DNA from: an uncultured Coriobacteriaceae bacterium
GTDB taxonomy: Bacteria; Actinomycetota; Coriobacteriia; Coriobacteriales; Atopobiaceae
Assembly: GCA_902791035.1 (NCBI GenBank)
Contig: CADAUA010000004.1
Coordinates: 1 to 64,000, forward strand
Direction of reading: 5' to 3'
DNA length: 64,000 nucleotides
Shown here: positions 1 to 64,000 of the stretch, piece after piece
How the letters are laid out: every line of letters starts with the position of its first letter
Numbering within the stretch: position 1 is the first letter of the stretch
The notes under the pieces: generated by a model
What the model saw: only the letters and a program-made list of their open reading frames with translations
What the model was told of the DNA's origin: nothing
Databases searched by the model: none
Made by a program: the position numbers and the translations under genes

Positions 1-392
1 GTCGCGGAGGCCGCCTGATGGTGTAGGGTTCTATGTGCGGTTGAGGCTTGGGATTCGGATTGCAGGCAGAATCGTGTCTCACCATCTCAGCCACTTCATA
101 CATTTGCAGCGTCGGACCTTACGTACCACGCGTGTCAGTCACGCGACGCATACTGATACATTCCCGAGGCCACAGTGCGGCTCACTGCCACGAGCAAGTT
201 CTCAAAGACGCTTGCCACCACCGCTTAGGTATGCCCTCCTGGCTACAACGCACCTACCAAGCATGGTCTCTCCCGTCCTTCGACCGAGAGACGGTGGGAT
301 GCCAATCAACGAACCCGAGCGTCTCCGAGCACCCACATGTTGAATGCCCAGTCATGCAGCGGGACCATTCAACAAGAGGGCGCAAGGGGCCA
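1..392. other. No recognisable intact gene
   Basis: No open frame here has a convincing start, ribosome binding site and family signature. The first 18 bases read VAEAA-stop on the plus strand and could be the tail of a gene lying to the left, but this is too short to claim. The stretch adjoins clear gene fragments and looks like decayed accessory DNA. Confidence 0.4.
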
Positions 393-629
393 TTACGTTG
401 CGGTTCCGCTGCAATGTTGTGCGCTACTCGCATTAGGCGTTGCTCCATTGAGCGTCAGAATTTGTCCGGACTCCTCCGTAAGGGCACCATCATCCGTGAG
501 GATGGGCGTGTCCAGCAGCGACTTCACGGAACCGGCCATCGTGGCGGACCCCAACACCACGCTCTTGGCGTCGTCGGAGTACTTCAGGTAGTCATCGCCC
601 ACACTGGCGAGCAGGTTCTCCAGCTGTGT
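393..629 (-). pseudogene. Gene fragment, unknown function
   Basis: A minus-strand frame from about 629 to 400 has protein-like composition (NLLASVGDDYLKYSDDAKSV, then a stretch ending DDGALTEESGQ). It has no credible start with a ribosome binding site. It is open upstream only as far as a perfect inverted repeat at 627-668, which looks like the break point. I do not recognise the family. The codon pattern is that of a real gene, so I read it as the remnant of a larger gene interrupted or deleted at the hairpin. It could instead be a chance frame. Confidence 0.3.
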
Positions 630-668
630 GTTTGACGACCCTGCCGTTTGACAGGGTCGTCAAACACA
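627..668. repeat. Hairpin repeat A, copy 1 (GTTTGACGACCCTG arms)
   Basis: Inverted repeat with arms TGTGTTTGACGACCCTG (627-643) and its exact complement (652-668), separated by 8 bases. A second copy lies at 2118-2153 with the same loop core CCGTTTG. No T-run follows on either strand, so it is not an obvious intrinsic terminator. It separates two gene fragments on opposite strands. Confidence 0.8.
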
Positions 669-950
669 GCAGCGACAGCACGGAATACGTGCAGAAAGAC
701 ACCATCGCGGTCGACATGGGAGAACGAATATAGGTCTGTCGAGATAGAGGCCAAGGCCAACGAGGAGAGCGCGCTCCCCAAGGTCGATGACACGGTGACC
801 TTGACCGTGACCAAGGACGCACACGGCAAGGATATATGGGAACTCGGCACCAGGCAGGACTTGGCTTCCAACAGGACAATCATCACGATTGTCCTAGCCT
901 GCTGCGCGGTCTTCTCCGCAGCCGTGTTTGGTCTCTCGTTCAGGAAATAG
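654..950 (+). pseudogene. Frameshifted single-pass membrane protein remnant
   Basis: The plus strand reads VKHSSDSTEYVQKDTIAVDMGE and hits a stop at about 735. The protein sense continues in the next frame as NEYRSVEIEAKANEESALPK and ends at 950 with one hydrophobic segment (TIITIVLACCAVFSAAVFG) and a short basic tail. One indel near 718-735 would restore a single frame. No start with a ribosome binding site is visible, because the 5' end abuts the hairpin at 627-668. A decayed gene for a protein with an extracytoplasmic domain and one C-terminal membrane anchor fits. The family is not recognised. Confidence 0.5.
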
Positions 951-1163
951 GGCGGCTGGCACCGAGGGCCACCAAGGTTGAATGACCCCACAAGAAGAAG
1001 TCACCCGCGGCTCCGGCCGTAGGCAACTTGGCGGCTTGGGCCCACAATTGCCAGCAGGCCCAAGTCACCCGCGGTTCTGCACGTAGGCGATTTGTTCCCA
1101 CGTCCTTAAGGCAAGCGACAAGATCGAGTTACCCACGGTTGTAGACGTAGGCGACAGGGTCAA

Positions 1164-1973
1164 TTACCTCAGCCCCCGCCTCCGGCGGGTCTCCGCCATC
1201 CCCGCCACGCTCACCACCACCAGCGGCAGATGAAGTACCCCCATCCACCAGCTGGCCGGCATGAAGACGAACCAGGTGGCCAGGTTGAGGATGCCAAAGA
1301 GCAGCCCCACGTAGGACGCCAGGCTCACGGCCTCGCGCGCGGGACCCTCGTCCATGCCCCACACCAGCATGGTCCCCAGCACCACTGGGGTGATCATGCA
1401 GTAGGTCACGCCCGTGTCGTTGGTCAGCACCCCCAGGTCAAAGGCGGGCACCAGGTTGCCAGCCTCCCCCACCCCATAGGGTTCCAGTAAGGCTAGGGCT
1501 ATGGGAACAATCATCCATGTGCGTTCAGGGTGCAGTTCAAGGGACATACCATCCTTGCGCACACGCCCCAAGGCGGCCGCCACAAACCCGGCAACAATCC
1601 ACTGGGCCGCCGTGTTCCCTATAACCCACACAAAGCCGTAGTCCGTGGAAACGGACATGTTCTGGAAGAGCCCCACCACAAGCAGAATCACACCGTAATA
1701 GGCTAGAAGGGCCACTCCAGCCTTGTCCGATCGCAGAAGGAGGGGCACGAAGAAGGCCAGGACCAGTGCCGCCTTTGCCACCACCAGCAATGCGGGGAAG
1801 GTCGTCGCCAAGGGGTGCGACAAGACCTGACTTATGGCGAGGGAAATCTCCTCCGGAGGCACCTGACGGGTGGCTACCACGGGCGCCACCAAGAGGAGGG
1901 CCACCAGGACCCTGAACCACACTCGTTCGCTCACCAGACATGTGGGGCGAACCCCGCTCTTCTCCCCCCGCAT
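1164..1973 (-). CDS. Polytopic membrane protein, unknown function
   Basis: The protein has 269 residues with about seven hydrophobic segments. The first, after a short basic N-terminus, is near residues 20-38 (VLVALLLVAPVVA), and the C-terminus is basic (ETRRRRGLR). No catalytic or transport motif that I know is visible. Start: the ATG at 1973 has GAGGAGG 4 bases upstream, which is rather close. A GTG 14 codons later is an alternative. It stands alone between decayed segments and its promoter is not evident. It could be a small integral membrane protein of a lineage-specific family; no function is assigned. Confidence 0.65.
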   Translation of the reverse strand: MRGEKSGVRPTCLVSERVWFRVLVALLLVAPVVATRQVPPEEISLAISQVLSHPLATTFPALLVVAKAALVLAFFVPLLLRSDKAGVALLAYYGVILLVVGLFQNMSVSTDYGFVWVIGNTAAQWIVAGFVAAALGRVRKDGMSLELHPERTWMIVPIALALLEPYGVGEAGNLVPAFDLGVLTNDTGVTYCMITPVVLGTMLVWGMDEGPAREAVSLASYVGLLFGILNLATWFVFMPASWWMGVLHLPLVVVSVAGMAETRRRRGLR

Positions 1974-2117
1974 CCATCCTCCTCGCCACGAAGCCGCTCC
2001 AAGGTGGAACTGCCTAGGGAGTATAGGAGGCCCGTGTCAGCGCACTGTAAGGCGAGAAGACCTCCTGCCGACAGGCGGTCCCCCATCTGGGCATCCCCAT
2101 CCCTTCCGTTCTTTTCC

Positions 2118-2153
2118 GTTTGACGACCCCGCCGTTTGGCAGGGTCGTCAAAC
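2118..2153. repeat. Hairpin repeat A, copy 2
   Basis: Arms GTTTGACGACCCCG (2118-2131) and CAGGGTCGTCAAAC (2140-2153) pair with one mismatch around loop CCGTTTGG. This is nearly identical to the copy at 630-665. The sequence outside the arms is unrelated, so the hairpin itself is the repeated unit. Confidence 0.8.
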
Positions 2154-2210
2154 CCTCCTCGCCCCTCGCGTTATCGTCTTCCGCTAGTACGAGAATGCCT
2201 ATCGTCGTGG

Positions 2211-2293
2211 TCGGGGCGGCGGGAGTCGAACCCGCACGCCCCTGCGGTCACGTACTCCTGGGGCACGCGCGTCTGCCATTTCGCCACGCCCCG
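2211..2293 (-). tRNA. tRNA-Leu (CAG), atypical
   Basis: The minus strand gives a 7-bp acceptor stem CGGGGCG/CGCCCCG, a D-arm, an anticodon stem CGTGC/GTACG around loop CCCAGGA (anticodon CAG), a long variable arm and T-arm GCGGG-TTCGACT-CCCGC. The discriminator is A, with CCA encoded at 2208-2210. Two oddities: position 33 reads C instead of the near-universal U, and the variable arm has an A-G mismatch. It may be an ageing copy or an unusual functional tRNA. Confidence 0.8.
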
Positions 2294-2324
2294 ATTTGGG
2301 GTGCGCCACGTTGCACTTGGAATG

Positions 2325-2830
2325 CTAAATCGCCACGCTATTAAACGCGGCGTAGTCCCTCGTAGTAGGTATGGCCAGGTTTGCGGTGGCTCTCGGGTCG
2401 CTGGCGGAGTACTTGGCTATGCCGGGTGCTTCTCTCCTGACTTGGCATGGCTGGGCGTCCAGGTAGGCCAGGGCCATCTCGACAACTGCCACCGCAATCG
2501 TGCAGTCGGGCACGTCGGCATCGCCCGCGGCGTCATGGAACGGCACGGGATGCTGGCTCGCACCAATAAGTCCGTGCACCACAGCCAAGAAGACGACCCG
2601 GAAATCAGTCACGTGGCGCAGGCTCCCGTCGGCCACGCCGCGTACGTACGCAGCCTCGAAGGTGGGGTGGCCGGCCTCGGCCTGGCGGACGATCGGCCCC
2701 ACGGCTCCTGACGGGCGAGGCCGCCGGTCTTCCTGGGCGTCGGAGAGGAGGACGCCGCAGTCTCCTCGAGCTCGCCGCTGGCGAATCCCATCAGCCGTTC
2801 CATCTCTTTGGCATCCATCGCCCGCCACCA
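2325..2830 (-). pseudogene. Possible remnant of a TetR-type regulator
   Basis: Two minus-strand frames look like pieces of one protein. About 2818-2745 reads MDAKEMERLMGFASGELEE. From about 2705 the other frame reads IVRQAEAGHPTFEAAYVRGV, then ADGSLRHVTDFRVVFLAVVH. The second piece resembles the ligand-binding half of TetR/AcrR regulators (an amphipathic helix followed by an 'A.G.LR..D' pattern). No helix-turn-helix half is present, and an in-frame stop precedes the first piece. I read it as a truncated, frameshifted regulator. The family call is weak. Confidence 0.3.
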
Positions 2831-3001
2831 ATCTCCCGTCTAGGCCGAGCTGCTGGCCGCGGTGCAGCAGGCAAATCCTGGGACAACGCCAACGACATCC
2901 CGCCCAAAGCGCCGAAGAACTCGCCGTCAATTCGCACCACGCCATCCGCAGGTGCACTTCTGCTACGCCAACCAGGCTTTTGCGGCCTACCCAGAAGAGC
3001 C

Positions 3002-3892
3002 TCACCCAGCGGGACCGTCCCCCAGCACCCTCGCGAGCAGCCCCTCACAGGTCTCGACGTAGAGGTCCGCCACGTCGTCCTCCCACACGCACATGTCGTA
3101 GTCGGAGGCCTCGTCCACGGTCAGCTCGGGCATGACGAGAACCCATCCGTCATCCGTGCCATCCCCATCGGTGTCGTAGCCCACCTGTGGTAGGGAGTCT
3201 ACGTCGACAACCAGCACCCGGTCGCGCGACATGTCCGTGGCAACCCTCGCATAGGCGCTCGAGGCCAGGAGGTAGGCACGCTCCGGTGCCGGTACTGCCC
3301 ACTGCTCCGGATAGCTCTTGGGCTCCAAGAAGAATAGGTACTCCTGCCCCGCCCTCATCGGCGTCATGCCGGCGACCGGGCTGTCCCCGTTGACCTGGAC
3401 TGCACGCTCCTTGCCAAACCAAGCCCCTTCTGTGGGAAAGTCCCCCGCCTCCTGGATGAGGAAGGGGTCAAGCACGCGGATCGTGTCGCCCGCCACCACG
3501 CCCTCGCCCCTCACCACACGGCTGACCTCCACATCGCACACGAAGGCCCTGTTCGCATAGGAGCGCCTCCCCGTGAAGGTCCCCACCACGACGACCGGCG
3601 ACTCGGTCTCCAACTCCTCCATCGACTTGACCGGCGCACTTCCGTCGCCGGTCCAGCCAAGCTCTCGAGAGACCTCATCGGCCTCGTCCCTCGTGTAGGG
3701 CTTGATCAGCCCCACTGACGAGCCCGAGAGCTTGAAACCGAGACGCCCGACTTCGTCGCCCTTGTTCGCATAGTCTGTGAGGCTCGCTCTCATCGCCACA
3801 CCAACGACGATGCACACCGCAAAGATCACGGCCACGAGCCCCCAGAAGACCCGACTCGGCATGGGTCTGAGCGCGAGCTGCCTAGCCCTCAT
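3002..3892 (-). CDS. Cassette 1: single-pass protein with large extracytoplasmic domain
   Basis: The protein has 296 residues: a basic N-terminus, one membrane segment at about 15-33 (FWGLVAVIFAVCIVVGVAM), then a soluble acidic domain that should lie outside the cell. It is clearly paralogous to the protein at 7976-8770. Shared blocks include VVVG.FTG.R.Y, a V.RG.G....TI segment, PMR..Q.YL.FL..K.YP, and YLLA.SAY.R..TD. It is the last gene of a six-gene operon, and its ATG overlaps the end of the ABC ATPase gene by 11 bp, exactly as in cassette 2. A role as partner, chaperone or immunity-type protein for the exported product is inference. No named domain is recognised. Confidence 0.85.
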   Translation of the reverse strand: MRARQLALRPMPSRVFWGLVAVIFAVCIVVGVAMRASLTDYANKGDEVGRLGFKLSGSSVGLIKPYTRDEADEVSRELGWTGDGSAPVKSMEELETESPVVVVGTFTGRRSYANRAFVCDVEVSRVVRGEGVVAGDTIRVLDPFLIQEAGDFPTEGAWFGKERAVQVNGDSPVAGMTPMRAGQEYLFFLEPKSYPEQWAVPAPERAYLLASSAYARVATDMSRDRVLVVDVDSLPQVGYDTDGDGTDDGWVLVMPELTVDEASDYDMCVWEDDVADLYVETCEGLLARVLGDGPAG

Positions 3893-4553
3893 CGCTCATT
3901 GCCCCCTCGCCCGGTCCCTCCTCGGTCAGCCTGCCATCGCGCATGTGGAAGTGCCTCTCGTAGAGCGCCTCGAGTGTAGGCTCGTTGTGGCTAGCCACGA
4001 GCACTGTGGCGCCACGCTTGGCCTCCTCGCGCACGATCCCTGCCACGAGATCGATACCGGACACATCAAGGGAGTTCGTCGGCTCGTCCATAATGAGCAG
4101 GCGCGGACTCTCCATGACGGCCTGGGCCACCACGAGGCGCTGCCGCATGCCCATGCTGTAGGACGAGAAGGGCCTGGTGTCGTTCGGGTCCAACCCCACG
4201 CGGCGCAGCGCCTCATCCACCTCCGTCTCCCCCACAACCCCACGGATGTCGGCGAGCGAGAGCAGGTTTCCCCGTCCCGTGAGCTCGTCCCAAAAGCCGG
4301 AGGACTCGAAGGCGATTCCCATGGCGACAGGGAAGTCGACGTCTCGCCCCACCACCTGGCCGAACACCTCGACGCTCCCGGAAGTGAGTCGCACCAGACC
4401 GGAGATGGCCCGGAAGAGCATGGTCTTGCCAGACCCATTGACGCCGCTGAAGCCGTAGACGCCTGGGCCGGGGATCTCGAAGGTCACGTTGTCGAGGACC
4501 CTACGCCCGCCCAGAACCTTGGTCGCATGGCTCACAACTATGGAATCATTCAT
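3882..4553 (-). CDS. Cassette 1: ABC transporter ATPase
   Basis: This 223-residue ATP-binding subunit should energise the three membrane proteins encoded just upstream. Visible motifs are Walker A GVNGSGKT (about 36-44), a degenerate signature YSMGMRQR in place of LSGGQ, Walker B LLIMDEPT and a switch histidine in ASHNE. The short SMGM signature and small size fit the CcmA/BcrA-like group that serves ABC-2 exporters of peptides and antibiotics. The start has GGAGGG 3-4 bases upstream of the ATG. It lies 24 bp after the preceding membrane gene and overlaps the following gene. The closest relative in the window is 8760-9416. The substrate is unknown; the secreted protein at 6948-7349 is the natural candidate. 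Confidence 0.93.
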   Translation of the reverse strand: MNDSIVVSHATKVLGGRRVLDNVTFEIPGPGVYGFSGVNGSGKTMLFRAISGLVRLTSGSVEVFGQVVGRDVDFPVAMGIAFESSGFWDELTGRGNLLSLADIRGVVGETEVDEALRRVGLDPNDTRPFSSYSMGMRQRLVVAQAVMESPRLLIMDEPTNSLDVSGIDLVAGIVREEAKRGATVLVASHNEPTLEALYERHFHMRDGRLTEEGPGEGAMSDEG

Positions 4554-4577
4554 GTTCCCTCCAATCGGACGGGGGTT

Positions 4578-5336
4578 TCAGAGGATGTCGCAGCGCTCCA
4601 CGGCACCCACGAGCGCACGCACAGAAACAAGTGCGAGCAAGGCGAGCAGCGCAAGCGCAGCTGGATATGGCAGCCCGCACTCGCGGCACCAAGCCAGTGT
4701 CCCCCACGCAGAGGGGAGCCATCGAGCTGCAGCCAAAGCGAGGGATGCCGATGACATACGGAGCGCCACGAGCGTTCCGGCATGGGTACCCACAGCGGCC
4801 ACGCAGGCAACCACGGGGTCCACGACCAGCGCGGCCGCGTTCACCGCAAGGGACAGGGCCAAAAGGAGCAACGCCTCGAGCGGAGCCGCCGCAAGCGCCG
4901 TCCCCAAGGCGTGCACGCTCACCACTCCCCTATTCGCCACGGCAAGCGCAAGCAGCGCGGCGAGGTTGCCAACCAACGAGAAGGACAGCGCCGCAAGCGC
5001 GAGCGAGCGTACCCGACCCCAGGCCCAGCTCACCCTCGAGCTGACTCTTGGCAGGACCGTCGCGCCCTCCCGTGCGAGTCCGCGACCAACCATGTCCGAC
5101 CAGGTGAGGCTGAAGGCCGACGGTGGCAGGAGGCAGAAAAACATGACCATGACGTCTGGCAGGTCATAGGGCGACGGCACGAAGCAGTCTCCCCTCACAC
5201 AGCCTAAGATCGCGCGGTCAGCGTCGCCAATGCCCACCCAGAGGACGACGCCCACCTTGAGTGCAACGAGCAACGCGAGCCGGCGCCCCCATCCCCTCTC
5301 CAGCCAATGAGATCTGCGGTGCTTCCGCTCAGCCAT
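4578..5336 (-). CDS. Cassette 1: polytopic membrane protein C
   Basis: The protein has about 252 residues with six or so hydrophobic segments, rich in Ala/Leu, after a basic N-terminus. The ATG at 5336 (MAERKHRR) is chosen because it overlaps the end of the upstream gene by 8 bp, like its counterpart in cassette 2; ATGs at 5339 and 5351 are alternatives. It matches 9429-10232 in position, size and topology more than in sequence. A shared feature is a central 'R.L....... VLPR' segment after the second membrane span. It is probably one of the permease or accessory subunits of the exporter, working with the ATPase encoded next. Confidence 0.75.
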   Translation of the reverse strand: MAERKHRRSHWLERGWGRRLALLVALKVGVVLWVGIGDADRAILGCVRGDCFVPSPYDLPDVMVMFFCLLPPSAFSLTWSDMVGRGLAREGATVLPRVSSRVSWAWGRVRSLALAALSFSLVGNLAALLALAVANRGVVSVHALGTALAAAPLEALLLLALSLAVNAAALVVDPVVACVAAVGTHAGTLVALRMSSASLALAAARWLPSAWGTLAWCRECGLPYPAALALLALLALVSVRALVGAVERCDIL

Positions 5337-6060
5337 CATGGCCGTCGCCATCCATGAAGTCCACGCGGGCGACCAGTACGCACGCCACGAACCATGTAGC
5401 AGCCACAAGCGCAGCGACCCGCGCAGCACCTGCCACGGCAAGGCCCGGCCTCGCCGGATCCGCCATGCCTAGGAGCATCCACCCAGTCCAGAAGGTGGAT
5501 ATGCCTGCAGGGGCCAACGTCATCAGGAGAGTGTCCAGCGCCCCGTACACGACAGCAGCGGCAATTCCTAGTGCGTTCGATCCCATCGCCAGCTGCACGT
5601 CCACCACAAGAAAGGCTTCCGCCAAGAAGAATGCCGTAGAGAAGAGCGTCTGCAAGGCAGCCAGCCTCACGACGGCCCCAGACGTATAGGCGTTTCCGGA
5701 GCGCAGCACGAGCGCTGCCACGGCACACCCCACGACCGAGACCGAGAAGAGCACCGAGCGCGCCAGCAAACCAGGAACGCTCCCGGCCAGAGTCGCACGG
5801 CGACTTCCGCGCCGGACGAGCCGAGCCGAGAAGTCGAGGCCGGCAAGGGCCCGCGAAGTCCCCATCGCGAAGAGTGGCACGTACAGACATGTAGCCACCC
5901 CAGCATGCACGAAGCTCATGTAACAGGCGGTTATGTCCGCCGGATCTGCCACGAAGTCCCTTGGCCCAGCCTTCACTAGCCGCGCGAGGCCCACTGCCGT
6001 AATGACAGCAAGCGCCACAACGAAGGTGCGGTCATGGAGCTGGCTCCACCTCGCACTCAT
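5329..6060 (-). CDS. Cassette 1: polytopic membrane protein B
   Basis: The protein has 243 residues with about six membrane segments. Its ATG overlaps the stop of membrane protein A in an ATGA arrangement (6057-6060), a sign of translational coupling. The paralogue is 10219-10974, which shares a 'LYVPL.A.G......L' motif after the second segment. Both also have, near the C-terminus, W.GW..L..A.P..P...AG.AR. This points to a common fold and role. No Pfam family is recognised with confidence; an ABC-2-like permease subunit is plausible because the operon has one ATPase and three membrane partners. Confidence 0.82.
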   Translation of the reverse strand: MSARWSQLHDRTFVVALAVITAVGLARLVKAGPRDFVADPADITACYMSFVHAGVATCLYVPLFAMGTSRALAGLDFSARLVRRGSRRATLAGSVPGLLARSVLFSVSVVGCAVAALVLRSGNAYTSGAVVRLAALQTLFSTAFFLAEAFLVVDVQLAMGSNALGIAAAVVYGALDTLLMTLAPAGISTFWTGWMLLGMADPARPGLAVAGAARVAALVAATWFVACVLVARVDFMDGDGHDG

Positions 6061-6893
6061 AACAGGATGTCCTTGTCAAAGCGCAGCTTCGTCGCCGCAA
6101 GCAAAGCGAGCAGGGCCATTGCAAATATCGGAGTCAGGACGAAGGCAGACATCGACACGGAGTCCAGCACAGTCGGCAGCAGCAGTACCACGACGTTGTA
6201 TCCCGAGGGAACCACGAGCCACGAGACGAGAAAGACAAGCGTCGGAAGCCCCACCACTACGAGGCGGTTCCCGTGCGTAAAGAGGGAGGTCACGTAGGAG
6301 GCCAGGGCCATGATTGCCGCCCAGAGCGCGTCGTAGGCACAGTAGGTAAGGTCGTAGAGGTATCGGTTGGCAAGGCAAAGGCCCCCAAAGGGCATCCCCC
6401 GTACGACGTCGAGACCTTCCCTGTTCGTGACAGCGGAAGTAGCCAAAATCCTGTAGCTCTCCCACCCCGTTTGCACCGGAAACGCGAGAAGGGCCATGAG
6501 CAATGACGACATGTACACGAGAAAGAAGGTGACGAACGACACGAGGAAGGCCGCGACCGCACCTGCCACCACATAGGAACCGAGTGAGGCCCTCGTCACC
6601 TGGTAGTGGGCGGAATGGGTTCGGATGTCTCGATAGAGGTTGTCACCGTAGATCGCGGACGAGAGCGGCGGTGCCAGATAGGTCACGAAGAAGCACACGA
6701 ACATGCTGCCTGTGGTCTGGTAGTTACCCGCCCACATGGCAGACGCATCCGGCAGCTCTCCCATGTCGTGCCCCCAGAACCCGAGACACACCCACACGTG
6801 GCACGCTGCCATCGCAAACAGGGAGACAAGTGCGACATATGGGAGCGTCTTGGAACGAAACGCCCTCCGGATCTGTACCTTAAGGATTCCCAT
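6057..6893 (-). CDS. Cassette 1: polytopic membrane protein A
   Basis: The protein has about 278 residues and begins with a basic stretch (MGILKVQIRRAFRSKTLPYV) followed by about six membrane segments, typical of ABC-2-type permeases. The ATG at 6893 was chosen over an upstream ATG at 6929 because it aligns with the start of cassette 2, which has a clear GAGGAG site. It is strongly related to 10971-11819: both share LPYV..IS, then a CL.FWGHD.GE.P.A segment, and NRY.Y.L.YC.YDALWA. It lies 54 bp after the secreted-protein gene. It is probably the core permease of the exporter. The FWGHD motif between spans 1 and 2 is extracytoplasmic and unusual. Confidence 0.85.
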   Translation of the reverse strand: MGILKVQIRRAFRSKTLPYVALVSLFAMAACHVWVCLGFWGHDMGELPDASAMWAGNYQTTGSMFVCFFVTYLAPPLSSAIYGDNLYRDIRTHSAHYQVTRASLGSYVVAGAVAAFLVSFVTFFLVYMSSLLMALLAFPVQTGWESYRILATSAVTNREGLDVVRGMPFGGLCLANRYLYDLTYCAYDALWAAIMALASYVTSLFTHGNRLVVVGLPTLVFLVSWLVVPSGYNVVVLLLPTVLDSVSMSAFVLTPIFAMALLALLAATKLRFDKDILL

Positions 6894-6947
6894 GGCTGCA
6901 CCCGCCTTCGGGCCCCGGCGCGAGACCATCGCACCGGGGCTAGTGGC

Positions 6948-7349
6948 CTACCTGACGTTGGCGACGAACGTTCCGTAAAGGTAGGTATTGGAACCGCTCC
7001 AGCTCGCTGGGCTACCGTACAGCGAGACGGATCCGGAGAACTGAGTGTTATATGTCATCCGACCCGTTACCCTTGGCGCGACGGTAACTGTGCTCGAGCA
7101 CGTTCCTATCGAGGGCAAATAGACAATGAATTTACCCGACCGGTTGCTCCCAGTAGAATTGCTTACCGTTGCATACCCGTAGCTCCGGTCATGGTCGGCA
7201 TTGCAAAGTTGTTTGGCAGTCGTCACTCCTGGGCCAAAGGTCACGCCAAAGCTATTCGTATAACCAGCAAGCACTGGCATGGCAAGCCCGACAACAATTG
7301 CGAGCACCGTGATAGCTGCGATTACTATTCGCTTCGCTCCGATTGGCAT
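6948..7349 (-). CDS. Cassette 1: small secreted protein
   Basis: The 133-residue precursor has a textbook signal peptide: KR near the N-terminus, a hydrophobic core, and a signal peptidase site after AMPVLA at about residue 28. The mature part (about 105 residues) is rich in Ser, Thr, Gly and Tyr with two cysteines, suggesting a small beta-rich extracellular protein. It is paralogous to 11861-12256, sharing SYG.AT, PR.T..MTY, F.GSV.L and the C-terminal NVR. AAAGGTG lies about 5 bases before the ATG. It is first in a six-gene operon with an ABC exporter, as bacteriocin precursors often are. The DH.RSYGYATV segment faintly recalls lactococcin-972-type bacteriocins, but this is not enough to assign the family. 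Confidence 0.85.
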   Translation of the reverse strand: MPIGAKRIVIAAITVLAIVVGLAMPVLAGYTNSFGVTFGPGVTTAKQLCNADHDRSYGYATVSNSTGSNRSGKFIVYLPSIGTCSSTVTVAPRVTGRMTYNTQFSGSVSLYGSPASWSGSNTYLYGTFVANVR

Positions 7350-7975
7350 GGCAACACCTTTCTGTCGGTTGGCAGGCAGAGAAGCATATCCGTGCTGTTA
7401 AAGGCGTAGTGGCTCGCGGAAGTGCACGCGCACAACCCCTCACCTCTATGCCTCAGGCATTCGGAGCGTTTATTCATCCTATGAAGGAGCCAGAGAACAC
7501 TAATGATGCTCACCAACTACTTATCAAAGTATGTTTCTTGAATTCTCACTTCGAGAATAAGGTATTATACAGTAAGAATCTTGTAATCCATGGTCGGCGG
7601 TACTGCTCATTCGGCAAGCGCAGGCAGGTTCAGCTCGGCAAATTAAACATCCACTCTATGGCGGAATCACCTTTAGCCTGCCGCGATCGGACAACGCGGG
7701 CCTGCTTTCCATAGAAGCCCGTAAGCTCTTATGGTTCATACGGCATTACAGCCAGCCTGGAGATTTACGCCTCCTCCAGCGCGCCAAACCTCACGGAATG
7801 GAAGGCGGAGTTGGAACTCGTGCCACACCTCAACTTCAAGTCACACCGTCCATGCCGAATTTAGCGGACAGAAGTTGTGCCGCCAAGTAATCAACGGGTC
7901 ATCTACCTGTGGATATTCTCCAAGCCGAAAGACGCAAGCTCAACATCTGTCCGTTATTTCGACCCGCACATCACC
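7350..7975. other. Intergenic region between the two cassettes
   Basis: No credible gene is seen in these 626 bases. Base composition is visibly more AT-rich than the surroundings at 7490-7600. It should hold the promoter of cassette 1 (upstream of 7349) and the end of the cassette 2 transcript (downstream of 7976). Confidence 0.6.
7542..7569 (-). promoter_or_regulatory. Candidate promoter and operator of cassette 1
   Basis: On the minus strand, TATAAT (7569-7564) is a perfect -10 hexamer. The -35 (ATGGAT, 16 bases upstream) is weak, which suggests activator dependence. Directly downstream, over the expected start of transcription, lies a small inverted repeat ATTCTC-n5-GAGAAT (7542-7558) that could be an operator. 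The leader to the secreted-protein gene would be about 200 bases. Confidence 0.4.
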
Positions 7976-8770
7976 CTAGCCCAGCTCGTCGCGCAAGATC
8001 TTCCTGCACGTCTCCTCGTACGTCCCGGCGCCCTCCTCCGACTGCACGAACTGGTCGTACTTCTCTGCCTCGTAGAGCGGCATGCTGGGGAGCACGAACT
8101 CGGTGCCCCACGATCGCTCGATCGTGTCCAGCTCGTCCATCTGTATGACCTCCACGCGACTCGCCACGTTGTCCACGTCCGTGGGGATGCGGGAATACGC
8201 GCTCTCCGCCAGCAGATAGGTCTGCATCGGGAGGCTTCCCTCCAGCTCCGCCGGATAGGCCTTCTCGTTGAGGAAGAGCAGGTAGCTCTGGTCCTTCCTC
8301 ATGGGAGGAGTCCCCCACGCGAGGCAGTCCGCCGTGGAGCGCAGCACCCGGCCATCCGAGAAGTAGCCACCACTCTCGGCCCGCAAGGCTCCCGGTTCGC
8401 CGATGGCGTAGGGCTCGTAGAGCCAGATCGTCTCCCCGACTCCGGGTCCGATACCGCGGACGACCCCCTCGATCTCGACTTCGCTCTTCAATGCCTGGTA
8501 GACGTAGGTCCTCTGTCCCGTGAACCGCCCGACTACGACAAGAGACGACATGCCCTCAAGGTCACCCGTCGCGACCTCCTCCAAGACGGCATCGGAGGAG
8601 GGCATGGCCTCGAAGGCTATCGCAGCCAGACTAGTGGGGTCCTTGGCGTACCCGGTCGCGCTGGCCCTCAGTCCAAGGCCGGCCCCGGCGCACACAGCCA
8701 GGAGGCACGCCATCAGGATCCAGAAGGTCCGCGGCCGCATTCTGGGGAGTGCGAAACCCTTATATGCCAT
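7976..8770 (-). CDS. Cassette 2: single-pass protein with large extracytoplasmic domain
   Basis: The protein has 264 residues with one membrane segment near residues 15-35 (TFWILMACLLAVCAGAGLGL) and an acidic domain predicted outside the cell. It is the paralogue of 3002-3892, with the same blocks (VVVGRFTGQRTY, GVVRG.G, PMR..QSYLLFL..KAYP, YLLAESAYSR.PTD). Its ATG overlaps the ABC ATPase gene by 11 bp, as in cassette 1, and has GGGGAGGT 6 bases upstream. The tail differs: cassette 1 has an inserted Asp-rich DTDGDGTDDG stretch that could bind calcium, which is absent here. Function unknown; an extracellular partner of the exported protein is the simplest idea. Confidence 0.85.
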   Translation of the reverse strand: MAYKGFALPRMRPRTFWILMACLLAVCAGAGLGLRASATGYAKDPTSLAAIAFEAMPSSDAVLEEVATGDLEGMSSLVVVGRFTGQRTYVYQALKSEVEIEGVVRGIGPGVGETIWLYEPYAIGEPGALRAESGGYFSDGRVLRSTADCLAWGTPPMRKDQSYLLFLNEKAYPAELEGSLPMQTYLLAESAYSRIPTDVDNVASRVEVIQMDELDTIERSWGTEFVLPSMPLYEAEKYDQFVQSEEGAGTYEETCRKILRDELG

Positions 8771-9416
8771 CGCCCACCTCCCCCACCAGGCGACCCTCGG
8801 CCATCAGGTATCTCCTGTCGCAGAGGGCCTCCAGCTCCGGCATGTTGTGGCACGACACCAGAACGGTGGCACCACGGGCGCGCTCCTCGCACACCAACTT
8901 GAGCACGAGGTCGATGCCGTCCACGTCGAGCGTGTTCGTCGGCTCGTCAAGTATCAGAAGGTCAGGCGACTCCATGACGGCCTGTGCTATGAGCAACCGC
9001 TGGCCCATCCCGAGCGAGTACGCCGAGAAGGGCCTGGTATCCTGGGGGTCAAGCCCCACGCGCAAAAGGGCCCGCTCTATCTCCTCCGCACCGGCCACGC
9101 GCCGTATGGAGGCCAGGAGCTCCAGGTTCTGCCTGCCCGTGCACTCGCCCCAGAAGCCCGTGCTGTCGAACGCCAGCCCCATACTGGGCGGAAAGTCCAC
9201 ATCGCGTCCCAAGCGCTGACCGAACACCTCGACGTATCCCGATGTCAGGTGTATGAGGCCCGAGACAGCTCTGAAGAGCATGGTCTTTCCTGATCCGTTG
9301 GCACCGGAGAACCCATACACGCCCCCACGGGGAAGCTCGACCGTCACGTCATCGAGGACCGTGCGGCCCCTAATCCGCTTCGTCGCGCCAAGAATCCTCA
9401 CTGCACCGCCTGCCAT
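8760..9416 (-). CDS. Cassette 2: ABC transporter ATPase
   Basis: This ATP-binding subunit has about 218 residues: Walker A GANGSGKT, signature YSLGMGQR, Walker B LLILDEPT and switch His in SCHNM. It is very similar to 3882-4553 (identical GVYGFSG leading into Walker A, shared LTSG.VEVFGQ and LGRDVDFP-like segments, QAVMESP). The ATG at 9416 is chosen because GAGGGG lies about 8 bases upstream; an in-frame GTG at 9425 would overlap that site. It follows membrane protein C by 12 bp and overlaps the next gene. It is predicted to drive export by the three membrane proteins of this cassette. Confidence 0.92.
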   Translation of the reverse strand: MAGGAVRILGATKRIRGRTVLDDVTVELPRGGVYGFSGANGSGKTMLFRAVSGLIHLTSGYVEVFGQRLGRDVDFPPSMGLAFDSTGFWGECTGRQNLELLASIRRVAGAEEIERALLRVGLDPQDTRPFSAYSLGMGQRLLIAQAVMESPDLLILDEPTNTLDVDGIDLVLKLVCEERARGATVLVSCHNMPELEALCDRRYLMAEGRLVGEVGDGI

Positions 9417-9428
9417 GAATTCCACCCC

Positions 9429-10232
9429 TCACATCACGTCCGTGATCCCAAAACCACGGATCAGCACGGCCATCGCACACGCAGCCGCAAGCCCAAGGAC
9501 CAGCACCGACACCCAGGGGTTCGCTCCCGCCATACCCTCCGTGCCCCACAGCCAGCCCAGAGAGGAATGCCACGCCACGAGGCCGCGACACGACGGAGCC
9601 CACGCCCACGGTGCCTCGGCTACCGTGCCAGATCCCGTACCGGCCAGCGCCAGAATCCCAAGGTGCAGGCCCCACACCGCTGCAAAGCCAACCATGGCAT
9701 CCGTGCGTACGGCAACGAGATTGCACCAGAGCACGAGCGCACCCAGCAGCGTCCCCTCCAGTGCCACCGTCCACAGGCACCCCATACCCAGGCTGCCCAC
9801 GCAGGGTCCCACCGTGGGCTCCAGGCAGGACACCGCAGCGACCAGCGAGCACGACAGGGCCTCGTAGATGTAGGCAGCAGCCCAAGCGCGCAGACACCTC
9901 TGACCCATCCACCGCGCCCGTCCCATTCTGGGCAGCACGCATGACGCGTCCTGCGCAAGTGAACGACTGACGTAGTCGGAAAGACCAAGCCCCAGGGCGA
10001 GGTTTGGCATGTAAGTGATCACACCCAGCAGAGGCTGCGCCTGTCCCCATGCCTGTGGCACGAACGCGCCTCCCCACAGAACGGCCAGGAGGAGCTCTTG
10101 CGCTCCCAGGCCCCTCAGACAGAGGGCAACGAAGCCCCTGAGGGCGGCACATCCAAAGACCACCAGCACATCCCGACGCCTCGGACGCGGCAGAACGCCC
10201 ACCGCGGTATCGCCTCGGTCACGACGACGCAT
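9429..10232 (-). CDS. Cassette 2: polytopic membrane protein C
   Basis: The protein has about 267 residues with a basic N-terminus (MRRRDRGD) and six or more hydrophobic segments. The ATG at 10232 overlaps the previous gene by 14 bp, matching the layout of cassette 1. Sequence similarity to 4578-5336 is low, but position, length, topology and the 'SRSLA.....VLPR' segment agree. This is the fastest-diverging membrane component of the pair, which may mean it contacts a variable partner. It is probably an integral component of the exporter. Confidence 0.75.
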   Translation of the reverse strand: MRRRDRGDTAVGVLPRPRRRDVLVVFGCAALRGFVALCLRGLGAQELLLAVLWGGAFVPQAWGQAQPLLGVITYMPNLALGLGLSDYVSRSLAQDASCVLPRMGRARWMGQRCLRAWAAAYIYEALSCSLVAAVSCLEPTVGPCVGSLGMGCLWTVALEGTLLGALVLWCNLVAVRTDAMVGFAAVWGLHLGILALAGTGSGTVAEAPWAWAPSCRGLVAWHSSLGWLWGTEGMAGANPWVSVLVLGLAAACAMAVLIRGFGITDVM

Positions 10233-10974
10233 CCCTGGGACCTCCCGCCCCCAAGAAGTCCGCCCGCCTGAAGACCCGGAGGTCGATGACCCAGAGTATG
10301 GCCGCGACGCACACGAGACGGGCAAGCCCCGCGGCTGCCATCACCGGATCCTCAGGCGAAGCCCAAGCCAGCGAGTTCCAACCCATCCATAGCGCCCCCT
10401 GGTGGCTAGCCGGAAGGGACGAGAGTAGCGGGTCCAGCATCCCGTAGGCAAAAGCGGCCACCATGGCAAGTCCCGGGGAACCTCCCAACTGCCCGACCAT
10501 GGCCATGATGGCCCCAACGGCCGCAAAGAACGTGCTCTGGTAGGCTATTTGTACCGCCAAAAAGGCAGCAACAGTCCCTGTATCCAAAGCAGGCTCCACG
10601 GGAGCGCAGGCAAGAAGGGTCACCGAGGGGACGGCCGTGCAAATGGCAAAGACAAGCGCCCACTGCACCGTCAGCCTAGTCAGGCGCGCAATTGCCCGGC
10701 GTCGCGACTTCATCCTAGCGAGACTCTGAGGCGCAAGCGCCCCAGCCTGCACATTCGCGACGCCAAAGGCATAGAGAGGCACGAATAGGCCACCAGCCAG
10801 CGTGGAAGGCACCAAATCAAGATATGCCGCGCCAATAGTTGGCTGTTGGACGATCGAAACAAGGACCTGCCTATCAGTCGTGAGGAACCTGGCACATCCA
10901 AAGGCAGCCAACACCGCGACAGTAGCTAACGGGGTGCGGTCTGCCACGAGCCATGCAGGCGCTCTCCCCCTCAT
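10219..10974 (-). CDS. Cassette 2: polytopic membrane protein B
   Basis: The protein has about 251 residues with six predicted spans. Its ATG (10974) overlaps the upstream stop codon as ATGA, the same coupling as at 6057-6060, which settles the start against a longer frame from 11064. It is paralogous to 5329-6060, with LFVPLYAFG in the second span region and WMGWNSLAWASPEDP near the C-terminus. It is a likely permease subunit with the ATPase at 8760-9416. Confidence 0.82.
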   Translation of the reverse strand: MRGRAPAWLVADRTPLATVAVLAAFGCARFLTTDRQVLVSIVQQPTIGAAYLDLVPSTLAGGLFVPLYAFGVANVQAGALAPQSLARMKSRRRAIARLTRLTVQWALVFAICTAVPSVTLLACAPVEPALDTGTVAAFLAVQIAYQSTFFAAVGAIMAMVGQLGGSPGLAMVAAFAYGMLDPLLSSLPASHQGALWMGWNSLAWASPEDPVMAAAGLARLVCVAAILWVIDLRVFRRADFLGAGGPRDASS

Positions 10975-11819
10975 ACCGCCAAGTCCTCTCGGCCAAGCAA
11001 GGCACGAGCAAGTAGGACAAGCACCGATGCCGCTCCCAGCGCCAGCACCACAAGAGCGTCCCACACTCCACCAGCCATGGCACTCATGGGCGGCAGGAGC
11101 ATGGCACTTGCGTTGAAACGTGCCGGAAGCGCTGCGGATAGGGCAATGTACAGGACCGTGGGTATGCCGATGACCATGACCCTACCAGTCCGCACGTTGG
11201 CCGAGACGGCATACGAAAGCGCCGCGAGGGTTCCCGCCCAGAGTGCATCGTAGAGGCAATAGAGGAGGTTATATTCGTACCGGTTGGAGAACAGAAGGGG
11301 CGCCATGGGAACTACCTCCAACCAAGAGAACTCGTCCTGCCGCGTGGTAGCAAAACCCAAGGTCACAAACGCATCTGGAGCCGCATCGAGTGGGAAGGCG
11401 ATGAGCGCTACAGCTTGTGAGGCCAGGAGTACCGCCAGCGCACATACAAAGGCCACCAAGAATGCCGCGAATGCCCCGGAGAGAACATAGCTGTGGAGGG
11501 AGCATCTCGAGGCGATAACGGCGCTCATGCCGGACGACTGGTCGCGGTTGAGCGAGTCGCCGAAGAGGGACGCCGTAAGAGGAAACAGGAAGTAACCCAC
11601 GTAGAAGACGAAGAGCATCGCATTGGCGCGAAAGCCGTTGCCCATCCACGCCGTGGCGGCAGAGGGCATTTCTCCCGCGTCGTGTCCCCAGAACATGAGG
11701 CACGTCTGCACGAAGCAAGCCGTGACGACCACCATTGAGATCAGCACCACGTAGGGGAGGAGCTTTGTGTGGAAGGCCCGCCAGAGTTGGAGTCGCAACA
11801 CACCCTTCTTGAGCCCCAT
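10971..11819 (-). CDS. Cassette 2: polytopic membrane protein A
   Basis: The protein has about 282 residues and starts at the ATG at 11819, with GAGGAG 8 bases upstream. The N-terminus is basic and amphipathic (MGLKKGVLRLQLWRAFHTK), followed by about six spans. It shares LPYVVLIS, C.MFWGHDAGEMPSA, NRYEYNLLYCLYDALWAG and a loop 'GD.L.RD' with 6057-6893. This is the best conserved membrane component between the cassettes and resembles ABC-2-type permeases in general form. It lies 41 bp after the secreted-protein gene and is coupled to the next gene. Confidence 0.85.
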   Translation of the reverse strand: MGLKKGVLRLQLWRAFHTKLLPYVVLISMVVVTACFVQTCLMFWGHDAGEMPSAATAWMGNGFRANAMLFVFYVGYFLFPLTASLFGDSLNRDQSSGMSAVIASRCSLHSYVLSGAFAAFLVAFVCALAVLLASQAVALIAFPLDAAPDAFVTLGFATTRQDEFSWLEVVPMAPLLFSNRYEYNLLYCLYDALWAGTLAALSYAVSANVRTGRVMVIGIPTVLYIALSAALPARFNASAMLLPPMSAMAGGVWDALVVLALGAASVLVLLARALLGREDLAV

Positions 11820-11860
11820 GGCTACGCTCCTCACCCTGGAGTTTGTATGCAAGAAATGTC

Positions 11861-12256
11861 TTACCTGACGTTAAAGCAGTAATTGCCCCTCATGTAGTAG
11901 GGTGACGCAGCAGCGTTGGAACCCTGCGCAAAGAGTTGCACTGATCCAGTGAAACTCGACCTGTACGTCATGGTCTGTGTTGTACGCGGGCTTATTGCCA
12001 CGAAATCGGTGCACCTTCCGCCTCCAACGACCTCGACCCAGAAGATGCCGCCACCTGCACAGTCATAGTCAACCGAAGCCGTGGCACGCCCATATGATGA
12101 GCTATGCTCGCCCGTGATTAGCTTTGTCGAATATTGGTTAGACACCGACTTCCCATACCGCCCTTGATAAGCCGCAAGCGACGGAGTCGCCACGCCAAGC
12201 ACAAGCAAGATGCCTATCGCAAGGCTAACTATCAGATTCCTGATATGCCCTCCCAT
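11861..12256 (-). CDS. Cassette 2: small secreted protein
   Basis: The 131-residue precursor starts at the ATG at 12256, with GGAGG 4 bases upstream; a longer frame from 12334 lacks a site. A signal peptide (core NLIVSLAIGILLVLGVA) ends at about SLAA. The mature part is Gly/Ser/Tyr-rich with three cysteines. It keeps SYG.AT, PRTT..MTY, FTGSV.LF and the C-terminal NVR of its paralogue at 6948-7349, while the loops and cysteine pattern differ. It is the first gene of cassette 2 and the probable exported product or a secreted partner. Outside the signal peptide, conserved and variable patches alternate, as expected for an effector under diversifying selection; that is inference. Confidence 0.85.
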   Translation of the reverse strand: MGGHIRNLIVSLAIGILLVLGVATPSLAAYQGRYGKSVSNQYSTKLITGEHSSSYGRATASVDYDCAGGGIFWVEVVGGGRCTDFVAISPRTTQTMTYRSSFTGSVQLFAQGSNAAASPYYMRGNYCFNVR

Positions 12257-12878
12257 CTTTCCTCCATCCGTCGCGGCCTCAACTCCGACAACTGCAAGCG
12301 GCAACCCGAGAGAACAAGCAAGGCAAATACACATAGTGTTAAGCAGGGATTTAGAAAGCTATTCGTATTCTTACTGTACAATCTTCCGCACGGCTCATAT
12401 TCTACTGTCGGCAACTGGTTCGCCTGCAGTCGCGAATGGCACAAGTTGTATTAGTCTTTGAATTGTTACCATCTTGGCTGCACTAAACATCGTCGCTGGT
12501 GACCATGTTTTCCTGTGCCTGCAAACGATCTGCCTGATGGTGGAATTTGCCCCAGCCTACGGGCCGGCGCAGGAGTCGGCGCAGATGGTGCACCCTATCG
12601 AGCGTCTCAGGCGAGCCTTTCCTTCTCACGTGGCACTAGGGTGCAAGAAGGATGGGATTTGATGCCTTTCCTGCACCCTACTCTGCGTCCGGCGTCGAAT
12701 CGCTTGCCACAATTGGAATTAATGTGCATTGCCGCTCAGGTCAAGTTCATTCGCGTTTTGATGTACTCGCGCCCAAACGGACGGATATGGAGACGCTCGG
12801 CCACGCGCGATGCGGCCCTGTCCTAGACTCTTTGGCACCGAGCCATGCCCGCTGCCTACCGCCCGCAAGGAGGGTCCC
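12257..12878. other. Intergenic region upstream of cassette 2
   Basis: No credible gene is seen. The part at 12310-12480 is AT-rich and should contain the cassette 2 promoter on the minus strand, but I cannot pick a convincing -10/-35 pair. Two ACAGTA-R-GAAT-like words lie about 31 bases apart on that strand (around 12408 and 12377). The right half carries GGGTGCA/TGCACCC repeats. Confidence 0.5.
12588..12681. repeat. TGCACCC-type inverted repeats, group 1
   Basis: Three copies of a TAGGGTGCA-like word are present: TGCACCCTA inverted at 12589-12597, TAGGGTGCAAGAA at 12637-12649 and TTTCCTGCACCCTA at 12667-12680. The last two can pair as a hairpin. The same words recur at 19406-19550. Confidence 0.6.
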
Positions 12879-12977
12879 ATGAACACCTTTGATGCCCACA
12901 GGTACTTTGCCTGCCTCACCGTCGTCTGCTTCGCCCTTACGGTGATCTCCGGCCTAGTGATGACGAACGAGCACTAG
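12879..12977 (+). CDS. 32-residue single-span membrane microprotein
   Basis: A short frame encodes MNTFDAHRYFAC, then a hydrophobic segment (LTVVCFALTVISGLVM) and the tail TNEH. The ribosome binding site AAGGAGG lies 6 bases before the ATG and is one of the strongest in the window, which is the main reason to believe it. Its 3' end overlaps the end of the convergent gene 12974-13198 by 4 bp. It is predicted to be an inner-membrane microprotein. The function is unknown and no relative is recognised. Confidence 0.6.
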   Translation: MNTFDAHRYFACLTVVCFALTVISGLVMTNEH

Positions 12978-13198
12978 CGCACTGGCAGCTCCCCTTTGGG
13001 GAGGCCGCCCAACAGTCCGAACTCCTCATAGCGTGCCAGCATGGCCTGGAGGCTGAGCTTGTTGCCCGTGAGCTGCCGGTAGGTGGCAGTCTTGACCTTC
13101 CCCTCCGCCCTCATCCTCTCCATCCTGGTCACGGTGTCCTCATACTCTCCCAGGACGGACCGCAGCATCTCCTCGAACCTCTCCTCGCGCTCGCTCAT
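12974..13198 (-). CDS. Small charged helical protein, unknown
   Basis: The protein has 74 residues, highly charged and largely helical (SEREERFEEMLRSVLGEYED), with an amphipathic region suited to dimerisation. There is no membrane segment or signal peptide, so it is presumably cytoplasmic. AGGAG lies about 10 bases upstream of the ATG. It follows the esterase gene closely on the same strand (the stop of this gene is distal; 13 bp separate its start from the esterase stop) and is probably co-transcribed with it. Not recognised. Confidence 0.7.
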   Translation of the reverse strand: MSEREERFEEMLRSVLGEYEDTVTRMERMRAEGKVKTATYRQLTGNKLSLQAMLARYEEFGLLGGLPKGELPVR

Positions 13199-13211
13199 AG
13201 CATCGCGACTC

Positions 13212-14567
13212 CTATCCCAACCTCTGCGCAGCCAGCCAGTCCCAGAGTCTCACACCGTCCTCCTCGCAGAGGCCATCGAAGAAGTACACCCACGAGAAGT
13301 GCCCCTGGTACTGGTAGGGAGCGCCATCGGGACCCGCGTAGAGCCCCGAGGTGTCGTGCACGTCGTCAAAGACGGACGTGTGCACGTCGGCTCCCAGGGC
13401 CCGCAGGCGCGCGACCGTGGGTTCCTCGAACCGCGAGGGGTCCACCGTGGTGTCGTTGCGCGCCCAGGTGAACCAGGTGGGCGTCTGGGCCACCGCCGCG
13501 AGCTCGACATCGTCGAGCCCCGCGTCCAGGTAGGCCTCGCAGATGGGGAAGCCTGCGGCAAAGTAGCCCGGGTAGTTGGCCAGGAGGTCCATGGTCATGT
13601 AGCCGCCGTTGGAGCAGCCGCCCACGTAGATGCGCGACCGGTCGATGCCAGGGTGGTCCGCCACGTACTTGTCTATGAGCTCCTTGAGCGTGGCCAGGTA
13701 GATGGAGTCCGTGCCCGGGTTGTCCTGCCAGTCACCGCTGGCGTCGTAGACCATCCAGAAGAGCGGGGTCTGCGGGCAGAGGACGTAGGCCCCGCCCATC
13801 GACTCTTGGAACTCGCGCCCAAGGAGGGCCGAGACCTTGTTCCCCAGGACGGCGATGCGCGGGTCCGTGCCACCCTCCCCCGCGCCGTGCAGCCAGATGA
13901 CCAGGGGATGCGTTGCACCGCCCTCCTCCCCGTCCTCGGCTGGCGAGAAGGACGCATAGGTCAGCGACTGCCCATCCGTCCCCGTAAAGCTCTCGTCGAG
14001 CTCCACGCCCTCCAGCTGGGGAATCAGCGCCGCGTCCAGGTCGACGTCGGTCGCGATGTCGAGGACCCGCACCTGCGCGCCGTCTGGCCGCCTGAGCCCC
14101 GCGCCATCCAGGAGGGAAACACGCAGCTCATAGGGGTCGCTCCAGGTGACCTGGCTCGTCGCGAAGTCATAGCGGAAGGGAGAGCCCAGCTCCGGCCCAC
14201 AGGCCAGCTCCAAAGCGACGTAGCGCGAGCTGGCGGCCTCCGTCCGCTCCCCCTGCGCGTCACAGGCATAGGCGTCCGCCACCATCCGGGGGACGGACTC
14301 CTCCTGATGGGCACCGCCCGTCCGAACGCCCGACGGCTCGTGAGTCTCCACCACTTGGAAGTCCCCGGGTCGCACGGTCGACGCGTCCACCTCCTGGTCC
14401 AGACAGAGGATGGCCTTGGTGACGGCAGGCCCCCAGTCGCAGCCCTCGATCACCACCTGCTGGGTGCCTCCCAGCGCGTTGGGCGTTCCAGCCTGCGCAC
14501 AGCCAACCATCAGCACCACCCCCACAGCCGCGATGGCAGCAAGAAGGCACCTACCCATACCCCTCAT
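13212..14567 (-). CDS. Secreted lipoprotein esterase / alpha-beta hydrolase
   Basis: The protein has 451 residues. The N-terminal lipoprotein signal peptide ends in a lipobox LMVGC. Then comes a domain of about 190 residues of beta-sandwich character, and an alpha/beta hydrolase domain: LVIWLHGAGEGG (oxyanion region), the nucleophile elbow GGCSNGG with Ser in GxSxG, and a late GHFSWVYFFD that supplies His. This layout matches the PHB-depolymerase/feruloyl-esterase-like peptidases with an Ig-like N-terminal domain. It should act on the outer face of the membrane, hydrolysing an ester or a peptide; the substrate cannot be told. The ATG at 14567 is chosen for its GGGGAGAGG site and because it begins the signal peptide. 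Confidence 0.88.
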   Translation of the reverse strand: MRGMGRCLLAAIAAVGVVLMVGCAQAGTPNALGGTQQVVIEGCDWGPAVTKAILCLDQEVDASTVRPGDFQVVETHEPSGVRTGGAHQEESVPRMVADAYACDAQGERTEAASSRYVALELACGPELGSPFRYDFATSQVTWSDPYELRVSLLDGAGLRRPDGAQVRVLDIATDVDLDAALIPQLEGVELDESFTGTDGQSLTYASFSPAEDGEEGGATHPLVIWLHGAGEGGTDPRIAVLGNKVSALLGREFQESMGGAYVLCPQTPLFWMVYDASGDWQDNPGTDSIYLATLKELIDKYVADHPGIDRSRIYVGGCSNGGYMTMDLLANYPGYFAAGFPICEAYLDAGLDDVELAAVAQTPTWFTWARNDTTVDPSRFEEPTVARLRALGADVHTSVFDDVHDTSGLYAGPDGAPYQYQGHFSWVYFFDGLCEEDGVRLWDWLAAQRLG

Positions 14568-14723
14568 CGCCTCTCCCCTTCCGTGCTCTGTCAACGCATC
14601 GATTGTGCACCATCGAGGACTGCAGGGGCCAGCAGGGAACACGAGGGTGGCGTCCTCGCAAACTGTCGCGGAGACGCCACCACTGAATCCAAACCAGTCT
14701 CTTTGGCGTGAGCGCAGGACCTT

Positions 14724-14915
14724 CTAGACGGCCCCACCCATGAGCACCCAAACGGCATAGGCAAGCAGGAAGAGGAGAAGGACGAGCCCGATGTTCGCCT
14801 CAGCCTCCCCACCCTGCCTTGCGGACTCGCGCAGGTCCGCGGCCCGCTCCGGACCGACCGCCATGCGCTCGGGCTCCTGTGTGCTCGTCGCGCAACTCGT
14901 AGACGACCGCTTCAT
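14724..14915 (-). CDS. Small C-terminally anchored membrane protein
   Basis: The protein has 63 residues: a polar N-terminal half (MKRSSTSCATSTQEPERMAV) and a single C-terminal membrane span (IGLVLLLFLLAYAVWVLMG). The ATG at 14915 has GGGGTGGG about 4 bases upstream. Longer upstream frame lacks coding character. Tail-anchored topology, N-terminus in the cytoplasm, would be expected. No family recognised. Confidence 0.5.
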   Translation of the reverse strand: MKRSSTSCATSTQEPERMAVGPERAADLRESARQGGEAEANIGLVLLLFLLAYAVWVLMGGAV

Positions 14916-15144
14916 GTTCCCACCCCCCGCAAGACCAGAAGAGCAGAGACCTACCTGCGTCGAATCAGGCACCAACCGACAGGCACCCGTCGAATTGCTC
15001 GTCCTCGCCCATCGGAACGCACCTCCTCCGGCCGCCGCACATCCATAGGGCGCGGTTCTATTCGTTAGCGGGAGTATACCCGTGCGACACCCGCCCGATG
15101 CTCTTGTCGGTGGATGGCGTCTGAACGGTACCAAACGCGCAGCA

Positions 15145-15531
15145 TCAGGCAGACTCGAGGAACCCGTAGAGAAGCGTGGCCTCCCAACCGGCGCGAGCAT
15201 CCTCCGAGATCTGGAAGCGGTCGGAGACCACCTGCTCGGTGGCAACGATGCGCATCTCGGAGTCGAAGTCATCCTGCAGCCCCTCGCCCAGCTCCATCGG
15301 TCGAGCAATCTCCGAATGGCTGGAGGGGCCGGCAAGCGCGATTCCCGCGAACTCTCCCCCGCACTCCGCCACCAGCCGCACGGTACTGGGCTCCAGATGG
15401 TGCATGAGCTCCGCCCGTGCGCAGGCACTGGCAAGCGGGTCCTCCAGGTGCGGGTACCAGAGGACACGAACAAGGTCGGCGGCAGGCCGAAAGTCCTTGT
15501 CGCTGTAGGGCCTGATGGAGATAGGTTGCAA
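15145..15531 (-). pseudogene. Truncated GNAT-type N-acetyltransferase
   Basis: The frame starts at a TTG (15531) with AAGGAG 5 bases upstream and encodes about 128 residues beginning MQPISIRPYSDKDF, a typical GNAT opening (beta1, then 'D...A.L...LW'). A second beta region follows (VRLVAECGGEFAGIALAG). The frame ends before the acetyl-CoA-binding motif A (R/Q-x-x-G-x-G/A) that every active GNAT needs, and no downstream frame supplies it. I read it as a 3'-truncated gene. A divergent non-catalytic protein is less likely. Confidence 0.55.
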
Positions 15532-15711
15532 CAGTGCTCCTTGGGTCGACGATGGCCTGCAGACGACCGTACGGCGTCGCGTCGGGGCGCACGAGTTGCC
15601 CCCGCCTACAGCCGGGGGCAACCGGAGTGTCCTGGCCCTTCGTGGCTTACCGAGTGGCAATCACCCACGGCCATACCCGCGGGCGACTTTCGCTCGGCAC
15701 CCGACAGTCTA

Positions 15712-16317
15712 TCAGTCCTCGTCGGGCTGCTGGCCGTCGTGGGCCAGCCACTTGCACTCCGTGACGTCCATGTCCGTGAAGGTCGCCTTGAAGGAGGAGT
15801 CCTCCGGGCTGCAGGCATAGACGCCAAAGCGGACCGGGCCCGTGGCCTCCCACATGTGGCAGACCCTCATCTGGGCGAAGTGAGTCCCGTCCGGCGAGCA
15901 CTCGATGCAGAAGTCGTCCTCGCGGCGGCTCAGCCGGTACCACATGGACCTGACCGACGCATCGATCTCCGTGGTGGCCCAATCGGAGTAGCCGTGGTTG
16001 GTGACCACGCTGCCCAGGTGCTGGAAGTCCCCGTTCTCGTACTCGATGGAGCCCTTGATCCAGTTCTCGCTGTCCAGGTACATGACCACACCGCACTGGT
16101 CGAAGCGGTGCTTGCTCTCGAATGCGGTCCTCACGACGAACGAGAAGTACTTGTCGGCCAGCTCCATCTGCAGGACGGGGGCGTTGTCGTTGCGGAAGTG
16201 ATAGTAGGTCCGCTGCCAGAGGTCCGTGTGGGGGCTGGTGACGACCTCGATCTTGCCGGCGCTTATCGCGCAGCTCCTGGGCTCCCTGGTCCAGCACAGT
16301 GCATTCACATCAAACAT
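15712..16317 (-). CDS. DUF1349 family protein
   Basis: The 201-residue cytoplasmic protein has a concanavalin-A-like beta-sandwich pattern typical of DUF1349 proteins: W.REP near residue 9, TDLWQRTYYHF, F....FDQ.G..MY.D..NW.K, and GPVRFGVYACSPEDSSF near the end. The family is sometimes annotated as an enolase regulator, on thin evidence; glycan binding is the structural expectation. It overlaps the start region of the DMT transporter gene by 8 bp and is translated from the same transcript, following it. Function uncertain. Confidence 0.85.
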   Translation of the reverse strand: MFDVNALCWTREPRSCAISAGKIEVVTSPHTDLWQRTYYHFRNDNAPVLQMELADKYFSFVVRTAFESKHRFDQCGVVMYLDSENWIKGSIEYENGDFQHLGSVVTNHGYSDWATTEIDASVRSMWYRLSRREDDFCIECSPDGTHFAQMRVCHMWEATGPVRFGVYACSPEDSSFKATFTDMDVTECKWLAHDGQQPDED

Positions 16318-17239
16318 TGTTCTTATCCCCTCTCGTTGACAGGAGGCTGATCAGCGACCCCGCCACCACCAGCGCCAGCCGCACATAGAAGGACGGGGCC
16401 AGGGTCAGGCTCAGAATGATGGCGCTGGCCACACCCGAGCACACGGGCGTGACGTACGAGACCATGGAGAGCGTGGCAGCGTTGCCCCGAAGGATGCCCA
16501 CGTTCCAGCAGTAGTAGCCCAGCACGAGCACCACCGCGGCAGCGAGAGGCATGGCAAAGGAGAGGGGCGTGAGCGCCTCGCGGGGCAGCTGCGGCCCCGC
16601 GACCAGCGAGGTGACCGCCCAGACCGCCCAGCCGGCCAGCATGCTCATGGTAAAGAAGTAGGCCAGGGCGTCCTTGCCTCCCGAGATGCGGGGCGTGACC
16701 ACCGAGTAGGTGCTCCAGCAGAGGGCGTCGCCCAGCGCGCAGGCGAAGGGCAGGGGGTTCGAGGCCACGTTCGCGGCGATGGCCGCAGGGTCCAGGCCCG
16801 CGTCTCCTCCCACGACCGTGGCCACGCCCAGCGTGGCGATCAGCGTGCCCGGCACGATGAGCCAGTTGGCGTGCGCGCCGCGGTTGGCGGCCAGCGTTCC
16901 CAGCACCGTGAGCGTGGGCCAGAGGTAGTTGACGATGGTCACCTGCACCGCCTGGGTGGGGGTGGAGGCGAGGCCGATGGCAAGGCCCGTGAGCACGTCC
17001 GTGCCCGCGAAGAGGAGACCGCTCACCAGGAGGTAGCGCCAGCCGTAGGCCGAGGGGCGCTCCGGACGACGCAGCAGGAAGGCGAGCGGCACGGCAAAGA
17101 GGTAGATCACGCCCACACCCAATTGCGCGCCGAAGGCCTGACTGGTCAGGCGCTCGAAGCCAGCCATCATGCCCCAGAAGAGCATGGAGAGCGCCCCGAC
17201 CGCCGTGGCGCCTCTCTGGCTGAGGCCCTTCTCACCCAT
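16310..17239 (-). CDS. DMT-superfamily exporter (EamA/YddG-like)
   Basis: The protein has 309 residues with ten predicted membrane spans in two EamA-type halves (about 15-150 and 165-300). Segments such as AVQVTIVNYLWPTLTVLGT and the second-half VLVLGYYCWNVGILRGNAAT, followed by YVTPV, resemble the aromatic amino acid exporter YddG and its relatives. It is predicted to export amino acids or similar metabolites at the cytoplasmic membrane. It is the first gene of a two-gene unit with the DUF1349 gene (8-bp overlap). Substrate inferred only from family. Confidence 0.85.
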   Translation of the reverse strand: MGEKGLSQRGATAVGALSMLFWGMMAGFERLTSQAFGAQLGVGVIYLFAVPLAFLLRRPERPSAYGWRYLLVSGLLFAGTDVLTGLAIGLASTPTQAVQVTIVNYLWPTLTVLGTLAANRGAHANWLIVPGTLIATLGVATVVGGDAGLDPAAIAANVASNPLPFACALGDALCWSTYSVVTPRISGGKDALAYFFTMSMLAGWAVWAVTSLVAGPQLPREALTPLSFAMPLAAAVVLVLGYYCWNVGILRGNAATLSMVSYVTPVCSGVASAIILSLTLAPSFYVRLALVVAGSLISLLSTRGDKNNV

Positions 17240-17397
17240 GCTCTAGTTCCTCTCCGACGCTTCTCCCCCTGCACGCCGGAACATGCTACCACGTCGCTGG
17301 TCCTGCTACTTTCGATCGGTGGGCAGCTTGCGGTCGGTCCCTTGCTTCCCGCTGGCCAGCTGCTTCCGCGGGTCGTCCATAGCTTCCTTTTGGCAAG

Positions 17398-18174
17398 CTA
17401 CTTCCTGCCGGTCACCTTGAGGTTGAGAAGGGCGCTCACGATGCCAAAGAAGGCCAGGGCGAAGAAGGTCCCCCAGGTGACGAGCAACATGAGGGGACCC
17501 TGCTGGAAGGCAAGGGCCGTGGTGGCCTCTACCGCCTGGCCAGCCCCCAGAATCAGGATCTTGAAGCTGTAGCCGCCGAGGGCGCCCAGCACGTCCGTGA
17601 TGCCGAAGAGGGAGAGGATGCCGCCCAGGGACTGGCTGAAGAGGAGGAAGTCCGGCATCTTGGGCTGGCCGACCGCGTCGTAGAGGGCCTGCCAGACCAG
17701 GCACACGAGACCAGCCACCGCAAAGCCGCAGGCGATGGCCGCGGGCATGGGGACGGCGGCGGGAGCGGGGACCATCGGCAGCGCGACGAAGGCCGCGAGG
17801 GCGCCGGCGAGCATGTTCACGATGCTCGACAGCACGATCACGTGGAAGAAGAGCTTGCCCACGCCCCGCATGCCACCCGCGAAGCCACCCTCGGCGTAGC
17901 CCGCCTGGAAGGCATCGGCGATTCCGCAGGCAAAGCCGTTGAAGGGCAGGATGGAGCCAAAGCCCGAGACGGCCGCCAGGCGCTGGTGGATGCCGGGCGT
18001 GTAGAGGCAGACGGCGAGCACTCCCAGGCACACGAGCGTCATGGGGGCCGCGAAGGCCGCTCCCACGACGGGCTCCAGGGCCACGCCGATGAGCTGGCCG
18101 ATCACGCCGTACATGCCACCCACCAGGAAGTTGAGGGCGTAGAGCCTGCCCTTGGCGTCCGCCTTCCGTGCCAT
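17398..18174 (-). CDS. SpoVA-like integral membrane protein
   Basis: The protein has about 258 residues with seven to eight spans in two similar halves. Both contain a Gly-rich loop between spans (GSILPFNGFACGIADAF, then an AEGGFAGGM..V.KLFF segment in the first half; SLGGILSLFGITDVLGALGG in the second). This pattern recalls SpoVAC/SpoVAE, channel components that move dipicolinic acid in spore formers. Here there are no other sporulation genes nearby, so another small-molecule channel role is likely. The ATG at 18174 was chosen over 18207 because AAGGGCGG precedes it. The family call is by resemblance. Confidence 0.65.
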   Translation of the reverse strand: MARKADAKGRLYALNFLVGGMYGVIGQLIGVALEPVVGAAFAAPMTLVCLGVLAVCLYTPGIHQRLAAVSGFGSILPFNGFACGIADAFQAGYAEGGFAGGMRGVGKLFFHVIVLSSIVNMLAGALAAFVALPMVPAPAAVPMPAAIACGFAVAGLVCLVWQALYDAVGQPKMPDFLLFSQSLGGILSLFGITDVLGALGGYSFKILILGAGQAVEATTALAFQQGPLMLLVTWGTFFALAFFGIVSALLNLKVTGRK

Positions 18175-18395
18175 GATGCCGCCCTTCTCGCTCGCGTCAC
18201 AAGTCAACAGATGGCAGTATCGGGCTCGGCGGGCGATCGTGCATCATGCGCGGGAACAAAGGCCGGCCCCGTGGCGGGCCAACGGCGTTGGACTTCGCAC
18301 AAACGGTCCCAATGCCGCCGCGCGCCAATAGTGCCGGACACTCTTAGCACGGCTGCGGTAGAGTGGCACGCAGGACGAGGACGTAGGGAGGTCCC

Positions 18396-19325
18396 ATGCC
18401 ACAGTCTCCGCTCGGGCGAACGCTCGTGATAGCCAACCCAACCGCCCACAGTGGCAGGGGGGCCGAGGCCGCGGACTTCAGCCGGTCCTTCCTGGCAAGC
18501 TACCAGTCTGTCACGACCGGGCACGAGCTCCTGCGCACGCGCGCGGCGGGTGACGCCACACAGATGGCCGCCAGCGCGGTCGGCTTCGACACCGTGGTTG
18601 CCTTGGGCGGTGACGGCGTGATCCACGAAGTCGTGGGCGGCCTCATGCAGATACCGGTGGCACGTCGACCCCAGCTGGGCATCATACCCATCGGCACCGG
18701 CAACGACTATGCCCGTACGCTTGGCATGGCCCGAAACGACCCGGCACGAGCCTGGGCCCAGCTCGTACGTGGGCATGCCCAGGCCACGGACCTGGGCGAG
18801 GTCAACGGGATCCCCTTCATGGAGACCCTCTCCTTCGGCTTGGACGCCGCGATCGCGCTCGACACGAGCGACCGACGCGCTGCCGGCACGCGCATGGAGG
18901 GAGAGAACCTCTTCTACTCCTCGGGCTTGCGGATCATGGCCCAGGCACGGCAGGGCTGGAGCTGGCATGGCGCCTTTGACGGCAAGGGGCACACCGCGTC
19001 GAACACCATCATCTTCGCCATCCAGGTGGGCCCCACCTATGGCGCGGGCTTTAGGATCTGCCCCGAGGCCTCCCCTACCGATGGCCTTCTCGACGTGTGC
19101 TACAACCACATCCTGCCGCCGGTGCCGGGTGTCCTTGCCCTCTTCGGCCTTGCGCGCTTTGGCAGGCACACGGGGAGCCGGGTGCTCCGCAACCTGCGCA
19201 TGCGCGAGGCCGCGATAGACTTCGACGAGGAGCCGCCCTGTCAGGCAGATGGCGAGAAGGTCACCGGCAAGCACTTCGAGGTACGCAGCCTGCCCGCCAC
19301 CCTGCGCGTCATCGTGCCCGCCTGA
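18396..19325 (+). CDS. Diacylglycerol kinase family lipid kinase
   Basis: The protein has 309 residues. The N-terminal catalytic domain has the nucleotide-binding loop NPTAHSGRG, the signature GGDGV.HEVV (about residues 70-80) and GTGNDYART. A C-terminal beta-rich domain ends with a nucleotide/lipid-site segment containing DGLLDVCY and DGEKV. The family phosphorylates diacylglycerol or related lipids and recycles them for phospholipid and lipoteichoic acid synthesis. The start has GGGAGG 4-5 bases before the ATG. It is divergent from the SpoVA-like gene and followed directly after its stop by a tandem 22-bp repeat. The exact lipid is not determined. Confidence 0.88.
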   Translation: MPQSPLGRTLVIANPTAHSGRGAEAADFSRSFLASYQSVTTGHELLRTRAAGDATQMAASAVGFDTVVALGGDGVIHEVVGGLMQIPVARRPQLGIIPIGTGNDYARTLGMARNDPARAWAQLVRGHAQATDLGEVNGIPFMETLSFGLDAAIALDTSDRRAAGTRMEGENLFYSSGLRIMAQARQGWSWHGAFDGKGHTASNTIIFAIQVGPTYGAGFRICPEASPTDGLLDVCYNHILPPVPGVLALFGLARFGRHTGSRVLRNLRMREAAIDFDEEPPCQADGEKVTGKHFEVRSLPATLRVIVPA

Positions 19326-19326
19326 C

Positions 19327-19392
19327 GCGGGGTCGGAGCTCGTGTCACGCGGGGTCGGAGCTCGTGTCACACGGGGTCGGAGCTCGTGTCAC
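19327..19392. repeat. Three tandem 22-bp units (repeat B)
   Basis: Three back-to-back copies of a 22-bp unit containing GGGGTCGGAGCTCGTGTCAC begin 2 bases after the stop codon of the lipid kinase gene. The units are near identical (the third starts AC instead of GC). The complementary orientation appears at 19611-19679 and again at 21132-21189. Confidence 0.9.
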
Positions 19393-19405
19393 GCATGCCA
19401 TCAAG

Positions 19406-19550
19406 TTGCACCCTACCCAGCCTGTCGGGCTCCCAAGTCTCGCAAGAAACCCGATAGGGTGCAGAATCCCGGCCATCGGGACGGTTTTCTGCACCCAACT
19501 GGGCCCTTCCCTATCCAAGCACCCTCCAAAGTCCAGTTAGGGTGCAGCGG
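19406..19550. repeat. TGCACCC-type inverted repeats, group 2
   Basis: Four copies of the TAGGGTGCA word alternate in orientation (19406, 19455, 19488, 19538). The central pair GGGTGCAGAA...TTCTGCACCC forms a 10-bp perfect stem. It is the same family as 12588-12681. Confidence 0.7.
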
Positions 19551-19610
19551 ACCGTACCCGAATCGCGAGATGACGCCTAGCGTGACACAGGGTCTGACCC
19601 CGCGCAGAGC

Positions 19611-19679
19611 GTGACACGAGCTCCGACCCTGCGTGACACGAGCTCCGACCCCCCTGTCACACCGACCCCCCTGTCACAG
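19611..19679. repeat. Repeat B in inverted orientation
   Basis: Two full copies of GTGACACGAGCTCCGACC plus four bases (19611-19632, 19633-19654) and shortened TGTCAC units up to 19679 sit 4 bases from the end of the metY-like gene. With 19327-19392 they bracket the gap between two convergent genes and could fold into a long stem in either transcript. Confidence 0.85.
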
Positions 19680-19683
19680 AGCG

Positions 19684-20976
19684 CTAGCACTGGACGAGGG
19701 CCTGGTCCAAGTCGGCGATGATGTCCGAGGCATCCTCGAGGCCGCAGGAGATGCGGATCATGCCTGCAGGCACACCGGCAGCGGCCAGCTCCTCGTCGCT
19801 CATCTGACGGTGCGTGGAGCTCGCTGGGTTGAGGCAGCAGGTCCGCGAGTCCGCCACGTGCGTCTCGATGGAGGCCAGGCGCAGGCTCCGCATGAACTTG
19901 GAGGCAGCCTCGCGACCGCCCTTGAGCTCGCAGGACACCACGCCGCAGCCGCCGTTGCCCATGAGGCGCTGCGCCAGCCCGTAGTAGGGGTTGCTCGGCA
20001 GGCCAGGATACTGGACCTTCTCGACCTTGGGGTGGGCCTCCAGGAACTCCGCCACCGCCTGTCCGTTTGCCACGTGGCGTGGCATGCGTACGTGTAGGGA
20101 CTCCAGGCCCAGGTTGAGCAGGTAGGCGCTCATGGGCTGCTGGATGGAGCCGAAGTCGCGCATGAGCTGCGATGTTGCCTTGGTGATGAAGGCCCCACCC
20201 TGACCGAACTTCTCGGCATAGACGATGCCGTGGTAGGACTCGTCGGGCGTGGTCAGGCCGGGGTACTTGTCGGCATGCGCCATCCAGTCGAACCTGCCCG
20301 AATCCACGATGGCACCGCCCACGGCCGAGGCGTGGCCGTCCATGTACTTGGTGGTGGAGTGGGTCACGATGTCGGCGCCCCACTCGAAGGGCCGCAGGTT
20401 GACCGGCGTGGGGAAGGTGTTGTCGACTATGAGGGGCACGCCGTGTGCATGCGCCACGCGGGCGAACTTCTCAACGTCGAGGACGGTCAACGCGGGGTTG
20501 GCGATGGACTCGCCGAACATGGCCTTGGTGTTGGGCCGGAAGGCGGCCGCGAGCTCCTCCTCGGACGCCGTGGGCGAGACGAACGTGGACTCGATGCCCA
20601 TCTTGGCCATGGTCACCTTGATCAGGTTGTAGGTGCCGCCGTAGATGGAGCTGGAGGCCACGATGTGGTCACCGGCCTCGCAGATGTTGAAGAGGGCAAA
20701 GAAGTTCGCGGCCTGGCCGGAGCTCGTGAGCATGGCCGCAGACCCGCCCTCCAGGGCGCAGATCTTCGCGGCCACGTAGTCACAGGTGGGGTTCTGCAGG
20801 CGGGAGTAGAAGTAGCCCTCGGCCTCGAGGTCGAAGAGCTTGCCCATGTCCTCGCTCGTGTCGTACTTGAAGGTGGTCGAGTAGACAATGGGCATCTGGC
20901 GCGGCCCACCGTTCTCCGGCGTGTAGCCAGCCTGCACGCACCTGGTACCCATGCCCAGCGATTCGTTCTCCTCCAT
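19684..20976 (-). CDS. metY: O-acetylhomoserine sulfhydrylase-type PLP enzyme
   Basis: The 430-residue enzyme belongs to the Cys/Met metabolism PLP family. It has Y.YSR..NPT near residue 56, GQAAN for phosphate binding, the SSIYGGTYNL segment, D.TFPTP and the PLP lysine in HSTTKYMDGH. The length and GYTPENG opening fit O-acetylhomoserine aminocarboxypropyltransferase (homocysteine from O-acetylhomoserine and sulfide) better than the shorter cystathionine gamma-synthases. It would supply homocysteine for methionine, downstream of the homoserine made by hom elsewhere in this window. No S-box or T-box leader is evident upstream. Repeats lie at both ends of the gene. Confidence 0.87.
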   Translation of the reverse strand: MEENESLGMGTRCVQAGYTPENGGPRQMPIVYSTTFKYDTSEDMGKLFDLEAEGYFYSRLQNPTCDYVAAKICALEGGSAAMLTSSGQAANFFALFNICEAGDHIVASSSIYGGTYNLIKVTMAKMGIESTFVSPTASEEELAAAFRPNTKAMFGESIANPALTVLDVEKFARVAHAHGVPLIVDNTFPTPVNLRPFEWGADIVTHSTTKYMDGHASAVGGAIVDSGRFDWMAHADKYPGLTTPDESYHGIVYAEKFGQGGAFITKATSQLMRDFGSIQQPMSAYLLNLGLESLHVRMPRHVANGQAVAEFLEAHPKVEKVQYPGLPSNPYYGLAQRLMGNGGCGVVSCELKGGREAASKFMRSLRLASIETHVADSRTCCLNPASSTHRQMSDEELAAAGVPAGMIRISCGLEDASDIIADLDQALVQC

Positions 20977-21131
20977 GCGTCCCCCTACCCCGAGCGAGCA
21001 TCAATGATTGCGACAGGAACCATCTTAGTGCAAGCGCAGGGCATAGGGAGGCATGGGGCGGCACCCCGGCCCAGGCCAAGGCGCCGCCCCAGAGAAGAGC
21101 TGACTAAAGGTCAGGCCCCTGTAGCACGTGC

Positions 21132-21189
21132 GTGACACGAACTCCGACCCCGCGTGACAGACCCCGCGTGACACGAGCTCCGACCCCGC
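21132..21189. repeat. Repeat B, third array
   Basis: The array has two full copies and one shortened copy of the unit beginning GTGACACGARCTCCGACC. It lies just upstream of the metY-like gene and 19 bases beyond the stop of the glycerol dehydrogenase gene, in the same orientation as 19611-19679. Confidence 0.85.
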
Positions 21190-21207
21190 GTCAGGCCCGA
21201 CGCCAGA

Positions 21208-22302
21208 CTAGGCTACGCGGGCCTTGCCGAGCTCGTCGGTGGCGATGATGGCCGCATAGAGCTCCTCGGGCGTCACGTCGCCAGCCAGGTTGTGGATGGT
21301 CTCGCCCGGCACGCAGGCAGCCTCGGCGATCTGCTTGACCTGCTCCTTGGTGGTCACGCCCAGCTCGGCGAGCGTCACCGGCAGGCCGACCTCCAGGCAG
21401 AAGCCCTGCACGTCCTCGAACTCCTCCTTGGGCGCACCCTCCAGCTGCAGCTGCACCAGGGTACCGAAGGCCACGCAGTTGCCGTGGGGCACGCTGTGGC
21501 CGCCCAGAGAGGTCAGGCCGTTGTAGAAGGAGTGGGCCGCCGCGCAGTTGACGTTATCTGCACCCACGCCGGAGAGGTACACGTTGGCCTCGCAGATGTT
21601 CTCGAGGGCCGGCGTCACCACGTGCTGCTCGCAGGCCTTGATGGCCATCTTGCCGTAGTCGCGCAGGGTCTTGTAGCAGAGCTCGGCAAGCGCCATGCCG
21701 GCGCGCGTGATGCCCGTGCCCTCGAGGCTGGTAGACTCGGTGCGGATGGAGGCCCTGCCCTCGAAGTAGGTGCCCAGGGCGTCGCCCATGCCGGCCACCA
21801 GGAACCTCACAGGCGCATGGGCGATGACGTTCGTGTCCACCATGACTGCGTCGGGGTTGGTGGGATAGAAGAGGTACTTGTCAAAGCTCCCGTCATCGTT
21901 GTAGATGACGGAGAGGCCAGTGCAGGGGGCGTCAGTGGCGGCCACGGTGGGGACGATGACCACGTGCTTGCCCGTGTAGAAGGCCGTCGCCTTTGCGGTG
22001 TCCACGGCGGAGCCGCCACCGCAAGCCACGACGGCGTCGATCTTGTCCTCCTCCACGATCGCCATCATCTTCTGGATCTCGCCCTTGCTGGAGATGCCGC
22101 CAAAGACCTCGTAGCGACGGTAGTCGGCGGAGTCCCCGAAGCTGGCCTCGATGTTGTCGTGGGTCGCCTTGTATCCGCTCTTCGAGCACACGAAGAGCCA
22201 CCTGTGGCCCATGTAGCCCATTTCCTTCTGGAACTGCAGCGTGGCGTCGTAGCCCTGCACGTACTTGAGCGGCTCGCGCATGGCCCTGAGCATCTTCCTC
22301 AT
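21208..22302 (-). CDS. gldA: Glycerol dehydrogenase
   Basis: This 364-residue NAD-dependent iron/zinc alcohol dehydrogenase is of the GldA type and oxidises glycerol to dihydroxyacetone in the cytosol. Visible motifs are the NAD-binding GGGSAVDTAKA (about 97-107), PTVAATDAPC, and metal ligands in GMGDALGTYFEG (Asp) and in HSFYNGL..LGGHSVPHG (two His). The length is normal for the family. It is monocistronic between repeats and a terminator region. GldA-like enzymes can also act on other vicinal diols, so the physiological substrate is inferred. Confidence 0.92.
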   Translation of the reverse strand: MRKMLRAMREPLKYVQGYDATLQFQKEMGYMGHRWLFVCSKSGYKATHDNIEASFGDSADYRRYEVFGGISSKGEIQKMMAIVEEDKIDAVVACGGGSAVDTAKATAFYTGKHVVIVPTVAATDAPCTGLSVIYNDDGSFDKYLFYPTNPDAVMVDTNVIAHAPVRFLVAGMGDALGTYFEGRASIRTESTSLEGTGITRAGMALAELCYKTLRDYGKMAIKACEQHVVTPALENICEANVYLSGVGADNVNCAAAHSFYNGLTSLGGHSVPHGNCVAFGTLVQLQLEGAPKEEFEDVQGFCLEVGLPVTLAELGVTTKEQVKQIAEAACVPGETIHNLAGDVTPEELYAAIIATDELGKARVA

Positions 22303-22420
22303 AACGGACTTCCCTTCTGCCGGATTTGGCTAGCTGCCACGCAAGAGTATGGGTCGCTCTGACGAGAAGGACCTTGCCGCTCGCCCATCAGGATGGAATT
22401 GCCACATCAGGCGACCTGTA

Positions 22421-22484
22421 GTGGGCACTAGGGGGTACTCCCCTGCTGCCAGAAAACGGGCACTAGGGGTACCCCTGGTGCCCG
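22421..22484. repeat. CACTAGGGGGTAC palindromes (repeat D), two units
   Basis: GTGGGCACTAGGGGGTACTC... (22421-22450) and a cleaner palindrome CGGGCACTAGGGGTACCCCT... (22457-22484) lie between gldA and ptsI. A close relative is at 53171-53211. Confidence 0.8.
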
Positions 22485-22490
22485 CGCACA

Positions 22491-22524
22491 ATAAAAGGAC
22501 GCCCCGGCCGGAACCGGAGCGCCC
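22491..22524 (-). terminator. Intrinsic terminator of ptsI
   Basis: On the minus strand GGGCGCTCCGG-TTCCGG-CCGGGGCGTCC is followed by TTTTATT, 24 bases past the ptsI stop codon. Confidence 0.85.
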
Positions 22525-22547
22525 TCGCACGGAGATAAGAACTGGAA

Positions 22548-24251
22548 CTACTTGGCGGCAGCCTGGAGCGCGGCCTTGACCTCGGCGGCGGTGTGGAGCT
22601 GGAGAACCTTCTCGGCCAAGGCGTCCGCCTCCTCCTTGGTCCACTCGGAGATGATGCGACGGGTGCGCAGGATCGACGGCGCGGACACGGAGAACTCGTC
22701 CAGGCCGAAGGAGATCAGCAGCGGGATGAGCAGCGGGTCGGCCGCAGCCTCGCCGCACATACCCACCATGATTCCGGCCTTGTTGCCCTCGGAGATGATG
22801 CGCTTGAGGGAGCGGATGACCGCCGGCTGGTAGACCTGGTAGAGGTAGCTCACGCGGTCGTTGCCACGGTCGGCGCACATGGTGTAGCCAATCAGGTCGT
22901 TCGTGCCGATGGAGAAGAAGTCGCACTCGGCGGCCAGGTCGTCGGCGATGAGGCTGGCAGCCGGGGTCTCGATCATGGTGCCGACCTCGATGTCCTTGTT
23001 GTACGCGACACCGCGGGCGTCGAGCTCCTTCTTGCACTCCTCGATGAGGGCCTTGGCCTCGCGGACCTCGTCCAGCGTGGTGACGAGCGGCAGCATGATC
23101 TTGATGTCACCGAAGGCGGAGGCACGCAGGAGGGCGGTCAGCTGGACCTTGTACTGCTCGGGGTTGTTCAGGCAGTAGCGCACAGCGCGGAAGCCCATGA
23201 AGGGGTTGTCCTCATGCTGGAGGTTGAGGTAGGGGATCTCCTTGTCGCCGCCCACGTCGAGCGTGCGGATGATCACCGGCATGCCCTTCATGCGCAGGGC
23301 GACCTTCTGGTAGGCGGCGAACTGCTCGTCCTCAGTCGGGAGCTCCTTGGCGTCCATGAAGAGGAACTCGGAGCGGAAGAGGCCCACGCCCTCGCAGTCG
23401 TGCTCGACGGCGGCATTGGCGTCGTCGGGGTTGCCGATGTTGGCCACGAGGAGCTTCTTGGTGCCGTCGGCCGTCACCGTCTCCTTGCCACGATAGGCCT
23501 CGAGGGCGGCCTTCTCCTCGGCGTACTGCTTGGCCTTGGCGCGGTAGTGCTCGAGCTCGTCGTCGGTGGGCTCGGAGATGACCTTGCCCTTGGAGCCGTC
23601 GACCACGACCATGGCGCCGCCCTTGAGGTTCTTGGTGGCATCGAGCACGGAGAGGACGGCCGGGATCTCGAGGGCGCGGGCGATGATGGCGGAGTGGGAG
23701 GTGCGGCCACCGGTCTCGGTGACGATGCCCACGATGTGGTCGCGGTCGATGTCGGCTGTCATGGACGGGGTGAGCTCGTGGACGACCACCACGGAGTTCT
23801 CGGGCAGGGTGGAGAGGTCCACGACCTCCTTGCCCAGCAGGTCGGCAAGAAGGCCCGTGCGCACGTCCAGCACGTCGGCCGCGCGCTCGCGGAAGAGCTC
23901 GTCGTCCATGTTGGAGAACATCGTGTAGTAGGTGCCATAGGCCTCGGAGACCGCCTGCTCGGCGCACATGCCGGAGTCAATCGAGCCATTGACCATGTCC
24001 TTGATGCCCTCGTCCTCGGCGAACTCGATGTGGGCGCCCATGATGGCAGCGGCACCGTCGAGACCCTTGGCGTTCATGCTCTCGATCTGCGCGTTGGTCT
24101 GGCCGATGAACTTCTCGACCGCCGCCGCGTAGCGCGCCTTCTCGGCCTCGGCGTCCTCCGGCGCGTGCGGCGTGAACGAAAGGTCGGGCTCGACCGCGAT
24201 GCGCGCGACGCCAATGCCGATGCCGTCAGATGCGTTGACTCCCTCAAACAT
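22548..24251 (-). CDS. ptsI: PTS enzyme I (PEP-protein phosphotransferase)
   Basis: This 567-residue cytosolic protein takes phosphate from PEP and passes it to HPr, the first step of all PTS sugar uptake. The N-terminal swivel domain has the active-site histidine in GGRTSHSAI. The C-terminal PEP-binding barrel has FLFMD..ELPTEDEQF, GSEF-like LFRSEFL, the Asn/Asp-rich SIGTNDLIGY, and the catalytic Cys in VGMCGEAA. The ATG at 24251 (MFEGVNASDG) matches the usual enzyme I start; an ATG six codons upstream is possible. It follows the 1-phosphofructokinase gene by about 100 bp on the same strand and ends at a strong terminator. Confidence 0.96.
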   Translation of the reverse strand: MFEGVNASDGIGIGVARIAVEPDLSFTPHAPEDAEAEKARYAAAVEKFIGQTNAQIESMNAKGLDGAAAIMGAHIEFAEDEGIKDMVNGSIDSGMCAEQAVSEAYGTYYTMFSNMDDELFRERAADVLDVRTGLLADLLGKEVVDLSTLPENSVVVVHELTPSMTADIDRDHIVGIVTETGGRTSHSAIIARALEIPAVLSVLDATKNLKGGAMVVVDGSKGKVISEPTDDELEHYRAKAKQYAEEKAALEAYRGKETVTADGTKKLLVANIGNPDDANAAVEHDCEGVGLFRSEFLFMDAKELPTEDEQFAAYQKVALRMKGMPVIIRTLDVGGDKEIPYLNLQHEDNPFMGFRAVRYCLNNPEQYKVQLTALLRASAFGDIKIMLPLVTTLDEVREAKALIEECKKELDARGVAYNKDIEVGTMIETPAASLIADDLAAECDFFSIGTNDLIGYTMCADRGNDRVSYLYQVYQPAVIRSLKRIISEGNKAGIMVGMCGEAAADPLLIPLLISFGLDEFSVSAPSILRTRRIISEWTKEEADALAEKVLQLHTAAEVKAALQAAAK

Positions 24252-24352
24252 GCTAGTGCCCCCATCCATCGTGCCGCCCAAGCGGCCTACCAACTGTTCG
24301 ACCGCCCTCGTCCCCCGACGGCGGTTTGATGCCGACAAGTGTCGAGCGCCTG

Positions 24353-25339
24353 CTACTCCATGTCGATGCCCGGAAGCTCGGGCTTGGGGTTGCAGAGCAG
24401 GTTCGTGGGCTTCTCGAGACCCATCTTCTTGTAGAGCGCGGTGACCACGCGGTCGATCGTGGCGCGCTTGGCGATGCCCCTGCTGGCCGCCGTGGCGGTG
24501 CCGCAGGCGGACGCGAAGATAAGGGCGTCCTCGTAGGCGAAGCCATGCGTGACCGCGGCAAGGAAGCCGCCGACCATGGAGTCGCCGGCGCCGGTGGCGT
24601 TGACGAGCTTGATTCGGGCCGTGGGCACCACGTGCTCCTCGCCGTCCTCGTCCACCAGCAGCGACCCGTGGCCGCCACAGGAGATGATGACGTTGCGGGC
24701 GCCCTCCTCCTGCAGCTTGTGCGCGTAGGGCATGCACTCCTCGGGGAGCTCGGGCAGGGGGTCAACGCCGTAGATGCGGCCGACCTCGTGGTTGTTGGGC
24801 TTGATGAGGAAGGGATGCGCCGGCAGGGACTCCATGAGGAGCTGGCCCGGGGCGTCGACCACGAACTGGACGCCGCGGCCCTCCAGGCGCTTCATGATCT
24901 GGGTGTAGGTGTTCTCGGGCAGGGACTTGGGGATGGAGCCCGTGAGCACCAGGGTGTCGCCTGCCTCGATGGTATCCAGGCGATCCAGGAGCTCGTCGAT
25001 CTTCTGCTTGGGAATCTTGGGACCCATGCCGTTGACGATCGTCATGACGATGCCGTTGAGCTTTATGTTGATGCGGGTAAAGCCCTTGTCGAGCCTGACG
25101 AAGTTGCTCGCGATGCCCTTCTCCTGGAGGGTGGACACGAGGTAGTCTCCCGTAAAGCCGGCCTCGATGCCCATGGCCACGTTCACGATGTCAAGCTCGT
25201 TGAGGAGGGTGGACACGTTGATGCCGTTGCCACCACAATAGATCTCCTCCGAGGAGGACCTGTTCGTGTAGCCCATGTCGAGGGTCAGCGGGTGCATCAC
25301 ATAGTCGAGCGCAGGGTTCAACGTCATCGTGTAAATCAA
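24353..25339 (-). CDS. fruK: 1-phosphofructokinase
   Basis: This 328-residue PfkB-family kinase converts fructose 1-phosphate, the product of fructose PTS uptake, to fructose 1,6-bisphosphate. The opening LIYTMTLNPALDYV is diagnostic. The start is a TTG (25339) with AAAGGAG 7 bases upstream, since no ATG fits. GGNGINVS has Asn in place of the usual Lys of GGKG. The catalytic GAGDSMVGGF is intact near residue 250. It sits just before ptsI, a sensible pairing of fructose catabolism with the general PTS. A tagatose-6-phosphate kinase-like activity is a less likely alternative. Confidence 0.88.
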   Translation of the reverse strand: MIYTMTLNPALDYVMHPLTLDMGYTNRSSSEEIYCGGNGINVSTLLNELDIVNVAMGIEAGFTGDYLVSTLQEKGIASNFVRLDKGFTRINIKLNGIVMTIVNGMGPKIPKQKIDELLDRLDTIEAGDTLVLTGSIPKSLPENTYTQIMKRLEGRGVQFVVDAPGQLLMESLPAHPFLIKPNNHEVGRIYGVDPLPELPEECMPYAHKLQEEGARNVIISCGGHGSLLVDEDGEEHVVPTARIKLVNATGAGDSMVGGFLAAVTHGFAYEDALIFASACGTATAASRGIAKRATIDRVVTALYKKMGLEKPTNLLCNPKPELPGIDME

Positions 25340-25588
25340 CGCAAGCTCCTTTCGCAGGGTCTCCCATAGTTTGGCACAACGCGGACCCAACGGACACCAC
25401 AACCGTCAGGCTCTGCGTGACACTCCGCCATGGGGACTACGAACCCCGAACATTGCCATCATGCTTGATTGTTGACGTATCTGGGCCGTATGTGCACGTC
25501 ACCTCGGTGAACGGATTGTAATGGTCTTGTCACTTGCAGGCGGCATCGCACGGAGGTGTCGAACATGCGAGAGACGAGCCAAAGAGGA

Positions 25589-25612
25589 GCGGCCGGGTGT
25601 GGACCCGGCCGC
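25589..25612. terminator. Hairpin downstream of tRNA-Arg
   Basis: GCGGCCGGGT-GTGG-ACCCGGCCGC is a perfect 10-bp stem ending about 8 bases past the CCA of tRNA-Arg. The T-run is weak (TCCTCTTT on the minus strand). Confidence 0.6.
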
Positions 25613-25622
25613 GAGGAATTGG

Positions 25623-25696
25623 TGCTCCCTAGGCGATTCGAACGCCTGACCGGCGGTTTAGAAGACCGATGCTCTATCCAGCTGAGCTAAGGGAGC
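25623..25696 (-). tRNA. tRNA-Arg (TCT)
   Basis: The cloverleaf is complete: acceptor GCTCCCT/AGGGAGC, D-loop AGCTCAGCTGGATAGAGC, anticodon loop CTTCTAA (anticodon TCT), T-arm GGCG-TTCGAAT-CGCC, discriminator A with encoded CCA at 25620-25622. Confidence 0.97.
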
Positions 25697-25728
25697 CTAT
25701 GTGGTGCCCCTTGGGGCAGGCAATCATT

Positions 25729-26325
25729 CTAGCGCAGGTCGCCATGCGGCAGGGCGAGGACGCCGGCCACGGTCTTGGCATCCTGTATGCAGCCGCAGCG
25801 GATGGCCGCCCGCACGTCCGCGAGCAGCAGCCACACCGCGTCCACGAACTCCCCCTCGTCGGGAGCCGCCGGTCCCTGCGAGAGCCCTGTGGCCAGGAAG
25901 ACCTCCGTGTGCTCGTCCGTGAAGCCCGGGGACCCCAGGGTCGTGAGCAGGGGCTCCAGCCGCGCGGCCACGAGGCCCGTCTCCTCCATGAGCTCACGCG
26001 CGGCGCAGGAGGCGCCCGCCTCCCCCGGCTCCAGCTTGCCAGCGGGAATCTCCAGCGTCATGCGGCCCTGTGCCACCCGATACTGGCGCACGAGGCACAC
26101 GCGACCGTCCCTCACGGCCACCACGGCCGCTCCCCCGTGATGCCGCACCACCTCCCGGTAGCCATGGCTCCCGTCGGGCAGCTCCACGTCCAACGTCTGG
26201 ACTGAGAAGATCCGCCCCTGCCACTCCTCGTTGCAGGTGCAGACCCGTTCCGTGAGATTGCTGCCCGACTCTAGGGCGTGCCGGACCGGACCCGGTGCCT
26301 GCTCGAGCGAATCGTCCCATCCCAT
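25729..26325 (-). CDS. NUDIX hydrolase, ADP-ribose pyrophosphatase-like
   Basis: This 198-residue protein has the Nudix box GKLEPGEAGASCAARELMEETG, with the catalytic RELMEE core at about residue 110, and the VRQYR segment before it that is typical of ADP-ribose pyrophosphatases. A C-terminal DAKT-containing helix completes the fold. It is predicted to hydrolyse ADP-ribose or related nucleotide sugars in the cytosol. The ATG at 26325 follows GAGGAGG by 5 bases; upstream extension runs through a tRNA and is not real. It lies between tRNA-Lys and tRNA-Arg, all on the minus strand. Confidence 0.9.
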   Translation of the reverse strand: MGWDDSLEQAPGPVRHALESGSNLTERVCTCNEEWQGRIFSVQTLDVELPDGSHGYREVVRHHGGAAVVAVRDGRVCLVRQYRVAQGRMTLEIPAGKLEPGEAGASCAARELMEETGLVAARLEPLLTTLGSPGFTDEHTEVFLATGLSQGPAAPDEGEFVDAVWLLLADVRAAIRCGCIQDAKTVAGVLALPHGDLR

Positions 26326-26402
26326 GGCTGCCTCCTCACGACCCAAACCCACACGTACGAAAAGAGCCGGACAACAAGTGCCCGGCTCTGACTCTGCGAT
26401 GG

Positions 26403-26475
26403 TGCACCGGCAGGGGTTCGAACCCTGGACCTTGGGATTAAGAGTCCCCTGCTCTACCAGCTGAGCTACCGGTGC
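26403..26475 (-). tRNA. tRNA-Lys (CTT)
   Basis: Acceptor GCACCGG/CCGGTGC, D-arm AGCTCAGCTGGTAGAGC, anticodon loop CTCTTAA (CTT), T-arm CAGGG-TTCGAAC-CCCTG, discriminator A with encoded CCA at 26400-26402. Confidence 0.97.
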
Positions 26476-26491
26476 ATATTCGGTTGGATGG

Positions 26492-26565
26492 GGTGGGTAG
26501 AGGGGCTCGAACCCTCGACCTACGGAGCCACGGTCCGTCGCTCTGCCAACTGAGCTACACCCACC
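26492..26565 (-). tRNA. tRNA-His (GTG)
   Basis: Acceptor GTGGGTG/TACCCAC with the extra 5' G (26565) and the C73 discriminator that mark tRNA-His. The anticodon loop CCGTGGC gives GTG; the T-arm is GAGGG-TTCGAGC-CCCTC; CCA is encoded at 26489-26491. Confidence 0.97.
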
Positions 26566-26654
26566 ATCTGGCCCACCTCTGAAGCGCTTGATTATTATGT
26601 CCCAACTTCCTAGGAATGCAAGTGGGAATTTGAAAAAAAGTTTGGCTACCCAAG

Positions 26655-26685
26655 AAAAGCCCCACCGCGCGCCGGCACGGTGGGG
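26655..26685 (-). terminator. Intrinsic terminator of asd
   Basis: On the minus strand CCCCACCG...CGGTGGGG is followed by CTTTTCTT, 14 bases after the asd stop codon. Confidence 0.85.
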
Positions 26686-26698
26686 TCCGTCTTCCCAG

Positions 26699-27712
26699 CT
26701 AGAGCAGGTACTCCGCAATCTGGACGGCGTTCGTGGCCGCACCCTTGCGGATCTGGTCGCCGCAGCACCAGAAGGTGAGGGCGCTCACGCCGTCGGGCGC
26801 GGACATGTCGCGCCGGATGCGGCCCACGTAGACCAGGTCCTGGTCTGAGGTGTCGAGCGGCATGGGATAGCGGAGGTTTGCCGGGTCGTCCACGACCTTC
26901 ACACCGGGGGCCGCGGCCAGGACCTCGCGGGCCTCGTCGGGCGTGATGGGCCGCTCGAACTCGGCCGTGATGGACTCCGAGTGTGACCGCATGACGGGCA
27001 CGCGCACGCAGGTGCAGTTGACGCGCACGTCGGGCAGGTGCATGATCTTGCGCCCCTCGTTGAGCATCTTGAGCTCCTCGGAGGTGTAGGCCTCGTCCTT
27101 GAACCCACCGATCTGCGGGATCAGGTTTGCCGCCAGCTGGTAGGCGAAGGGCGAGGTCTCCCCCATCTCGCCGCCATTGGCCACGACGCCCATCTCGCGC
27201 TGGAGCTCCGTAAGGCCCGGCATGCCGGCTCCCGAGGCCGCCTGGTAGGTCGACACGATGAGACGCCTGAGCCCGGCAAGCTTGTGGAGCGGCCAGGTGG
27301 GCACGAGCCCGATGATGGTCGCGCAGTTGGGGTTGGCAATGATGTTGCGGGGATGGTCCGCGATGTCGCCCGGGTTTATCTCCGGAATCACCAGCGGCAC
27401 GTCGGGATCCAGTCGGAAGGCGTGGGAGTTGTCCACGCACACGGCCCCGCGGGCCGCCGCCTCGGGCAGGAGCGCCTTGGCAATCCCGTCGCCTGCCGCC
27501 CCCAGAACGATGTCCACGCCCTCGAAGGCCTCCGGCCTCGCCTCGGCGACATCCACCTCCTGGCCCCGGAAGGAGACCTTCTTGCCCACCGAGCGCGCCG
27601 ACGCCAGCGGCACCAGACGCGCCACCGGGAAGTCACGCTCCTCCAGGCACTGGATCATCTGCGTGCCCACGACGCCCGTGGCACCGAGTATTGCTACGAC
27701 CTTGTCGCTCAT
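26699..27712 (-). CDS. asd: Aspartate-semialdehyde dehydrogenase
   Basis: The 337-residue enzyme reduces aspartyl phosphate to aspartate semialdehyde with NADPH, the second step of the lysine/threonine/methionine pathway and of diaminopimelate synthesis. It has the Rossmann loop GATGVVGTQM at residues 10-19, the nucleophile Cys in IIANPNCATI (about 130), and the substrate-binding RVPVMRSHS with catalytic His. It directly follows the aspartokinase gene (27750-29072), as expected for an operon. Full length for the family. Confidence 0.96.
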   Translation of the reverse strand: MSDKVVAILGATGVVGTQMIQCLEERDFPVARLVPLASARSVGKKVSFRGQEVDVAEARPEAFEGVDIVLGAAGDGIAKALLPEAAARGAVCVDNSHAFRLDPDVPLVIPEINPGDIADHPRNIIANPNCATIIGLVPTWPLHKLAGLRRLIVSTYQAASGAGMPGLTELQREMGVVANGGEMGETSPFAYQLAANLIPQIGGFKDEAYTSEELKMLNEGRKIMHLPDVRVNCTCVRVPVMRSHSESITAEFERPITPDEAREVLAAAPGVKVVDDPANLRYPMPLDTSDQDLVYVGRIRRDMSAPDGVSALTFWCCGDQIRKGAATNAVQIAEYLL

Positions 27713-27749
27713 GCCTGCCCCCTGTAGCTCCCTGTCCTCGTATGCGACG

Positions 27750-29072
27750 CTAGACGAGCTCGTCGCGCACGAAGCTCTCGTAGATGACCTTGATGGCGCG
27801 CTCGAAGTCCGAGGAGTCCACGCCCAGGATGATGGAGATCTCCTCCGAGCTCTGGGTGATCATGCGGATGTTGATGCCGGCGTTGCCCAGGGCGCCGAAG
27901 ATCTTGCCCGAGGTGCCCGAGCGCTTGGACATGTTTCGGCCCACCACGGAGATGAGGGCCAGGTTGTCCACCATGGTGATGTCGTCGGGCTTGAGCTCGC
28001 GGCGGATGTCGGCCACGATGGAGTAGATCTTGTCCTTCACGTCGGATGCCTGCACCACCACGCCGAAGGAGTCCACGCCCGTGGGGATGTGCTCGATGGA
28101 CACGCCGTAGCGCTCGAAGATGGAGAGGGCCCGGCTCACGATGCCCACCTCGTTGGACATGTGGGCCTTCTTCACGTGGACGGCCAGGAAGTCCCGCTTG
28201 CCCGCGATGCCGGTGATCAGGTGCTCGTCCTGGCCCTCGGTCGCCGTCTCGCGGATGGTGGTGCCGGCGTCCTGCGGCCGATTGGTGTTCTTTATCTGGA
28301 TGGGGATGTTGACCTCGCGCACGGGGAAGATGGCCTCCTCCTGCAGGACCGAGGCGCCCATGTAGGAGAGCTCGCGCATCTCGTCGAAGGTGATGCGGCG
28401 GATGGAGCGGGGGTTCTCCACGATGCGGGGGTCGGCCGAGAGGAAGCCCGAGACGTCCGTCCAGTTCTCGTAGAGGTCGGCGTTGATGCAGCGGGCGGCG
28501 ATGGCGCCCGTGATGTCCCCACCGCCGCGCTGGAAGAGCCTGATGGCGCCGTCCACGGTGGCGCCGTAGAAGCCGGGCAGGACGAAGGCGCCGTTGCGGA
28601 CCACGACCTCGCGCAGGCGGGATGCCGTGCGCTCCATGTCCACCGTGCCGTCGTGGTGGAAGACCATGACGTCGGCCGCGTCCACGAAGGGCAGGCCCAG
28701 GTACTCGGCCAGCAGCTGTGCCGTGAACCACTCGCCGCGGCTCACGATGTACTCGGGCGAGTGCTTCTTTATGTTTGCGGAGAAGGCCTCGAACTTCTCG
28801 GAGATGGGATACTTGAGCCCCAGCTCCTGGGCCAGCTCCACGTAGCGCGCCTCGATGTCCTGGAGGAGCGAGGTGCAGTCCACGTGGTACTTGATGTGGG
28901 CGTTCACGAGAAGGAGCAGGTCGGTGATCTTGTTGTCGCCCGAGAAGCGCTTGCCCATGGCGGAGACCACCACGAACTTGCGGTCCGGGTCCGCGTCGAT
29001 GATTGCCTTGACCTTGCGGAACTGCTCGGCCGAGGCCACGCTGGAACCGCCGAACTTGCAGATCTTGATCAT
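27750..29072 (-). CDS. lysC: Aspartate kinase
   Basis: The 440-residue enzyme phosphorylates aspartate, the committed step of the aspartate family. The kinase domain opens with MIKICKFGGSSVASAEQF. Further on are VVSAMGKR, then a nucleotide loop LFQRGGGDITG, where Ser of the usual GRGGSD is replaced by Gly, and SADPRIV. The C-terminal third carries two ACT repeats (VGIVSRALSIFERYGVSIEH; LISVVGRNMSKRSGTSGKIF), so feedback control by lysine or threonine is likely. It lies between hom and asd. The start at 29072 fixes the conserved MxxVxKFGGSS opening. The paralogue name (lysC versus thrA-type) cannot be settled from sequence alone. Confidence 0.92.
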   Translation of the reverse strand: MIKICKFGGSSVASAEQFRKVKAIIDADPDRKFVVVSAMGKRFSGDNKITDLLLLVNAHIKYHVDCTSLLQDIEARYVELAQELGLKYPISEKFEAFSANIKKHSPEYIVSRGEWFTAQLLAEYLGLPFVDAADVMVFHHDGTVDMERTASRLREVVVRNGAFVLPGFYGATVDGAIRLFQRGGGDITGAIAARCINADLYENWTDVSGFLSADPRIVENPRSIRRITFDEMRELSYMGASVLQEEAIFPVREVNIPIQIKNTNRPQDAGTTIRETATEGQDEHLITGIAGKRDFLAVHVKKAHMSNEVGIVSRALSIFERYGVSIEHIPTGVDSFGVVVQASDVKDKIYSIVADIRRELKPDDITMVDNLALISVVGRNMSKRSGTSGKIFGALGNAGINIRMITQSSEEISIILGVDSSDFERAIKVIYESFVRDELV

Positions 29073-29088
29073 GTGTGGTCTTGCCTTC

Positions 29089-30210
29089 CTAGACGAGTGC
29101 TGCCATGAAGCTGGAGGGATCCTCGGCGAGGGCCCTCTGGAAGAGCTCGCGCGCCGCCGCCGCCGTGATGCCCCGCACCAGGCAGGCGCCCGGCTCATAG
29201 AAGGTGGAGCCCCCCACGCGCGCCTTGGTGCGGTAGACGTAGTCTCCCGTGAGAAGGGCCGGGTCGTAGGTCAGGCCTGCGGCAAAGCGGTAGGTCATGT
29301 CACGGCCCTCGGCCACGTCGAGCACGTCCTGCACGATGGCGTTGCCCGTGGGCAGCGACCCTGCCCCCTGCCCGTAGAACTTGAGCTCGCCGATGGTCTG
29401 TCCCACGAGGGTCACGAGGTTGAAGTTCGTGGGGACGTTTGCCTCGAGCGTCGTGGTTGGCAGGGCCACCGGCTCCACCGCCACGGCGTAGCGGCCTTCG
29501 CGCTGGACGCCGCGGCCCAGGAGCTTGACCGTGAGGCCCCGGGAGCCAAAGAGATCCAGATCGTACTTGGTGAGGGTGCGGATGCCCGTGACCGGCAGGT
29601 CCTGCGTGCAGGCCACGTCGAAGGCCACCGAGGCCGTGATGATGGTCTTGTTGCGCACGTCGATGCCGTCGATGTCGGCCGAGGGATCGCGCTCCGCATA
29701 GCCCATCTCCTGGGCCTTGGAGAGGACCTCGGCGAAGTCCGAGCCGTCCTTGAGCATGCTGTAGACGATGTAGTTGGTCGTGCCGTTCATGATGCCCTGG
29801 AAGGACTGGACGTCGTCGATGCGGCGGGCCTTGGCGATGCTCGCGATCCAGGGGATGCCGCCACCCACCGAGGCCTCGATGAGGAGCTTGGCCCCGGAAC
29901 GTTCGGCCTTCTGGGCAAACTCGGCGAAGTGGGCGGCAACGACGGCCTTGTTTGACGTGACCACGGACTTGCCCGCGTCCAACGCCTGACAGATGAAGGT
30001 GTGGGCTGGCTCCACGCCGCCCATGCACTCCACCACGACCTCGATGGCGGGATCGGCCAGGATGTCATCGTAGCTTGCGGTCATACGGGGGTCGGTAAGG
30101 CGGTCGGGCAGCTCGAGGATGCGTGCGACCTCGAGGGACGGCACGCGCTCGGCGATGATCTGGTCCACGCCGCGCCCCACCGTTCCGTGTCCGAGGATGG
30201 CAATCTTCAT
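29089..30210 (-). CDS. hom: Homoserine dehydrogenase, apparently without ACT domain
   Basis: The enzyme has about 373 residues and reduces aspartate semialdehyde to homoserine, the branch point to threonine and methionine. It shows the NAD(P)-binding MKIAILGHGTVGRG, SNKAVVA, the substrate segment GIMNGTTNYI, and the catalytic Asp/Lys region SADIDGIDVRNKT. Most bacterial Hom proteins are about 430 residues with a C-terminal ACT domain. This one ends after about 370 and only a short tail follows the substrate domain, so feedback inhibition by threonine may be absent or work differently. It is 16 bp upstream of the aspartokinase gene. The start is inferred from the conserved opening. Confidence 0.92.
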   Translation of the reverse strand: MKIAILGHGTVGRGVDQIIAERVPSLEVARILELPDRLTDPRMTASYDDILADPAIEVVVECMGGVEPAHTFICQALDAGKSVVTSNKAVVAAHFAEFAQKAERSGAKLLIEASVGGGIPWIASIAKARRIDDVQSFQGIMNGTTNYIVYSMLKDGSDFAEVLSKAQEMGYAERDPSADIDGIDVRNKTIITASVAFDVACTQDLPVTGIRTLTKYDLDLFGSRGLTVKLLGRGVQREGRYAVAVEPVALPTTTLEANVPTNFNLVTLVGQTIGELKFYGQGAGSLPTGNAIVQDVLDVAEGRDMTYRFAAGLTYDPALLTGDYVYRTKARVGGSTFYEPGACLVRGITAAAARELFQRALAEDPSSFMAALV

Positions 30211-30308
30211 CTGGTTCCTTTCAAACGTGTGACGCCGACGTGTCCTAAGACCGTTCGCCGCTATCATAGCTGCAGTTGGCTCATGCACCCGTCGAGCAAG
30301 GAGCGCAA

Positions 30309-31793
30309 GTGTCACATTTCTATCACAGCACCCGGAACGGCAGCGATGTCGTAACAAGCAAGCAAGCAATACTGCAGGGCCTGGCCCCCGACGGCGGGCT
30401 CTTCGTGACGGACGCGCTTGGCGAGCGCAAGCTCGACCTGGGGCGCGTGGCAGGCCAGGACTTCCATGCCAACGCCCGCATGGTGCTGGGCGAGCTCCTG
30501 GACGACTACTCCGCCGAGGAGCTCTCCGAGAGCGTGGCCGCGGCCTACGGCGCCCAGTGGGACACGCCGGCCGTGACCCCCGTGACCCAGCTGGGCGACT
30601 CCTGGCTCCTCGAGCTCTACCACGGCCCCACCTGCGCCTTCAAGGACGTGGCGCTCCAGATGCTGCCCCAGCTCATGAGCCGGGCGCGCAAGGGCGACGG
30701 CCGCAACGTCATGATCGTGACCGCCACCTCCGGCGACACGGGCAAGGCTGCCCTCGACGGCTTTGCCGACGTGGAGGGCACCGGCGTGTGCGTCTTCTAC
30801 CCCTGGGGCAAGGTCTCGGACATCCAGCACCTGCAGATGGTCACCCAGAAGGGCTACAACGTGGCCGTCTGCGGCATCCGGGGCAACTTCGACGACGCGC
30901 AGACCGAGGTCAAGCAGATCTTTGCCGACGAGCCCCTGGCCGAGCGCCTGGCCGCCCGCAACGTCGTACTCTCCTCCGCCAACTCCATCAACGTGGGCCG
31001 GCTGGCCCCTCAGGTCACCTACTACTTCGACGCCTATGCCCAGCTGGTGCGGTCGGGTGCGGTGGGTCTGGGCGCCCCGGTGGAGTTCTGCGTGCCCACG
31101 GGCAACTTCGGCGACGTGCTGGCAGGCTACTTTGCCAAGTGCCTGGGCCTCCCCGTGGCGCGGCTGATCGTGGCCAGCAACGCGAACAACGTGCTCACGG
31201 ACTTCATCACCACCGGCACCTACGACAGGCGCCGCCCCTTCGTCAAGACCATCTCGCCCTCCATGGACATCCTCGTGTCGTCCAACCTTGAGCGCCTGCT
31301 CTACTATGCGAGCGATGGCGACTGCGAGCTCGTGGCCTCCCTCATGGCAGACCTTGCGGACAAGGGCTGCTACACCGTGCCCGCCGCGCTTAAGGCCAGG
31401 ATCGGCGAGACCTTCTCGTGTGGCTTTGCCGACGACGGCCGCACCCGCGCCACGATCCGCTCTGCCTGGGAGGACCAGCACAAGCTCGTGGACCCCCACA
31501 CCGCGGTGGCCCTCAGCGTGAGCGCCGACCAGCCTGCAGCGGGGGTGCCGCGCGTGTGCCTCTCCACCGCCTCGCCCTACAAGTTCTGCTCCGACGTGCT
31601 GGGCGCCCTGGGCGTGGACACGTCCGGCATGAACGGATTCGCCTGCATGGACGCCCTCGCCCACCTCACCGGCACCGAGGCCCCGCGCCAGCTCTCCAGC
31701 CTGCGCGAGTCCGAGCTCCTGCACGACGACGTCTGCGACACCGACAGGATGCCCGGCTTCGTGGAGTCCGTGTGCGCGAGGGTCTTCCTGTGA
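30309..31793 (+). CDS. thrC: Threonine synthase
   Basis: This 494-residue PLP enzyme turns O-phosphohomoserine into threonine. It has the YHSTR opening, the PLP lysine in HGPTCAFKDVALQ (about residue 110), the phosphate-binding TSGDTGKAAL and VPTGNFGDVLAGY. The start is a GTG (30309) with AAGGAG 5 bases upstream; an upstream ATG at 30276 lacks a site. It is divergent from hom, about 100 bp apart, and overlaps thrB by 4 bp. The divergent pair hom/thrC implies a shared regulatory region at 30211-30308. Confidence 0.96.
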   Translation: MSHFYHSTRNGSDVVTSKQAILQGLAPDGGLFVTDALGERKLDLGRVAGQDFHANARMVLGELLDDYSAEELSESVAAAYGAQWDTPAVTPVTQLGDSWLLELYHGPTCAFKDVALQMLPQLMSRARKGDGRNVMIVTATSGDTGKAALDGFADVEGTGVCVFYPWGKVSDIQHLQMVTQKGYNVAVCGIRGNFDDAQTEVKQIFADEPLAERLAARNVVLSSANSINVGRLAPQVTYYFDAYAQLVRSGAVGLGAPVEFCVPTGNFGDVLAGYFAKCLGLPVARLIVASNANNVLTDFITTGTYDRRRPFVKTISPSMDILVSSNLERLLYYASDGDCELVASLMADLADKGCYTVPAALKARIGETFSCGFADDGRTRATIRSAWEDQHKLVDPHTAVALSVSADQPAAGVPRVCLSTASPYKFCSDVLGALGVDTSGMNGFACMDALAHLTGTEAPRQLSSLRESELLHDDVCDTDRMPGFVESVCARVFL

Positions 31794-32737
31794 CGGCGGG
31801 GACGCGCGAAGCCGCCGGGCCCGAGGTGGCTGGCGAGAAGCACGGTGCCTTCGTGGTCGAGGTGCCCGCCACCTCGGCGAACGTGGGCGTGGGCTTCGAC
31901 TGCCTGGGACTGGCGCTCGACCTCGTGGCGCGCTTCCGCTTCGAGCCGGCGGACGCCCTTCTCATCGACGGCTGCCTGGAGAAGTTCCGCGGGGAGGACA
32001 ACCTCGTGTGGACGAGCTACCTGGAGGCCTGCCGGCGCATGTACACGAGGCCGTGCCCGCTCCACATAACCATCGACTCCCCCATCCCGCTCTCGGGCGG
32101 GCTGGGGTCCAGCTCCGCCTGCGTGGTGGCCGGCGTGGTGGCAGCGCAGGTCCTGCACGGTAATGGGTTGTGTGCGGCAGCCGCGCTGGACGTGGCCTGC
32201 GCGCTCGAGGGACACCCCGACAACGTGGCGCCGGCACTCATGGGCGGGCTCGTGAGCTCCTACGTGGACGGCCATCGCACGCACTCGGTGCGCTTCGACG
32301 TGTCGCCGCGCTGGAGCTTCGTGGCAATTGCGCCTCCATACGAGGTGCGCACGGCCGATGCCCGCAAGGTCATGCCCAAGGAGGTCTCCACCTCCACCTG
32401 CGTGTGGCAGATGGGACACCTGGTGGCCACAGTCCACGCACTGGAGTCGGGCGACGCCGACCTTCTCACCACCAGCTGCCAAGACCTCCTCCACGAGCCC
32501 TACCGGTCGGCGCTCATCGCGGACTACGAACCGCTGCGGCGCACAGCGCTTGCCGCTGGCGCCACGGCCTACGTGATCAGCGGGTCCGGGTCCACCATGC
32601 TCGCCATCTGCGAGAGCCCGGAGCTGGCCGCACGCGTGGCTGCCGCCGTCCAGGGCATGGTTGAGAACCACATCGAGGGCCTTTGGGTGCGGGTGCTCGG
32701 GGCGCGGACCCAAGGGGCCGTGGTGGTGGAAGGCTAG
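31790..32737 (+). CDS. thrB: Homoserine kinase
   Basis: This 315-residue GHMP kinase phosphorylates homoserine for the threonine synthase encoded just upstream. The GTG start overlaps the thrC stop as GTGA, showing translational coupling. Motifs are VPATSANVGVGFDCLGLAL (N-terminal GHMP box) and the ATP loop PLSGGLGSSSACVVAGV. GSGSTMLAI near the C-terminus is the third GHMP motif. The N-terminus has about 18 extra residues before VEVPATSANVG. It is the last gene of the thrC-thrB unit and is followed by two large palindromes. Confidence 0.95.
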   Translation: MTAGTREAAGPEVAGEKHGAFVVEVPATSANVGVGFDCLGLALDLVARFRFEPADALLIDGCLEKFRGEDNLVWTSYLEACRRMYTRPCPLHITIDSPIPLSGGLGSSSACVVAGVVAAQVLHGNGLCAAAALDVACALEGHPDNVAPALMGGLVSSYVDGHRTHSVRFDVSPRWSFVAIAPPYEVRTADARKVMPKEVSTSTCVWQMGHLVATVHALESGDADLLTTSCQDLLHEPYRSALIADYEPLRRTALAAGATAYVISGSGSTMLAICESPELAARVAAAVQGMVENHIEGLWVRVLGARTQGAVVVEG

Positions 32738-32772
32738 TTCTCTTCATCCGATGTCGCGGTCGTCGGTTCGGC

Positions 32773-32818
32773 ACACGAGGCACCTGCAAGTGACACGTCA
32801 GTTGCAGGTGCCTCGTGT
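32773..32818. repeat. Palindrome E1, 17-bp arms
   Basis: ACACGAGGCACCTGCAA (32773-32789) pairs perfectly with 32802-32818 around a 12-base loop that contains GTGACACGTCA. It lies 36 bases after the thrB stop codon. It may act as a terminator, but no T-run follows. Confidence 0.85.
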
Positions 32819-32880
32819 TAGGAGATCCGAGAATGAGCAAGCCATCTACCTGCGCTTTTGCAATCGCCACCCAAACCACA

Positions 32881-32914
32881 CCCACCTGCAAGTGACATGT
32901 CACTTGCAGGTGGG
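32881..32914. repeat. Perfect 34-bp palindrome E2
   Basis: CCCACCTGCAAGTGACA meets its exact complement with no loop at all. The core TGACATGTCA and the CACCTGCAA flanks are shared with E1 60 bases away. It sits between convergent thrB and livF. Confidence 0.9.
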
Positions 32915-32973
32915 TCCTCAGACGGTGACAAGGGGTCAGACCCCAAGCAGGCAGACCCCCGGTCGGGTCAGGT

Positions 32974-33684
32974 CTAGCCGCCCAAGTAGGCCTTGCGCAC
33001 GTCATCGTCGTGCAGCAGATCCTGGCCGGTACCGGTCTTGTTTATCTTGCCGGTCTCCAGCACGTAGCCACGGTCTGCGATGGAGAGGGCCATAGAGGCG
33101 TTCTGTTCCACCAGGAGGATCGTGGTGCCGTTCTGGTTGAGGGTCTTGATGATGTCGAAGATCTCCTCTACCAGGATGGGGGCCAGGCCCATGGAAGGCT
33201 CGTCGAGCATGAGGAGCTGCGGGCGGCTCATGAGGGCGCGGCCCATTGCCAGCATCTGCTGCTCGCCACCGGAGAGGGTGCCCGCCACCTGCCTCATGCG
33301 CTCCTTGAGGCGGGGGAAGTGCTCATAGACCAGCTCGATGGTCTCGGCGTTCTCCGCATCGGTGCGGGTGTAGCCGCCCATCTCCAGGTTCTCGGCCACG
33401 GTCATGTGGGTGAAGACGCGCCGCCCCTCGGGACACATGGCAAGTCCCTGCTCAACGATCTTGTGCGCCTTGACGCCCACGATGGACTTGCCCTGGAACT
33501 CCACCGTGCCGCTCTCGGGCTTGATGAGGCCCGCCACGGTGTTCAGCGTGGTGGACTTGCCGGCACCGTTGGCGCCGATGAGCGTGACGATCTCCCCCTC
33601 GTTGATGTCGAAGGAGACGCCGCGCACCGCCTTGATGGCACCGTAGGACACGTGAAGGTCCTTGACGGAAAGCATGGTGGCCAT
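32974..33684 (-). CDS. livF: Branched-chain amino acid ABC transporter ATPase LivF
   Basis: This 236-residue cytoplasmic ATPase is one of two that power uptake of leucine, isoleucine and valine. It has Walker A GANGAGKST (about 37), the LSGGEQQ signature, Walker B LLMLDEPSMGLAP and switch His replaced by the usual LivF 'VEQNAS'. The EGRRVFTHMTVAENL segment is diagnostic of LivF. It is last of livK-H-M-G-F on the minus strand, 1 bp after livG. Followed by palindromes E1/E2. Confidence 0.96.
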   Translation of the reverse strand: MATMLSVKDLHVSYGAIKAVRGVSFDINEGEIVTLIGANGAGKSTTLNTVAGLIKPESGTVEFQGKSIVGVKAHKIVEQGLAMCPEGRRVFTHMTVAENLEMGGYTRTDAENAETIELVYEHFPRLKERMRQVAGTLSGGEQQMLAMGRALMSRPQLLMLDEPSMGLAPILVEEIFDIIKTLNQNGTTILLVEQNASMALSIADRGYVLETGKINKTGTGQDLLHDDDVRKAYLGG

Positions 33685-33685
33685 G

Positions 33686-34585
33686 CTACTTCACCCCCTG
33701 CTTGCCGAGGTAGGCCTCGATGACCTTGGGGTCGTTCTGGATGTCCTCGGGTGTGCCCTTGGCGATGATCCTGCCGTAGTCCAGCACGCCGATGACCTCG
33801 CACACGCCCATGACCAGGTTCATGTCGTGCTCGATGAGCAGGATCGCGATGTGGAACTCATCGCGGATCTTGCGGATGTTCTCCATGAGCTCGTCGGTCT
33901 CGTTGGGGTTCATGCCGGCCGCAGGCTCGTCGAGGAGAAGCACCTTGGGGTGCGTGGCAAGGGCGCGCAGGATCTCCAGGCGACGCTGGGCGCCGTAGGG
34001 GAGGTTGCCCGCCTGGACGTCAGCGAACTTGCGCATGTCGAAGATGTCCAGAAGCTCCAGCGCCTTGTCGTGGAACTCCGCCTCCTGCTTCCAGTGGCCG
34101 GGCAGGCGGAGGATGTCCGTCACCAGGTTGGACCGCATGGAGTTGCCAAAGCCGACAAGCACGTTCTGCTCCACCGTCATCTGGGAGAAGAGGCGGATGT
34201 TCTGGAAGGTGCGGGCGATGCCCATCTTGTTGACCTCTACCACGCTCTTGCCCGCGGTGTCCACGCCGTCCAGCAGGATGGTGCCGCGGGTGGGCTTGTA
34301 CACGTTGGTCAGCAGGTTGAACACCGTGGTCTTGCCTGCGCCGTTGGGACCGATGAGACCGGATATCTCCGTGGGGCCCATCGCGATGTTGAACTCGTCC
34401 ACGGCCGTGAGGCCACCGAAGTCGATGCCCAGATGCTCTGCCTGCAGGACCGGGCGCTTGCCCAGGTCGCGCTCCGTCACCAGGTTGGGAGTCTCCAGCG
34501 GGACGAGGACGGGACGGCGGTTCTTCTTGGGTTGTGTTGCCGTGAGCTCGTCGCCCGTGGTGGGCCGGTTCTGGGTGTCCGCCAT
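33686..34585 (-). CDS. livG: Branched-chain amino acid ABC transporter ATPase LivG
   Basis: The second ATPase of the Liv system has 299 residues. It has Walker A GPNGAGKTT, signature LPYGAQRRLEI, and Walker B LLLDEPAAGMNPNE, with switch His in IEHDMNLVM; these are all typical of LivG. It carries an extra N-terminal segment of about 45 residues (polar, Thr/Lys-rich) ahead of the ATPase fold, longer than in E. coli LivG (255 residues). It is packed 1 bp from its neighbours on both sides, indicating one transcript. Confidence 0.95.
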   Translation of the reverse strand: MADTQNRPTTGDELTATQPKKNRRPVLVPLETPNLVTERDLGKRPVLQAEHLGIDFGGLTAVDEFNIAMGPTEISGLIGPNGAGKTTVFNLLTNVYKPTRGTILLDGVDTAGKSVVEVNKMGIARTFQNIRLFSQMTVEQNVLVGFGNSMRSNLVTDILRLPGHWKQEAEFHDKALELLDIFDMRKFADVQAGNLPYGAQRRLEILRALATHPKVLLLDEPAAGMNPNETDELMENIRKIRDEFHIAILLIEHDMNLVMGVCEVIGVLDYGRIIAKGTPEDIQNDPKVIEAYLGKQGVK

Positions 34586-34586
34586 G

Positions 34587-35693
34587 CTACTTCGCCTCCT
34601 TCGCGGCCTTGGCCTTCTTCTTGAAGAGCTGGCCGTTCATGGCCTTCTCGATGATGCGCGAGAGCGAGAAGTCATAGGAGCCCAGAAGGCCCTCGGGACG
34701 GAAGATCATCATCACGATAAGGACGATCGAGTAGGCAAGCATGCGGTAGTCCGCAAAGGCGCGCAGGGCCTCCGGCAGGATGGTGAGCACAGTGGCGGAG
34801 ATTACGGAGCCCAGCATGGAGCCCATGCCGCCCAGCACCACCATGACCAGGATCTCCACGGACTTCATGAAGCCGAACTTGGCGGGCATCATGACGCCGA
34901 TGCAGCCCGCGTAGAGGCCGCCGCCGATGCCGGCGAAGAAGGCCGAGACCACGAAGGCCAGGGTCTTGTAGTAGGTGGCGTTCACGCCCGTGGCCTCGGC
35001 TGCGATCTCGTTGTCGCGGATGGCCAGGATGGCACGGCCGTGGCGAGACTTCATCATGGTGTGGATGAGGAAGAGCGATATGGCTACGACCACGAAGGTG
35101 TTCACGAAGTTGGTGTAGCTGGGGATGCCCGTAAGGCCCTTCTGGCCGCCCGTGAGGTCCATGCCGATGGCGCCATCGATGTTCTGCATGACCACGCGGA
35201 TGATCTCGGCAAAGCCGAGGGTGATGATGGCCAGGTAGTCGCCCTTGAGGCGCAGGGCAGGGATGCCGATGATGAGGCCGCAGATGGCCGCCATGATGCC
35301 GCCGAATATGAGGCCGACCACGAAGAGGAGCGTTGCCTGCGGGGCGCCGGTGGCGAAGTCGCGCGCCGTGACGCCAAAGGCCTCCATGTTGCGCATGATG
35401 AAGATGGCACAGGAGTAGCCACCCACGGACATGAAGCCCGCATGTCCCAACGGCAGCTGGCCCAGGTAGCCAGTGGCGATGTTCAGCGAGACGGCCATGA
35501 TGATGTAGATGCCCACCTGCTCGAGCACGCCCGTCTGGTAGCGGCTGATCATGCCGCCGTCGATCATGGCCTCTCCCACGAAGATGAAGACGGCCACCAG
35601 CACGAGGTTGATCACGTACCTGGCCGGCATGGAGAGGGACTTGTATCCCTTCTCGACCTTGGGGGAGGCTGCGGTCGCAGTTTTCTTAGCCAT
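34587..35693 (-). CDS. livM: Branched-chain amino acid ABC transporter permease LivM
   Basis: The 368-residue membrane protein has about nine to ten spans. The permease signature GDYLAIITLGFAEIIRV and the following GG..GLTGIP are diagnostic of LivM. A Lys/Ala-rich tail (FKKKAKAAKEAK) lies in the cytoplasm. Together with LivH it forms the membrane pore. It lies between livH (10 bp upstream) and livG. Confidence 0.95.
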   Translation of the reverse strand: MAKKTATAASPKVEKGYKSLSMPARYVINLVLVAVFIFVGEAMIDGGMISRYQTGVLEQVGIYIIMAVSLNIATGYLGQLPLGHAGFMSVGGYSCAIFIMRNMEAFGVTARDFATGAPQATLLFVVGLIFGGIMAAICGLIIGIPALRLKGDYLAIITLGFAEIIRVVMQNIDGAIGMDLTGGQKGLTGIPSYTNFVNTFVVVAISLFLIHTMMKSRHGRAILAIRDNEIAAEATGVNATYYKTLAFVVSAFFAGIGGGLYAGCIGVMMPAKFGFMKSVEILVMVVLGGMGSMLGSVISATVLTILPEALRAFADYRMLAYSIVLIVMMIFRPEGLLGSYDFSLSRIIEKAMNGQLFKKKAKAAKEAK

Positions 35694-35703
35694 GTGAGCC
35701 TCC

Positions 35704-36588
35704 CTAGACCTTCTCTGTCATCGGACGGCCCAGGATACCGGTGGGACGCACGACGAGGACGATGATGAGCATGAGAAAGACGACGGCGTCCTTCCACACG
35801 GAGAGGCCGATGGCAGAGACGAAGGTCTCGGCCAGGCCCACCAGAAGGCCGCCGATGACGGCGCCGGGGATGGAGCCGATACCGCCCAGCACGGCGGCCA
35901 CGAAGGCTTTGGTGCCCAGCATGATGCCCATGGTGGGCGACGCCTGGGTGTAGGCCATGGAGTAGAGGACGGCACCGATGCCAGCGAGCGCGGAGCCCAC
36001 GGCAAAGGTGAAGGAGATCGTGTTGTTCACGTTGATGCCCATGAGGCGGGCGGCGCCCATGTCCTCGGACACGGCGCGCATGGCCTTGCCCAGCTTTGTC
36101 CTGTTGACCACGTAGGTGAGGACTGCGGTCGAGACCGCCGTGACGATGATGATGAGGAGCGACACGCTGGAGAGCTGGACGTCGCCAAGCATCAGGTTGT
36201 CCATCTCGAAGTACTGGGGGACGACCTTGGCGTCGGCGCCAAAGACCAGCTGGGCACCGTTCTCCAGGAAGTAGGAGACGCCGATGGCGGTGATCAGGAT
36301 GGAGAGGCGCGGTGCGTCACGCAGGGGCGCATAGGCGACCTTGTCGATAAGCACGCCCAGGAGCGTGCAGCCCGCCACCGAGAGGATGATCGCCAGAACC
36401 GGCGACATCCCCAGTTGGGACATCACGATCCAAGAGATGTACGCGCCGACCATGATGATGTCGCCGTGGGCGAAGTTGAGCAGCAGGATGATGCCGTACA
36501 CCATCGTGTAGCCCAAGGCGATCAGCGCGTAGATGCTTCCGAGCTGGAGCCCGTTGAGCAGCTGCGTCACGAACGTCACGTCAAACAC
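35704..36588 (-). CDS. livH: Branched-chain amino acid ABC transporter permease LivH
   Basis: The 294-residue membrane permease opens with QLLNGLQLGSIYALIALGYT, then MVYGIILLLNFAHGD, the hallmark of LivH. Later it has the conserved GLGLG-like cytoplasmic loop (MRAVSEDMGAARLMGIN) and a G.G.IPGAVIGG segment. Eight spans are predicted. It follows livK by about 96 bp and precedes livM by 10 bp. Confidence 0.95.
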   Translation of the reverse strand: MFDVTFVTQLLNGLQLGSIYALIALGYTMVYGIILLLNFAHGDIIMVGAYISWIVMSQLGMSPVLAIILSVAGCTLLGVLIDKVAYAPLRDAPRLSILITAIGVSYFLENGAQLVFGADAKVVPQYFEMDNLMLGDVQLSSVSLLIIIVTAVSTAVLTYVVNRTKLGKAMRAVSEDMGAARLMGINVNNTISFTFAVGSALAGIGAVLYSMAYTQASPTMGIMLGTKAFVAAVLGGIGSIPGAVIGGLLVGLAETFVSAIGLSVWKDAVVFLMLIIVLVVRPTGILGRPMTEKV

Positions 36589-36684
36589 TTCCCTTCCTCA
36601 ACGGACTTTGGGCTTGGCGCCCCCTACACAGAGAGGACGCCGGGGCAGGGAGCCTCGGCGTCCTCGGAGTACCGAGCCCCGAAA

Positions 36685-37875
36685 CTAGGCCTCGACAGTG
36701 GTGAAGACCTTCTCCACGCCACCCTCGAAGGTGAGGACCAAGGTGGGCTTGACGGGGTCGCCCGTGCCCTCGTACTTGATAGTGCCGGTGACGCCATCGG
36801 CAGTACCGGAGGCGATGGCATCGACGATGGCCTGCTTGTAGTCGTCGGTGCCGTACTCGGCCTTGCCGTCCTTCTCGACGGTCTCGATTGCGTTCAGGAT
36901 CACGATGGCCGCGTCGTAGCCAAGGGCATCGAAGTTGCCGGGGTCGGCGTCGTACTCGGCCTTGTAGTCGGCGATGAACTTCTGGACCTTCTCGTCGTCG
37001 TTGTTAGCCGTGAAGGAGCAGTCGTAGAAGCAGCCCTCCAGGTCCTCGGCGGAGGCGTAGTCAAGGACGCCCGACCAGCCGTCGGCACCCAGGAAGACGC
37101 CAGTGTAGCCCTGCTGGCGGGCCTGGGTAACGATCTTGCCGTCATCCTGGTAGTAGTTGGGGCACATGATGGCGTCCGGGTTGGTGGCCAGGATGGTGGT
37201 GAGCTGGGAGTTGAAGTCCACGTCGCCCGCGGCATAGCCCTGCTCGGTGGTCACGGTCAGGCCCTTGGACTTGGCCTCCTCCACGAAGGCGTCGGCAACG
37301 CCGACCTCGTAGTCGCCGCCGGAGTTGAAGATGGTGGCAACGTTCTTGTAGCCCTGGTCGGCCGCGAAGTCGGCCATGAGCTTGCCCTGGAAGGGGTCGG
37401 TGATGCAGGCACGGAAGACGTTGGGGCCGGCCTCGACGAAGGCGGCGGCGGTGGTGGAGGCGGAGACGAGCGGCATGTTGTCGTTCTGGGACTGCTGGGC
37501 CACGGCGATGGACGGGGTGGAGGTCACGTCGCCCAGGATGGCCACGACGCCGTCCTCGACCATCTTGTTGTAGGCGTTGACGGCCTCGGTGGAGTCGCCC
37601 TTCTCGTCCATGGTGTCAAGCTCGATCTGCTTGCCGTTGATGCCACCGGCCTCGTTGACCTGCTTGACGTAGAGCTCGGCGCCGTTGCGGACGGCCAGGC
37701 CGTACTGGGCCACGTCGCCGGAGTAGGGGCCAAGGAGACCGACCTTGATGGAGCCGCCCTCGGAGCCGCCATCGGACGAGCTGGAGCCGGAACCGCCACC
37801 GCAGCCCGCGAGCACAGCCATACCGGCGATGGCGCCGCTCATCTTCATGAAGTCACGCCTGGAAATCGTTCCCAT
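36685..37875 (-). CDS. livK: Branched-chain amino acid-binding lipoprotein LivK
   Basis: The substrate-binding protein has about 396 residues. The N-terminus has a twin-arginine-like motif (SRRDFMKMSG) followed by a lipobox MAVLAGC and a flexible Gly/Ser linker. It is therefore likely a Tat-exported lipoprotein that captures leucine/isoleucine/valine outside the membrane. The mature part has the periplasmic-binding fold (IKVGLLGPYSGDVAQYG at the start; GVFLGADGWSG mid-domain). The ATG at 37875 has GGGAGGGAG about 6 bases upstream; an upstream frame to 37935 is not needed. It is first of the liv operon. Confidence 0.94.
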   Translation of the reverse strand: MGTISRRDFMKMSGAIAGMAVLAGCGGGSGSSSSDGGSEGGSIKVGLLGPYSGDVAQYGLAVRNGAELYVKQVNEAGGINGKQIELDTMDEKGDSTEAVNAYNKMVEDGVVAILGDVTSTPSIAVAQQSQNDNMPLVSASTTAAAFVEAGPNVFRACITDPFQGKLMADFAADQGYKNVATIFNSGGDYEVGVADAFVEEAKSKGLTVTTEQGYAAGDVDFNSQLTTILATNPDAIMCPNYYQDDGKIVTQARQQGYTGVFLGADGWSGVLDYASAEDLEGCFYDCSFTANNDDEKVQKFIADYKAEYDADPGNFDALGYDAAIVILNAIETVEKDGKAEYGTDDYKQAIVDAIASGTADGVTGTIKYEGTGDPVKPTLVLTFEGGVEKVFTTVEA

Positions 37876-37937
37876 GAGATTCTCCCTCCCGTAGAGCTTC
37901 GTAGATCCCGCATGGGATATTGTGTGTAAGACCATAC

Positions 37938-37972
37938 AGGCCCCCGCGGTCGGAAACTAACCGCGGGGGCCT
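37938..37972. terminator. Strong hairpin in the livK leader
   Basis: AGGCCCCCGCGGT (37938-37950) and ACCGCGGGGGCCT (37960-37972) form a perfect 13-bp stem with a 9-base loop, between the upstream gene 38067-39377 and livK. No T-run follows on the minus strand, so it may be a transcript-end or a leader structure. Confidence 0.65.
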
Positions 37973-38066
37973 ATCGTTAGCGGGACTGTAACACACTCCG
38001 ATACGGGTTGAAACATTCCGCAAGCGGTCGCCAGCCGCCGCCTACACGAGGACTTTTTTATGGGGA

Positions 38067-39377
38067 CTAGGCCTCGGCCGCCTTTGCGAAGTGCCTGCCC
38101 TCCTGCTCGCCGCCCAGCCTGCCCGTGGCCCCACCATCGAGCACCGTGAGGTACTCGCGGGAGCTCCGCCGGGCTGCCGAGGACTCGTTGTGCGAGAACT
38201 CCTGGCCTATGAGGTAGTCCACGTAGGAGGCCGTGTCCGTGACCTCCGGATGGCCAGCCGGCACGCGGAAGGCCATGACGAGGGTGTCGGGCTCCATGCC
38301 ATCCGGGTCGTCGATGCTCTCCTCGCCGCCAGCCGCGTCCTCGAATGCCGCCGGCACCTCCGGCACCGAGCCAAGCCTGTCGTCCATGGCCTTGAGGGCC
38401 TGCGACCAGGGGTCCTCCGAGACCTCCTCCACTGTGCGCTGCTCCGGATAGACCCCCTCGAACACAAAGGGGAGCCGTGCCGCTATCTGACGGCTGCGCT
38501 CTGCGGCATCGGCCGAGGCAGGTACGCTGCGGCTTGTGTCCACGCTCTGGATGGCCGGGATGGAGTCGCGGATCTCCCAGGCAGCGGCCACCCCCGGCTG
38601 GGTGAAGTCGGACGGGATGGCATCGAGGCCCTCTGCCACGTAGCCGGGGTTCTTCTCGATGGCCTCGAAGCCCACCGTCTTGTTCCACCACTCGGTGCCC
38701 ACGTCTCCCACGGAGCCATCCGCGCGCTCAATCACGGGAAGGCCGTCCATCATGTCGGAGCCCAGGCGGTCCCGGAGCACCTCCGCCACGCCCTCTGCCC
38801 GCCGCGCCATGCGCTGCGAGAAGGTCACCCGCTCCACGTAGTTGGTGGCCAGGTCCTCGATGCTCGTGGCGAAGTGGCGAGCCTGGTAGGGCTTCTTCTC
38901 CCCCGCGCCGGTCACAGGCACACCCTTGGAGACGGCCTTGGGCTCCTCAGCCTCGTCCTGGCTGGCATCGGTCTCCCAGGCGCCCTTGCGCACACGGATG
39001 ACACCCGAGCGCTCCCACTCGGCCGCGCTCATGTGGCGGGGTCTGTAGGTGGTGGCGGAGCTGCGAGGCCGCTCCTCCCGGCCAGAGGATATGTCGGTCG
39101 ACTCGCCCTCCGCCCTCGGCTGCGCCACCTCGGCATGCCCACGGTTCCAGCGCGAGCGGGCGACGGTACCCGCCACGACGCAGGCCAGGCCCGCGACCCC
39201 CACAGTGACCACATAGGGGTGAGAGGCGGCAAGCTCACCCAAAGTGCCCGCTGCGACGCGCAGGCCTTCCAGTCCCTCGGCCCACGAGGGTGCCTCAGCG
39301 TACGCGCACCTGGGCGCCGCGGCAACCGCCACCAGCGCCAGCCCGGCATAGACCGCGGGGTTCCTGCGTACCTGCAT
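38067..39377 (-). CDS. Envelope-anchored protein of unknown function
   Basis: The protein has 436 residues. A signal-like N-terminus (RRNPAVYAGLALVAVAAA) ends at a possible cleavage site CAYA. One membrane span follows at about 52-72 (HPYVVTVGVAGLACVVAGTVA), then a long polar, acidic region with no repeats or cysteines. Blocks such as GTEWWNKTVGFEAIEKNPGY and YVDYLIGQEFSHNESSAAR look folded and conserved, but I do not know the family. Orientation is uncertain: the large part may be cytoplasmic if the first segment is not cleaved. It lies upstream of livK on the same strand, separated by a hairpin, so co-regulation is not implied. Confidence 0.7.
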   Translation of the reverse strand: MQVRRNPAVYAGLALVAVAAAPRCAYAEAPSWAEGLEGLRVAAGTLGELAASHPYVVTVGVAGLACVVAGTVARSRWNRGHAEVAQPRAEGESTDISSGREERPRSSATTYRPRHMSAAEWERSGVIRVRKGAWETDASQDEAEEPKAVSKGVPVTGAGEKKPYQARHFATSIEDLATNYVERVTFSQRMARRAEGVAEVLRDRLGSDMMDGLPVIERADGSVGDVGTEWWNKTVGFEAIEKNPGYVAEGLDAIPSDFTQPGVAAAWEIRDSIPAIQSVDTSRSVPASADAAERSRQIAARLPFVFEGVYPEQRTVEEVSEDPWSQALKAMDDRLGSVPEVPAAFEDAAGGEESIDDPDGMEPDTLVMAFRVPAGHPEVTDTASYVDYLIGQEFSHNESSAARRSSREYLTVLDGGATGRLGGEQEGRHFAKAAEA

Positions 39378-39588
39378 GTTGCTCCGACCTCCCGGATCCG
39401 CGTCCGGCGGGCTGCAGCAGAGGAGATGCCTCGTTATGCGTAGCGCCCGACCCCAAGGCCGGGCATGCGGGCAACGGCGTTTCTCGTCTGATCTGCGTGT
39501 ACCGTCGCGACACAGCGTTTCTATTCAATCGCTTGCTAGTCTATCTTTAATCCAGCGAATTTCAAGGATGCAAGCCAAGGGAGTGCAC

Positions 39589-40377
39589 ATGCAAAGCATA
39601 GCGATCGTTACGGGCGCCACCTCGGGCGTCGGGCGGGAGTTCGTGCGACAGTTGGACCAGGGCCACGGTGGCCCGCTGAACCAGATCTGGCTCGTCGCGA
39701 GGGATGCCACGGCCCTCGCCCAAGTGGCGGCCGAGACCGCCACTCCCACGCGGGTGCTGGCGCTCGACCTCACGCTCGACTCCTCCTACGAGAGCCTGCG
39801 CGACGAGCTCGACCGCGAGGAGGGCCTGGTCGTCCAGTGGCTCGTCAACTGTGCCGGCTTCGGGCGCTTTGGTGGGCTCGGGGAGATTGGCGAGAAGGCC
39901 AACGCGAACATGGTCCGACTCAACTGCCTGGCCGTGGTGGAATGCTGCTACCACGCCCTCCCCCACATGGTGGCGGGGTCGCGCATCATCAACTTGTCCA
40001 GCGTGGCGGCCCTTGCACCACAGCCCTACCTGAGCGTCTACTCGGCCACCAAGCGATTCGTGCTGGACTTCTCGCGCACGCTCGACCACGAGCTAGGCGG
40101 TTCGGGCATCCATGTGACGGCCGTCTGTCCCAAGTTCATGCGCACAGGCTTCCTGGACGATCCGGGCAACGCCGAGCAGGTCCGCCGCATGACCACCATA
40201 GGCTTCGAGCCCGTGGACGCCGTGGTTGCGAAGGCACTTGCAGCCGCCATCCGCGGGCGCGCCACCTGCGTGCCATCTTGGGACGTCAAGGCCATCCACG
40301 TGGCCACCAAGCTCCTGCCCTCGGCCTGGGTCATGGCGGGCGAGGACCTGCTCTTCGACCTGGCCTCACGCCGATAG
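39589..40377 (+). CDS. Short-chain dehydrogenase/reductase
   Basis: The 262-residue classical SDR has the cofactor loop TGATSGVGREF (about residues 8-18), NCAG at about 85, the catalytic Ser in INLSSVAAL, and Tyr/Lys in YSATKRFVLDF. It is predicted to reduce or oxidise a carbonyl or hydroxyl with NAD(P)H in the cytosol. The C-terminal VLDFSRTLDHELGGSGIHVT and KFMRTGF resemble the DltE/YqjQ-like group. The ATG at 39589 has AAGGGAG 5 bases upstream. The substrate cannot be told. It is convergent with rho across a giant inverted repeat. Confidence 0.88.
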   Translation: MQSIAIVTGATSGVGREFVRQLDQGHGGPLNQIWLVARDATALAQVAAETATPTRVLALDLTLDSSYESLRDELDREEGLVVQWLVNCAGFGRFGGLGEIGEKANANMVRLNCLAVVECCYHALPHMVAGSRIINLSSVAALAPQPYLSVYSATKRFVLDFSRTLDHELGGSGIHVTAVCPKFMRTGFLDDPGNAEQVRRMTTIGFEPVDAVVAKALAAAIRGRATCVPSWDVKAIHVATKLLPSAWVMAGEDLLFDLASRR

Positions 40378-40394
40378 AGAGCACCGATAGAGGG

Positions 40395-40490
40395 CACCTC
40401 GGTCCTGCCTGTCACGGCACCTCGGTCCTGGGTGTCACGCGTGGGTGTGACACCCAGGACCGAGGTGCCGTGACAGGCAGGACCGAGGTG
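40395..40490. repeat. Perfect 44-bp inverted repeat (family F)
   Basis: The left arm 40395-40438 and right arm 40447-40490 are exact complements around loop GCGTGGGT. Each arm itself is two copies of a unit CACCTCGGTCCTG-n2-TGTCAC. It fills the whole gap between the convergent SDR and rho genes and can work as a hairpin on both strands. The rho stop codon is 7 bases away. Confidence 0.95.
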
Positions 40491-40496
40491 GTATTG

Positions 40497-42686
40497 CTAG
40501 AGGGTATATTCCTGCTGCTGGGCCTTCTTTGCGCTGCGGATAAGGAACTCCTCGTTGGAGCCCGTGGCCTTGAGGCCCTTGACCAGGGCCGTGGCAGCCC
40601 GCTCCGTGTTGTTCATGTTTGCCAGGACGCGACGGATGCCCCAGATGAAGGGCGTGAGCTCCGGTTGGAGCAGGAGCTCCTCATTCCTGGTGCCGGAGGC
40701 CACCGGGTCGATGGCCGGGAAGATGCGCTTGTCGGCAAGGTCGCGGTCCAGCTTGAGCTCCATGTTTCCGGTGCCCTTGAACTCCTCGAAGATGACCTCG
40801 TCCATCTTGGAGCCCGTGTCCACCAGTGCCGAGGCGATGATCGTGAGTGAGCCGCCGTTCTCGATGTTGCGCGCGGCACCCAGGAACTTCTTGGGCGGGT
40901 AGAGCGCCGCGGAGTCCACGCCACCCGAGAGGATGCGGCCGCTGGCGGGCTGGGCCAGGTTGTACGCACGCGCCAGACGGGTGATGGAGTCGAGCACGAC
41001 GACCACGTCCTCCCCCAGCTCCACGAGACGCTTGGCGTGCTCGATCACGAGCTCCGAGACTGAGGTATGGTTCTCTGCCGGCATGTCGAAGGTGGAGGCC
41101 ACGACCTCGCCCTTGATGGAGCGCTCCATGTCGGTGACCTCCTCGGGGCGCTCGTCCACCAGCAGACAGAAGAGGTGCACCTCGGGGTTGTTCGCGGCGA
41201 TGGACTGGCAGATCTTCTTGAGGACGGTGGTCTTGCCGGCCTTGGGCGGGCTCACGATGAGGCCGCGCTGGCCCTTGCCGATGGGCGACACGAGGTCGAT
41301 GGCACGGCCGGTGATCGAGTCCTTGCCATGCTCCATGACCAGGCGCTCGTTCGGGTAGATGGGCGTGAGGTCGCGGAAGCGCGGACGGTTGCGCATCTCC
41401 TCGGGGGGGCGGCCGTTGACCGTAGAGATGGAAATGAGGGGCGGGTACTTGGAGTTGGCGCGGCCGGGCCCCACGTTGCCGGCCAGGCGGTCGCCCGGGC
41501 GCAGCTGGTTCTGGCGGATCATCTGCTGGCTCACGAATGCGTCGTCGTCGCCCTGCATGTAGTTACCGGTGCGCACCCAGCCAAAGCCCTCGTTGCCGAT
41601 CTCCAGGATGCCGTCCACGGTGCGGAAGCCCTCAGCACGCGCCGCGGCGGCATAGATGGCCTCCACGAGGTCGCCCTTGTGCACGCCGATGTAGTCGATC
41701 CCGAGCTCCCCCGCCTTGGCACGGAGCTCTGCCACCTTCATGGCCTGCAGCTCCTCGCGAGTGAGGGTGGGTTGGGCAGGCGCCTCCTGCTGGTTGTTCC
41801 TGCGGTTACGACGGCGGTTGTTGCCCTGCCCGTTGCGGTTGTCGTAACGGCCCTGGTTGCCCTGGCCGTTCTGTTGGTTGCCCTGCTGGCCGCTCTGGGG
41901 GCCATTGCCCTGGGCGTTGCCGTTGCGGTTGCGCTGGCGGCGACGGCGCTGGTGTCCCTCGCCGTTGTGCTGCTCTCCGCCGTGCTGGGACTGGTCTCCC
42001 GCATCGCCCGCTGGCTCCTGCGCAGCCTCCGGGGACTGGGACGCCTCCGTGGCATCCTGCTCCCGCCCGGCATGCTCCGCATGCCGTCCCTGCTCCTCGC
42101 GACCCTCGGAAGTCGAGGCCTCGAGCGTTGTGCGTGGCATGGGCGAGGGGATCGAGCTCGCGTGCGTGGCCTCCTGGGTCACGCGGTTCATCTCCGCCAC
42201 GTCCCCATGGTCTGCATGCGCCTCCGGCTCCCGCGGCGTGGCCTCGACCATGGTCGGATCATCAACAGGTGTCGCCTTGGGCGCGCGGCGCCGCCGCCTG
42301 GGCGCTCCCTCGGCCGCCCTCCGGGCCAGGGCGCCCTCGGTCACCTTCTCAACTGGCTCCGCCGCAACCGCAGCGACACCCGACACGGGAGCCTCCGCAG
42401 ACGCCACCGGCGCCATGGGTTCCTTCTCTGCCTCGGGACTTTGGGGCTCAGCCACCTTCTTGCGCCGGGTTCGCTTGGGCTTGGGCGGCCAGGGCTCCCC
42501 TGCCGCGAGCGCCGCCGCCTTGGCGGCCTCGAGGGCTGCGGCCTCCGCCGCACGGTCGGCCTCTATCTGCGCCTTCGTGCGACGACGCCTCTTGGGCTTG
42601 GGGGCCGCCTCGGGTTCGGCGGGCTTGTCGACAGGCTGACCGGACTGCTCGACAGGCTCGGCAGACATGGGTGACTCTTCGGACAT
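40497..42686 (-). CDS. rho: Transcription termination factor Rho with long N-terminal extension
   Basis: The protein has 729 residues against about 420 in E. coli. The C-terminal 420 are classical Rho: Rho N domain (ELRAKAGELGIDYIGVHKGD), cold-shock RNA site (EGFGWVRTGNYMQGDDDAFV), Walker A SPPKAGKTT, Walker B VVVVLDSITRLAR and the Q-loop. The first 300 residues are disordered: Lys/Arg-rich, Ala/Glu-rich, then an Asn/Gln/Gly/Arg tract (RRRRQRNRNGNAQGNG and on). Such extensions are known in Actinobacteria and add RNA affinity or phase behaviour. The ATG at 42686 follows AAGGGA by 4 bases; another ATG lies six codons upstream. A small hairpin ATGCCC-n4-GGGCAT lies in the leader (about 42721-42736). 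Confidence 0.95.
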   Translation of the reverse strand: MSEESPMSAEPVEQSGQPVDKPAEPEAAPKPKRRRRTKAQIEADRAAEAAALEAAKAAALAAGEPWPPKPKRTRRKKVAEPQSPEAEKEPMAPVASAEAPVSGVAAVAAEPVEKVTEGALARRAAEGAPRRRRRAPKATPVDDPTMVEATPREPEAHADHGDVAEMNRVTQEATHASSIPSPMPRTTLEASTSEGREEQGRHAEHAGREQDATEASQSPEAAQEPAGDAGDQSQHGGEQHNGEGHQRRRRQRNRNGNAQGNGPQSGQQGNQQNGQGNQGRYDNRNGQGNNRRRNRRNNQQEAPAQPTLTREELQAMKVAELRAKAGELGIDYIGVHKGDLVEAIYAAAARAEGFRTVDGILEIGNEGFGWVRTGNYMQGDDDAFVSQQMIRQNQLRPGDRLAGNVGPGRANSKYPPLISISTVNGRPPEEMRNRPRFRDLTPIYPNERLVMEHGKDSITGRAIDLVSPIGKGQRGLIVSPPKAGKTTVLKKICQSIAANNPEVHLFCLLVDERPEEVTDMERSIKGEVVASTFDMPAENHTSVSELVIEHAKRLVELGEDVVVVLDSITRLARAYNLAQPASGRILSGGVDSAALYPPKKFLGAARNIENGGSLTIIASALVDTGSKMDEVIFEEFKGTGNMELKLDRDLADKRIFPAIDPVASGTRNEELLLQPELTPFIWGIRRVLANMNNTERAATALVKGLKATGSNEEFLIRSAKKAQQQEYTL

Positions 42687-42938
42687 ATGGTCCCTTCTTG
42701 TCATGACGTCAACGCACAAATGCCCTTACGGGCATGGCTTCTACGTTTGTGGCTTCATTGATGCTGGTACAGCGCAGGCAACGGGACTGACCTCGTCGCC
42801 GCGCAAAACAAACTCATAACAGCCACGAGAATCGCAGCTGTTTAGCGAACTATAGCACTCCTGAGGCCTGGAGCGGTCGAGAAACGTACAGCCCGCGGTC
42901 ATGCCGTTCACAAAAGCCCGGCGAGCACCATCTGGAGC

Positions 42939-43613
42939 CTAGGAGCGTGTCCTCGGGCTCCTGCGCACCACCAGGGAGCCGATGGTCGCGACCGTCTGGC
43001 GTGCGGACTCCCTGCCGGCATCGCTTATCTTTACCGCGACCATGTGGCGCATGCCCGCTGCATCGCGCCAGACCATGCCGTCGTCCTCGAGGCTGCTCAC
43101 CGACATGGAGACCGTGGGTTGCAGGAAGCCCAGCTCGTTGACCAGCTCCGTGATGGTGAGCGATCCGTCCTCCGTCTGTGCCAGGCACAGGAGTATGAGG
43201 TCACCCGCCTTGCAGAATACCGCCCCCATGGCATCCACGTAACGTAGCAAGCGCTCAGGCGACGTGCGCGACAAGGCCCTGCCGTTGGGAATCTGGGCGC
43301 AGGTGAGGGTGCTCAGCTCCTTGACGGCCTTGCGGCCCTCGTCCGTGATGGAGCAGACCACGTTGCGCCGGTCCTCCGTGCCCTCCCCGCGCTCGATGAG
43401 GCTGAGCTCGGCCAGGTGGTTCGTGCGGTGCGTCATGGTTGGCCGCAGCGCCCCTTGGTACTCGGCGATCTGCGAGGTCTTGATGGGCTGGCCCGAGAGC
43501 TCGAGCCTGCACAGGATGGCGAACTCCTCGAACGTCAGCCGCCTGTCCGACTCGACCTTCTGCCGCACGATGTTGTACGCCCGACGTATAGACATGTACT
43601 CGCGAGTGTCCAC
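42939..43613 (-). CDS. Regulator with two MarR-type winged-helix domains
   Basis: The protein has 224 residues. An N-terminal MarR-like domain (LTFEEFAILCRLELSGQPIK, then IAEYQGALRPTMTHRTNHL and the wing GEGTEDRRNVVCSITDEGR) is followed by a second helix-turn-helix (LTITELVNELGFLQPTVSMS) with its own wing. Two MarR folds in one chain could bind an operator as a monomer, replacing the usual dimer. It is predicted to be a cytoplasmic repressor. The target is unknown; it stands alone between rho and argS. The start has no strong site but lies in the only frame that gives a complete first domain. Confidence 0.85.
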   Translation of the reverse strand: MDTREYMSIRRAYNIVRQKVESDRRLTFEEFAILCRLELSGQPIKTSQIAEYQGALRPTMTHRTNHLAELSLIERGEGTEDRRNVVCSITDEGRKAVKELSTLTCAQIPNGRALSRTSPERLLRYVDAMGAVFCKAGDLILLCLAQTEDGSLTITELVNELGFLQPTVSMSVSSLEDDGMVWRDAAGMRHMVAVKISDAGRESARQTVATIGSLVVRRSPRTRS

Positions 43614-43774
43614 AGCGACATACCAGCTTTCTCGTTCGAGGTGGTCGCGGCCTTGCCGTCATCAAATACCATTATGCACACAAAACCAAAAATCGTTAGA
43701 TATGTAACATAATTCGCAATAAGAGAGTCCCATTTTTCTCCCGCCCGCGAGCCTTGCCCCGGGCGGCGTCCTCC

Positions 43775-45619
43775 CTACATGCTCTGGGGAGCGCTCACGC
43801 CACAAAGCTCGAGCGCCAGCGCGAGCACGATGCGGGTCGCGTCCACGGCGGCGAGCCTGGCACGACTGAGCTCAGCGTCCACCGGACGACCGGGTGCGCT
43901 CAGCACCTGGCACACCCCGTAGAAGGAATGGAACTCCGCCGCCAGCTCCTCGGCATAGTGCGTGAGGCGGAAGGGCGCCCGGTCGCGGGCGCAGGCCTCC
44001 ACGAGGGTCGGGAACTCGGAGAGCTTGCGAGCAAGCGCGAGCTCGGCCGGATCGCAGAGAAGCCCGAGGTCGTAGTCATCGCCCACCGCACGCGCGGCAA
44101 CCTCGTCCATGCCCAGGGCCTGGGCCTCCTCGAGCGTGACGCCAGCGCCACGACGCAGGATGGAGCAGATGCGCGCGTGCGCGTACTGCACGTAGTAGAC
44201 AGGGTTCGTGTTGTCCTGGAGCTTGGCCTTCTCGATGTCGAAGTCGATCACCTGGTTGGACGACTTGGAGATGAGGGTGTAGCGCGTCGCGTCGGCACCG
44301 ACCTCCCGCAACAGCTCGTCGAAGGTGATCATGGTGCCCTTGCGCTTGGACATGCGGACGGCCTCGCCGTTGCGCAGGAGGTTCACGAGCTGGCCGAGAA
44401 GGACCTCGAACTGGGTGGGATAGCCCAGGGCGTCACAGGCCGAGTGGACGCGCTGGATGTAGCCGTGGTGGTCGGCGCCCCAGATGTCGATCACGTGGTC
44501 CACGCGCTGGAACTTGTTCCAGTGGTAGGCCACGTCGGAGGCGAAGTAGGTGTACTCGCCGTTGCTCTTGATGAGCACGCGGTCCTTGTCGTCCCCAAAG
44601 TCGGTGGAGCGGAACCAGAGGGCCCCGTCCTCGCCACGGTAGAGGTAGCCCATCTCGTCGAGCTTGTCCAGGGCGCGGTCCACGGGGGACTTGCCGTCCT
44701 CGCCCTTGACGTAGAGCGAGCGCTCGGAGAACCACACGTCGAAGTCACAGCGTGCGTCGTGGCAGGTCTTGCGGATGCTGGCCAGCATGAGCTGGTAACC
44801 GCGCTCGCGGAAGTCCAGCATGCGGGCGGGCTCGTCCTTCTCGACGTCCGCGCGGCCGTCCTCCTGCGCGAAGTGGAGGGCGAGGTCGATGATGTAGTCG
44901 CCACCATAGGCGTTGCCGCCCAGCGACTCGTTGAAGGAGTCCATGTAGGGGTGGGTCTCGGGGCGCTCGTCGGCCTCGTCCGCCACATAGGCCGCACGGT
45001 CTGCCAGCAGGGTGTCGCGCGCCTCCTCGGGGGTGCACCCACGCGTGTCCACGACCTCCCAGACCTGCAGGTAGCGCTTGGAGATGGAGTGGCCGAACAC
45101 GTCCATCTGGCTGCCGTGGTCGTTGATGTAGTACTCGCGCTCCACGTCGTAGCCGGTGTGCTCGAGCACGCGGCAGAGCGAGTCCCCCAAGGCCGTCCAG
45201 CGCCCGTGGCCGATGTGGAGGGGGCCCACCGGGTTTGCGGACACGAACTCAACCTGGACCTTGGTGCCGGCACCCAGGTCCGAGCGGCCGAAGTCCGAGC
45301 CCTGCTCGCGCACCGTGCGGAACACCTCGTTTCCTGCGGCGGTGGACAGACGGAAGTTGATGAAGCCGGGGCCCGCCACCTCCACCGAGGAGACCTCGGG
45401 GTCGGAGGGCATGTGCGCCACGATGGCCTGGGCGATCCTTGCCGGGGCCATGTGGGCCAGGCGGGCGGAACGCAGGGCCACAGTGGAGGTCCAGTCGCCG
45501 TTGGACGGGTCTGCGGGGCGCTCGACCCCCAGGTCGGCCACCTCGAAGGCGGGAAGGTCGCCAGCAGCCTGGGCGGCGGCGATGGCCTCGCTTACGAGGG
45601 AGCTGATCTTCTGGGACAT
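43775..45619 (-). CDS. argS: Arginyl-tRNA synthetase
   Basis: This 614-residue class I synthetase charges tRNA-Arg. The N-terminal Add-1 domain is followed by the HIGH motif in GPLHIGHGRW (about residue 133), the SANPVGPLH context, and a KMSKS-like RMSKRKG near 405. The C-terminal DALR anticodon domain ends in LALELCGVSAP, which is normal for ArgRS. It is 55 bp downstream of the nicotinate phosphoribosyltransferase gene. One cognate tRNA (TCT) lies at 25623-25696. Confidence 0.97.
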   Translation of the reverse strand: MSQKISSLVSEAIAAAQAAGDLPAFEVADLGVERPADPSNGDWTSTVALRSARLAHMAPARIAQAIVAHMPSDPEVSSVEVAGPGFINFRLSTAAGNEVFRTVREQGSDFGRSDLGAGTKVQVEFVSANPVGPLHIGHGRWTALGDSLCRVLEHTGYDVEREYYINDHGSQMDVFGHSISKRYLQVWEVVDTRGCTPEEARDTLLADRAAYVADEADERPETHPYMDSFNESLGGNAYGGDYIIDLALHFAQEDGRADVEKDEPARMLDFRERGYQLMLASIRKTCHDARCDFDVWFSERSLYVKGEDGKSPVDRALDKLDEMGYLYRGEDGALWFRSTDFGDDKDRVLIKSNGEYTYFASDVAYHWNKFQRVDHVIDIWGADHHGYIQRVHSACDALGYPTQFEVLLGQLVNLLRNGEAVRMSKRKGTMITFDELLREVGADATRYTLISKSSNQVIDFDIEKAKLQDNTNPVYYVQYAHARICSILRRGAGVTLEEAQALGMDEVAARAVGDDYDLGLLCDPAELALARKLSEFPTLVEACARDRAPFRLTHYAEELAAEFHSFYGVCQVLSAPGRPVDAELSRARLAAVDATRIVLALALELCGVSAPQSM

Positions 45620-45673
45620 GCGGTATCTCCGTTCGGTCGGTGGGTGTGGTTCGTGGGTGGTGCGGTCTTCTTG

Positions 45674-47164
45674 CTAGGCAACGGTGGGGCGGCCGGAGCC
45701 TGCGTGCTCAGCATGCGCCAAGTCGTGCCGGAGCTTGGCCAGGCCCTCCTCGAGGCCCACGGGATACACCTGGGGGTTGAGGAAGCGCGTGATCGAGGGG
45801 TCAAGGTGCATGATGGCATCGTGGCAGCGCTCGCGGCTCTCCTCGATGGTGGTCTGGTGGTCGGCGGCCTGGCCGTGCTCGGTGATGGGAACCAGCAGCT
45901 CCTGGGGCGTGCCCTGCATCTCGTAGGAGGAATAGGCGTCCAGGATGTCGTAGGCAACGCCGGAGGGCCTGCCGCCGCACGCATCGTCGCACACGATCAT
46001 GTCGCCCGTGGGGCAGCCCGAGGCGTCGCGATAGCGCAGGACGTGCTGGACGCCGGGAATCGTGCGCTTGTACGCCTGCTCGGAGAGCTTGATGACAGGC
46101 GTCCACGGCTCGTCCGGCTGGTCGCGGACCGCGGAGAGCTTGTACACGCCGCCCAGCGAGGGCTGGGGGTCACAGGTGGCGAGCTTGGTACCCACGCCAA
46201 AGGAGTCGATGGGCGCACCCTGGGCAAAGAGCGACTGGATGGTGTACTCGTCCAGGTCGTTCGAGGCCGAGATCTTCACATAGGGCAGGCCGGCCTCGTC
46301 AAAAGCCTTGCGGGTCTCCTTGGTGAGCTTGGCCAGGTCGCCCGAGTCTATGCGGATGGCAGCCAGGCGCTCGCCTGCGGCCTCCATCTCCTTGGCCACG
46401 GTGATCGCGTTCTTGATGCCCTGGTGCACGTCGTAGGTGTCGAGCAACAGGACGCAGTTCTTGGGGCTGGACTTGGCGAAGGCGCGGAAGGCCTCGACCT
46501 CGGAGGGGAAGGCCATGACCCAGGAGTGGGCGTGCGTGCCAAAGACGGGGATGCCATAGATCTTGCCGGCGAGCACGTTGGACGTAGAGGCGGCACCGGC
46601 GATGTAGGAGGCGCGGGCCACGGCCAGGCCGCCGTCCGGGCCCTGGGCGCGACGCAGGCCGAAGTCGGACACGGGATGCCCCTCCGCCGCCTTGACCACA
46701 CGCGCGGTCTTGGTGGCCACGAGCGTCTGGAAGTTGACCAGGTTGAGAAGGGCGGTCTCGATCAGCTGGCAGTCGATGAGGGGACCCTCCACGCGCACCA
46801 TGGGCTCGCGTGGGAACACTACCTCGCCCTCCGGCACGGCATGGATCGTGAGGTCCAGGTGATGGTCGCGCAGGTACTCCAGGAAGCCCTGCTTGAACAT
46901 GGGGCCGCCGCCCGGGGCCTTGATGGAGCCCAGGTAGGCTATGTCCTCGTCATCGAAGACGAAGTTCTCCACGAGGTCGGCCAGCTGGCCCATGCCGCAG
47001 GCGATGGCGTAGCCACCGTGGAAGGGGTTCTCTCGGAAGAACGCGTTGAAGCAGGCCTCCCCTCCCACGAGCCCGGACTCCCAGAAGCCCTGGGCCATGG
47101 TGAGCTCGTAGAGGTCCGTGTTGAGGCTTACGTCTGTAGGCTTTGTCCTGTCGGTGAGCGACAT
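45674..47164 (-). CDS. pncB: Nicotinate phosphoribosyltransferase
   Basis: The 496-residue enzyme joins nicotinate to PRPP in the Preiss-Handler salvage route to NAD. It shows the opening SLNTDLYELTMAQGFWESG, the substrate region with the phosphorylated/active His context FGTHAHSWVMAF, IRIDSGDL and the PRPP-binding end DSFGVGTKLATC. The length and EAFRAFA segment fit the long bacterial NAPRT type. The ATG at 47164 (MSLTDRTK) begins the conserved N-terminus, and AGAGGGAT precedes it. Upstream extension is not supported. Confidence 0.94.
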   Translation of the reverse strand: MSLTDRTKPTDVSLNTDLYELTMAQGFWESGLVGGEACFNAFFRENPFHGGYAIACGMGQLADLVENFVFDDEDIAYLGSIKAPGGGPMFKQGFLEYLRDHHLDLTIHAVPEGEVVFPREPMVRVEGPLIDCQLIETALLNLVNFQTLVATKTARVVKAAEGHPVSDFGLRRAQGPDGGLAVARASYIAGAASTSNVLAGKIYGIPVFGTHAHSWVMAFPSEVEAFRAFAKSSPKNCVLLLDTYDVHQGIKNAITVAKEMEAAGERLAAIRIDSGDLAKLTKETRKAFDEAGLPYVKISASNDLDEYTIQSLFAQGAPIDSFGVGTKLATCDPQPSLGGVYKLSAVRDQPDEPWTPVIKLSEQAYKRTIPGVQHVLRYRDASGCPTGDMIVCDDACGGRPSGVAYDILDAYSSYEMQGTPQELLVPITEHGQAADHQTTIEESRERCHDAIMHLDPSITRFLNPQVYPVGLEEGLAKLRHDLAHAEHAGSGRPTVA

Positions 47165-47275
47165 CGCTATCCCTCTTCTTCGTCCGTCGACCTGCCCACC
47201 CCTGCGGGTGGTGCATGTAAGGGTATCACGGCACGTCATGGGCCACACGCCTCGTGGGCGCGGGGCACCGACGCG

Positions 47276-47584
47276 CTAGAGGAGCGTCATGACCACGAGG
47301 GCAACGGCCAGCACGGCTATGCCCAGGAGCACGAGCTTCTGGCCCTTGGGCATGGAGAGGTCGTCGTCGGGCTCCATGAGCTCGCGACCATGCTCGCGTG
47401 CACGCTCCACCCGCTCGTCCTCGGCCTTCCGTCGCTCGGCCTCGGCCTTCTCCGCGCGCAGGCGGGCGATCTCCTCCCGCTCCTGCCGAGCCTTGGCCTC
47501 CTCCTCGCGCGCGGCCTTCTCGGCACGCAGGCTCTCGAGCTCAGCGCGCTCCTCGTCGGAGAGCGGCGCGTCCTGGTCTGCCAT
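47276..47584 (-). CDS. Coiled-coil protein with C-terminal membrane anchor
   Basis: The protein has 102 residues. Residues 8-70 are a nearly pure charged coiled coil (EERAELESLRAEKAAREEEA and on). Then comes a short linker (EPDDDLSMPKGQK) and one C-terminal span (LVLLGIAVLAVALVVMTLL). It is a tail-anchored protein likely to oligomerise at the cytoplasmic face of the membrane. AGGAGG precedes the start by 6-7 bases. No known family; the function is open. Confidence 0.75.
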   Translation of the reverse strand: MADQDAPLSDEERAELESLRAEKAAREEEAKARQEREEIARLRAEKAEAERRKAEDERVERAREHGRELMEPDDDLSMPKGQKLVLLGIAVLAVALVVMTLL

Positions 47585-47814
47585 GTGTGAGCCTCCTCAG
47601 GCTTCCGTAGGACGGAGCCAGCTTGCGGCCCGTCCCCTTCTTCAGGGATAAGAGTTTAGCGCCTCCGGGGTACGCGCTGCCCCCGTGGTCCCACGACACG
47701 CAAAAGCCAGACCACAGGGCACACGCGGGACGCCCCAGGGTCGAGGTCTGCTTTTTGTGCACGCTTGACACGCTCGCCGAGGATTGCAATACTAGCTCTT
47801 GCGCAAAAGCGCCT

Positions 47815-47890
47815 GGGGATGTAGCTCAGCTGGGAGAGCGCTGCCTTCGCAAGGCAGAGGCCGAGGGTTCGAATCCCTTCATCTCCACCA
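47815..47890 (+). tRNA. tRNA-Ala (CGC)
   Basis: Acceptor GGGGATG/CATCTCC, D-arm AGCTCAGCTGGGAGAGC, anticodon stem CTGCC/GGCAG with loop TTCGCAA (CGC), T-arm GAGGG-TTCGAAT-CCCTT and encoded CCA. Followed at once by a terminator. Confidence 0.97.
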
Positions 47891-47898
47891 TGATGGTT

Positions 47899-47926
47899 CG
47901 CCCGGGTGTCCGCACCCGGGCTTTTT
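47899..47926 (+). terminator. Intrinsic terminator of tRNA-Ala
   Basis: CCCGGGTG-TCCG-CACCCGGG is followed by CTTTTTTG, 10 bases past the tRNA-Ala CCA end. Confidence 0.93.
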
Positions 47927-47967
47927 TGTGCGCCGACACCGTGCCGGCGCACCTGCGGGAGGCCTCC

Positions 47968-48930
47968 ATGGGCATGGACGTGACGGCATCGGCCTACGAC
48001 AAGTGCGAGCTCTGCCCCCACCGCTGCGGGGCCGCGCGCTCCAAGGGCCACCCGGGCCTCTGCGGGGCCACCTCCCAGCTGCGCGTGGCCAGGAGCGCCC
48101 TGCACTACTGGGAGGAGCCGCCCATCTCGGGCGAGGCCGGGTCAGGCGCGATCTTCTTCTCGGGCTGCCCCCTGCGCTGCGTCTTCTGCCAGAACCACGA
48201 CATCTCGCACGAGGGCTTCGGCCTGCCCGTGACGACCGCTCGGCTGGCACGGATGATGCTCGAGCTCCAGGACCAGGGCGCACTCAACATCAACCTGGTG
48301 ACGCCGATGCACTTTGCCCCCCAGGTGTGCGAGGCCGTGGTGGAGGCGCGCGAGGCGGGCCTTGCCATCCCCACGGTATGCAACACCTCCGGCTACGAGC
48401 GCCCCGAGCTCGTGGATGCCATGGCAGACGTGGTGGACGTGTGGCTGACGGACTACAAGTACGCCTCCCCCATGCTCGCGGGCATGCTCTCCAAGGCCCC
48501 GGACTACCCACGCGTGGCCCATGAGGCCCTGGCCCACATGCTGGACGCCGTGCGCAGGGCGGGCGGTCGCACGCTCGGCGCTGACGGCAGGATGCTCCGC
48601 GGCATCGTGGTACGCCACCTGGTGCTCCCTGGCCACGCCGACGACTCCCTGCGCGTTCTCGACCGCGTGTGGGAGCTCTGCGGAAACGACGTGGACCTCT
48701 CCGTGATGAACCAGTACACGCCCAACGCCGAGTGCCTGGCCCATGGGGGCGACCTGGCCCGTGCCGTGACCGACGAGGAGTACGAGCTCGTGCTCGACCA
48801 CGCGGACGACCTGGGCTTCGAGCGCATGTGGTGGCAGCAGGGCGGAACCGTGTCGGAGAGCTTCGTGCCTGCCTTCGATGCCACGGGCGTGGAGGGGCCG
48901 GAGCTGGACCCCTCTCGCAAGGCACACTAG
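47968..48930 (+). CDS. PflX-like radical SAM protein
   Basis: The 320-residue protein is related to pyruvate formate-lyase activating enzymes (COG1313 type). The radical SAM cluster motif is SGCPLRCVFCQNHDIS (CxxxCxxC). An extra cysteine pair group near the N-terminus (CELCPHRCGA...GLCGA) may hold a zinc or second cluster. Further on are NLVTPMHF and the SYxxPN-like NQYTPNAEC. The family's biochemical role is not established; glycyl-radical activation is the usual guess. The ATG at 47968 follows GGGAGG by 5 bases; it starts 42 bases after the tRNA-Ala terminator. Confidence 0.88.
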   Translation: MGMDVTASAYDKCELCPHRCGAARSKGHPGLCGATSQLRVARSALHYWEEPPISGEAGSGAIFFSGCPLRCVFCQNHDISHEGFGLPVTTARLARMMLELQDQGALNINLVTPMHFAPQVCEAVVEAREAGLAIPTVCNTSGYERPELVDAMADVVDVWLTDYKYASPMLAGMLSKAPDYPRVAHEALAHMLDAVRRAGGRTLGADGRMLRGIVVRHLVLPGHADDSLRVLDRVWELCGNDVDLSVMNQYTPNAECLAHGGDLARAVTDEEYELVLDHADDLGFERMWWQQGGTVSESFVPAFDATGVEGPELDPSRKAH

Positions 48931-48957
48931 GTCCGCACCAGGCCCGACGTCAGACGC

Positions 48958-51477
48958 CTAGGCGGCCTCTCCCGCGGCGTTGCCCTCGTTCGCGGTGGCC
49001 TCCGCGGCCTGCCCCTCGCCCTCGGCCTGGGCCTCCCCGTCTTCCTGCGCCAGACTGCCCACGGCGTCGCTCACGAGCTGGGCGTAGGCCTGGGCGCCCG
49101 CCTCGGTGAGGCTCATGCCATCCTCGGCCAGGTAGTCATCGTGTCCCTCGGATGCCCCATACCAGTCGATCACGTCCACGTTGTCGTGCTGTCCGGCCAC
49201 CTCGGCGATGAGGTCGTTGTTGTCCTTGCAGTAGGGGGCGGCCGACCGGCCGTTCACGAACCACAGGTGATGCCCCTCCCCCACGTCGGACACGACTCCC
49301 TCCAGGTCCTCTCGGGCCAGGGGATCAGCGCTCCCGGGCACGACCACGATGGCGTCACCTACGAGGCCCGACTGCAGGTAGGCCTGCAGGGACACCCGTG
49401 TGTCGGGCAGGGGCCGCTCCGCCGTGTCCACGAGGCCCCCGGGGAAGGTGGTCGCCAGCACGTCCGCCGCGCTCATGGCCACCTTGTCGCCCACGATCGT
49501 CACTGCGTAGTGCGTGTTCTCCTCCGTGGGCACCTCGTAGCCCGTGGTGCTCACGATCAGGTCCACGAAGGCCTGGGCGCCCTCGGGCCGCAGGTGGGTG
49601 CCATCGTCCCAGAAGTACTCGCTGTGTCCGGCACTTGCGTCGTACCAGTCGATCACGTGGAAGTTGTCGTACTTGTCCACGGCGGCGCTGATGGCGGAAT
49701 TGGACTTGTCTGTCACGGCACCGGGCGTGCGGACGTTTACGAACCACACCTGGCGCTCGCCCACGGAGTCATGCACCTGCGCCATGAAGTCCTCCGTGAT
49801 GGGACCGTTCGTGCCCACCGAGAAGATCACGGTGTCCCCCACCACGCCCTGGCTCTCGTAGCTCTGGAAGACCGCGAGGGCGTCGGAGGGCTGGCGGCTC
49901 ACCTTTGAGTCCATCTGCCCGTGCGGGAAGGCAGCGGAGAACTGGTCCTTGGCCCCGAGCGAGACGGAGTCGCCCACGAGCATCACGTCGTAGACGCCGT
50001 CCACCAGGGGCTTCTTGAGGCTGGCCTGCATGACGCGCGGCGCGTCGCCGGCGTCCGCGCCCTCGTCGGGTACGGTGACAAGGCCCACCACACCCACGAC
50101 GGCCGCGACCAGGAAGGCAAGGACGCAGACACGACCCGCCATGAGCTGCCAGGTGCCCCCAGAGGCAGCTGGGCGCCGAGCGGGACCCCGGTCGTGCGGG
50201 CCACGGCCATCGGGGCGACCGCCGCGATGGCCACTGGCCGCGGGCAGGGCGTCCTTCGCCTGGCCGCGGCCAAGGAGCCTGGCGGCAAGGGGCGCCACCC
50301 CCGAGGGACCCTTGCGCCACGGGTGCTCCACCAGGCGGTAGGAGGCCTCGGCCACCGCGAATACGAGCGCCAGCTGCAGCAACACCTCCCACCAGGCCTT
50401 GGGGAGGGTCGCGTTGCGCGGGTTGAGGAGCTCCACGATCGGGTAGTGCCAGAGGTAGATGGCGTAGGAGCGCGATCCTATCCAGGCAAGGGGCTTCCAC
50501 GAGAGCACGCGAGACGCCAGGGTGTCCGGCACGAGCAGGGCTGCAAGCGCGACAGCCGCCACGACGGAGCAGAGGACCGTACCACCGTAGTAGGAGAAGT
50601 TGGAGTAGCCGTCCGTGACACCCATCATGACCACGAGCGCCGCGGGCGCTGCCACCGCGGCCACCTGGATGGCCGTCTGGGCGCCGAGCGAATAGGCGGA
50701 GAGCGGCCGCGCCGACGTGCGCCCGAAGGGCACCTCGATGGCCAGCAGGGCGCCTATGAGGAGCGAGAAGGCCCGGGTGTCGGTACCGTAGTAGCTGCGC
50801 GAGGGATCCTGGCCCGGCGTGTAGAGGACCGCCATGGCCACCGCGGAGGCGGCTATGGCCACCAGGAGCCCCAGACCCAGGCTGCGTCTGTGCGTGCGGC
50901 GGCGCAGGAGCAGGTAGAGGACAGGCGGCCAGAGGAGGAAGAACTGGGCCTCGATGGCAAGCGACCAGAAGTGCGTGAGCGGCGAGGGGGCCTCGGCCGC
51001 GGCGAAGTAGGACTCCTGACGGATTATCTTGGACCAGTTGAGCACCATGAGGAGGGCGGGCAGGAGGTCCTGGCGGAACTTCGTGAGGAGCAGATGGTTG
51101 CTCGCCGTGAGCACGCAGGCCGTGACCAGCAGAAAGGCCACCACCTGCGGCATGAGGCGCCAGAATCGGCGCTTCCAATAGCCCGGCAGGTCGATGGAGC
51201 CAGTCGAGCCCATCTCGCGCATGAGGCCCGCCGTTGCCAGGTAGCCGGAGAGGACGAAGAGGACGGTCACGCCCAAGAGGCCTCCCCCACACCAGGAGAG
51301 TCCCATGTGGTAGAGGACCACGCCCACGCAGCAGATGGCGCGCAGGCCGTCAAGCGAGGTCACATGCCTGCCTGCGGGCTTCTTCCCCTGTGGCCTTCTC
51401 GCCTGACGCGCCCCTCCTTGGACCGACGACCTGTTCACAACCGGCTTGCCTTGAACCGAACGAGCACTTCTTGCCAT
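48958..51477 (-). CDS. Acyltransferase-3 membrane protein with two C-terminal SGNH-type domains
   Basis: The protein has about 839 residues. The N-terminal part is an OafA-like acyltransferase-3: LDGLRAICCVGVVLYHMGLSW carries the catalytic His, with about ten spans to residue 430, then a linker and one more span near 460-480. Two soluble SGNH-hydrolase-like domains follow. The first (about 490-640) keeps all catalytic blocks: GDSVSLG, VGTNG and DGTHLRPEG. The second (about 650-800) aligns along its length (VIDWYGASEGH..Y) but reads GDKVAMS, PGSAD and EDGMSLTEAG, so Ser, Asn and His are lost. It is predicted to O-acetylate a cell-wall polymer. The tail is Glu/Ala-rich. A GTG at 51483 is an alternative start. 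Confidence 0.9.
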   Translation of the reverse strand: MARSARSVQGKPVVNRSSVQGGARQARRPQGKKPAGRHVTSLDGLRAICCVGVVLYHMGLSWCGGGLLGVTVLFVLSGYLATAGLMREMGSTGSIDLPGYWKRRFWRLMPQVVAFLLVTACVLTASNHLLLTKFRQDLLPALLMVLNWSKIIRQESYFAAAEAPSPLTHFWSLAIEAQFFLLWPPVLYLLLRRRTHRRSLGLGLLVAIAASAVAMAVLYTPGQDPSRSYYGTDTRAFSLLIGALLAIEVPFGRTSARPLSAYSLGAQTAIQVAAVAAPAALVVMMGVTDGYSNFSYYGGTVLCSVVAAVALAALLVPDTLASRVLSWKPLAWIGSRSYAIYLWHYPIVELLNPRNATLPKAWWEVLLQLALVFAVAEASYRLVEHPWRKGPSGVAPLAARLLGRGQAKDALPAASGHRGGRPDGRGPHDRGPARRPAASGGTWQLMAGRVCVLAFLVAAVVGVVGLVTVPDEGADAGDAPRVMQASLKKPLVDGVYDVMLVGDSVSLGAKDQFSAAFPHGQMDSKVSRQPSDALAVFQSYESQGVVGDTVIFSVGTNGPITEDFMAQVHDSVGERQVWFVNVRTPGAVTDKSNSAISAAVDKYDNFHVIDWYDASAGHSEYFWDDGTHLRPEGAQAFVDLIVSTTGYEVPTEENTHYAVTIVGDKVAMSAADVLATTFPGGLVDTAERPLPDTRVSLQAYLQSGLVGDAIVVVPGSADPLAREDLEGVVSDVGEGHHLWFVNGRSAAPYCKDNNDLIAEVAGQHDNVDVIDWYGASEGHDDYLAEDGMSLTEAGAQAYAQLVSDAVGSLAQEDGEAQAEGEGQAAEATANEGNAAGEAA

Positions 51478-51587
51478 CTTCACCCACAACTCTCCCGCAC
51501 ACCGTCGTAGGGGCGATTATAGCGCGGTTCAGCTAGGCTTCAGGCAGGCTGGAACGTAATGGGTATGGCCCGCTGTCCAGGAAGGGA

Positions 51588-51754
51588 AAGCCGCCCCCTG
51601 CGGTGGTAGAAATGAACCCACCTCTCATAAGGTGGGTGCCCTCATCGCGCGTTCCGGCTTCCTCAACAACGGAGGATCCCCGTACTGAACACGAGATATC
51701 GGGCTCCCTCAAAACGCTTGTCGGTTCACCCAGTTTTCACCGCAGGGGAACGAC
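51588..51754 (-). ncRNA. ssrS: Probable 6S RNA
   Basis: The minus strand gives a rod about 165 bases long. The closing stem CCCCTGCGGTG (51748-51738) pairs exactly with CACCGCAGGGG (51605-51595). The 3' strand carries the hairpin CACCCACCT-n5-AGGTGGGTTCA, which resembles the 3' hairpin found in many 6S RNAs. A -10 hexamer CATAAT (51766-51761) fits a start at about 51754. 6S RNA binds RNA polymerase in stationary phase. It sits in a gene-free gap between the acyltransferase and wecA-like genes. Recognition is by eye and needs a covariance search. Confidence 0.7.
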
Positions 51755-51975
51755 AAGCCCATTATGGGGCAACCGGCAGCGGATTCCAGTCTTGACATGA
51801 GGGCGCTCGGTGTGCGACCGCAGGCACGCCGCGAACGCCGCATAAGGTATGCATGGGCTGTGCAGCGGATGGCGCGATGAGCTGCGACTTACTGTATTAT
51901 CTCTGGGATACGGCTGGTAGCGTACCGGTCTGCGGACACCTGAAGGACGCAACGCGGAAGGAGGTCTGTCCGAGG

Positions 51976-53163
51976 ATGTGGCTCCCCTACGCATGCCTCT
52001 TCGCGGCAGCGCTCCTCACAGCCCTCGCCCTCACCCCCGTGGCGCGCAGGTTCGCCATCCGCGTGGGTGCCGTAGACAAGCCCGGCGCCCGGCGCGTCAA
52101 CAAGCGCCCCATCCCCCGCATGGGTGGCATCGCGATCTTTGCCGGCATCGCCGTTGCCTTTCTGCTCCAGCATCTGGGCACGCGCTTCCTGGGCTGGCCG
52201 CGCGTGCTGGAGTCGTCCCCGCGCCTGGACGTGGACTATGCCTACGTCTGCGTGGCCTTCGTAATTATCTTCGTGACGGGCCTTCTGGACGATCGCTACT
52301 CCCTCTCCCCCAGGGCAAAGCTCCTGGGGCAGGTCCTGGCCGCGACCGTGGCAGCAGCCGGTGGCCTCGTCATAGGTGCCATCGCCGACCCCACCAAGCC
52401 TGGCGCTGTCATCGAGCTCGGCTGGCTGACCTACCCCGCGACCGTGGTCTACCTCGTGGCATACGTGAATATCATCAACCTCATCGACGGGCTCGATGGC
52501 CTGGCGGCAGGTATCAGCACGATTGCCAGCGCCACCATGTTCGTCCTCTCCGTGTGGGCGGGCAGGCTCGATGCCGCGGCGCTCTCCGTTTCGGTCTGCG
52601 GTGCCGCGCTGGGCTTCCTCCGCTACAACTTCCATCCCGCATCGATCTTCATGGGTGACTCAGGATCCCTCACGCTCGGCTTTGCCCTGGGGACCATCTC
52701 GCTCCTCTCGGTAACCCGCTTTGCCGGCCTCACCACGATCATCGTCCCCCTCGTGATCGCCGGGATCCCCATCATCGACACCTTCTCAGCCATCGTGCGA
52801 CGCACGCGTGCCCACGTGAGCGTGGGGCAGGCAGATCGCGGCCACATCCACCACCGCCTGCTTGCCGAGGGCTACGACCAGCGCCAGGCCGTCCTCGTGA
52901 TGTACGCCTGGACCGCACTCCTCTGCGTGGGCGCACTGGTCATGACGCAAGTCCAGACCGTGCCGCGCATCGTCATCTTCCTTGCCCTGCTCGTGGGGTC
53001 CACGCTCTTCGCTCGGCACCTGCACCTCTTCGAGCCGGTCCTGCTCCACCACCGCGACCCCAAGACCGGCAAAGACAAGCTCGTCTCCCCCGACGACACC
53101 GCCTTCATCAAGGAGGCGGAGAGGTTCGAGGAGGAGCACGAGCATCACCACCTGGGCCTCTAG
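51976..53163 (+). CDS. Undecaprenyl-phosphate sugar-1-phosphate transferase (WecA/TagO-like)
   Basis: The protein has 395 residues with about eleven spans. It links a sugar-1-phosphate (usually GlcNAc-1-P) to undecaprenyl phosphate, starting teichoic acid or polysaccharide synthesis on the inner membrane face. Family motifs are DKPGARRVNKRPIPRMGG, the Mg-binding GLLDDRYSLSP, NIINLIDGLDGLAAG, FMGDSGSLTLGF, and the WecA-type HIHHRLL near residue 295. The His-rich C-terminal tail (EEEHEHHHLGL) is unusual and might bind metal. The ATG at 51976 is preceded by AAGGAGG at 11 bases, rather far. It is convergent with rplT. Confidence 0.92.
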   Translation: MWLPYACLFAAALLTALALTPVARRFAIRVGAVDKPGARRVNKRPIPRMGGIAIFAGIAVAFLLQHLGTRFLGWPRVLESSPRLDVDYAYVCVAFVIIFVTGLLDDRYSLSPRAKLLGQVLAATVAAAGGLVIGAIADPTKPGAVIELGWLTYPATVVYLVAYVNIINLIDGLDGLAAGISTIASATMFVLSVWAGRLDAAALSVSVCGAALGFLRYNFHPASIFMGDSGSLTLGFALGTISLLSVTRFAGLTTIIVPLVIAGIPIIDTFSAIVRRTRAHVSVGQADRGHIHHRLLAEGYDQRQAVLVMYAWTALLCVGALVMTQVQTVPRIVIFLALLVGSTLFARHLHLFEPVLLHHRDPKTGKDKLVSPDDTAFIKEAERFEEEHEHHHLGL

Positions 53164-53170
53164 GATGACA

Positions 53171-53211
53171 GTGGGTGGGCGCTAGGGGGTACTCCCCTGG
53201 TGCCCACCCAC
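53171..53211. repeat. Palindrome D, third copy
   Basis: GTGGGTGGGCGCTAGGGGGT pairs with ACTCCCCTGGTGCCCACCCAC as a nearly perfect palindrome. It is closely related to 22421-22450 and lies 7 bases after the wecA-like stop codon. Confidence 0.85.
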
Positions 53212-53222
53212 GCGCAAGAGGA

Positions 53223-53252
53223 GGGGCGGGACACCCTAGGATGTCCCGCCCC
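53223..53252. terminator. Terminator hairpin between wecA-like gene and rplT
   Basis: GGGGCGGGACA-n8-TGTCCCGCCCC is an 11-bp perfect stem, 23 bases past the rplT stop codon on the minus strand. The tail there is TCCTCTTG, so the T-run is weak. Confidence 0.7.
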
Positions 53253-53275
53253 TTGAACGTCGAATGTGCCGAAGG

Positions 53276-53641
53276 CTACTGGGCGTCGGCGATGGCCTTC
53301 TTGGCCACGTTGGCCAGGTCGGCAAAGGCAGCCTCGTCGTCGTAGGCGATCTGCGCGAGGACCTTGCGGTCGAGCTCGACGCCAGCGAGCTTGAGGCCGT
53401 GCATGAACTGGCTGTAGGACAGGTCGTTCATCCTGGCAGCCGCGTTGATGCGCTGGATCCAGAGGGCGCGGATGTCGCGCTTCTTGTTGCGGCGGTCACG
53501 GTAGGCATACTGGCCAGAGTGCTGGGCCTGCTCCTTCATGCCACGGAAGGTACGGGAGGAGGTTCCGTAGTAGCCCTTGGTGCGCTCGACGAGGGTCTGG
53601 CGCTTCTTGCGGCCGGCGACCGCGCGCTTGATACGTGCCAT
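53276..53641 (-). CDS. rplT: 50S ribosomal protein L20
   Basis: The 121-residue basic protein of the large subunit is needed for early assembly. It opens [20 protein letters not shown] and continues with [20 protein letters not shown], as in all L20 proteins. It is the last gene of infC-rpmI-rplT, which is autoregulated by L20 in Bacillus and E. coli. Full length for the family. Confidence 0.98.
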
Positions 53642-53683
53642 ATCTGATCAACTCCTAGTTGCTGTTGTGCGAGGTCTGCTTGC

Positions 53684-53878
53684 CTACTGGCCCATGCGCT
53701 GCGAGATCACGTGCACGTCACCCGGGGCGGCGACGGTCTCCTTGCGGAAGCCGCGGATGCGCTTCTGGGACTTCTTGGTGAGGATGTGGCTCTTGTAGGC
53801 CTTGCCGCGCATGATCTTGCCGGTGCCGGTGCGACGGAAACGCTTCGCCGTACCCTTGTGAGTCTTCATCTTAGGCAT
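53684..53878 (-). CDS. rpmI: 50S ribosomal protein L35
   Basis: The 64-residue protein opens [20 protein letters not shown] and has [20 protein letters not shown], diagnostic of L35. The start is the ATG at 53878, 4 bases after the infC stop; it is much shorter than the surrounding open frame. It lies between infC and rplT, the classical order. Confidence 0.98.
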
Positions 53879-53882
53879 GCTG

Positions 53883-54491
53883 CTACTCCTTCGTGTCCTT
53901 GTCGTCGTCCTGCTCGTCCGGCACGTTGTCGAACGCGCCCTTAATGGGGGCGACGAGCATGTGCATGTTGCGACCCTCCATGATGGGCTTCTGCTCCACC
54001 GTGGCGTAGGGCTTGAGGTCCTCGGCCAGACGGTCGAGCACGATGCGGCCCTGTTCGGGGTGGGCCATCTCACGACCGCGGAACATGATCGTGATCTTCA
54101 CGCGAGCGCCCTTCTTGAGGAAGCGCATCACGTGGCCCTTCTTGGTCTCGTAGTCGCCAACGTCGATCTTGGGACGGAACTTCATCTCCTTGATCTCGAC
54201 CTTGGCCTGGTTCTTGCGGGCCGCCTTGGCCTTGCGCGCCTGCTCGTACTTGTACTTGCTGTAGTCGAGCACCTTGCAAACGGGGGGCTCGGCATTGGGC
54301 GCGATCTCGACCAGGTCCATGCCCTGCTCGCGCGCGATGCGAAGCGCGTCCTTGACTCCAAAGAGACCGAGCTGCGACCCGTCCACGCCGATGAGGCGGC
54401 AGGTGCGGGACGTGATTTCCTCGTTGACGCGAGGGCCGTCGTTCCTAGCTATCTCTAAGCACCTTCCCTTCCGTGCGGCTCGGCGCCGCAT
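53883..54491 (-). CDS. infC: Translation initiation factor IF-3
   Basis: The protein has about 202 residues. The N-terminal domain ([25 protein letters not shown]), the linker and the C-terminal domain ([31 protein letters not shown]) are complete. IF-3 binds the 30S subunit and polices start codons. Start choice is open. The ATG at 54491 (MRRRAARKG) has GGGAG 7 bases upstream, but the site lies in a hairpin. An ATA at 54452, right after a GGAAGGGAAGG stretch, would give [13 protein letters not shown]. That is closer to the E. coli start, which is also a rare codon (ATT). A polar C-terminal tail ([11 protein letters not shown]) extends beyond most IF-3 proteins. Confidence 0.93.
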
Positions 54492-54498
54492 GTCAAAA

Positions 54499-54524
54499 CT
54501 CCCGACGCCTATAGCCGCCGGGAG
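54499..54524 (-). promoter_or_regulatory. Hairpin masking the infC ribosome binding site
   Basis: On the minus strand CTCCCGGCG (54524-54516) pairs with CGTCGGGAG (54507-54499), with one G-U pair and an 8-base loop. The 3' arm is the GGGAG that would serve the ATG at 54491. A second stem, CCCCATG...CATGGGG, lies just upstream (about 54530-54550). It looks like an autoregulatory leader of the IF-3/L20 kind. Confidence 0.5.
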
Positions 54525-54864
54525 ACGAACCCCCATGTGCCCATGGGGTGTGAGATGTGCTTCTCTTCGTCTGACCAGACGGCTGCCCGCAGGCGCCGTG
54601 CAGGTGGGGGATGTGGTACCCTCCCCGCTTTGCATAAACACACAAGGGGTACTTTAGCGCGGAAAGGACGCTTGCGCAAGGAGAACTTCGCGCGGACTTC
54701 GCCCGCACGGCTCGCACACAAATACTCGAAGCACCTGCGCGATGTGGTCGGCGTCGTGGTGCACGAAACATGCTGCACGGGGCTATGCACCACCTGCGAC
54801 GCTCTATGCACAAGACCCATCTACTCTTGCGTTCCTGCAGGTAGATGAGCCAATTTTCTTCTGG

Positions 54865-54947
54865 TGCCCGAGGTGGGGGTCGAACCCACACGTAGTCACC
54901 TACGGCGGATTTTGAGTCCGCTGCGTCTGCCATTCCGCCACTCGGGC
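54865..54947 (-). tRNA. tRNA-Leu (CAA)
   Basis: Acceptor GCCCGAG/CTCGGGC, D-arm GGCGGAATGGCAGACGC, anticodon stem GCGGA/TCCGC with loop CTCAAAA (CAA), long variable arm GTAGGTGACTAC, T-arm GTGGG-TTCGACC-CCCAC, A73, encoded CCA at 54862-54864. In contrast to the tRNA-Leu at 2211-2293, all conserved positions are intact. Confidence 0.97.
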
Positions 54948-55084
54948 CTGAGCTGCGTACACACACACGGAGACTATACCAGATGACGCGCCCCGAGGCA
55001 CGAGCGGGTACGCGGCCGAAGGAGCGGGCAACAAGCGCCTGCAGGAGGCCAGGGCGGCTGGCTGGGGTTCATCATCCGGTAGCC

Positions 55085-55358
55085 CAGACGTTGGGAGGAG
55101 GTAACCCCTCCTACCGGGCACTAGGCCTAACGTCTGCAAGAGACGTCCAGACGTTGGGGGCAGGCACCCCCTCCGACCGAGCGCGGAGCCCAATGCCTGC
55201 AGGGGGCCAACACGCTGACCTGCGGTTTTGTCTGGAACGATCGCAGGCGTTTACGACAAGCACCCCTTCCCAACGAAGGAAGGGGCGTTCGTCTGCACGT
55301 ACCCGCAGGCGTTAGGGGTCGAACCCCCTCCGACCGGACGGGCGGCCCAACGGCTGCA
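55085..55358. repeat. Array of four 53-54-bp hairpin units
   Basis: Units at 55085-55138, 55148-55201, 55244-55297 and 55306-55358 all begin CAGRCGTT and end TGCA. Each has complementary or partly complementary ends (CAGACGTT...AACGTCTG is perfect in unit 1) and an inner G-run/C-run hairpin. The inner sequence varies while the length is fixed. The spacers are 9, 42 and 8 bases. The array occupies the gap downstream of the MBL gene and contains no open frame. Confidence 0.85.
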
Positions 55359-55383
55359 CCGCGCCTTATGGGACACCGGTGCC

Positions 55384-56016
55384 TTACCGCAGGAAGGGGT
55401 TTGTCGCCAGCTCGCGCGCCATGGTGGTGGAGGGGCCATGGCCGATGAGAAGGGTGGTGTCGGGCGCGATCTCCTCCCCCATGCGGCGGAGCGACGCCAG
55501 GATGGCCGCCTCGTCACCGCCCGAGAAGTCCGTCCTGCCGTGGGAGCCTGGGAAGAGGGTGTCGCCCACGAATGCCACGCCCTTGGCGGTCCCCTCGCCT
55601 ACGAGAACGATCCCGCCCGGTGTGTGGCCAGGGGTCTCCATCACGCGGAAGCGGGCGGTCCCCACCTCCACCACGTCGCCCTCGGCGAGCGTCCGGTCAG
55701 GCAGCGGCGCATCTGCGTCGTAGGACCGTCCGCTCTCGGCCACCTCACCCGCATGCGTTGCCCGCTCGGCGTCGGCCGCGTGGATGCAGAAGGGGGCGCC
55801 GGTGGCCGCCTTGAGGGCAGCCACGCCGCCCACGTGGTCGCCATGACCGTGCGTGGCCACGATCCAGCGGACCTTCTTGCCCGCCAGCTGCTCGGCGATC
55901 CGGTCGCCGCAGTTGCCAGGGTCCACGACCATGACCTCGCCCGCGGACTCGTACGCATAGCAGTTCGTGTCTATCGGCGGCACCACGAAGACCTGGATGC
56001 TGTCCTTCTCGCTCAT
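55384..56016 (-). CDS. Metallo-beta-lactamase fold hydrolase (glyoxalase II-like)
   Basis: The 210-residue protein has the dinuclear metal motif THGHGDH (about 55-61), the following His in TPGHTPGG, the Asp in FVGDTLFPGSHGR and the last His in LIGHGPST. This pattern and length match the short YcbL/GloB-type thioester hydrolases. Hydrolysis of a thioester or similar small substrate in the cytosol is expected; the substrate is unknown. It lies 56 bp downstream of rel on the same strand, with a palindrome between them. Confidence 0.88.
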   Translation of the reverse strand: MSEKDSIQVFVVPPIDTNCYAYESAGEVMVVDPGNCGDRIAEQLAGKKVRWIVATHGHGDHVGGVAALKAATGAPFCIHAADAERATHAGEVAESGRSYDADAPLPDRTLAEGDVVEVGTARFRVMETPGHTPGGIVLVGEGTAKGVAFVGDTLFPGSHGRTDFSGGDEAAILASLRRMGEEIAPDTTLLIGHGPSTTMARELATNPFLR

Positions 56017-56029
56017 GTATCTCCCCTCG

Positions 56030-56060
56030 TGTCACAAAAGTGTCTGACACCTTTGTGACA
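56030..56060. repeat. GTGACA-type palindrome (family G)
   Basis: TGTCACAAAAGTGTC and GACACCTTTGTGACA are complementary except for one base, around a single central T. It sits between rel and the MBL gene and begins and ends with the TGTCAC/GTGACA word seen in families B and F. Confidence 0.8.
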
Positions 56061-56072
56061 TCACGGTCCTCC

Positions 56073-58568
56073 CTACTTGGTACGCTGCTTCATCTGGTTG
56101 GCTCCCTCGCCGGGCATGATCCGCCGTGCGTCGTAGACGCTGGGCACGCGCGACACGCTGGCCAGGAGGGCATCGAGCAGGGAGGCGTCGCTGATGGCCA
56201 CGAGGAAGCGCAGGCGGGCCACGCCCTGGCGTGAGGTCGAGGTGGCGGCAGAGAGGATGTTTGCCCCAGCGTCGCCAATGGCCACGGTCACGTCCTTGAG
56301 AAGGCCCATGCGATCAGTTGCTTCCACCACGATCTCTACCCGGAACTCCGTGGCGCCCGAGGTGTCCCACTCCACCGGGATCATGCGCTCGGGATGCCGC
56401 ATGAGGTCGGTCACGTTGGGACAGGTGGAACGGTGCACCGACACGCCGCGTCCCCGCGTCACGAAGCCCACTATGTCGTCTCCGGCCACGGGGTTGCAGC
56501 ATGCCGCCAGGTGCACGAGCATGCCCGGGTCGCCCTTGACCACCACTCCGCAGTTGGCCCGCTTCTTCTTGCCGGCGGCCGTGCGGGTTATGGCGTAGGC
56601 CTGCACCAGGGGCTTGTTCTGCTCCAGGGCCTGGGCCTTCTGGGCCTCCTTCTCTGCGGCCTTGGCCGCCTGGGCAAGCTGCTCTGGCGAGCCCTCCTCC
56701 AGCACCTCGCTCACGCGGTTGGCCACCTGCTTGGCCGTGACCCGCCCGTTTGCGATCCCCTGGAAGAGGTCGTCGACGCTGCGGTAGTCAAAGAGCGGAT
56801 AGACCTTGTCGAGCGCCTTCTGGGTCCGCTGAGTCGAGATGCCGTAGCCGCGGCGACGCAGCTCGTGGGCCAGCTCCGTGCGGCCCTGTTCGGCGTCGTC
56901 GGCCTTGGTCTCGCTCGAGAAGTACTTGCGGATCTTCGCGCGCGCGGAGGGCGTGGTGACGATGTCCATCCAGTCGCGCGAGGGACGGGCGTTCTTGTTT
57001 GTCAGGATCTCCACCCGGTCGCCCATCTGCAGCGTGTAGGTGAGCGGGACCACCGACCCGTTGACCTTGGCGCCCACGCAGTGGTTGCCCACCTCGGTGT
57101 GCACGGCATAGGCGAAGTCGAGCGGCGTGGAGTCGCGCCGGAGGCTCATGACCTCGCCCTTGGGGGTAAAGACGAAGATCTCGTGCTCGAAGAGATCCAC
57201 CCGCAGGTTGTCCAGGAACTCGTGGGGGTCGTCGATATCCTCCTCGACCGTCCAGTCGAGGCTGCGGCGGATCCAGTTGATGGTGGAGTCCACGGCGCGG
57301 TCGTCCGCGCTCATCTTGCCCTTGGAGTTGCCGTTCTTCTTATAGAGCCAGTGGGCGGCGATGCCGTACTCGCTCTGCTCGTGCATCTCCAGCGTGCGGA
57401 TCTGGATCTCGATGGGCTTGCCATCGGGACCGATCACCGTGGTGTGGAGCGACTGGTAGAGGTTGGCCTTGGGCGTGGCGATGTAGTCCTTGAAGCGCCC
57501 GGGCATGGGGTGCCAGAGCTGGTGGACGGCCCCGAGCGCGCTGTAGCAGTCCCCCACCGTCTGCGTGATCACGCGCAGGGCGATAAGGTCGTAGATGTCC
57601 GAGAAGTCGCGCCCCTTGCGGGTCATCTTCTGGTAGATGGACCAGAGGTGCTTGGGACGGCCGGTTATCTGGTAGCCCGTAAGGCCCACGCGATGGAGCT
57701 CGTCATCCAGGGTCTTTATTGCGGCTTGGGTGTCCTGCTCGCGCTGGGCGCGAGAGTCCTGCACCATGCGGGCCACGCGCTGGTACTCCTCGGGCTCCAG
57801 CCAGAAGAAGGCCAGGTCCTCGAGTTCCCACTTCATGGAGGAGATGCCCAGGCGGTCCGCCAGCGGCGCATAGACGTCCATGGTCTCGCGTGCCTTGAAG
57901 ATGCGGCGATCCGGCGCGAGCGCCGCCAGGGTTCTCATGTTGTGCAGGCGGTCGGCCAGCTTGATGATGACCACCCGGATGTCCTTGGACATGGCCAGGA
58001 ACATCTTGCGGAGGTTCAGGGCCTGCTTCTCGTCCATGGAGGTGACCTCGATGGAGGTAAGCTTGGTCACGCCGTCCACGAGCTCCGCCACCCCCTCGCC
58101 AAAACGGTCCGAGAGGTCGGTGAGGGTGGCCTGGGTGTCCTCTACCGTGTCGTGGAGGAGGGCGGCACAGATCGTGTCCTCGTCCATATGGAGGTCCTTG
58201 GAGAGGATGAGGGCCACCTCGACCGGGTGGTTTATGTAGGGCTCGCCCGAGCGACGGCGTTGGTCCTTGTGGTACTCCGCGGCAAAGCGATAGGCGCGCT
58301 CGACCTTCTCGATGGCGTCTGCGTCCAGGTAGGCGCGGCAGGCGGACTGGAGGGCCCGGTAGTTGGCCGCGTCGGGAACCTTGGGCTTGCGCGGGCGCGG
58401 GGCCGCCGGAGCGGGAGCCGGAGCAGCGGGAGCGTCCTGCGGCACCGCAGCGGCAACCTTGGCCGGAGCCTCCCCCGCTCCCGAGGCCACCCTCGCGCCA
58501 GTCTCCTCGGCGCCCTGGCCGGGCTCCACCCCAAACGCCTCACGCGTCCTCGAGACCTCGTCGCTCAT
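56073..58568 (-). CDS. rel: (p)ppGpp synthetase/hydrolase Rel
   Basis: The 831-residue bifunctional stringent-response enzyme begins with an Ala/Pro-rich stretch of about 75 residues. Then come: the HD hydrolase domain with NHPVEVALIL and LLHDTVEDT, so hydrolase activity is likely retained; the synthetase domain (YDLIALRVITQTVGDCYS; YQSLHTTVIGPDG); TGS (IFVFTPKGEVMSLRRDSTPL); a conserved Cys zinc-finger region (HLAACCNPVAGDDIVGF); and a C-terminal ACT domain. It is 15 bp downstream of the recJ-recQ fusion gene. As the only long RSH in view it probably does both reactions. Confidence 0.96.
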   Translation of the reverse strand: MSDEVSRTREAFGVEPGQGAEETGARVASGAGEAPAKVAAAVPQDAPAAPAPAPAAPRPRKPKVPDAANYRALQSACRAYLDADAIEKVERAYRFAAEYHKDQRRRSGEPYINHPVEVALILSKDLHMDEDTICAALLHDTVEDTQATLTDLSDRFGEGVAELVDGVTKLTSIEVTSMDEKQALNLRKMFLAMSKDIRVVIIKLADRLHNMRTLAALAPDRRIFKARETMDVYAPLADRLGISSMKWELEDLAFFWLEPEEYQRVARMVQDSRAQREQDTQAAIKTLDDELHRVGLTGYQITGRPKHLWSIYQKMTRKGRDFSDIYDLIALRVITQTVGDCYSALGAVHQLWHPMPGRFKDYIATPKANLYQSLHTTVIGPDGKPIEIQIRTLEMHEQSEYGIAAHWLYKKNGNSKGKMSADDRAVDSTINWIRRSLDWTVEEDIDDPHEFLDNLRVDLFEHEIFVFTPKGEVMSLRRDSTPLDFAYAVHTEVGNHCVGAKVNGSVVPLTYTLQMGDRVEILTNKNARPSRDWMDIVTTPSARAKIRKYFSSETKADDAEQGRTELAHELRRRGYGISTQRTQKALDKVYPLFDYRSVDDLFQGIANGRVTAKQVANRVSEVLEEGSPEQLAQAAKAAEKEAQKAQALEQNKPLVQAYAITRTAAGKKKRANCGVVVKGDPGMLVHLAACCNPVAGDDIVGFVTRGRGVSVHRSTCPNVTDLMRHPERMIPVEWDTSGATEFRVEIVVEATDRMGLLKDVTVAIGDAGANILSAATSTSRQGVARLRFLVAISDASLLDALLASVSRVPSVYDARRIMPGEGANQMKQRTK

Positions 58569-58582
58569 GGCCCCTCCTTTTC

Positions 58583-61500
58583 CTAACCGTCGACCACCGT
58601 ACCGAAGCCAGGCGCGATGGGGCGGTTCAACTGTGCGAGAAGCTCCTCCTCAGGGCACAAGAGTACCCAATCCGAGAAGTCCTTGAACTCCTGGCGGGCA
58701 CGAATGCCCTCAAGGTAGCGCACCGAGCTCTCCAACGCCATACGGTCGGGCCTCTCCACCATGGAGATCCTGCGTGCCGTCCCATAGCCGGAGGTGGTGA
58801 GGAAGCCCAGCTCCCGGAAGATGCCGACACCGGCCGATGCCGAGTGCTCGTCCATCCCGCAGCGCGGGTCCACGGCAAGGGCACCCTCGGCGAGCTGGGC
58901 GTTCGAGACCTGGAAGGATCCCTCGCCCACGGAGCCCGCCTGGCGCGACATGGCCCGCAGAGCCCGGTAGAGCGCCGCCAGGGCGTCGCGCGTGGGGGCC
59001 GAACCCGCCACGATACGCTCGTCGAGCCTCACGTCGCGCGGGCCGAAGTAGAGGTGCACGCAGGCCGGCCCACCGTCGCGGCCGGCGCGGCCGCTCATCT
59101 GGTTGAACTCCACGCGCCCGAAGGGCATGTGGTAGAGGACCACGTGGCGGATGTCCGGCAGGTTGACCCCCTCGCCAAAGGCGGAGGTGGACACGATGCA
59201 GGTGAGCTCGCCGGACCGGAAGGCCCCCTCCACGCGAGAGCGCACCTCTCGCGTGAGGCCAGCGTTGTAGAAGGCGATCCGGTTGCCCAGCTCGGGGATG
59301 CGGTGGCGCAGCATGCGGGCCAGCGAGACCGACTGGTCGCGGGAGTTGACGTAGACCACGCACTTATCGCCCGTGGCCACCAGACTGGTGAGCGCCGACT
59401 CGCGGTCGCGCAGGCCACGGTCGTCCTCGAGCGAGAGGTTGGCACGCACCGAGAGGTCCTTGACCACGTCTTGCTCGCTGATGGAGAGCAGACGGCACAC
59501 CTCGCGGGCCACGTCGTCGGCCGCCGTGGCCGTCACGGCCAGGGCCACGGGGTGGCCCAGCGCCGCCAGGACCTCGGGCATGCTGGCGTAGGCGCTGCGG
59601 GCGCCAGACTTGGAGAGCCCCGCATGGTGAGCCTCGTCCACGACCACGAATCCCACCCTGCCCGTCTGGGCAAAGCGCTCACGATGGATGACGAGGAACT
59701 CGGGCGTGGTAAGGACCACGTCGACTTTGCCCTCGGCAAGACCTTGGAATATTCGGGTACGCTCGTCGTCTGCGCTCTCGCCCGTGAGGACCTCCACCCG
59801 GATTCCCAAGGGCGCCAGCTCCTCCGCCAGGTGGACCGACTGGTCGGCCACGAGGGCCCGCAGGGGGTACACGAAGACGCTGGCGCGACCGCGGGCTATG
59901 GCCTCGCGCGCCGCGTGGATGTGGAAGATGAGCGACTTGCCGCGACCCGTGGCCATGACGCAGAGACAAGACCGTCCCGCGGCCAGGGCGTCGAGCGCAG
60001 CCGCCTGGGCAGGCAAGAGGCCATGGTCGCCTATCATGCGGTGGCGGAGCTCGTCCGTGAGGGCGGAGGCGTCCAGCGAGGCCAGACGCGCCCGCTCACC
60101 CGTTGCCTCCGGAAGGGCCGACGGGCCCTCGCGGCGCGCGTCCGTGCGGGCCACCTCAACGTTCACGCCGAGGGAACGTCCCTCGCCACCCCCCGTGACC
60201 TCCGTCACGCAGGCCGTGTAGGACACGCCGGCCGCCACGTTTACCGCAAGGGCCGAGGCGATCTGGCGCCTGAGGTAGCCCACCTGCAGGCCCTCGCGCG
60301 TGATCACGGCCAGGGCGTCCGGGTCCACGGGGTTCGTGGCGTCGTGCGACACGAGGAGCGTCTGGCCCACCTCGAGCCTGCGGACCACCTCCTGACGCCC
60401 CTCGAAGGAGACTCCCACGACCTTGGTGTTGAAGCGCTCCTCCCGGGCGACCCCGGCATAGGCGTCCTTCTCCTGCAGGCACTCCTCCGCCTGCGAGAAG
60501 ACCTCGTCCACCACCGAGGCTCCCGAGGGCTTGGCGGGCAACGCGGTGGGCAGGCCCTTGTCTCCAGTGCCCCTGGGGTCCTTGGCGCCCTTGTTTCCCT
60601 CCGTTTCCTGCGGGGTTGCGTGGCCATCGCGGTAGAGGATGTCCCTCACCATGAGCTTGGCCTTGGTGCGGCCCTGCCAGGTCTCGCAGACCGCCTCGAA
60701 CACGAGGTCCACGGCACCGTCGCAGTCCGCGGCCCGCTCGATGTCGGGAGCCCGGAACATGATGGCCGGCACCCCGCTCACGCCATCCGTGGCATAGAAG
60801 CGCAGGTGGGACCCATCGGCACCCACCCTGGCGCGGTCGCGCATGCATACGCCGCGAGCCGCGAGCAGGGGGCGCTTGTTGCCCTGGCCAAAGGGCTGGA
60901 GGCGCTCAAGCTCGTCGAGGGAGGCCACGCTTATCTCTCCCAGACCCACGATGGCCGCGACCTCCCCGCGGTCCTCGAACTGCTCGGCAGGAAGCTCGGC
61001 CAGGACGGCACTCAGGCGGTCGCGGAACTCGTCGAGCCGGGCCGCCTCGCAGGTCACACCCACGGCACCCGCATGCCCGCCAAAGCGCACCAGCACGTCC
61101 GCGCACTGCTCGACCGCATGGAAGAGGTCCACCGACCCCACCGACCGGCCGGACCCGCGCGCCATGCCGTCCGCGATGGTAAAGAGGATGCAGGGCACGT
61201 GGTAGCGGTTGGTTATGCGGGAAGCCACGATGCCCTTGACGCCCTCGTGCCAGCCCTCGCCGCCCACCACGATCACGCGGCCACCGTCGTAGGTCTCACG
61301 CACCTTGGCTAGGGCCTCCTCGGTGAGGGCGGCCTCGATCTGGCGACGCTCGGTGTTCGTCTCCTCCAGCCTGCCGGCGAGCACGGCCGCCTCGGCGGGG
61401 TCCTCCGTGAGCAGGAGGTCGAGCGCCACCTCGGTCGTGCCCATGCGCCCGGCCGCGTTGAGCCGCGGGATGAGGGAGAAGGGCAGGCTGTCGGCCGTGA

Positions 61501-62332
61501 CCTGCGCCAGGTCCTGGCCGGCCGTGGCAGCAAGCGCCACGAGGCCGGGACGCGAGGTGCGTCGCATCTGCACGATGCCGGCAGACACGAGCGCGCGGTT
61601 CTCGCCGGTAAGGAGCATCATGTCGGAGAGGGTGCCGAGCGTGGCCACGTCCAGGTAGTCGAGCCAGAGGTCGGGCATCCCCATGCGGGCCCCGAGCACG
61701 CAGACCAGCTTGAGGGCCACGCCGGCCCCCGCGAGCTCCCGTGAAGGACAAGCCCCCACCACCTTGGGGTCCGCCACGGGAACGCCCGTGGGCACGTCCT
61801 GGCCCGGCTCGTGGTGGTCGGTGACCACGACGTCTATGCCCTGCGCACGAAGGACCGAGACCTCCTCGGCCGCAGAGATGCCGTTGTCCACCGTGACCAC
61901 CAGGTCGGGCCTGCAGGAGCCGAGCACCCGGTCGAAGGCCGCCTTGGAGAGGCCGTAGCCCTCGCCGAAGCGGCGGGGTATGAAGGGGTGCGCATGCCCG
62001 CCCAGGCGCCTGAGGGCCAGGGTGAGTAGGCAAGTGGCGCTCAGGCCATCCACGTCGAAGTCGCCGAACACCACGATCTGCTCGCCTGCACGCAGGGCCC
62101 GCTCCACGCGGTCAGCAGCCTCCCCCATCCCGGGGATGCAGAGGGGGTCTGCCCAGTCACGCGCCAGGGAGGGTGCCAGGAAGTCGCGCGCGTCCGCGAC
62201 TGTGGCGACCCCTCTCGACACGAGGACGCGCGCCACCAGAGGTGACACCCCGAGCTCCCGCACGAGGGTGGACTCGACAGCTGGATCGCGCGGGACGACC
62301 CGCCAGCGTCTGCTCTCCCGGAGGCCAGGCAT
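58583..62332 (-). CDS. recJ: RecJ exonuclease fused to HIRAN and RecQ-like helicase
   Basis: The protein has 1249 residues in one frame. Residues 1-600 are RecJ: GDFDVDGLSATC (about 93), the DHH motif TDHHEPGQD (about 170), GAGVALKL and the C-terminal DHHA1/OB region. Residues 637-726 look like a HIRAN domain (VVGVSFEGRQEVVRRLEVGQ, N.VDPDALAV, GYLRRQIAS). Residues 745-1249 are a superfamily 2 helicase of the RecQ group: Walker A MATGRGKS, DEAH-type VVDEAHHAG, and motif VI MSGRAGRDG. RecJ and RecQ act together in the RecF repair pathway, so the fusion makes a combined unwinding and 5'-3' degrading machine. It starts 3 bases after secF's stop. Confidence 0.93.
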   Translation of the reverse strand: MPGLRESRRWRVVPRDPAVESTLVRELGVSPLVARVLVSRGVATVADARDFLAPSLARDWADPLCIPGMGEAADRVERALRAGEQIVVFGDFDVDGLSATCLLTLALRRLGGHAHPFIPRRFGEGYGLSKAAFDRVLGSCRPDLVVTVDNGISAAEEVSVLRAQGIDVVVTDHHEPGQDVPTGVPVADPKVVGACPSRELAGAGVALKLVCVLGARMGMPDLWLDYLDVATLGTLSDMMLLTGENRALVSAGIVQMRRTSRPGLVALAATAGQDLAQVTADSLPFSLIPRLNAAGRMGTTEVALDLLLTEDPAEAAVLAGRLEETNTERRQIEAALTEEALAKVRETYDGGRVIVVGGEGWHEGVKGIVASRITNRYHVPCILFTIADGMARGSGRSVGSVDLFHAVEQCADVLVRFGGHAGAVGVTCEAARLDEFRDRLSAVLAELPAEQFEDRGEVAAIVGLGEISVASLDELERLQPFGQGNKRPLLAARGVCMRDRARVGADGSHLRFYATDGVSGVPAIMFRAPDIERAADCDGAVDLVFEAVCETWQGRTKAKLMVRDILYRDGHATPQETEGNKGAKDPRGTGDKGLPTALPAKPSGASVVDEVFSQAEECLQEKDAYAGVAREERFNTKVVGVSFEGRQEVVRRLEVGQTLLVSHDATNPVDPDALAVITREGLQVGYLRRQIASALAVNVAAGVSYTACVTEVTGGGEGRSLGVNVEVARTDARREGPSALPEATGERARLASLDASALTDELRHRMIGDHGLLPAQAAALDALAAGRSCLCVMATGRGKSLIFHIHAAREAIARGRASVFVYPLRALVADQSVHLAEELAPLGIRVEVLTGESADDERTRIFQGLAEGKVDVVLTTPEFLVIHRERFAQTGRVGFVVVDEAHHAGLSKSGARSAYASMPEVLAALGHPVALAVTATAADDVAREVCRLLSISEQDVVKDLSVRANLSLEDDRGLRDRESALTSLVATGDKCVVYVNSRDQSVSLARMLRHRIPELGNRIAFYNAGLTREVRSRVEGAFRSGELTCIVSTSAFGEGVNLPDIRHVVLYHMPFGRVEFNQMSGRAGRDGGPACVHLYFGPRDVRLDERIVAGSAPTRDALAALYRALRAMSRQAGSVGEGSFQVSNAQLAEGALAVDPRCGMDEHSASAGVGIFRELGFLTTSGYGTARRISMVERPDRMALESSVRYLEGIRARQEFKDFSDWVLLCPEEELLAQLNRPIAPGFGTVVDG

Positions 62333-62335
62333 CCC

Positions 62336-63286
62336 CTACTCGCCCGCCGCCGGCTGAGCGGCCCCCTTGCCATAGCGCTGCTCGAGCTTGGCCCACCTGT
62401 CTTCGCGGGTCTTCCACATGGCCAGGAGCGGGCTTGCCACGGCGAAGCTGGAGTAGGTGCCTAGGAGCTCGCCCACCAGCATCGCGAAGGCGAAGTCCTT
62501 GAGGGTGGCACCGCCCATGAGCAGCATGCAGACGACGGGGACGATGGTCACGATGGTCGTGTTTATGGAGCGGACGATGACCTCGTTAATAGAGAAGTTG
62601 CAGATCTGGTAGTAGGTCCTGTGGACGCCGTCGTGCAGCTGCTTGGCGTTCTCGTCCATGCGGTTGAACTCCACCACCGTGTCGTAGAGCGAGTAGCCCA
62701 TGATGGTGAGGAGGGCTGCCACGACGTTGGGCGATATGGGGATCTGGAACCAGGCGTAGATGCCCAGCGTGATCACCAGGTCGTGGATGAGCGCCACCAC
62801 GGCGGTGATGGACATCTTGAACTCGTAGCGGACCGACACGTAGACGATGATCGCCGCGATGGCCACAAGGAAGGCCAGGGCGGAGGACCGCGTGATGTCG
62901 GCACCCCAGTCGGGACCTATGGTCGTGACCGTGTAGGACTCCGTGGTGAGGCCGAGCTTCTCGGCAGTGGCCGCGGCATGCTGGTTGGCCAGGGTGGGGT
63001 CGGTGGTGTCCGAGCGCACGAGGAAGCCGTTCTGGCCCTCGGTCACGGCCGTCTGGACCGTGGCGGAGCCCTCGTCCGCCTGCGTGAGGGCATCCCTCAT
63101 CTGCTCGATGGTAATGTCCCCGGTGTCGCGGAAGTCGATCTCGGTGCCACCCTGGAACTCGATGCCGAACACGAGGCCGCGCACCACGAGGCCCACGATG
63201 GAAAGGACGACCAGCACCAGAGAGACCGTGAGGAACTGCTTGCGATGCGGGATGAAGGGAATCTCGAACGAGAAGTGGCTACGCAC
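62336..63286 (-). CDS. secF: Protein translocase subunit SecF
   Basis: The 316-residue membrane protein assists SecYEG export with SecD. After a short N-terminus (VRSHFSFEIPFIPHRKQFLT) it has span 1 and the FQGGTEIDF motif of the first extracytoplasmic domain. Five spans with SVRYEFKMSITAVVALIHDL and DTVVEFNRM, typical of SecF, follow. The start is a GTG (63286) that overlaps the end of secD by 8 bp, which is the usual coupling; a longer frame upstream is an artefact. The end lies 3 bp from recJ-recQ. Confidence 0.95.
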   Translation of the reverse strand: MRSHFSFEIPFIPHRKQFLTVSLVLVVLSIVGLVVRGLVFGIEFQGGTEIDFRDTGDITIEQMRDALTQADEGSATVQTAVTEGQNGFLVRSDTTDPTLANQHAAATAEKLGLTTESYTVTTIGPDWGADITRSSALAFLVAIAAIIVYVSVRYEFKMSITAVVALIHDLVITLGIYAWFQIPISPNVVAALLTIMGYSLYDTVVEFNRMDENAKQLHDGVHRTYYQICNFSINEVIVRSINTTIVTIVPVVCMLLMGGATLKDFAFAMLVGELLGTYSSFAVASPLLAMWKTREDRWAKLEQRYGKGAAQPAAGE

Positions 63287-64000
63287 GGGACTCACCACCC
63301 TTCGAGACGCGCGTGACGGTGGTAGGACCCGCCACCTTGGAGGTACCAGTGGTCTTGCCCTCGCCCTCGGCCAGGTCCTGGTCGATGCCCCAGAACTTGG
63401 GGTGGCGCTGGATGGTGCCAAGCGCCAGGAGACGGAGCGCCGGTGCCTTGAAGCCGAACATGGTCACGATGTCGCAGAGCACGCCCAGTGCCAGCGTGAG
63501 GCCAAAGCCCTTGACGGGGCCCACGGCCACGAAGAAGAGCGCCAGTGCCGTGACGAGCGTGACGATGTCGGCGTCGAGCGACGTGCGGATGCCGTGCTTG
63601 GCACCGCTCACCGAGGCGTTCTTGGGCGTGCGGCCCATACGGATCTCCTCGCGGAATCGCTCCAGCACGAGGATCGACGAGTCGGCCGCGGAACCCGTGG
63701 TGAGGACCATGCCCGCAAGGCCCGGCAGCGTGAGCGCAAAGAGGCCGTTCGCGGAGAGGAGGGCGAGAAGGCCCAGGTAGATGACCGCAAAGACGGCGAG
63801 CGACCCCAGGGTGAGAAGCCCCAGGCCACGATAGAAGACGAAGAGATAGCAGATGACGACCGCCATGCCCACCACGAGGGCGAGCACACCCGCGGTGAGG
63901 GAGTCCTGACCCAGCGTGGGGCCGACCACACGGCTCTCGGAATAGGTGAGAGTGACAGGCAGAGAGCCGGAGTCGAGGACCGTCTTGAGGGCCTTGGCCT
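63279..64000 (-). CDS. secD: Protein translocase subunit SecD, 3' part
   Basis: This is the C-terminal 240 residues; the gene continues beyond the right edge. The frame is open to the last base (AKALKTVLDSGSLPVTLTYSE, then VVGPTLGQDSLTAG). It contains the RND-type spans with AGMVLTTGSAADSSILVLER, FREEIRMGRTPKNASV and ADIVTLVTALALF, all typical of SecD. The tail after the last span is long and polar (EGEGKTTGTSKVAGPTTVTR). It partners SecF, encoded next with an 8-bp overlap. Confidence 0.95.
   Translation of the reverse strand, partial: AKALKTVLDSGSLPVTLTYSESRVVGPTLGQDSLTAGVLALVVGMAVVICYLFVFYRGLGLLTLGSLAVFAVIYLGLLALLSANGLFALTLPGLAGMVLTTGSAADSSILVLERFREEIRMGRTPKNASVSGAKHGIRTSLDADIVTLVTALALFFVAVGPVKGFGLTLALGVLCDIVTMFGFKAPALRLLALGTIQRHPKFWGIDQDLAEGEGKTTGTSKVAGPTTVTRVSKGGESRA

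Follow-up and report, generated by a model that had tools for sequence, protein, structure and literature searches.

What kind of element is an array of short palindromes that keep their length but not their sequence? The question arises in the window, the whole 64,000-nucleotide stretch of DNA analyzed here from an uncultured member of the Atopobiaceae, where four units of 55-56 bp, each an imperfect palindrome, occupy positions 55083-55358 in the gap from a tRNA gene (54865-54947, minus strand) to a metallo-beta-lactamase-fold gene (55384-56016, minus strand). On balance, we favor the view that the array is neither a gene nor a cassette but a DNA site, namely a tandem stretch of a site that is organized by a conserved core in the linkers and would be wrapped by a two-fold-symmetric complex. 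The array is made up of the following features.

55083-55138, plus strand: unit A1, a 56-bp imperfect palindrome with perfect 8-bp ends (covariance-model E 7.5e-9)
55139-55145, no strand: linker A1/A2, 7 bp, without a core
55146-55201, plus strand: unit A2, whose right end serves as left arm to the core-B element (E 1.5e-11)
55202-55241, plus strand: linker A2/A3, 40 bp, with core B
55216-55230, plus strand: core B, TGACCTGCGGTTTTG, with 2 mismatches to the consensus CTACCTGCGGTTTTG, which is kept, flanked by inverted repeats, in two of the order's families
55242-55297, plus strand: unit A3, whose left end serves as right arm to the core-B element, with a rearranged interior (E 5.4e-8)
55298-55303, no strand: linker A3/A4, 6 bp, without a core
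55303-55358, plus strand: unit A4 (covariance-model E 9.7e-11)

Measured from CAG to TGCA, the four units are 54, 54, 54 and 53 bp long, matching a first-pass annotation made from the sequence alone, and the perfect end stem which that annotation described for unit 1 (CAGACGTT/AACGTCTG) is present. The consensus unit has the ends GCAGACGTT and A(T/A)CGTCTGC and a center near GGCACCCCCTCTGACCGG. The further claim that each unit carries an inner hairpin of its own holds in part: when 12 units were folded as single-stranded DNA and their stability compared with that of shuffled sequences, six bore it out (z < -2) and four did not (z > -1.2). Overlooked at that stage was a motif in the 40-bp linker that separates unit 2 from unit 3, the core, which is written (C)TACCTGCGGTTTTG and also given as ACCTGCGGT.

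The array is not a chance occurrence, because its sequence, used as a query, finds matches at four further loci of this genome (best E 1e-25). A covariance model (R1), the kind of genome search that had been proposed at the outset, was built from 16 units and yielded about 50 distinct units in this genome (about 52, some of them weak members, as 12 arrays and three singles). The initial description of constant length and constant ends around a variable interior is thereby borne out as that of a dispersed palindromic repeat family. Unit length is 56 bp nearly without exception, yet identity between units of different arrays averages 59%, compared with 71% inside an array; at the outer ends the sequence itself is conserved, with almost no compensatory change (z 1.85). 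Unit starts are spaced by 61-64 bp (11 cases), 95-97 bp (15), 107 bp (6) or 117 bp (3), with one outlier of 36 bp, and these classes result from linkers of 5-8, 39-40, 51 and 61 bp. The core is present in all three of the longer linker classes. Linkers of the 40-bp class measure 39-40 bp in ten arrays at a mean identity of 51% (45% outside the motif); relative to them, the 51-bp linkers have about ten more bases preceding the motif and the 61-bp linkers about ten more on either side of it. A 342-aa reading frame (L049, 4604-5632, minus strand) is flanked by two of the arrays in opposite orientation, and was rejected as a transposase, having no Pfam family. The end of contig C4 (L048) and the start of contig C9 (L049) carry the same A-unit array with about 70 bp in common, so the two contigs are probably adjacent in the chromosome.

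Two other identities can be weighed against these data. Integron-like attC sites or recombination cassettes, an option raised in the first-pass annotation, have practically no chance of being correct: the boxes GCCTAAC and GTTGGGC do look like R'' and R', but their order is wrong for attC, cassette ORFs are missing between units separated by linkers of 5-61 bp, and no integron integrase rises above the curated cut-off of 265 bits (the top score is 73), which together speak strongly against the proposal. Inert tandem and dispersed duplications, without function and with lengths merely inherited, would agree with the higher identity of units within arrays (71%) than between them (59%) and with arrays that break the assembly, as at the C4 and C9 ends. 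We nevertheless regard this explanation as improbable, as lengths of 56 and 40 bp are held nearly free of indels at 59% and 51% identity, one core spans genera, and the phasing seen in 26 arm families (below) strongly disfavors it.

Whether the units exist elsewhere and are conserved in relatives had been named as decisive for the original observation, and the answer is divided. Units do occur elsewhere in the same genome and both the architecture and the core are conserved, whereas the unit sequence was not found in relatives. In 140 genomes of the family, among which the genus itself is represented by one genome, the A unit has one weak match only (G033, E 5e-4), in coding DNA and without an array, and scanning 85,000 species and viral contigs for the exact pattern yielded none. 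The consensus CTACCTGCGGTTTTG, at no more than one mismatch, is found in 122 of these 140 genomes and is enriched relative to a reversed control pattern (mostly 0-1). Copies per genome usually number 2-20 in this family and a second one, against 0-2 for the control. Across the class, the core is enriched in the family of the window (f1) and in the same-order family f3 (up to about 20 copies), which we guess to be the Coriobacteriaceae, and stays close to background in f2, a third family, and in most other orders. The exception is G194, a genome from another order of the class, with 7 matches (L341-L344), 3 of them exact and two belonging to one arm family with a phase of 3; horizontal transfer or a wider range of the core are both possible. 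Some matches to the 15-mer, including matches in coding DNA, are probably due to chance.

The core also occurs in the equivalent gap between the metallo-beta-lactamase and tRNA genes of Thermophilibacter gallinarum (L058), Atopobium sp. UBA1382 (L099) and an Atopobiaceae MAG (L057), where it is flanked by GGTTTGGGTTC-type arms and not by A units. In two Olsenella MAGs (L062, L073), the same intergenic gap downstream of the metallo-beta-lactamase gene is taken up by another kind of tandem array, TGGAGGC...GCGCTTAGC, which repeats about every 50 bp. Beyond the core and a few adjoining bases there is no sequence conservation around the relatives' sites, and a search of the flanks for a second conserved motif found A-tracts alone to be enriched. 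A literature search, which was not complete, returned no paper on the core string or on phasing of the kind described below.

In the relatives, the core is flanked by inverted repeats with arm sequences that vary between sites. Among the matches listed, 93 out of 197 distinct relatives' sites carry ungapped inverted arms that exceed the 95% null, and detectable arms are absent at about half of the core matches. The clearest numbers come from G318, in which 25 occurrences of the arm GGCCCATCTACTACGTTTA form 11 inverted pairs, 118-119 bp apart, plus three unpaired matches with partners under the search threshold. In 20 elements from G318 and its congener G268, the inner length is 100 bp (18 elements) or 99 bp (2), the distance from core to right arm is always 36 bp, and the arms are 91% identical, compared with 59% (lowest 41%) for the interior apart from the core. 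Constant length with a variable interior is therefore general to these elements. The arms at two further sites (L161, L269) are 50-bp near-perfect inverted repeats. A side-by-side pair of core-B elements that differ in their arms and lie about 250 bp apart occupies what is apparently one locus in both of these species (L270 in G268, L271 in G318), which suggests long vertical retention. The window itself holds a second core-B element, with arms of another family.

32776-32815, no strand: left palindrome, CGAGGCACCTGCAAGTGACACGTCAGTTGCAGGTGCCTCG, unrelated in sequence to the A units
32846-32860, plus strand: core, CTACCTGCGCTTTTG, 1 mismatch, with an arm asymmetry of 13 bp
32880-32915, no strand: right palindrome, ACCCACCTGCAAGTGACATGTCACTTGCAGGTGGGT

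More copies of this arm family (CACCTGCAAGTGACATGTCACTTGCAGGTG type) are found at G000:C16:1762 and C9:25205 (L141, L150).

Although the arms are unrelated in sequence, their placement follows a rule. We took u minus d, the left minus the right arm-core distance, as the measure of asymmetry, a quantity set by the symmetry axis alone and not by where arm ends are called. Its values cluster at -50, -29, -18, -8, 2-3, 12-14, 23-24 and 35, that is, at 2.5 + 10.5n bp. A Rayleigh test with one value for each of 26 arm families, drawn from the relatives' sites listed first, gave R 0.905 at a period of 10.5 (p about 6e-10), compared with 0.75 at 10 and 0.76 at 11; the clustering of arms was loose and may merge unrelated arms, making the test conservative. 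The arrays of the window's own genome, which stood outside that test, agree, with values of 3 (40-bp linkers), 12 (51-bp) and 2 (61-bp) in the linkers that could be scored, by automatic search and by direct counting, several others having arms too short or a core too degenerate for the automatic search. The same holds for five more core elements of this genome (13 for the element at 32846 in the window, then -8, 12, 12 and 3), and a single arm family shows both 3 and 12-13, one turn apart.

A matching periodicity lies in the base composition. Around 116 non-redundant relatives' sites, AT content near the core has a period of about 10.5 bp, extending to about 60 bp on either side (permutation p 0.003-0.005 over two runs on the left, 0.0005 on the right); A-tracts in the flanks recur at 10.5 bp, and random control sites have no such AT periodicity. 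The AT pattern is best mirrored about a point at -1.5 bp relative to the midpoint of the 15-mer, near the arm axis (-1.25 modulo 5.25) and the quasi-dyad ACC-TGC-GGT. Most of the periodicity comes from sites with arms, armless sites having the same phase at values that are not significant (p 0.25 and 0.09).

The phasing bears directly on a role in RNA, in which the palindrome would be transcribed and would fold, with the core near the loop, as a structured RNA or bidirectional terminator. The cores of some relatives are indeed one half of a terminator-like hairpin, as at L271 (AAAACCGCAGG-N7-CCTGCGGTTTT), and usually at least one neighboring gene has its 3' end toward the gap. RNA does not, however, require arms that move in steps of 10.5 bp, and this argues for a reading in terms of duplex DNA. 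With arm asymmetry quantized at 10.5 bp and spacing that tracks the DNA helical repeat, a pairing partner of the core that is not conserved, almost no covariation in the unit stem and no match to an Rfam family, we give the structured RNA array of the first-pass annotation little chance.

We propose instead that the core in the 40-bp linker would be the organizing part of the array, and that the hairpin units on either side of it may act as inverted arms. Arm sequence would then be free, the constraint being symmetry about the core and helical register (u minus d = 2.5 + 10.5n bp). A putative two-fold-symmetric complex on the core would wrap or bend about 60 bp of duplex per side, which would bring both arms into contact with the complex on one face, and arrays may expand by tandem duplication, their sequence drifting while their length stays. 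The core thus probably marks DNA for wrapping around a putative protein complex; both this complex and the wrapping we infer from the geometry of the sites. Some features sit poorly with the proposal. Wrapping alone would not call for the 50-bp near-perfect arms at L161 and L269, no core lies in the 6-bp linkers that join some units, and the model does not account for the 62-bp spacing. The two mismatches of the window's core to the consensus and the many core matches that lack arms count against it as well. By analogy, DNA gyrase is our first candidate for the occupant, though we would put its chances well short of even, followed by a lineage-specific architectural protein and, among other options, a transposition synapse; the gyrase motif is degenerate, and a conserved asymmetric 15-mer goes beyond it in specificity, which counts against gyrase. 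Taken more broadly, we tentatively suggest a class of chromosomal sites confined to some of the Coriobacteriales, where a single conserved core with arbitrary inverted arms in phase would form a sequence-free symmetry code for a putative two-fold-symmetric wrapping complex, and we know of no such symmetry rule for REPs, BIMEs or MITEs.

The most substantial competitor, which we consider unlikely but clearly ahead of the RNA and inert alternatives, is that these are MITE- or REPIN-like non-autonomous elements. The arms would be terminal inverted repeats for family-specific transposases, the core an internal bend site for synapsis of the ends, and the phasing a consequence of synapsis without any resident function. 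Arms that are family-specific, multicopy and intergenic fit this well, as do the inverted pairs of the G318 arm, 118-119 bp apart with the core between them, and a genome that itself encodes five RAYT-type Y1 transposases with palindromes of their own. Yet A units lie beside none of the five, the relative G061 lacks a Y1 transposase despite its 15 cores, a Blast comparison of core-B elements with RAYT flanks gave short, weak matches in one genome only, and one core common to unrelated arms is left unexplained. The mobile hairpin family of the first-pass annotation therefore keeps some of its standing, though the search gave no mobilizing enzyme. The five RAYT-type genes (L007-L011, frames of 261-373 aa) include several that are flanked on both sides by a palindrome family of their own, and the sequence at 56029-56062 in the window (GTGTCACAAAAGTGTCTGACACCTTTGTGACA) is nearly identical to the palindromes around the RAYT-type transposase gene on contig C17 (L009). 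A RAYT-driven REP identity for the A units was rejected, the RAYTs of this genome having other palindromes.

It is an old open question why bacteria retain palindromes interspersed in their genomes, and at which level, DNA or RNA, these act. The phasing of unrelated arms to one core speaks for DNA and supplies a geometric rule that can be tested. It may also offer a handle on nucleoid architecture or the control of supercoiling in Collinsella and Olsenella, common gut bacteria in which such matters have received little study.

Several known systems share parts of this arrangement. The parS site of plasmid P1 has a central IHF bend and arms bound by ParB, and the helical phase of its arms matters. 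A central bend site with phase-dependent arms is the likeness here, by analogy only, whereas our elements are chromosomal and multicopy, with arms that are not conserved and no known ParB boxes. GTAG/CGTC REPs and the REPINs associated with RAYTs are likewise palindromes that occur in many copies outside genes, mostly on the downstream side and frequently as inverted pairs, and some REPs are embedded in longer palindromes (PMC3733652, PMC3116915). The present elements differ in not being tied to the RAYTs of their own genome and in conserving the center and not the ends, around a fixed-length interior of divergent sequence. As for the unpaired GTAG or CGTC tag at one end of a REP, the unit ends read CGTCTGC, but are paired within a unit of 56 bp, compared with 20-40 bp for a REP palindrome, and the core starts CTAC. 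In E. coli, the pattern at gyrase sites spans 130 bp, with a central part between two flanks in which GC content oscillates with a 10.75-bp period, and such sites are over-represented in the palindrome arrays known as BIME-2 (PMC6379681). Here too we find intergenic tandem palindrome arrays, and about 120-130 bp with a GC/AT periodicity of roughly 10.5 bp on both sides of a center; the roughly 130-bp periodicity of a strong gyrase site is seen over all sites and at those with arms, and is not significant without arms. Those sites are degenerate, however, while the 15-bp core is nearly invariant. In BIME-1 (RIB/RIP) of E. coli, two inverted REPs flank an IHF site (PMC2817692), and our elements resemble it as dispersed, intergenic pairs of inverted palindromes around a putative central protein-binding stretch. 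The differences are that an IHF consensus within 40 bp was found at 0 of 195 cores and that many unrelated arm families, not one REP family, surround a single core. The IHF and RAYT results set these elements apart from BIME-1 and from RAYT-associated REPs, yet their BIME-like arrangement and gyrase-type periodicity suggest that they work like BIMEs.
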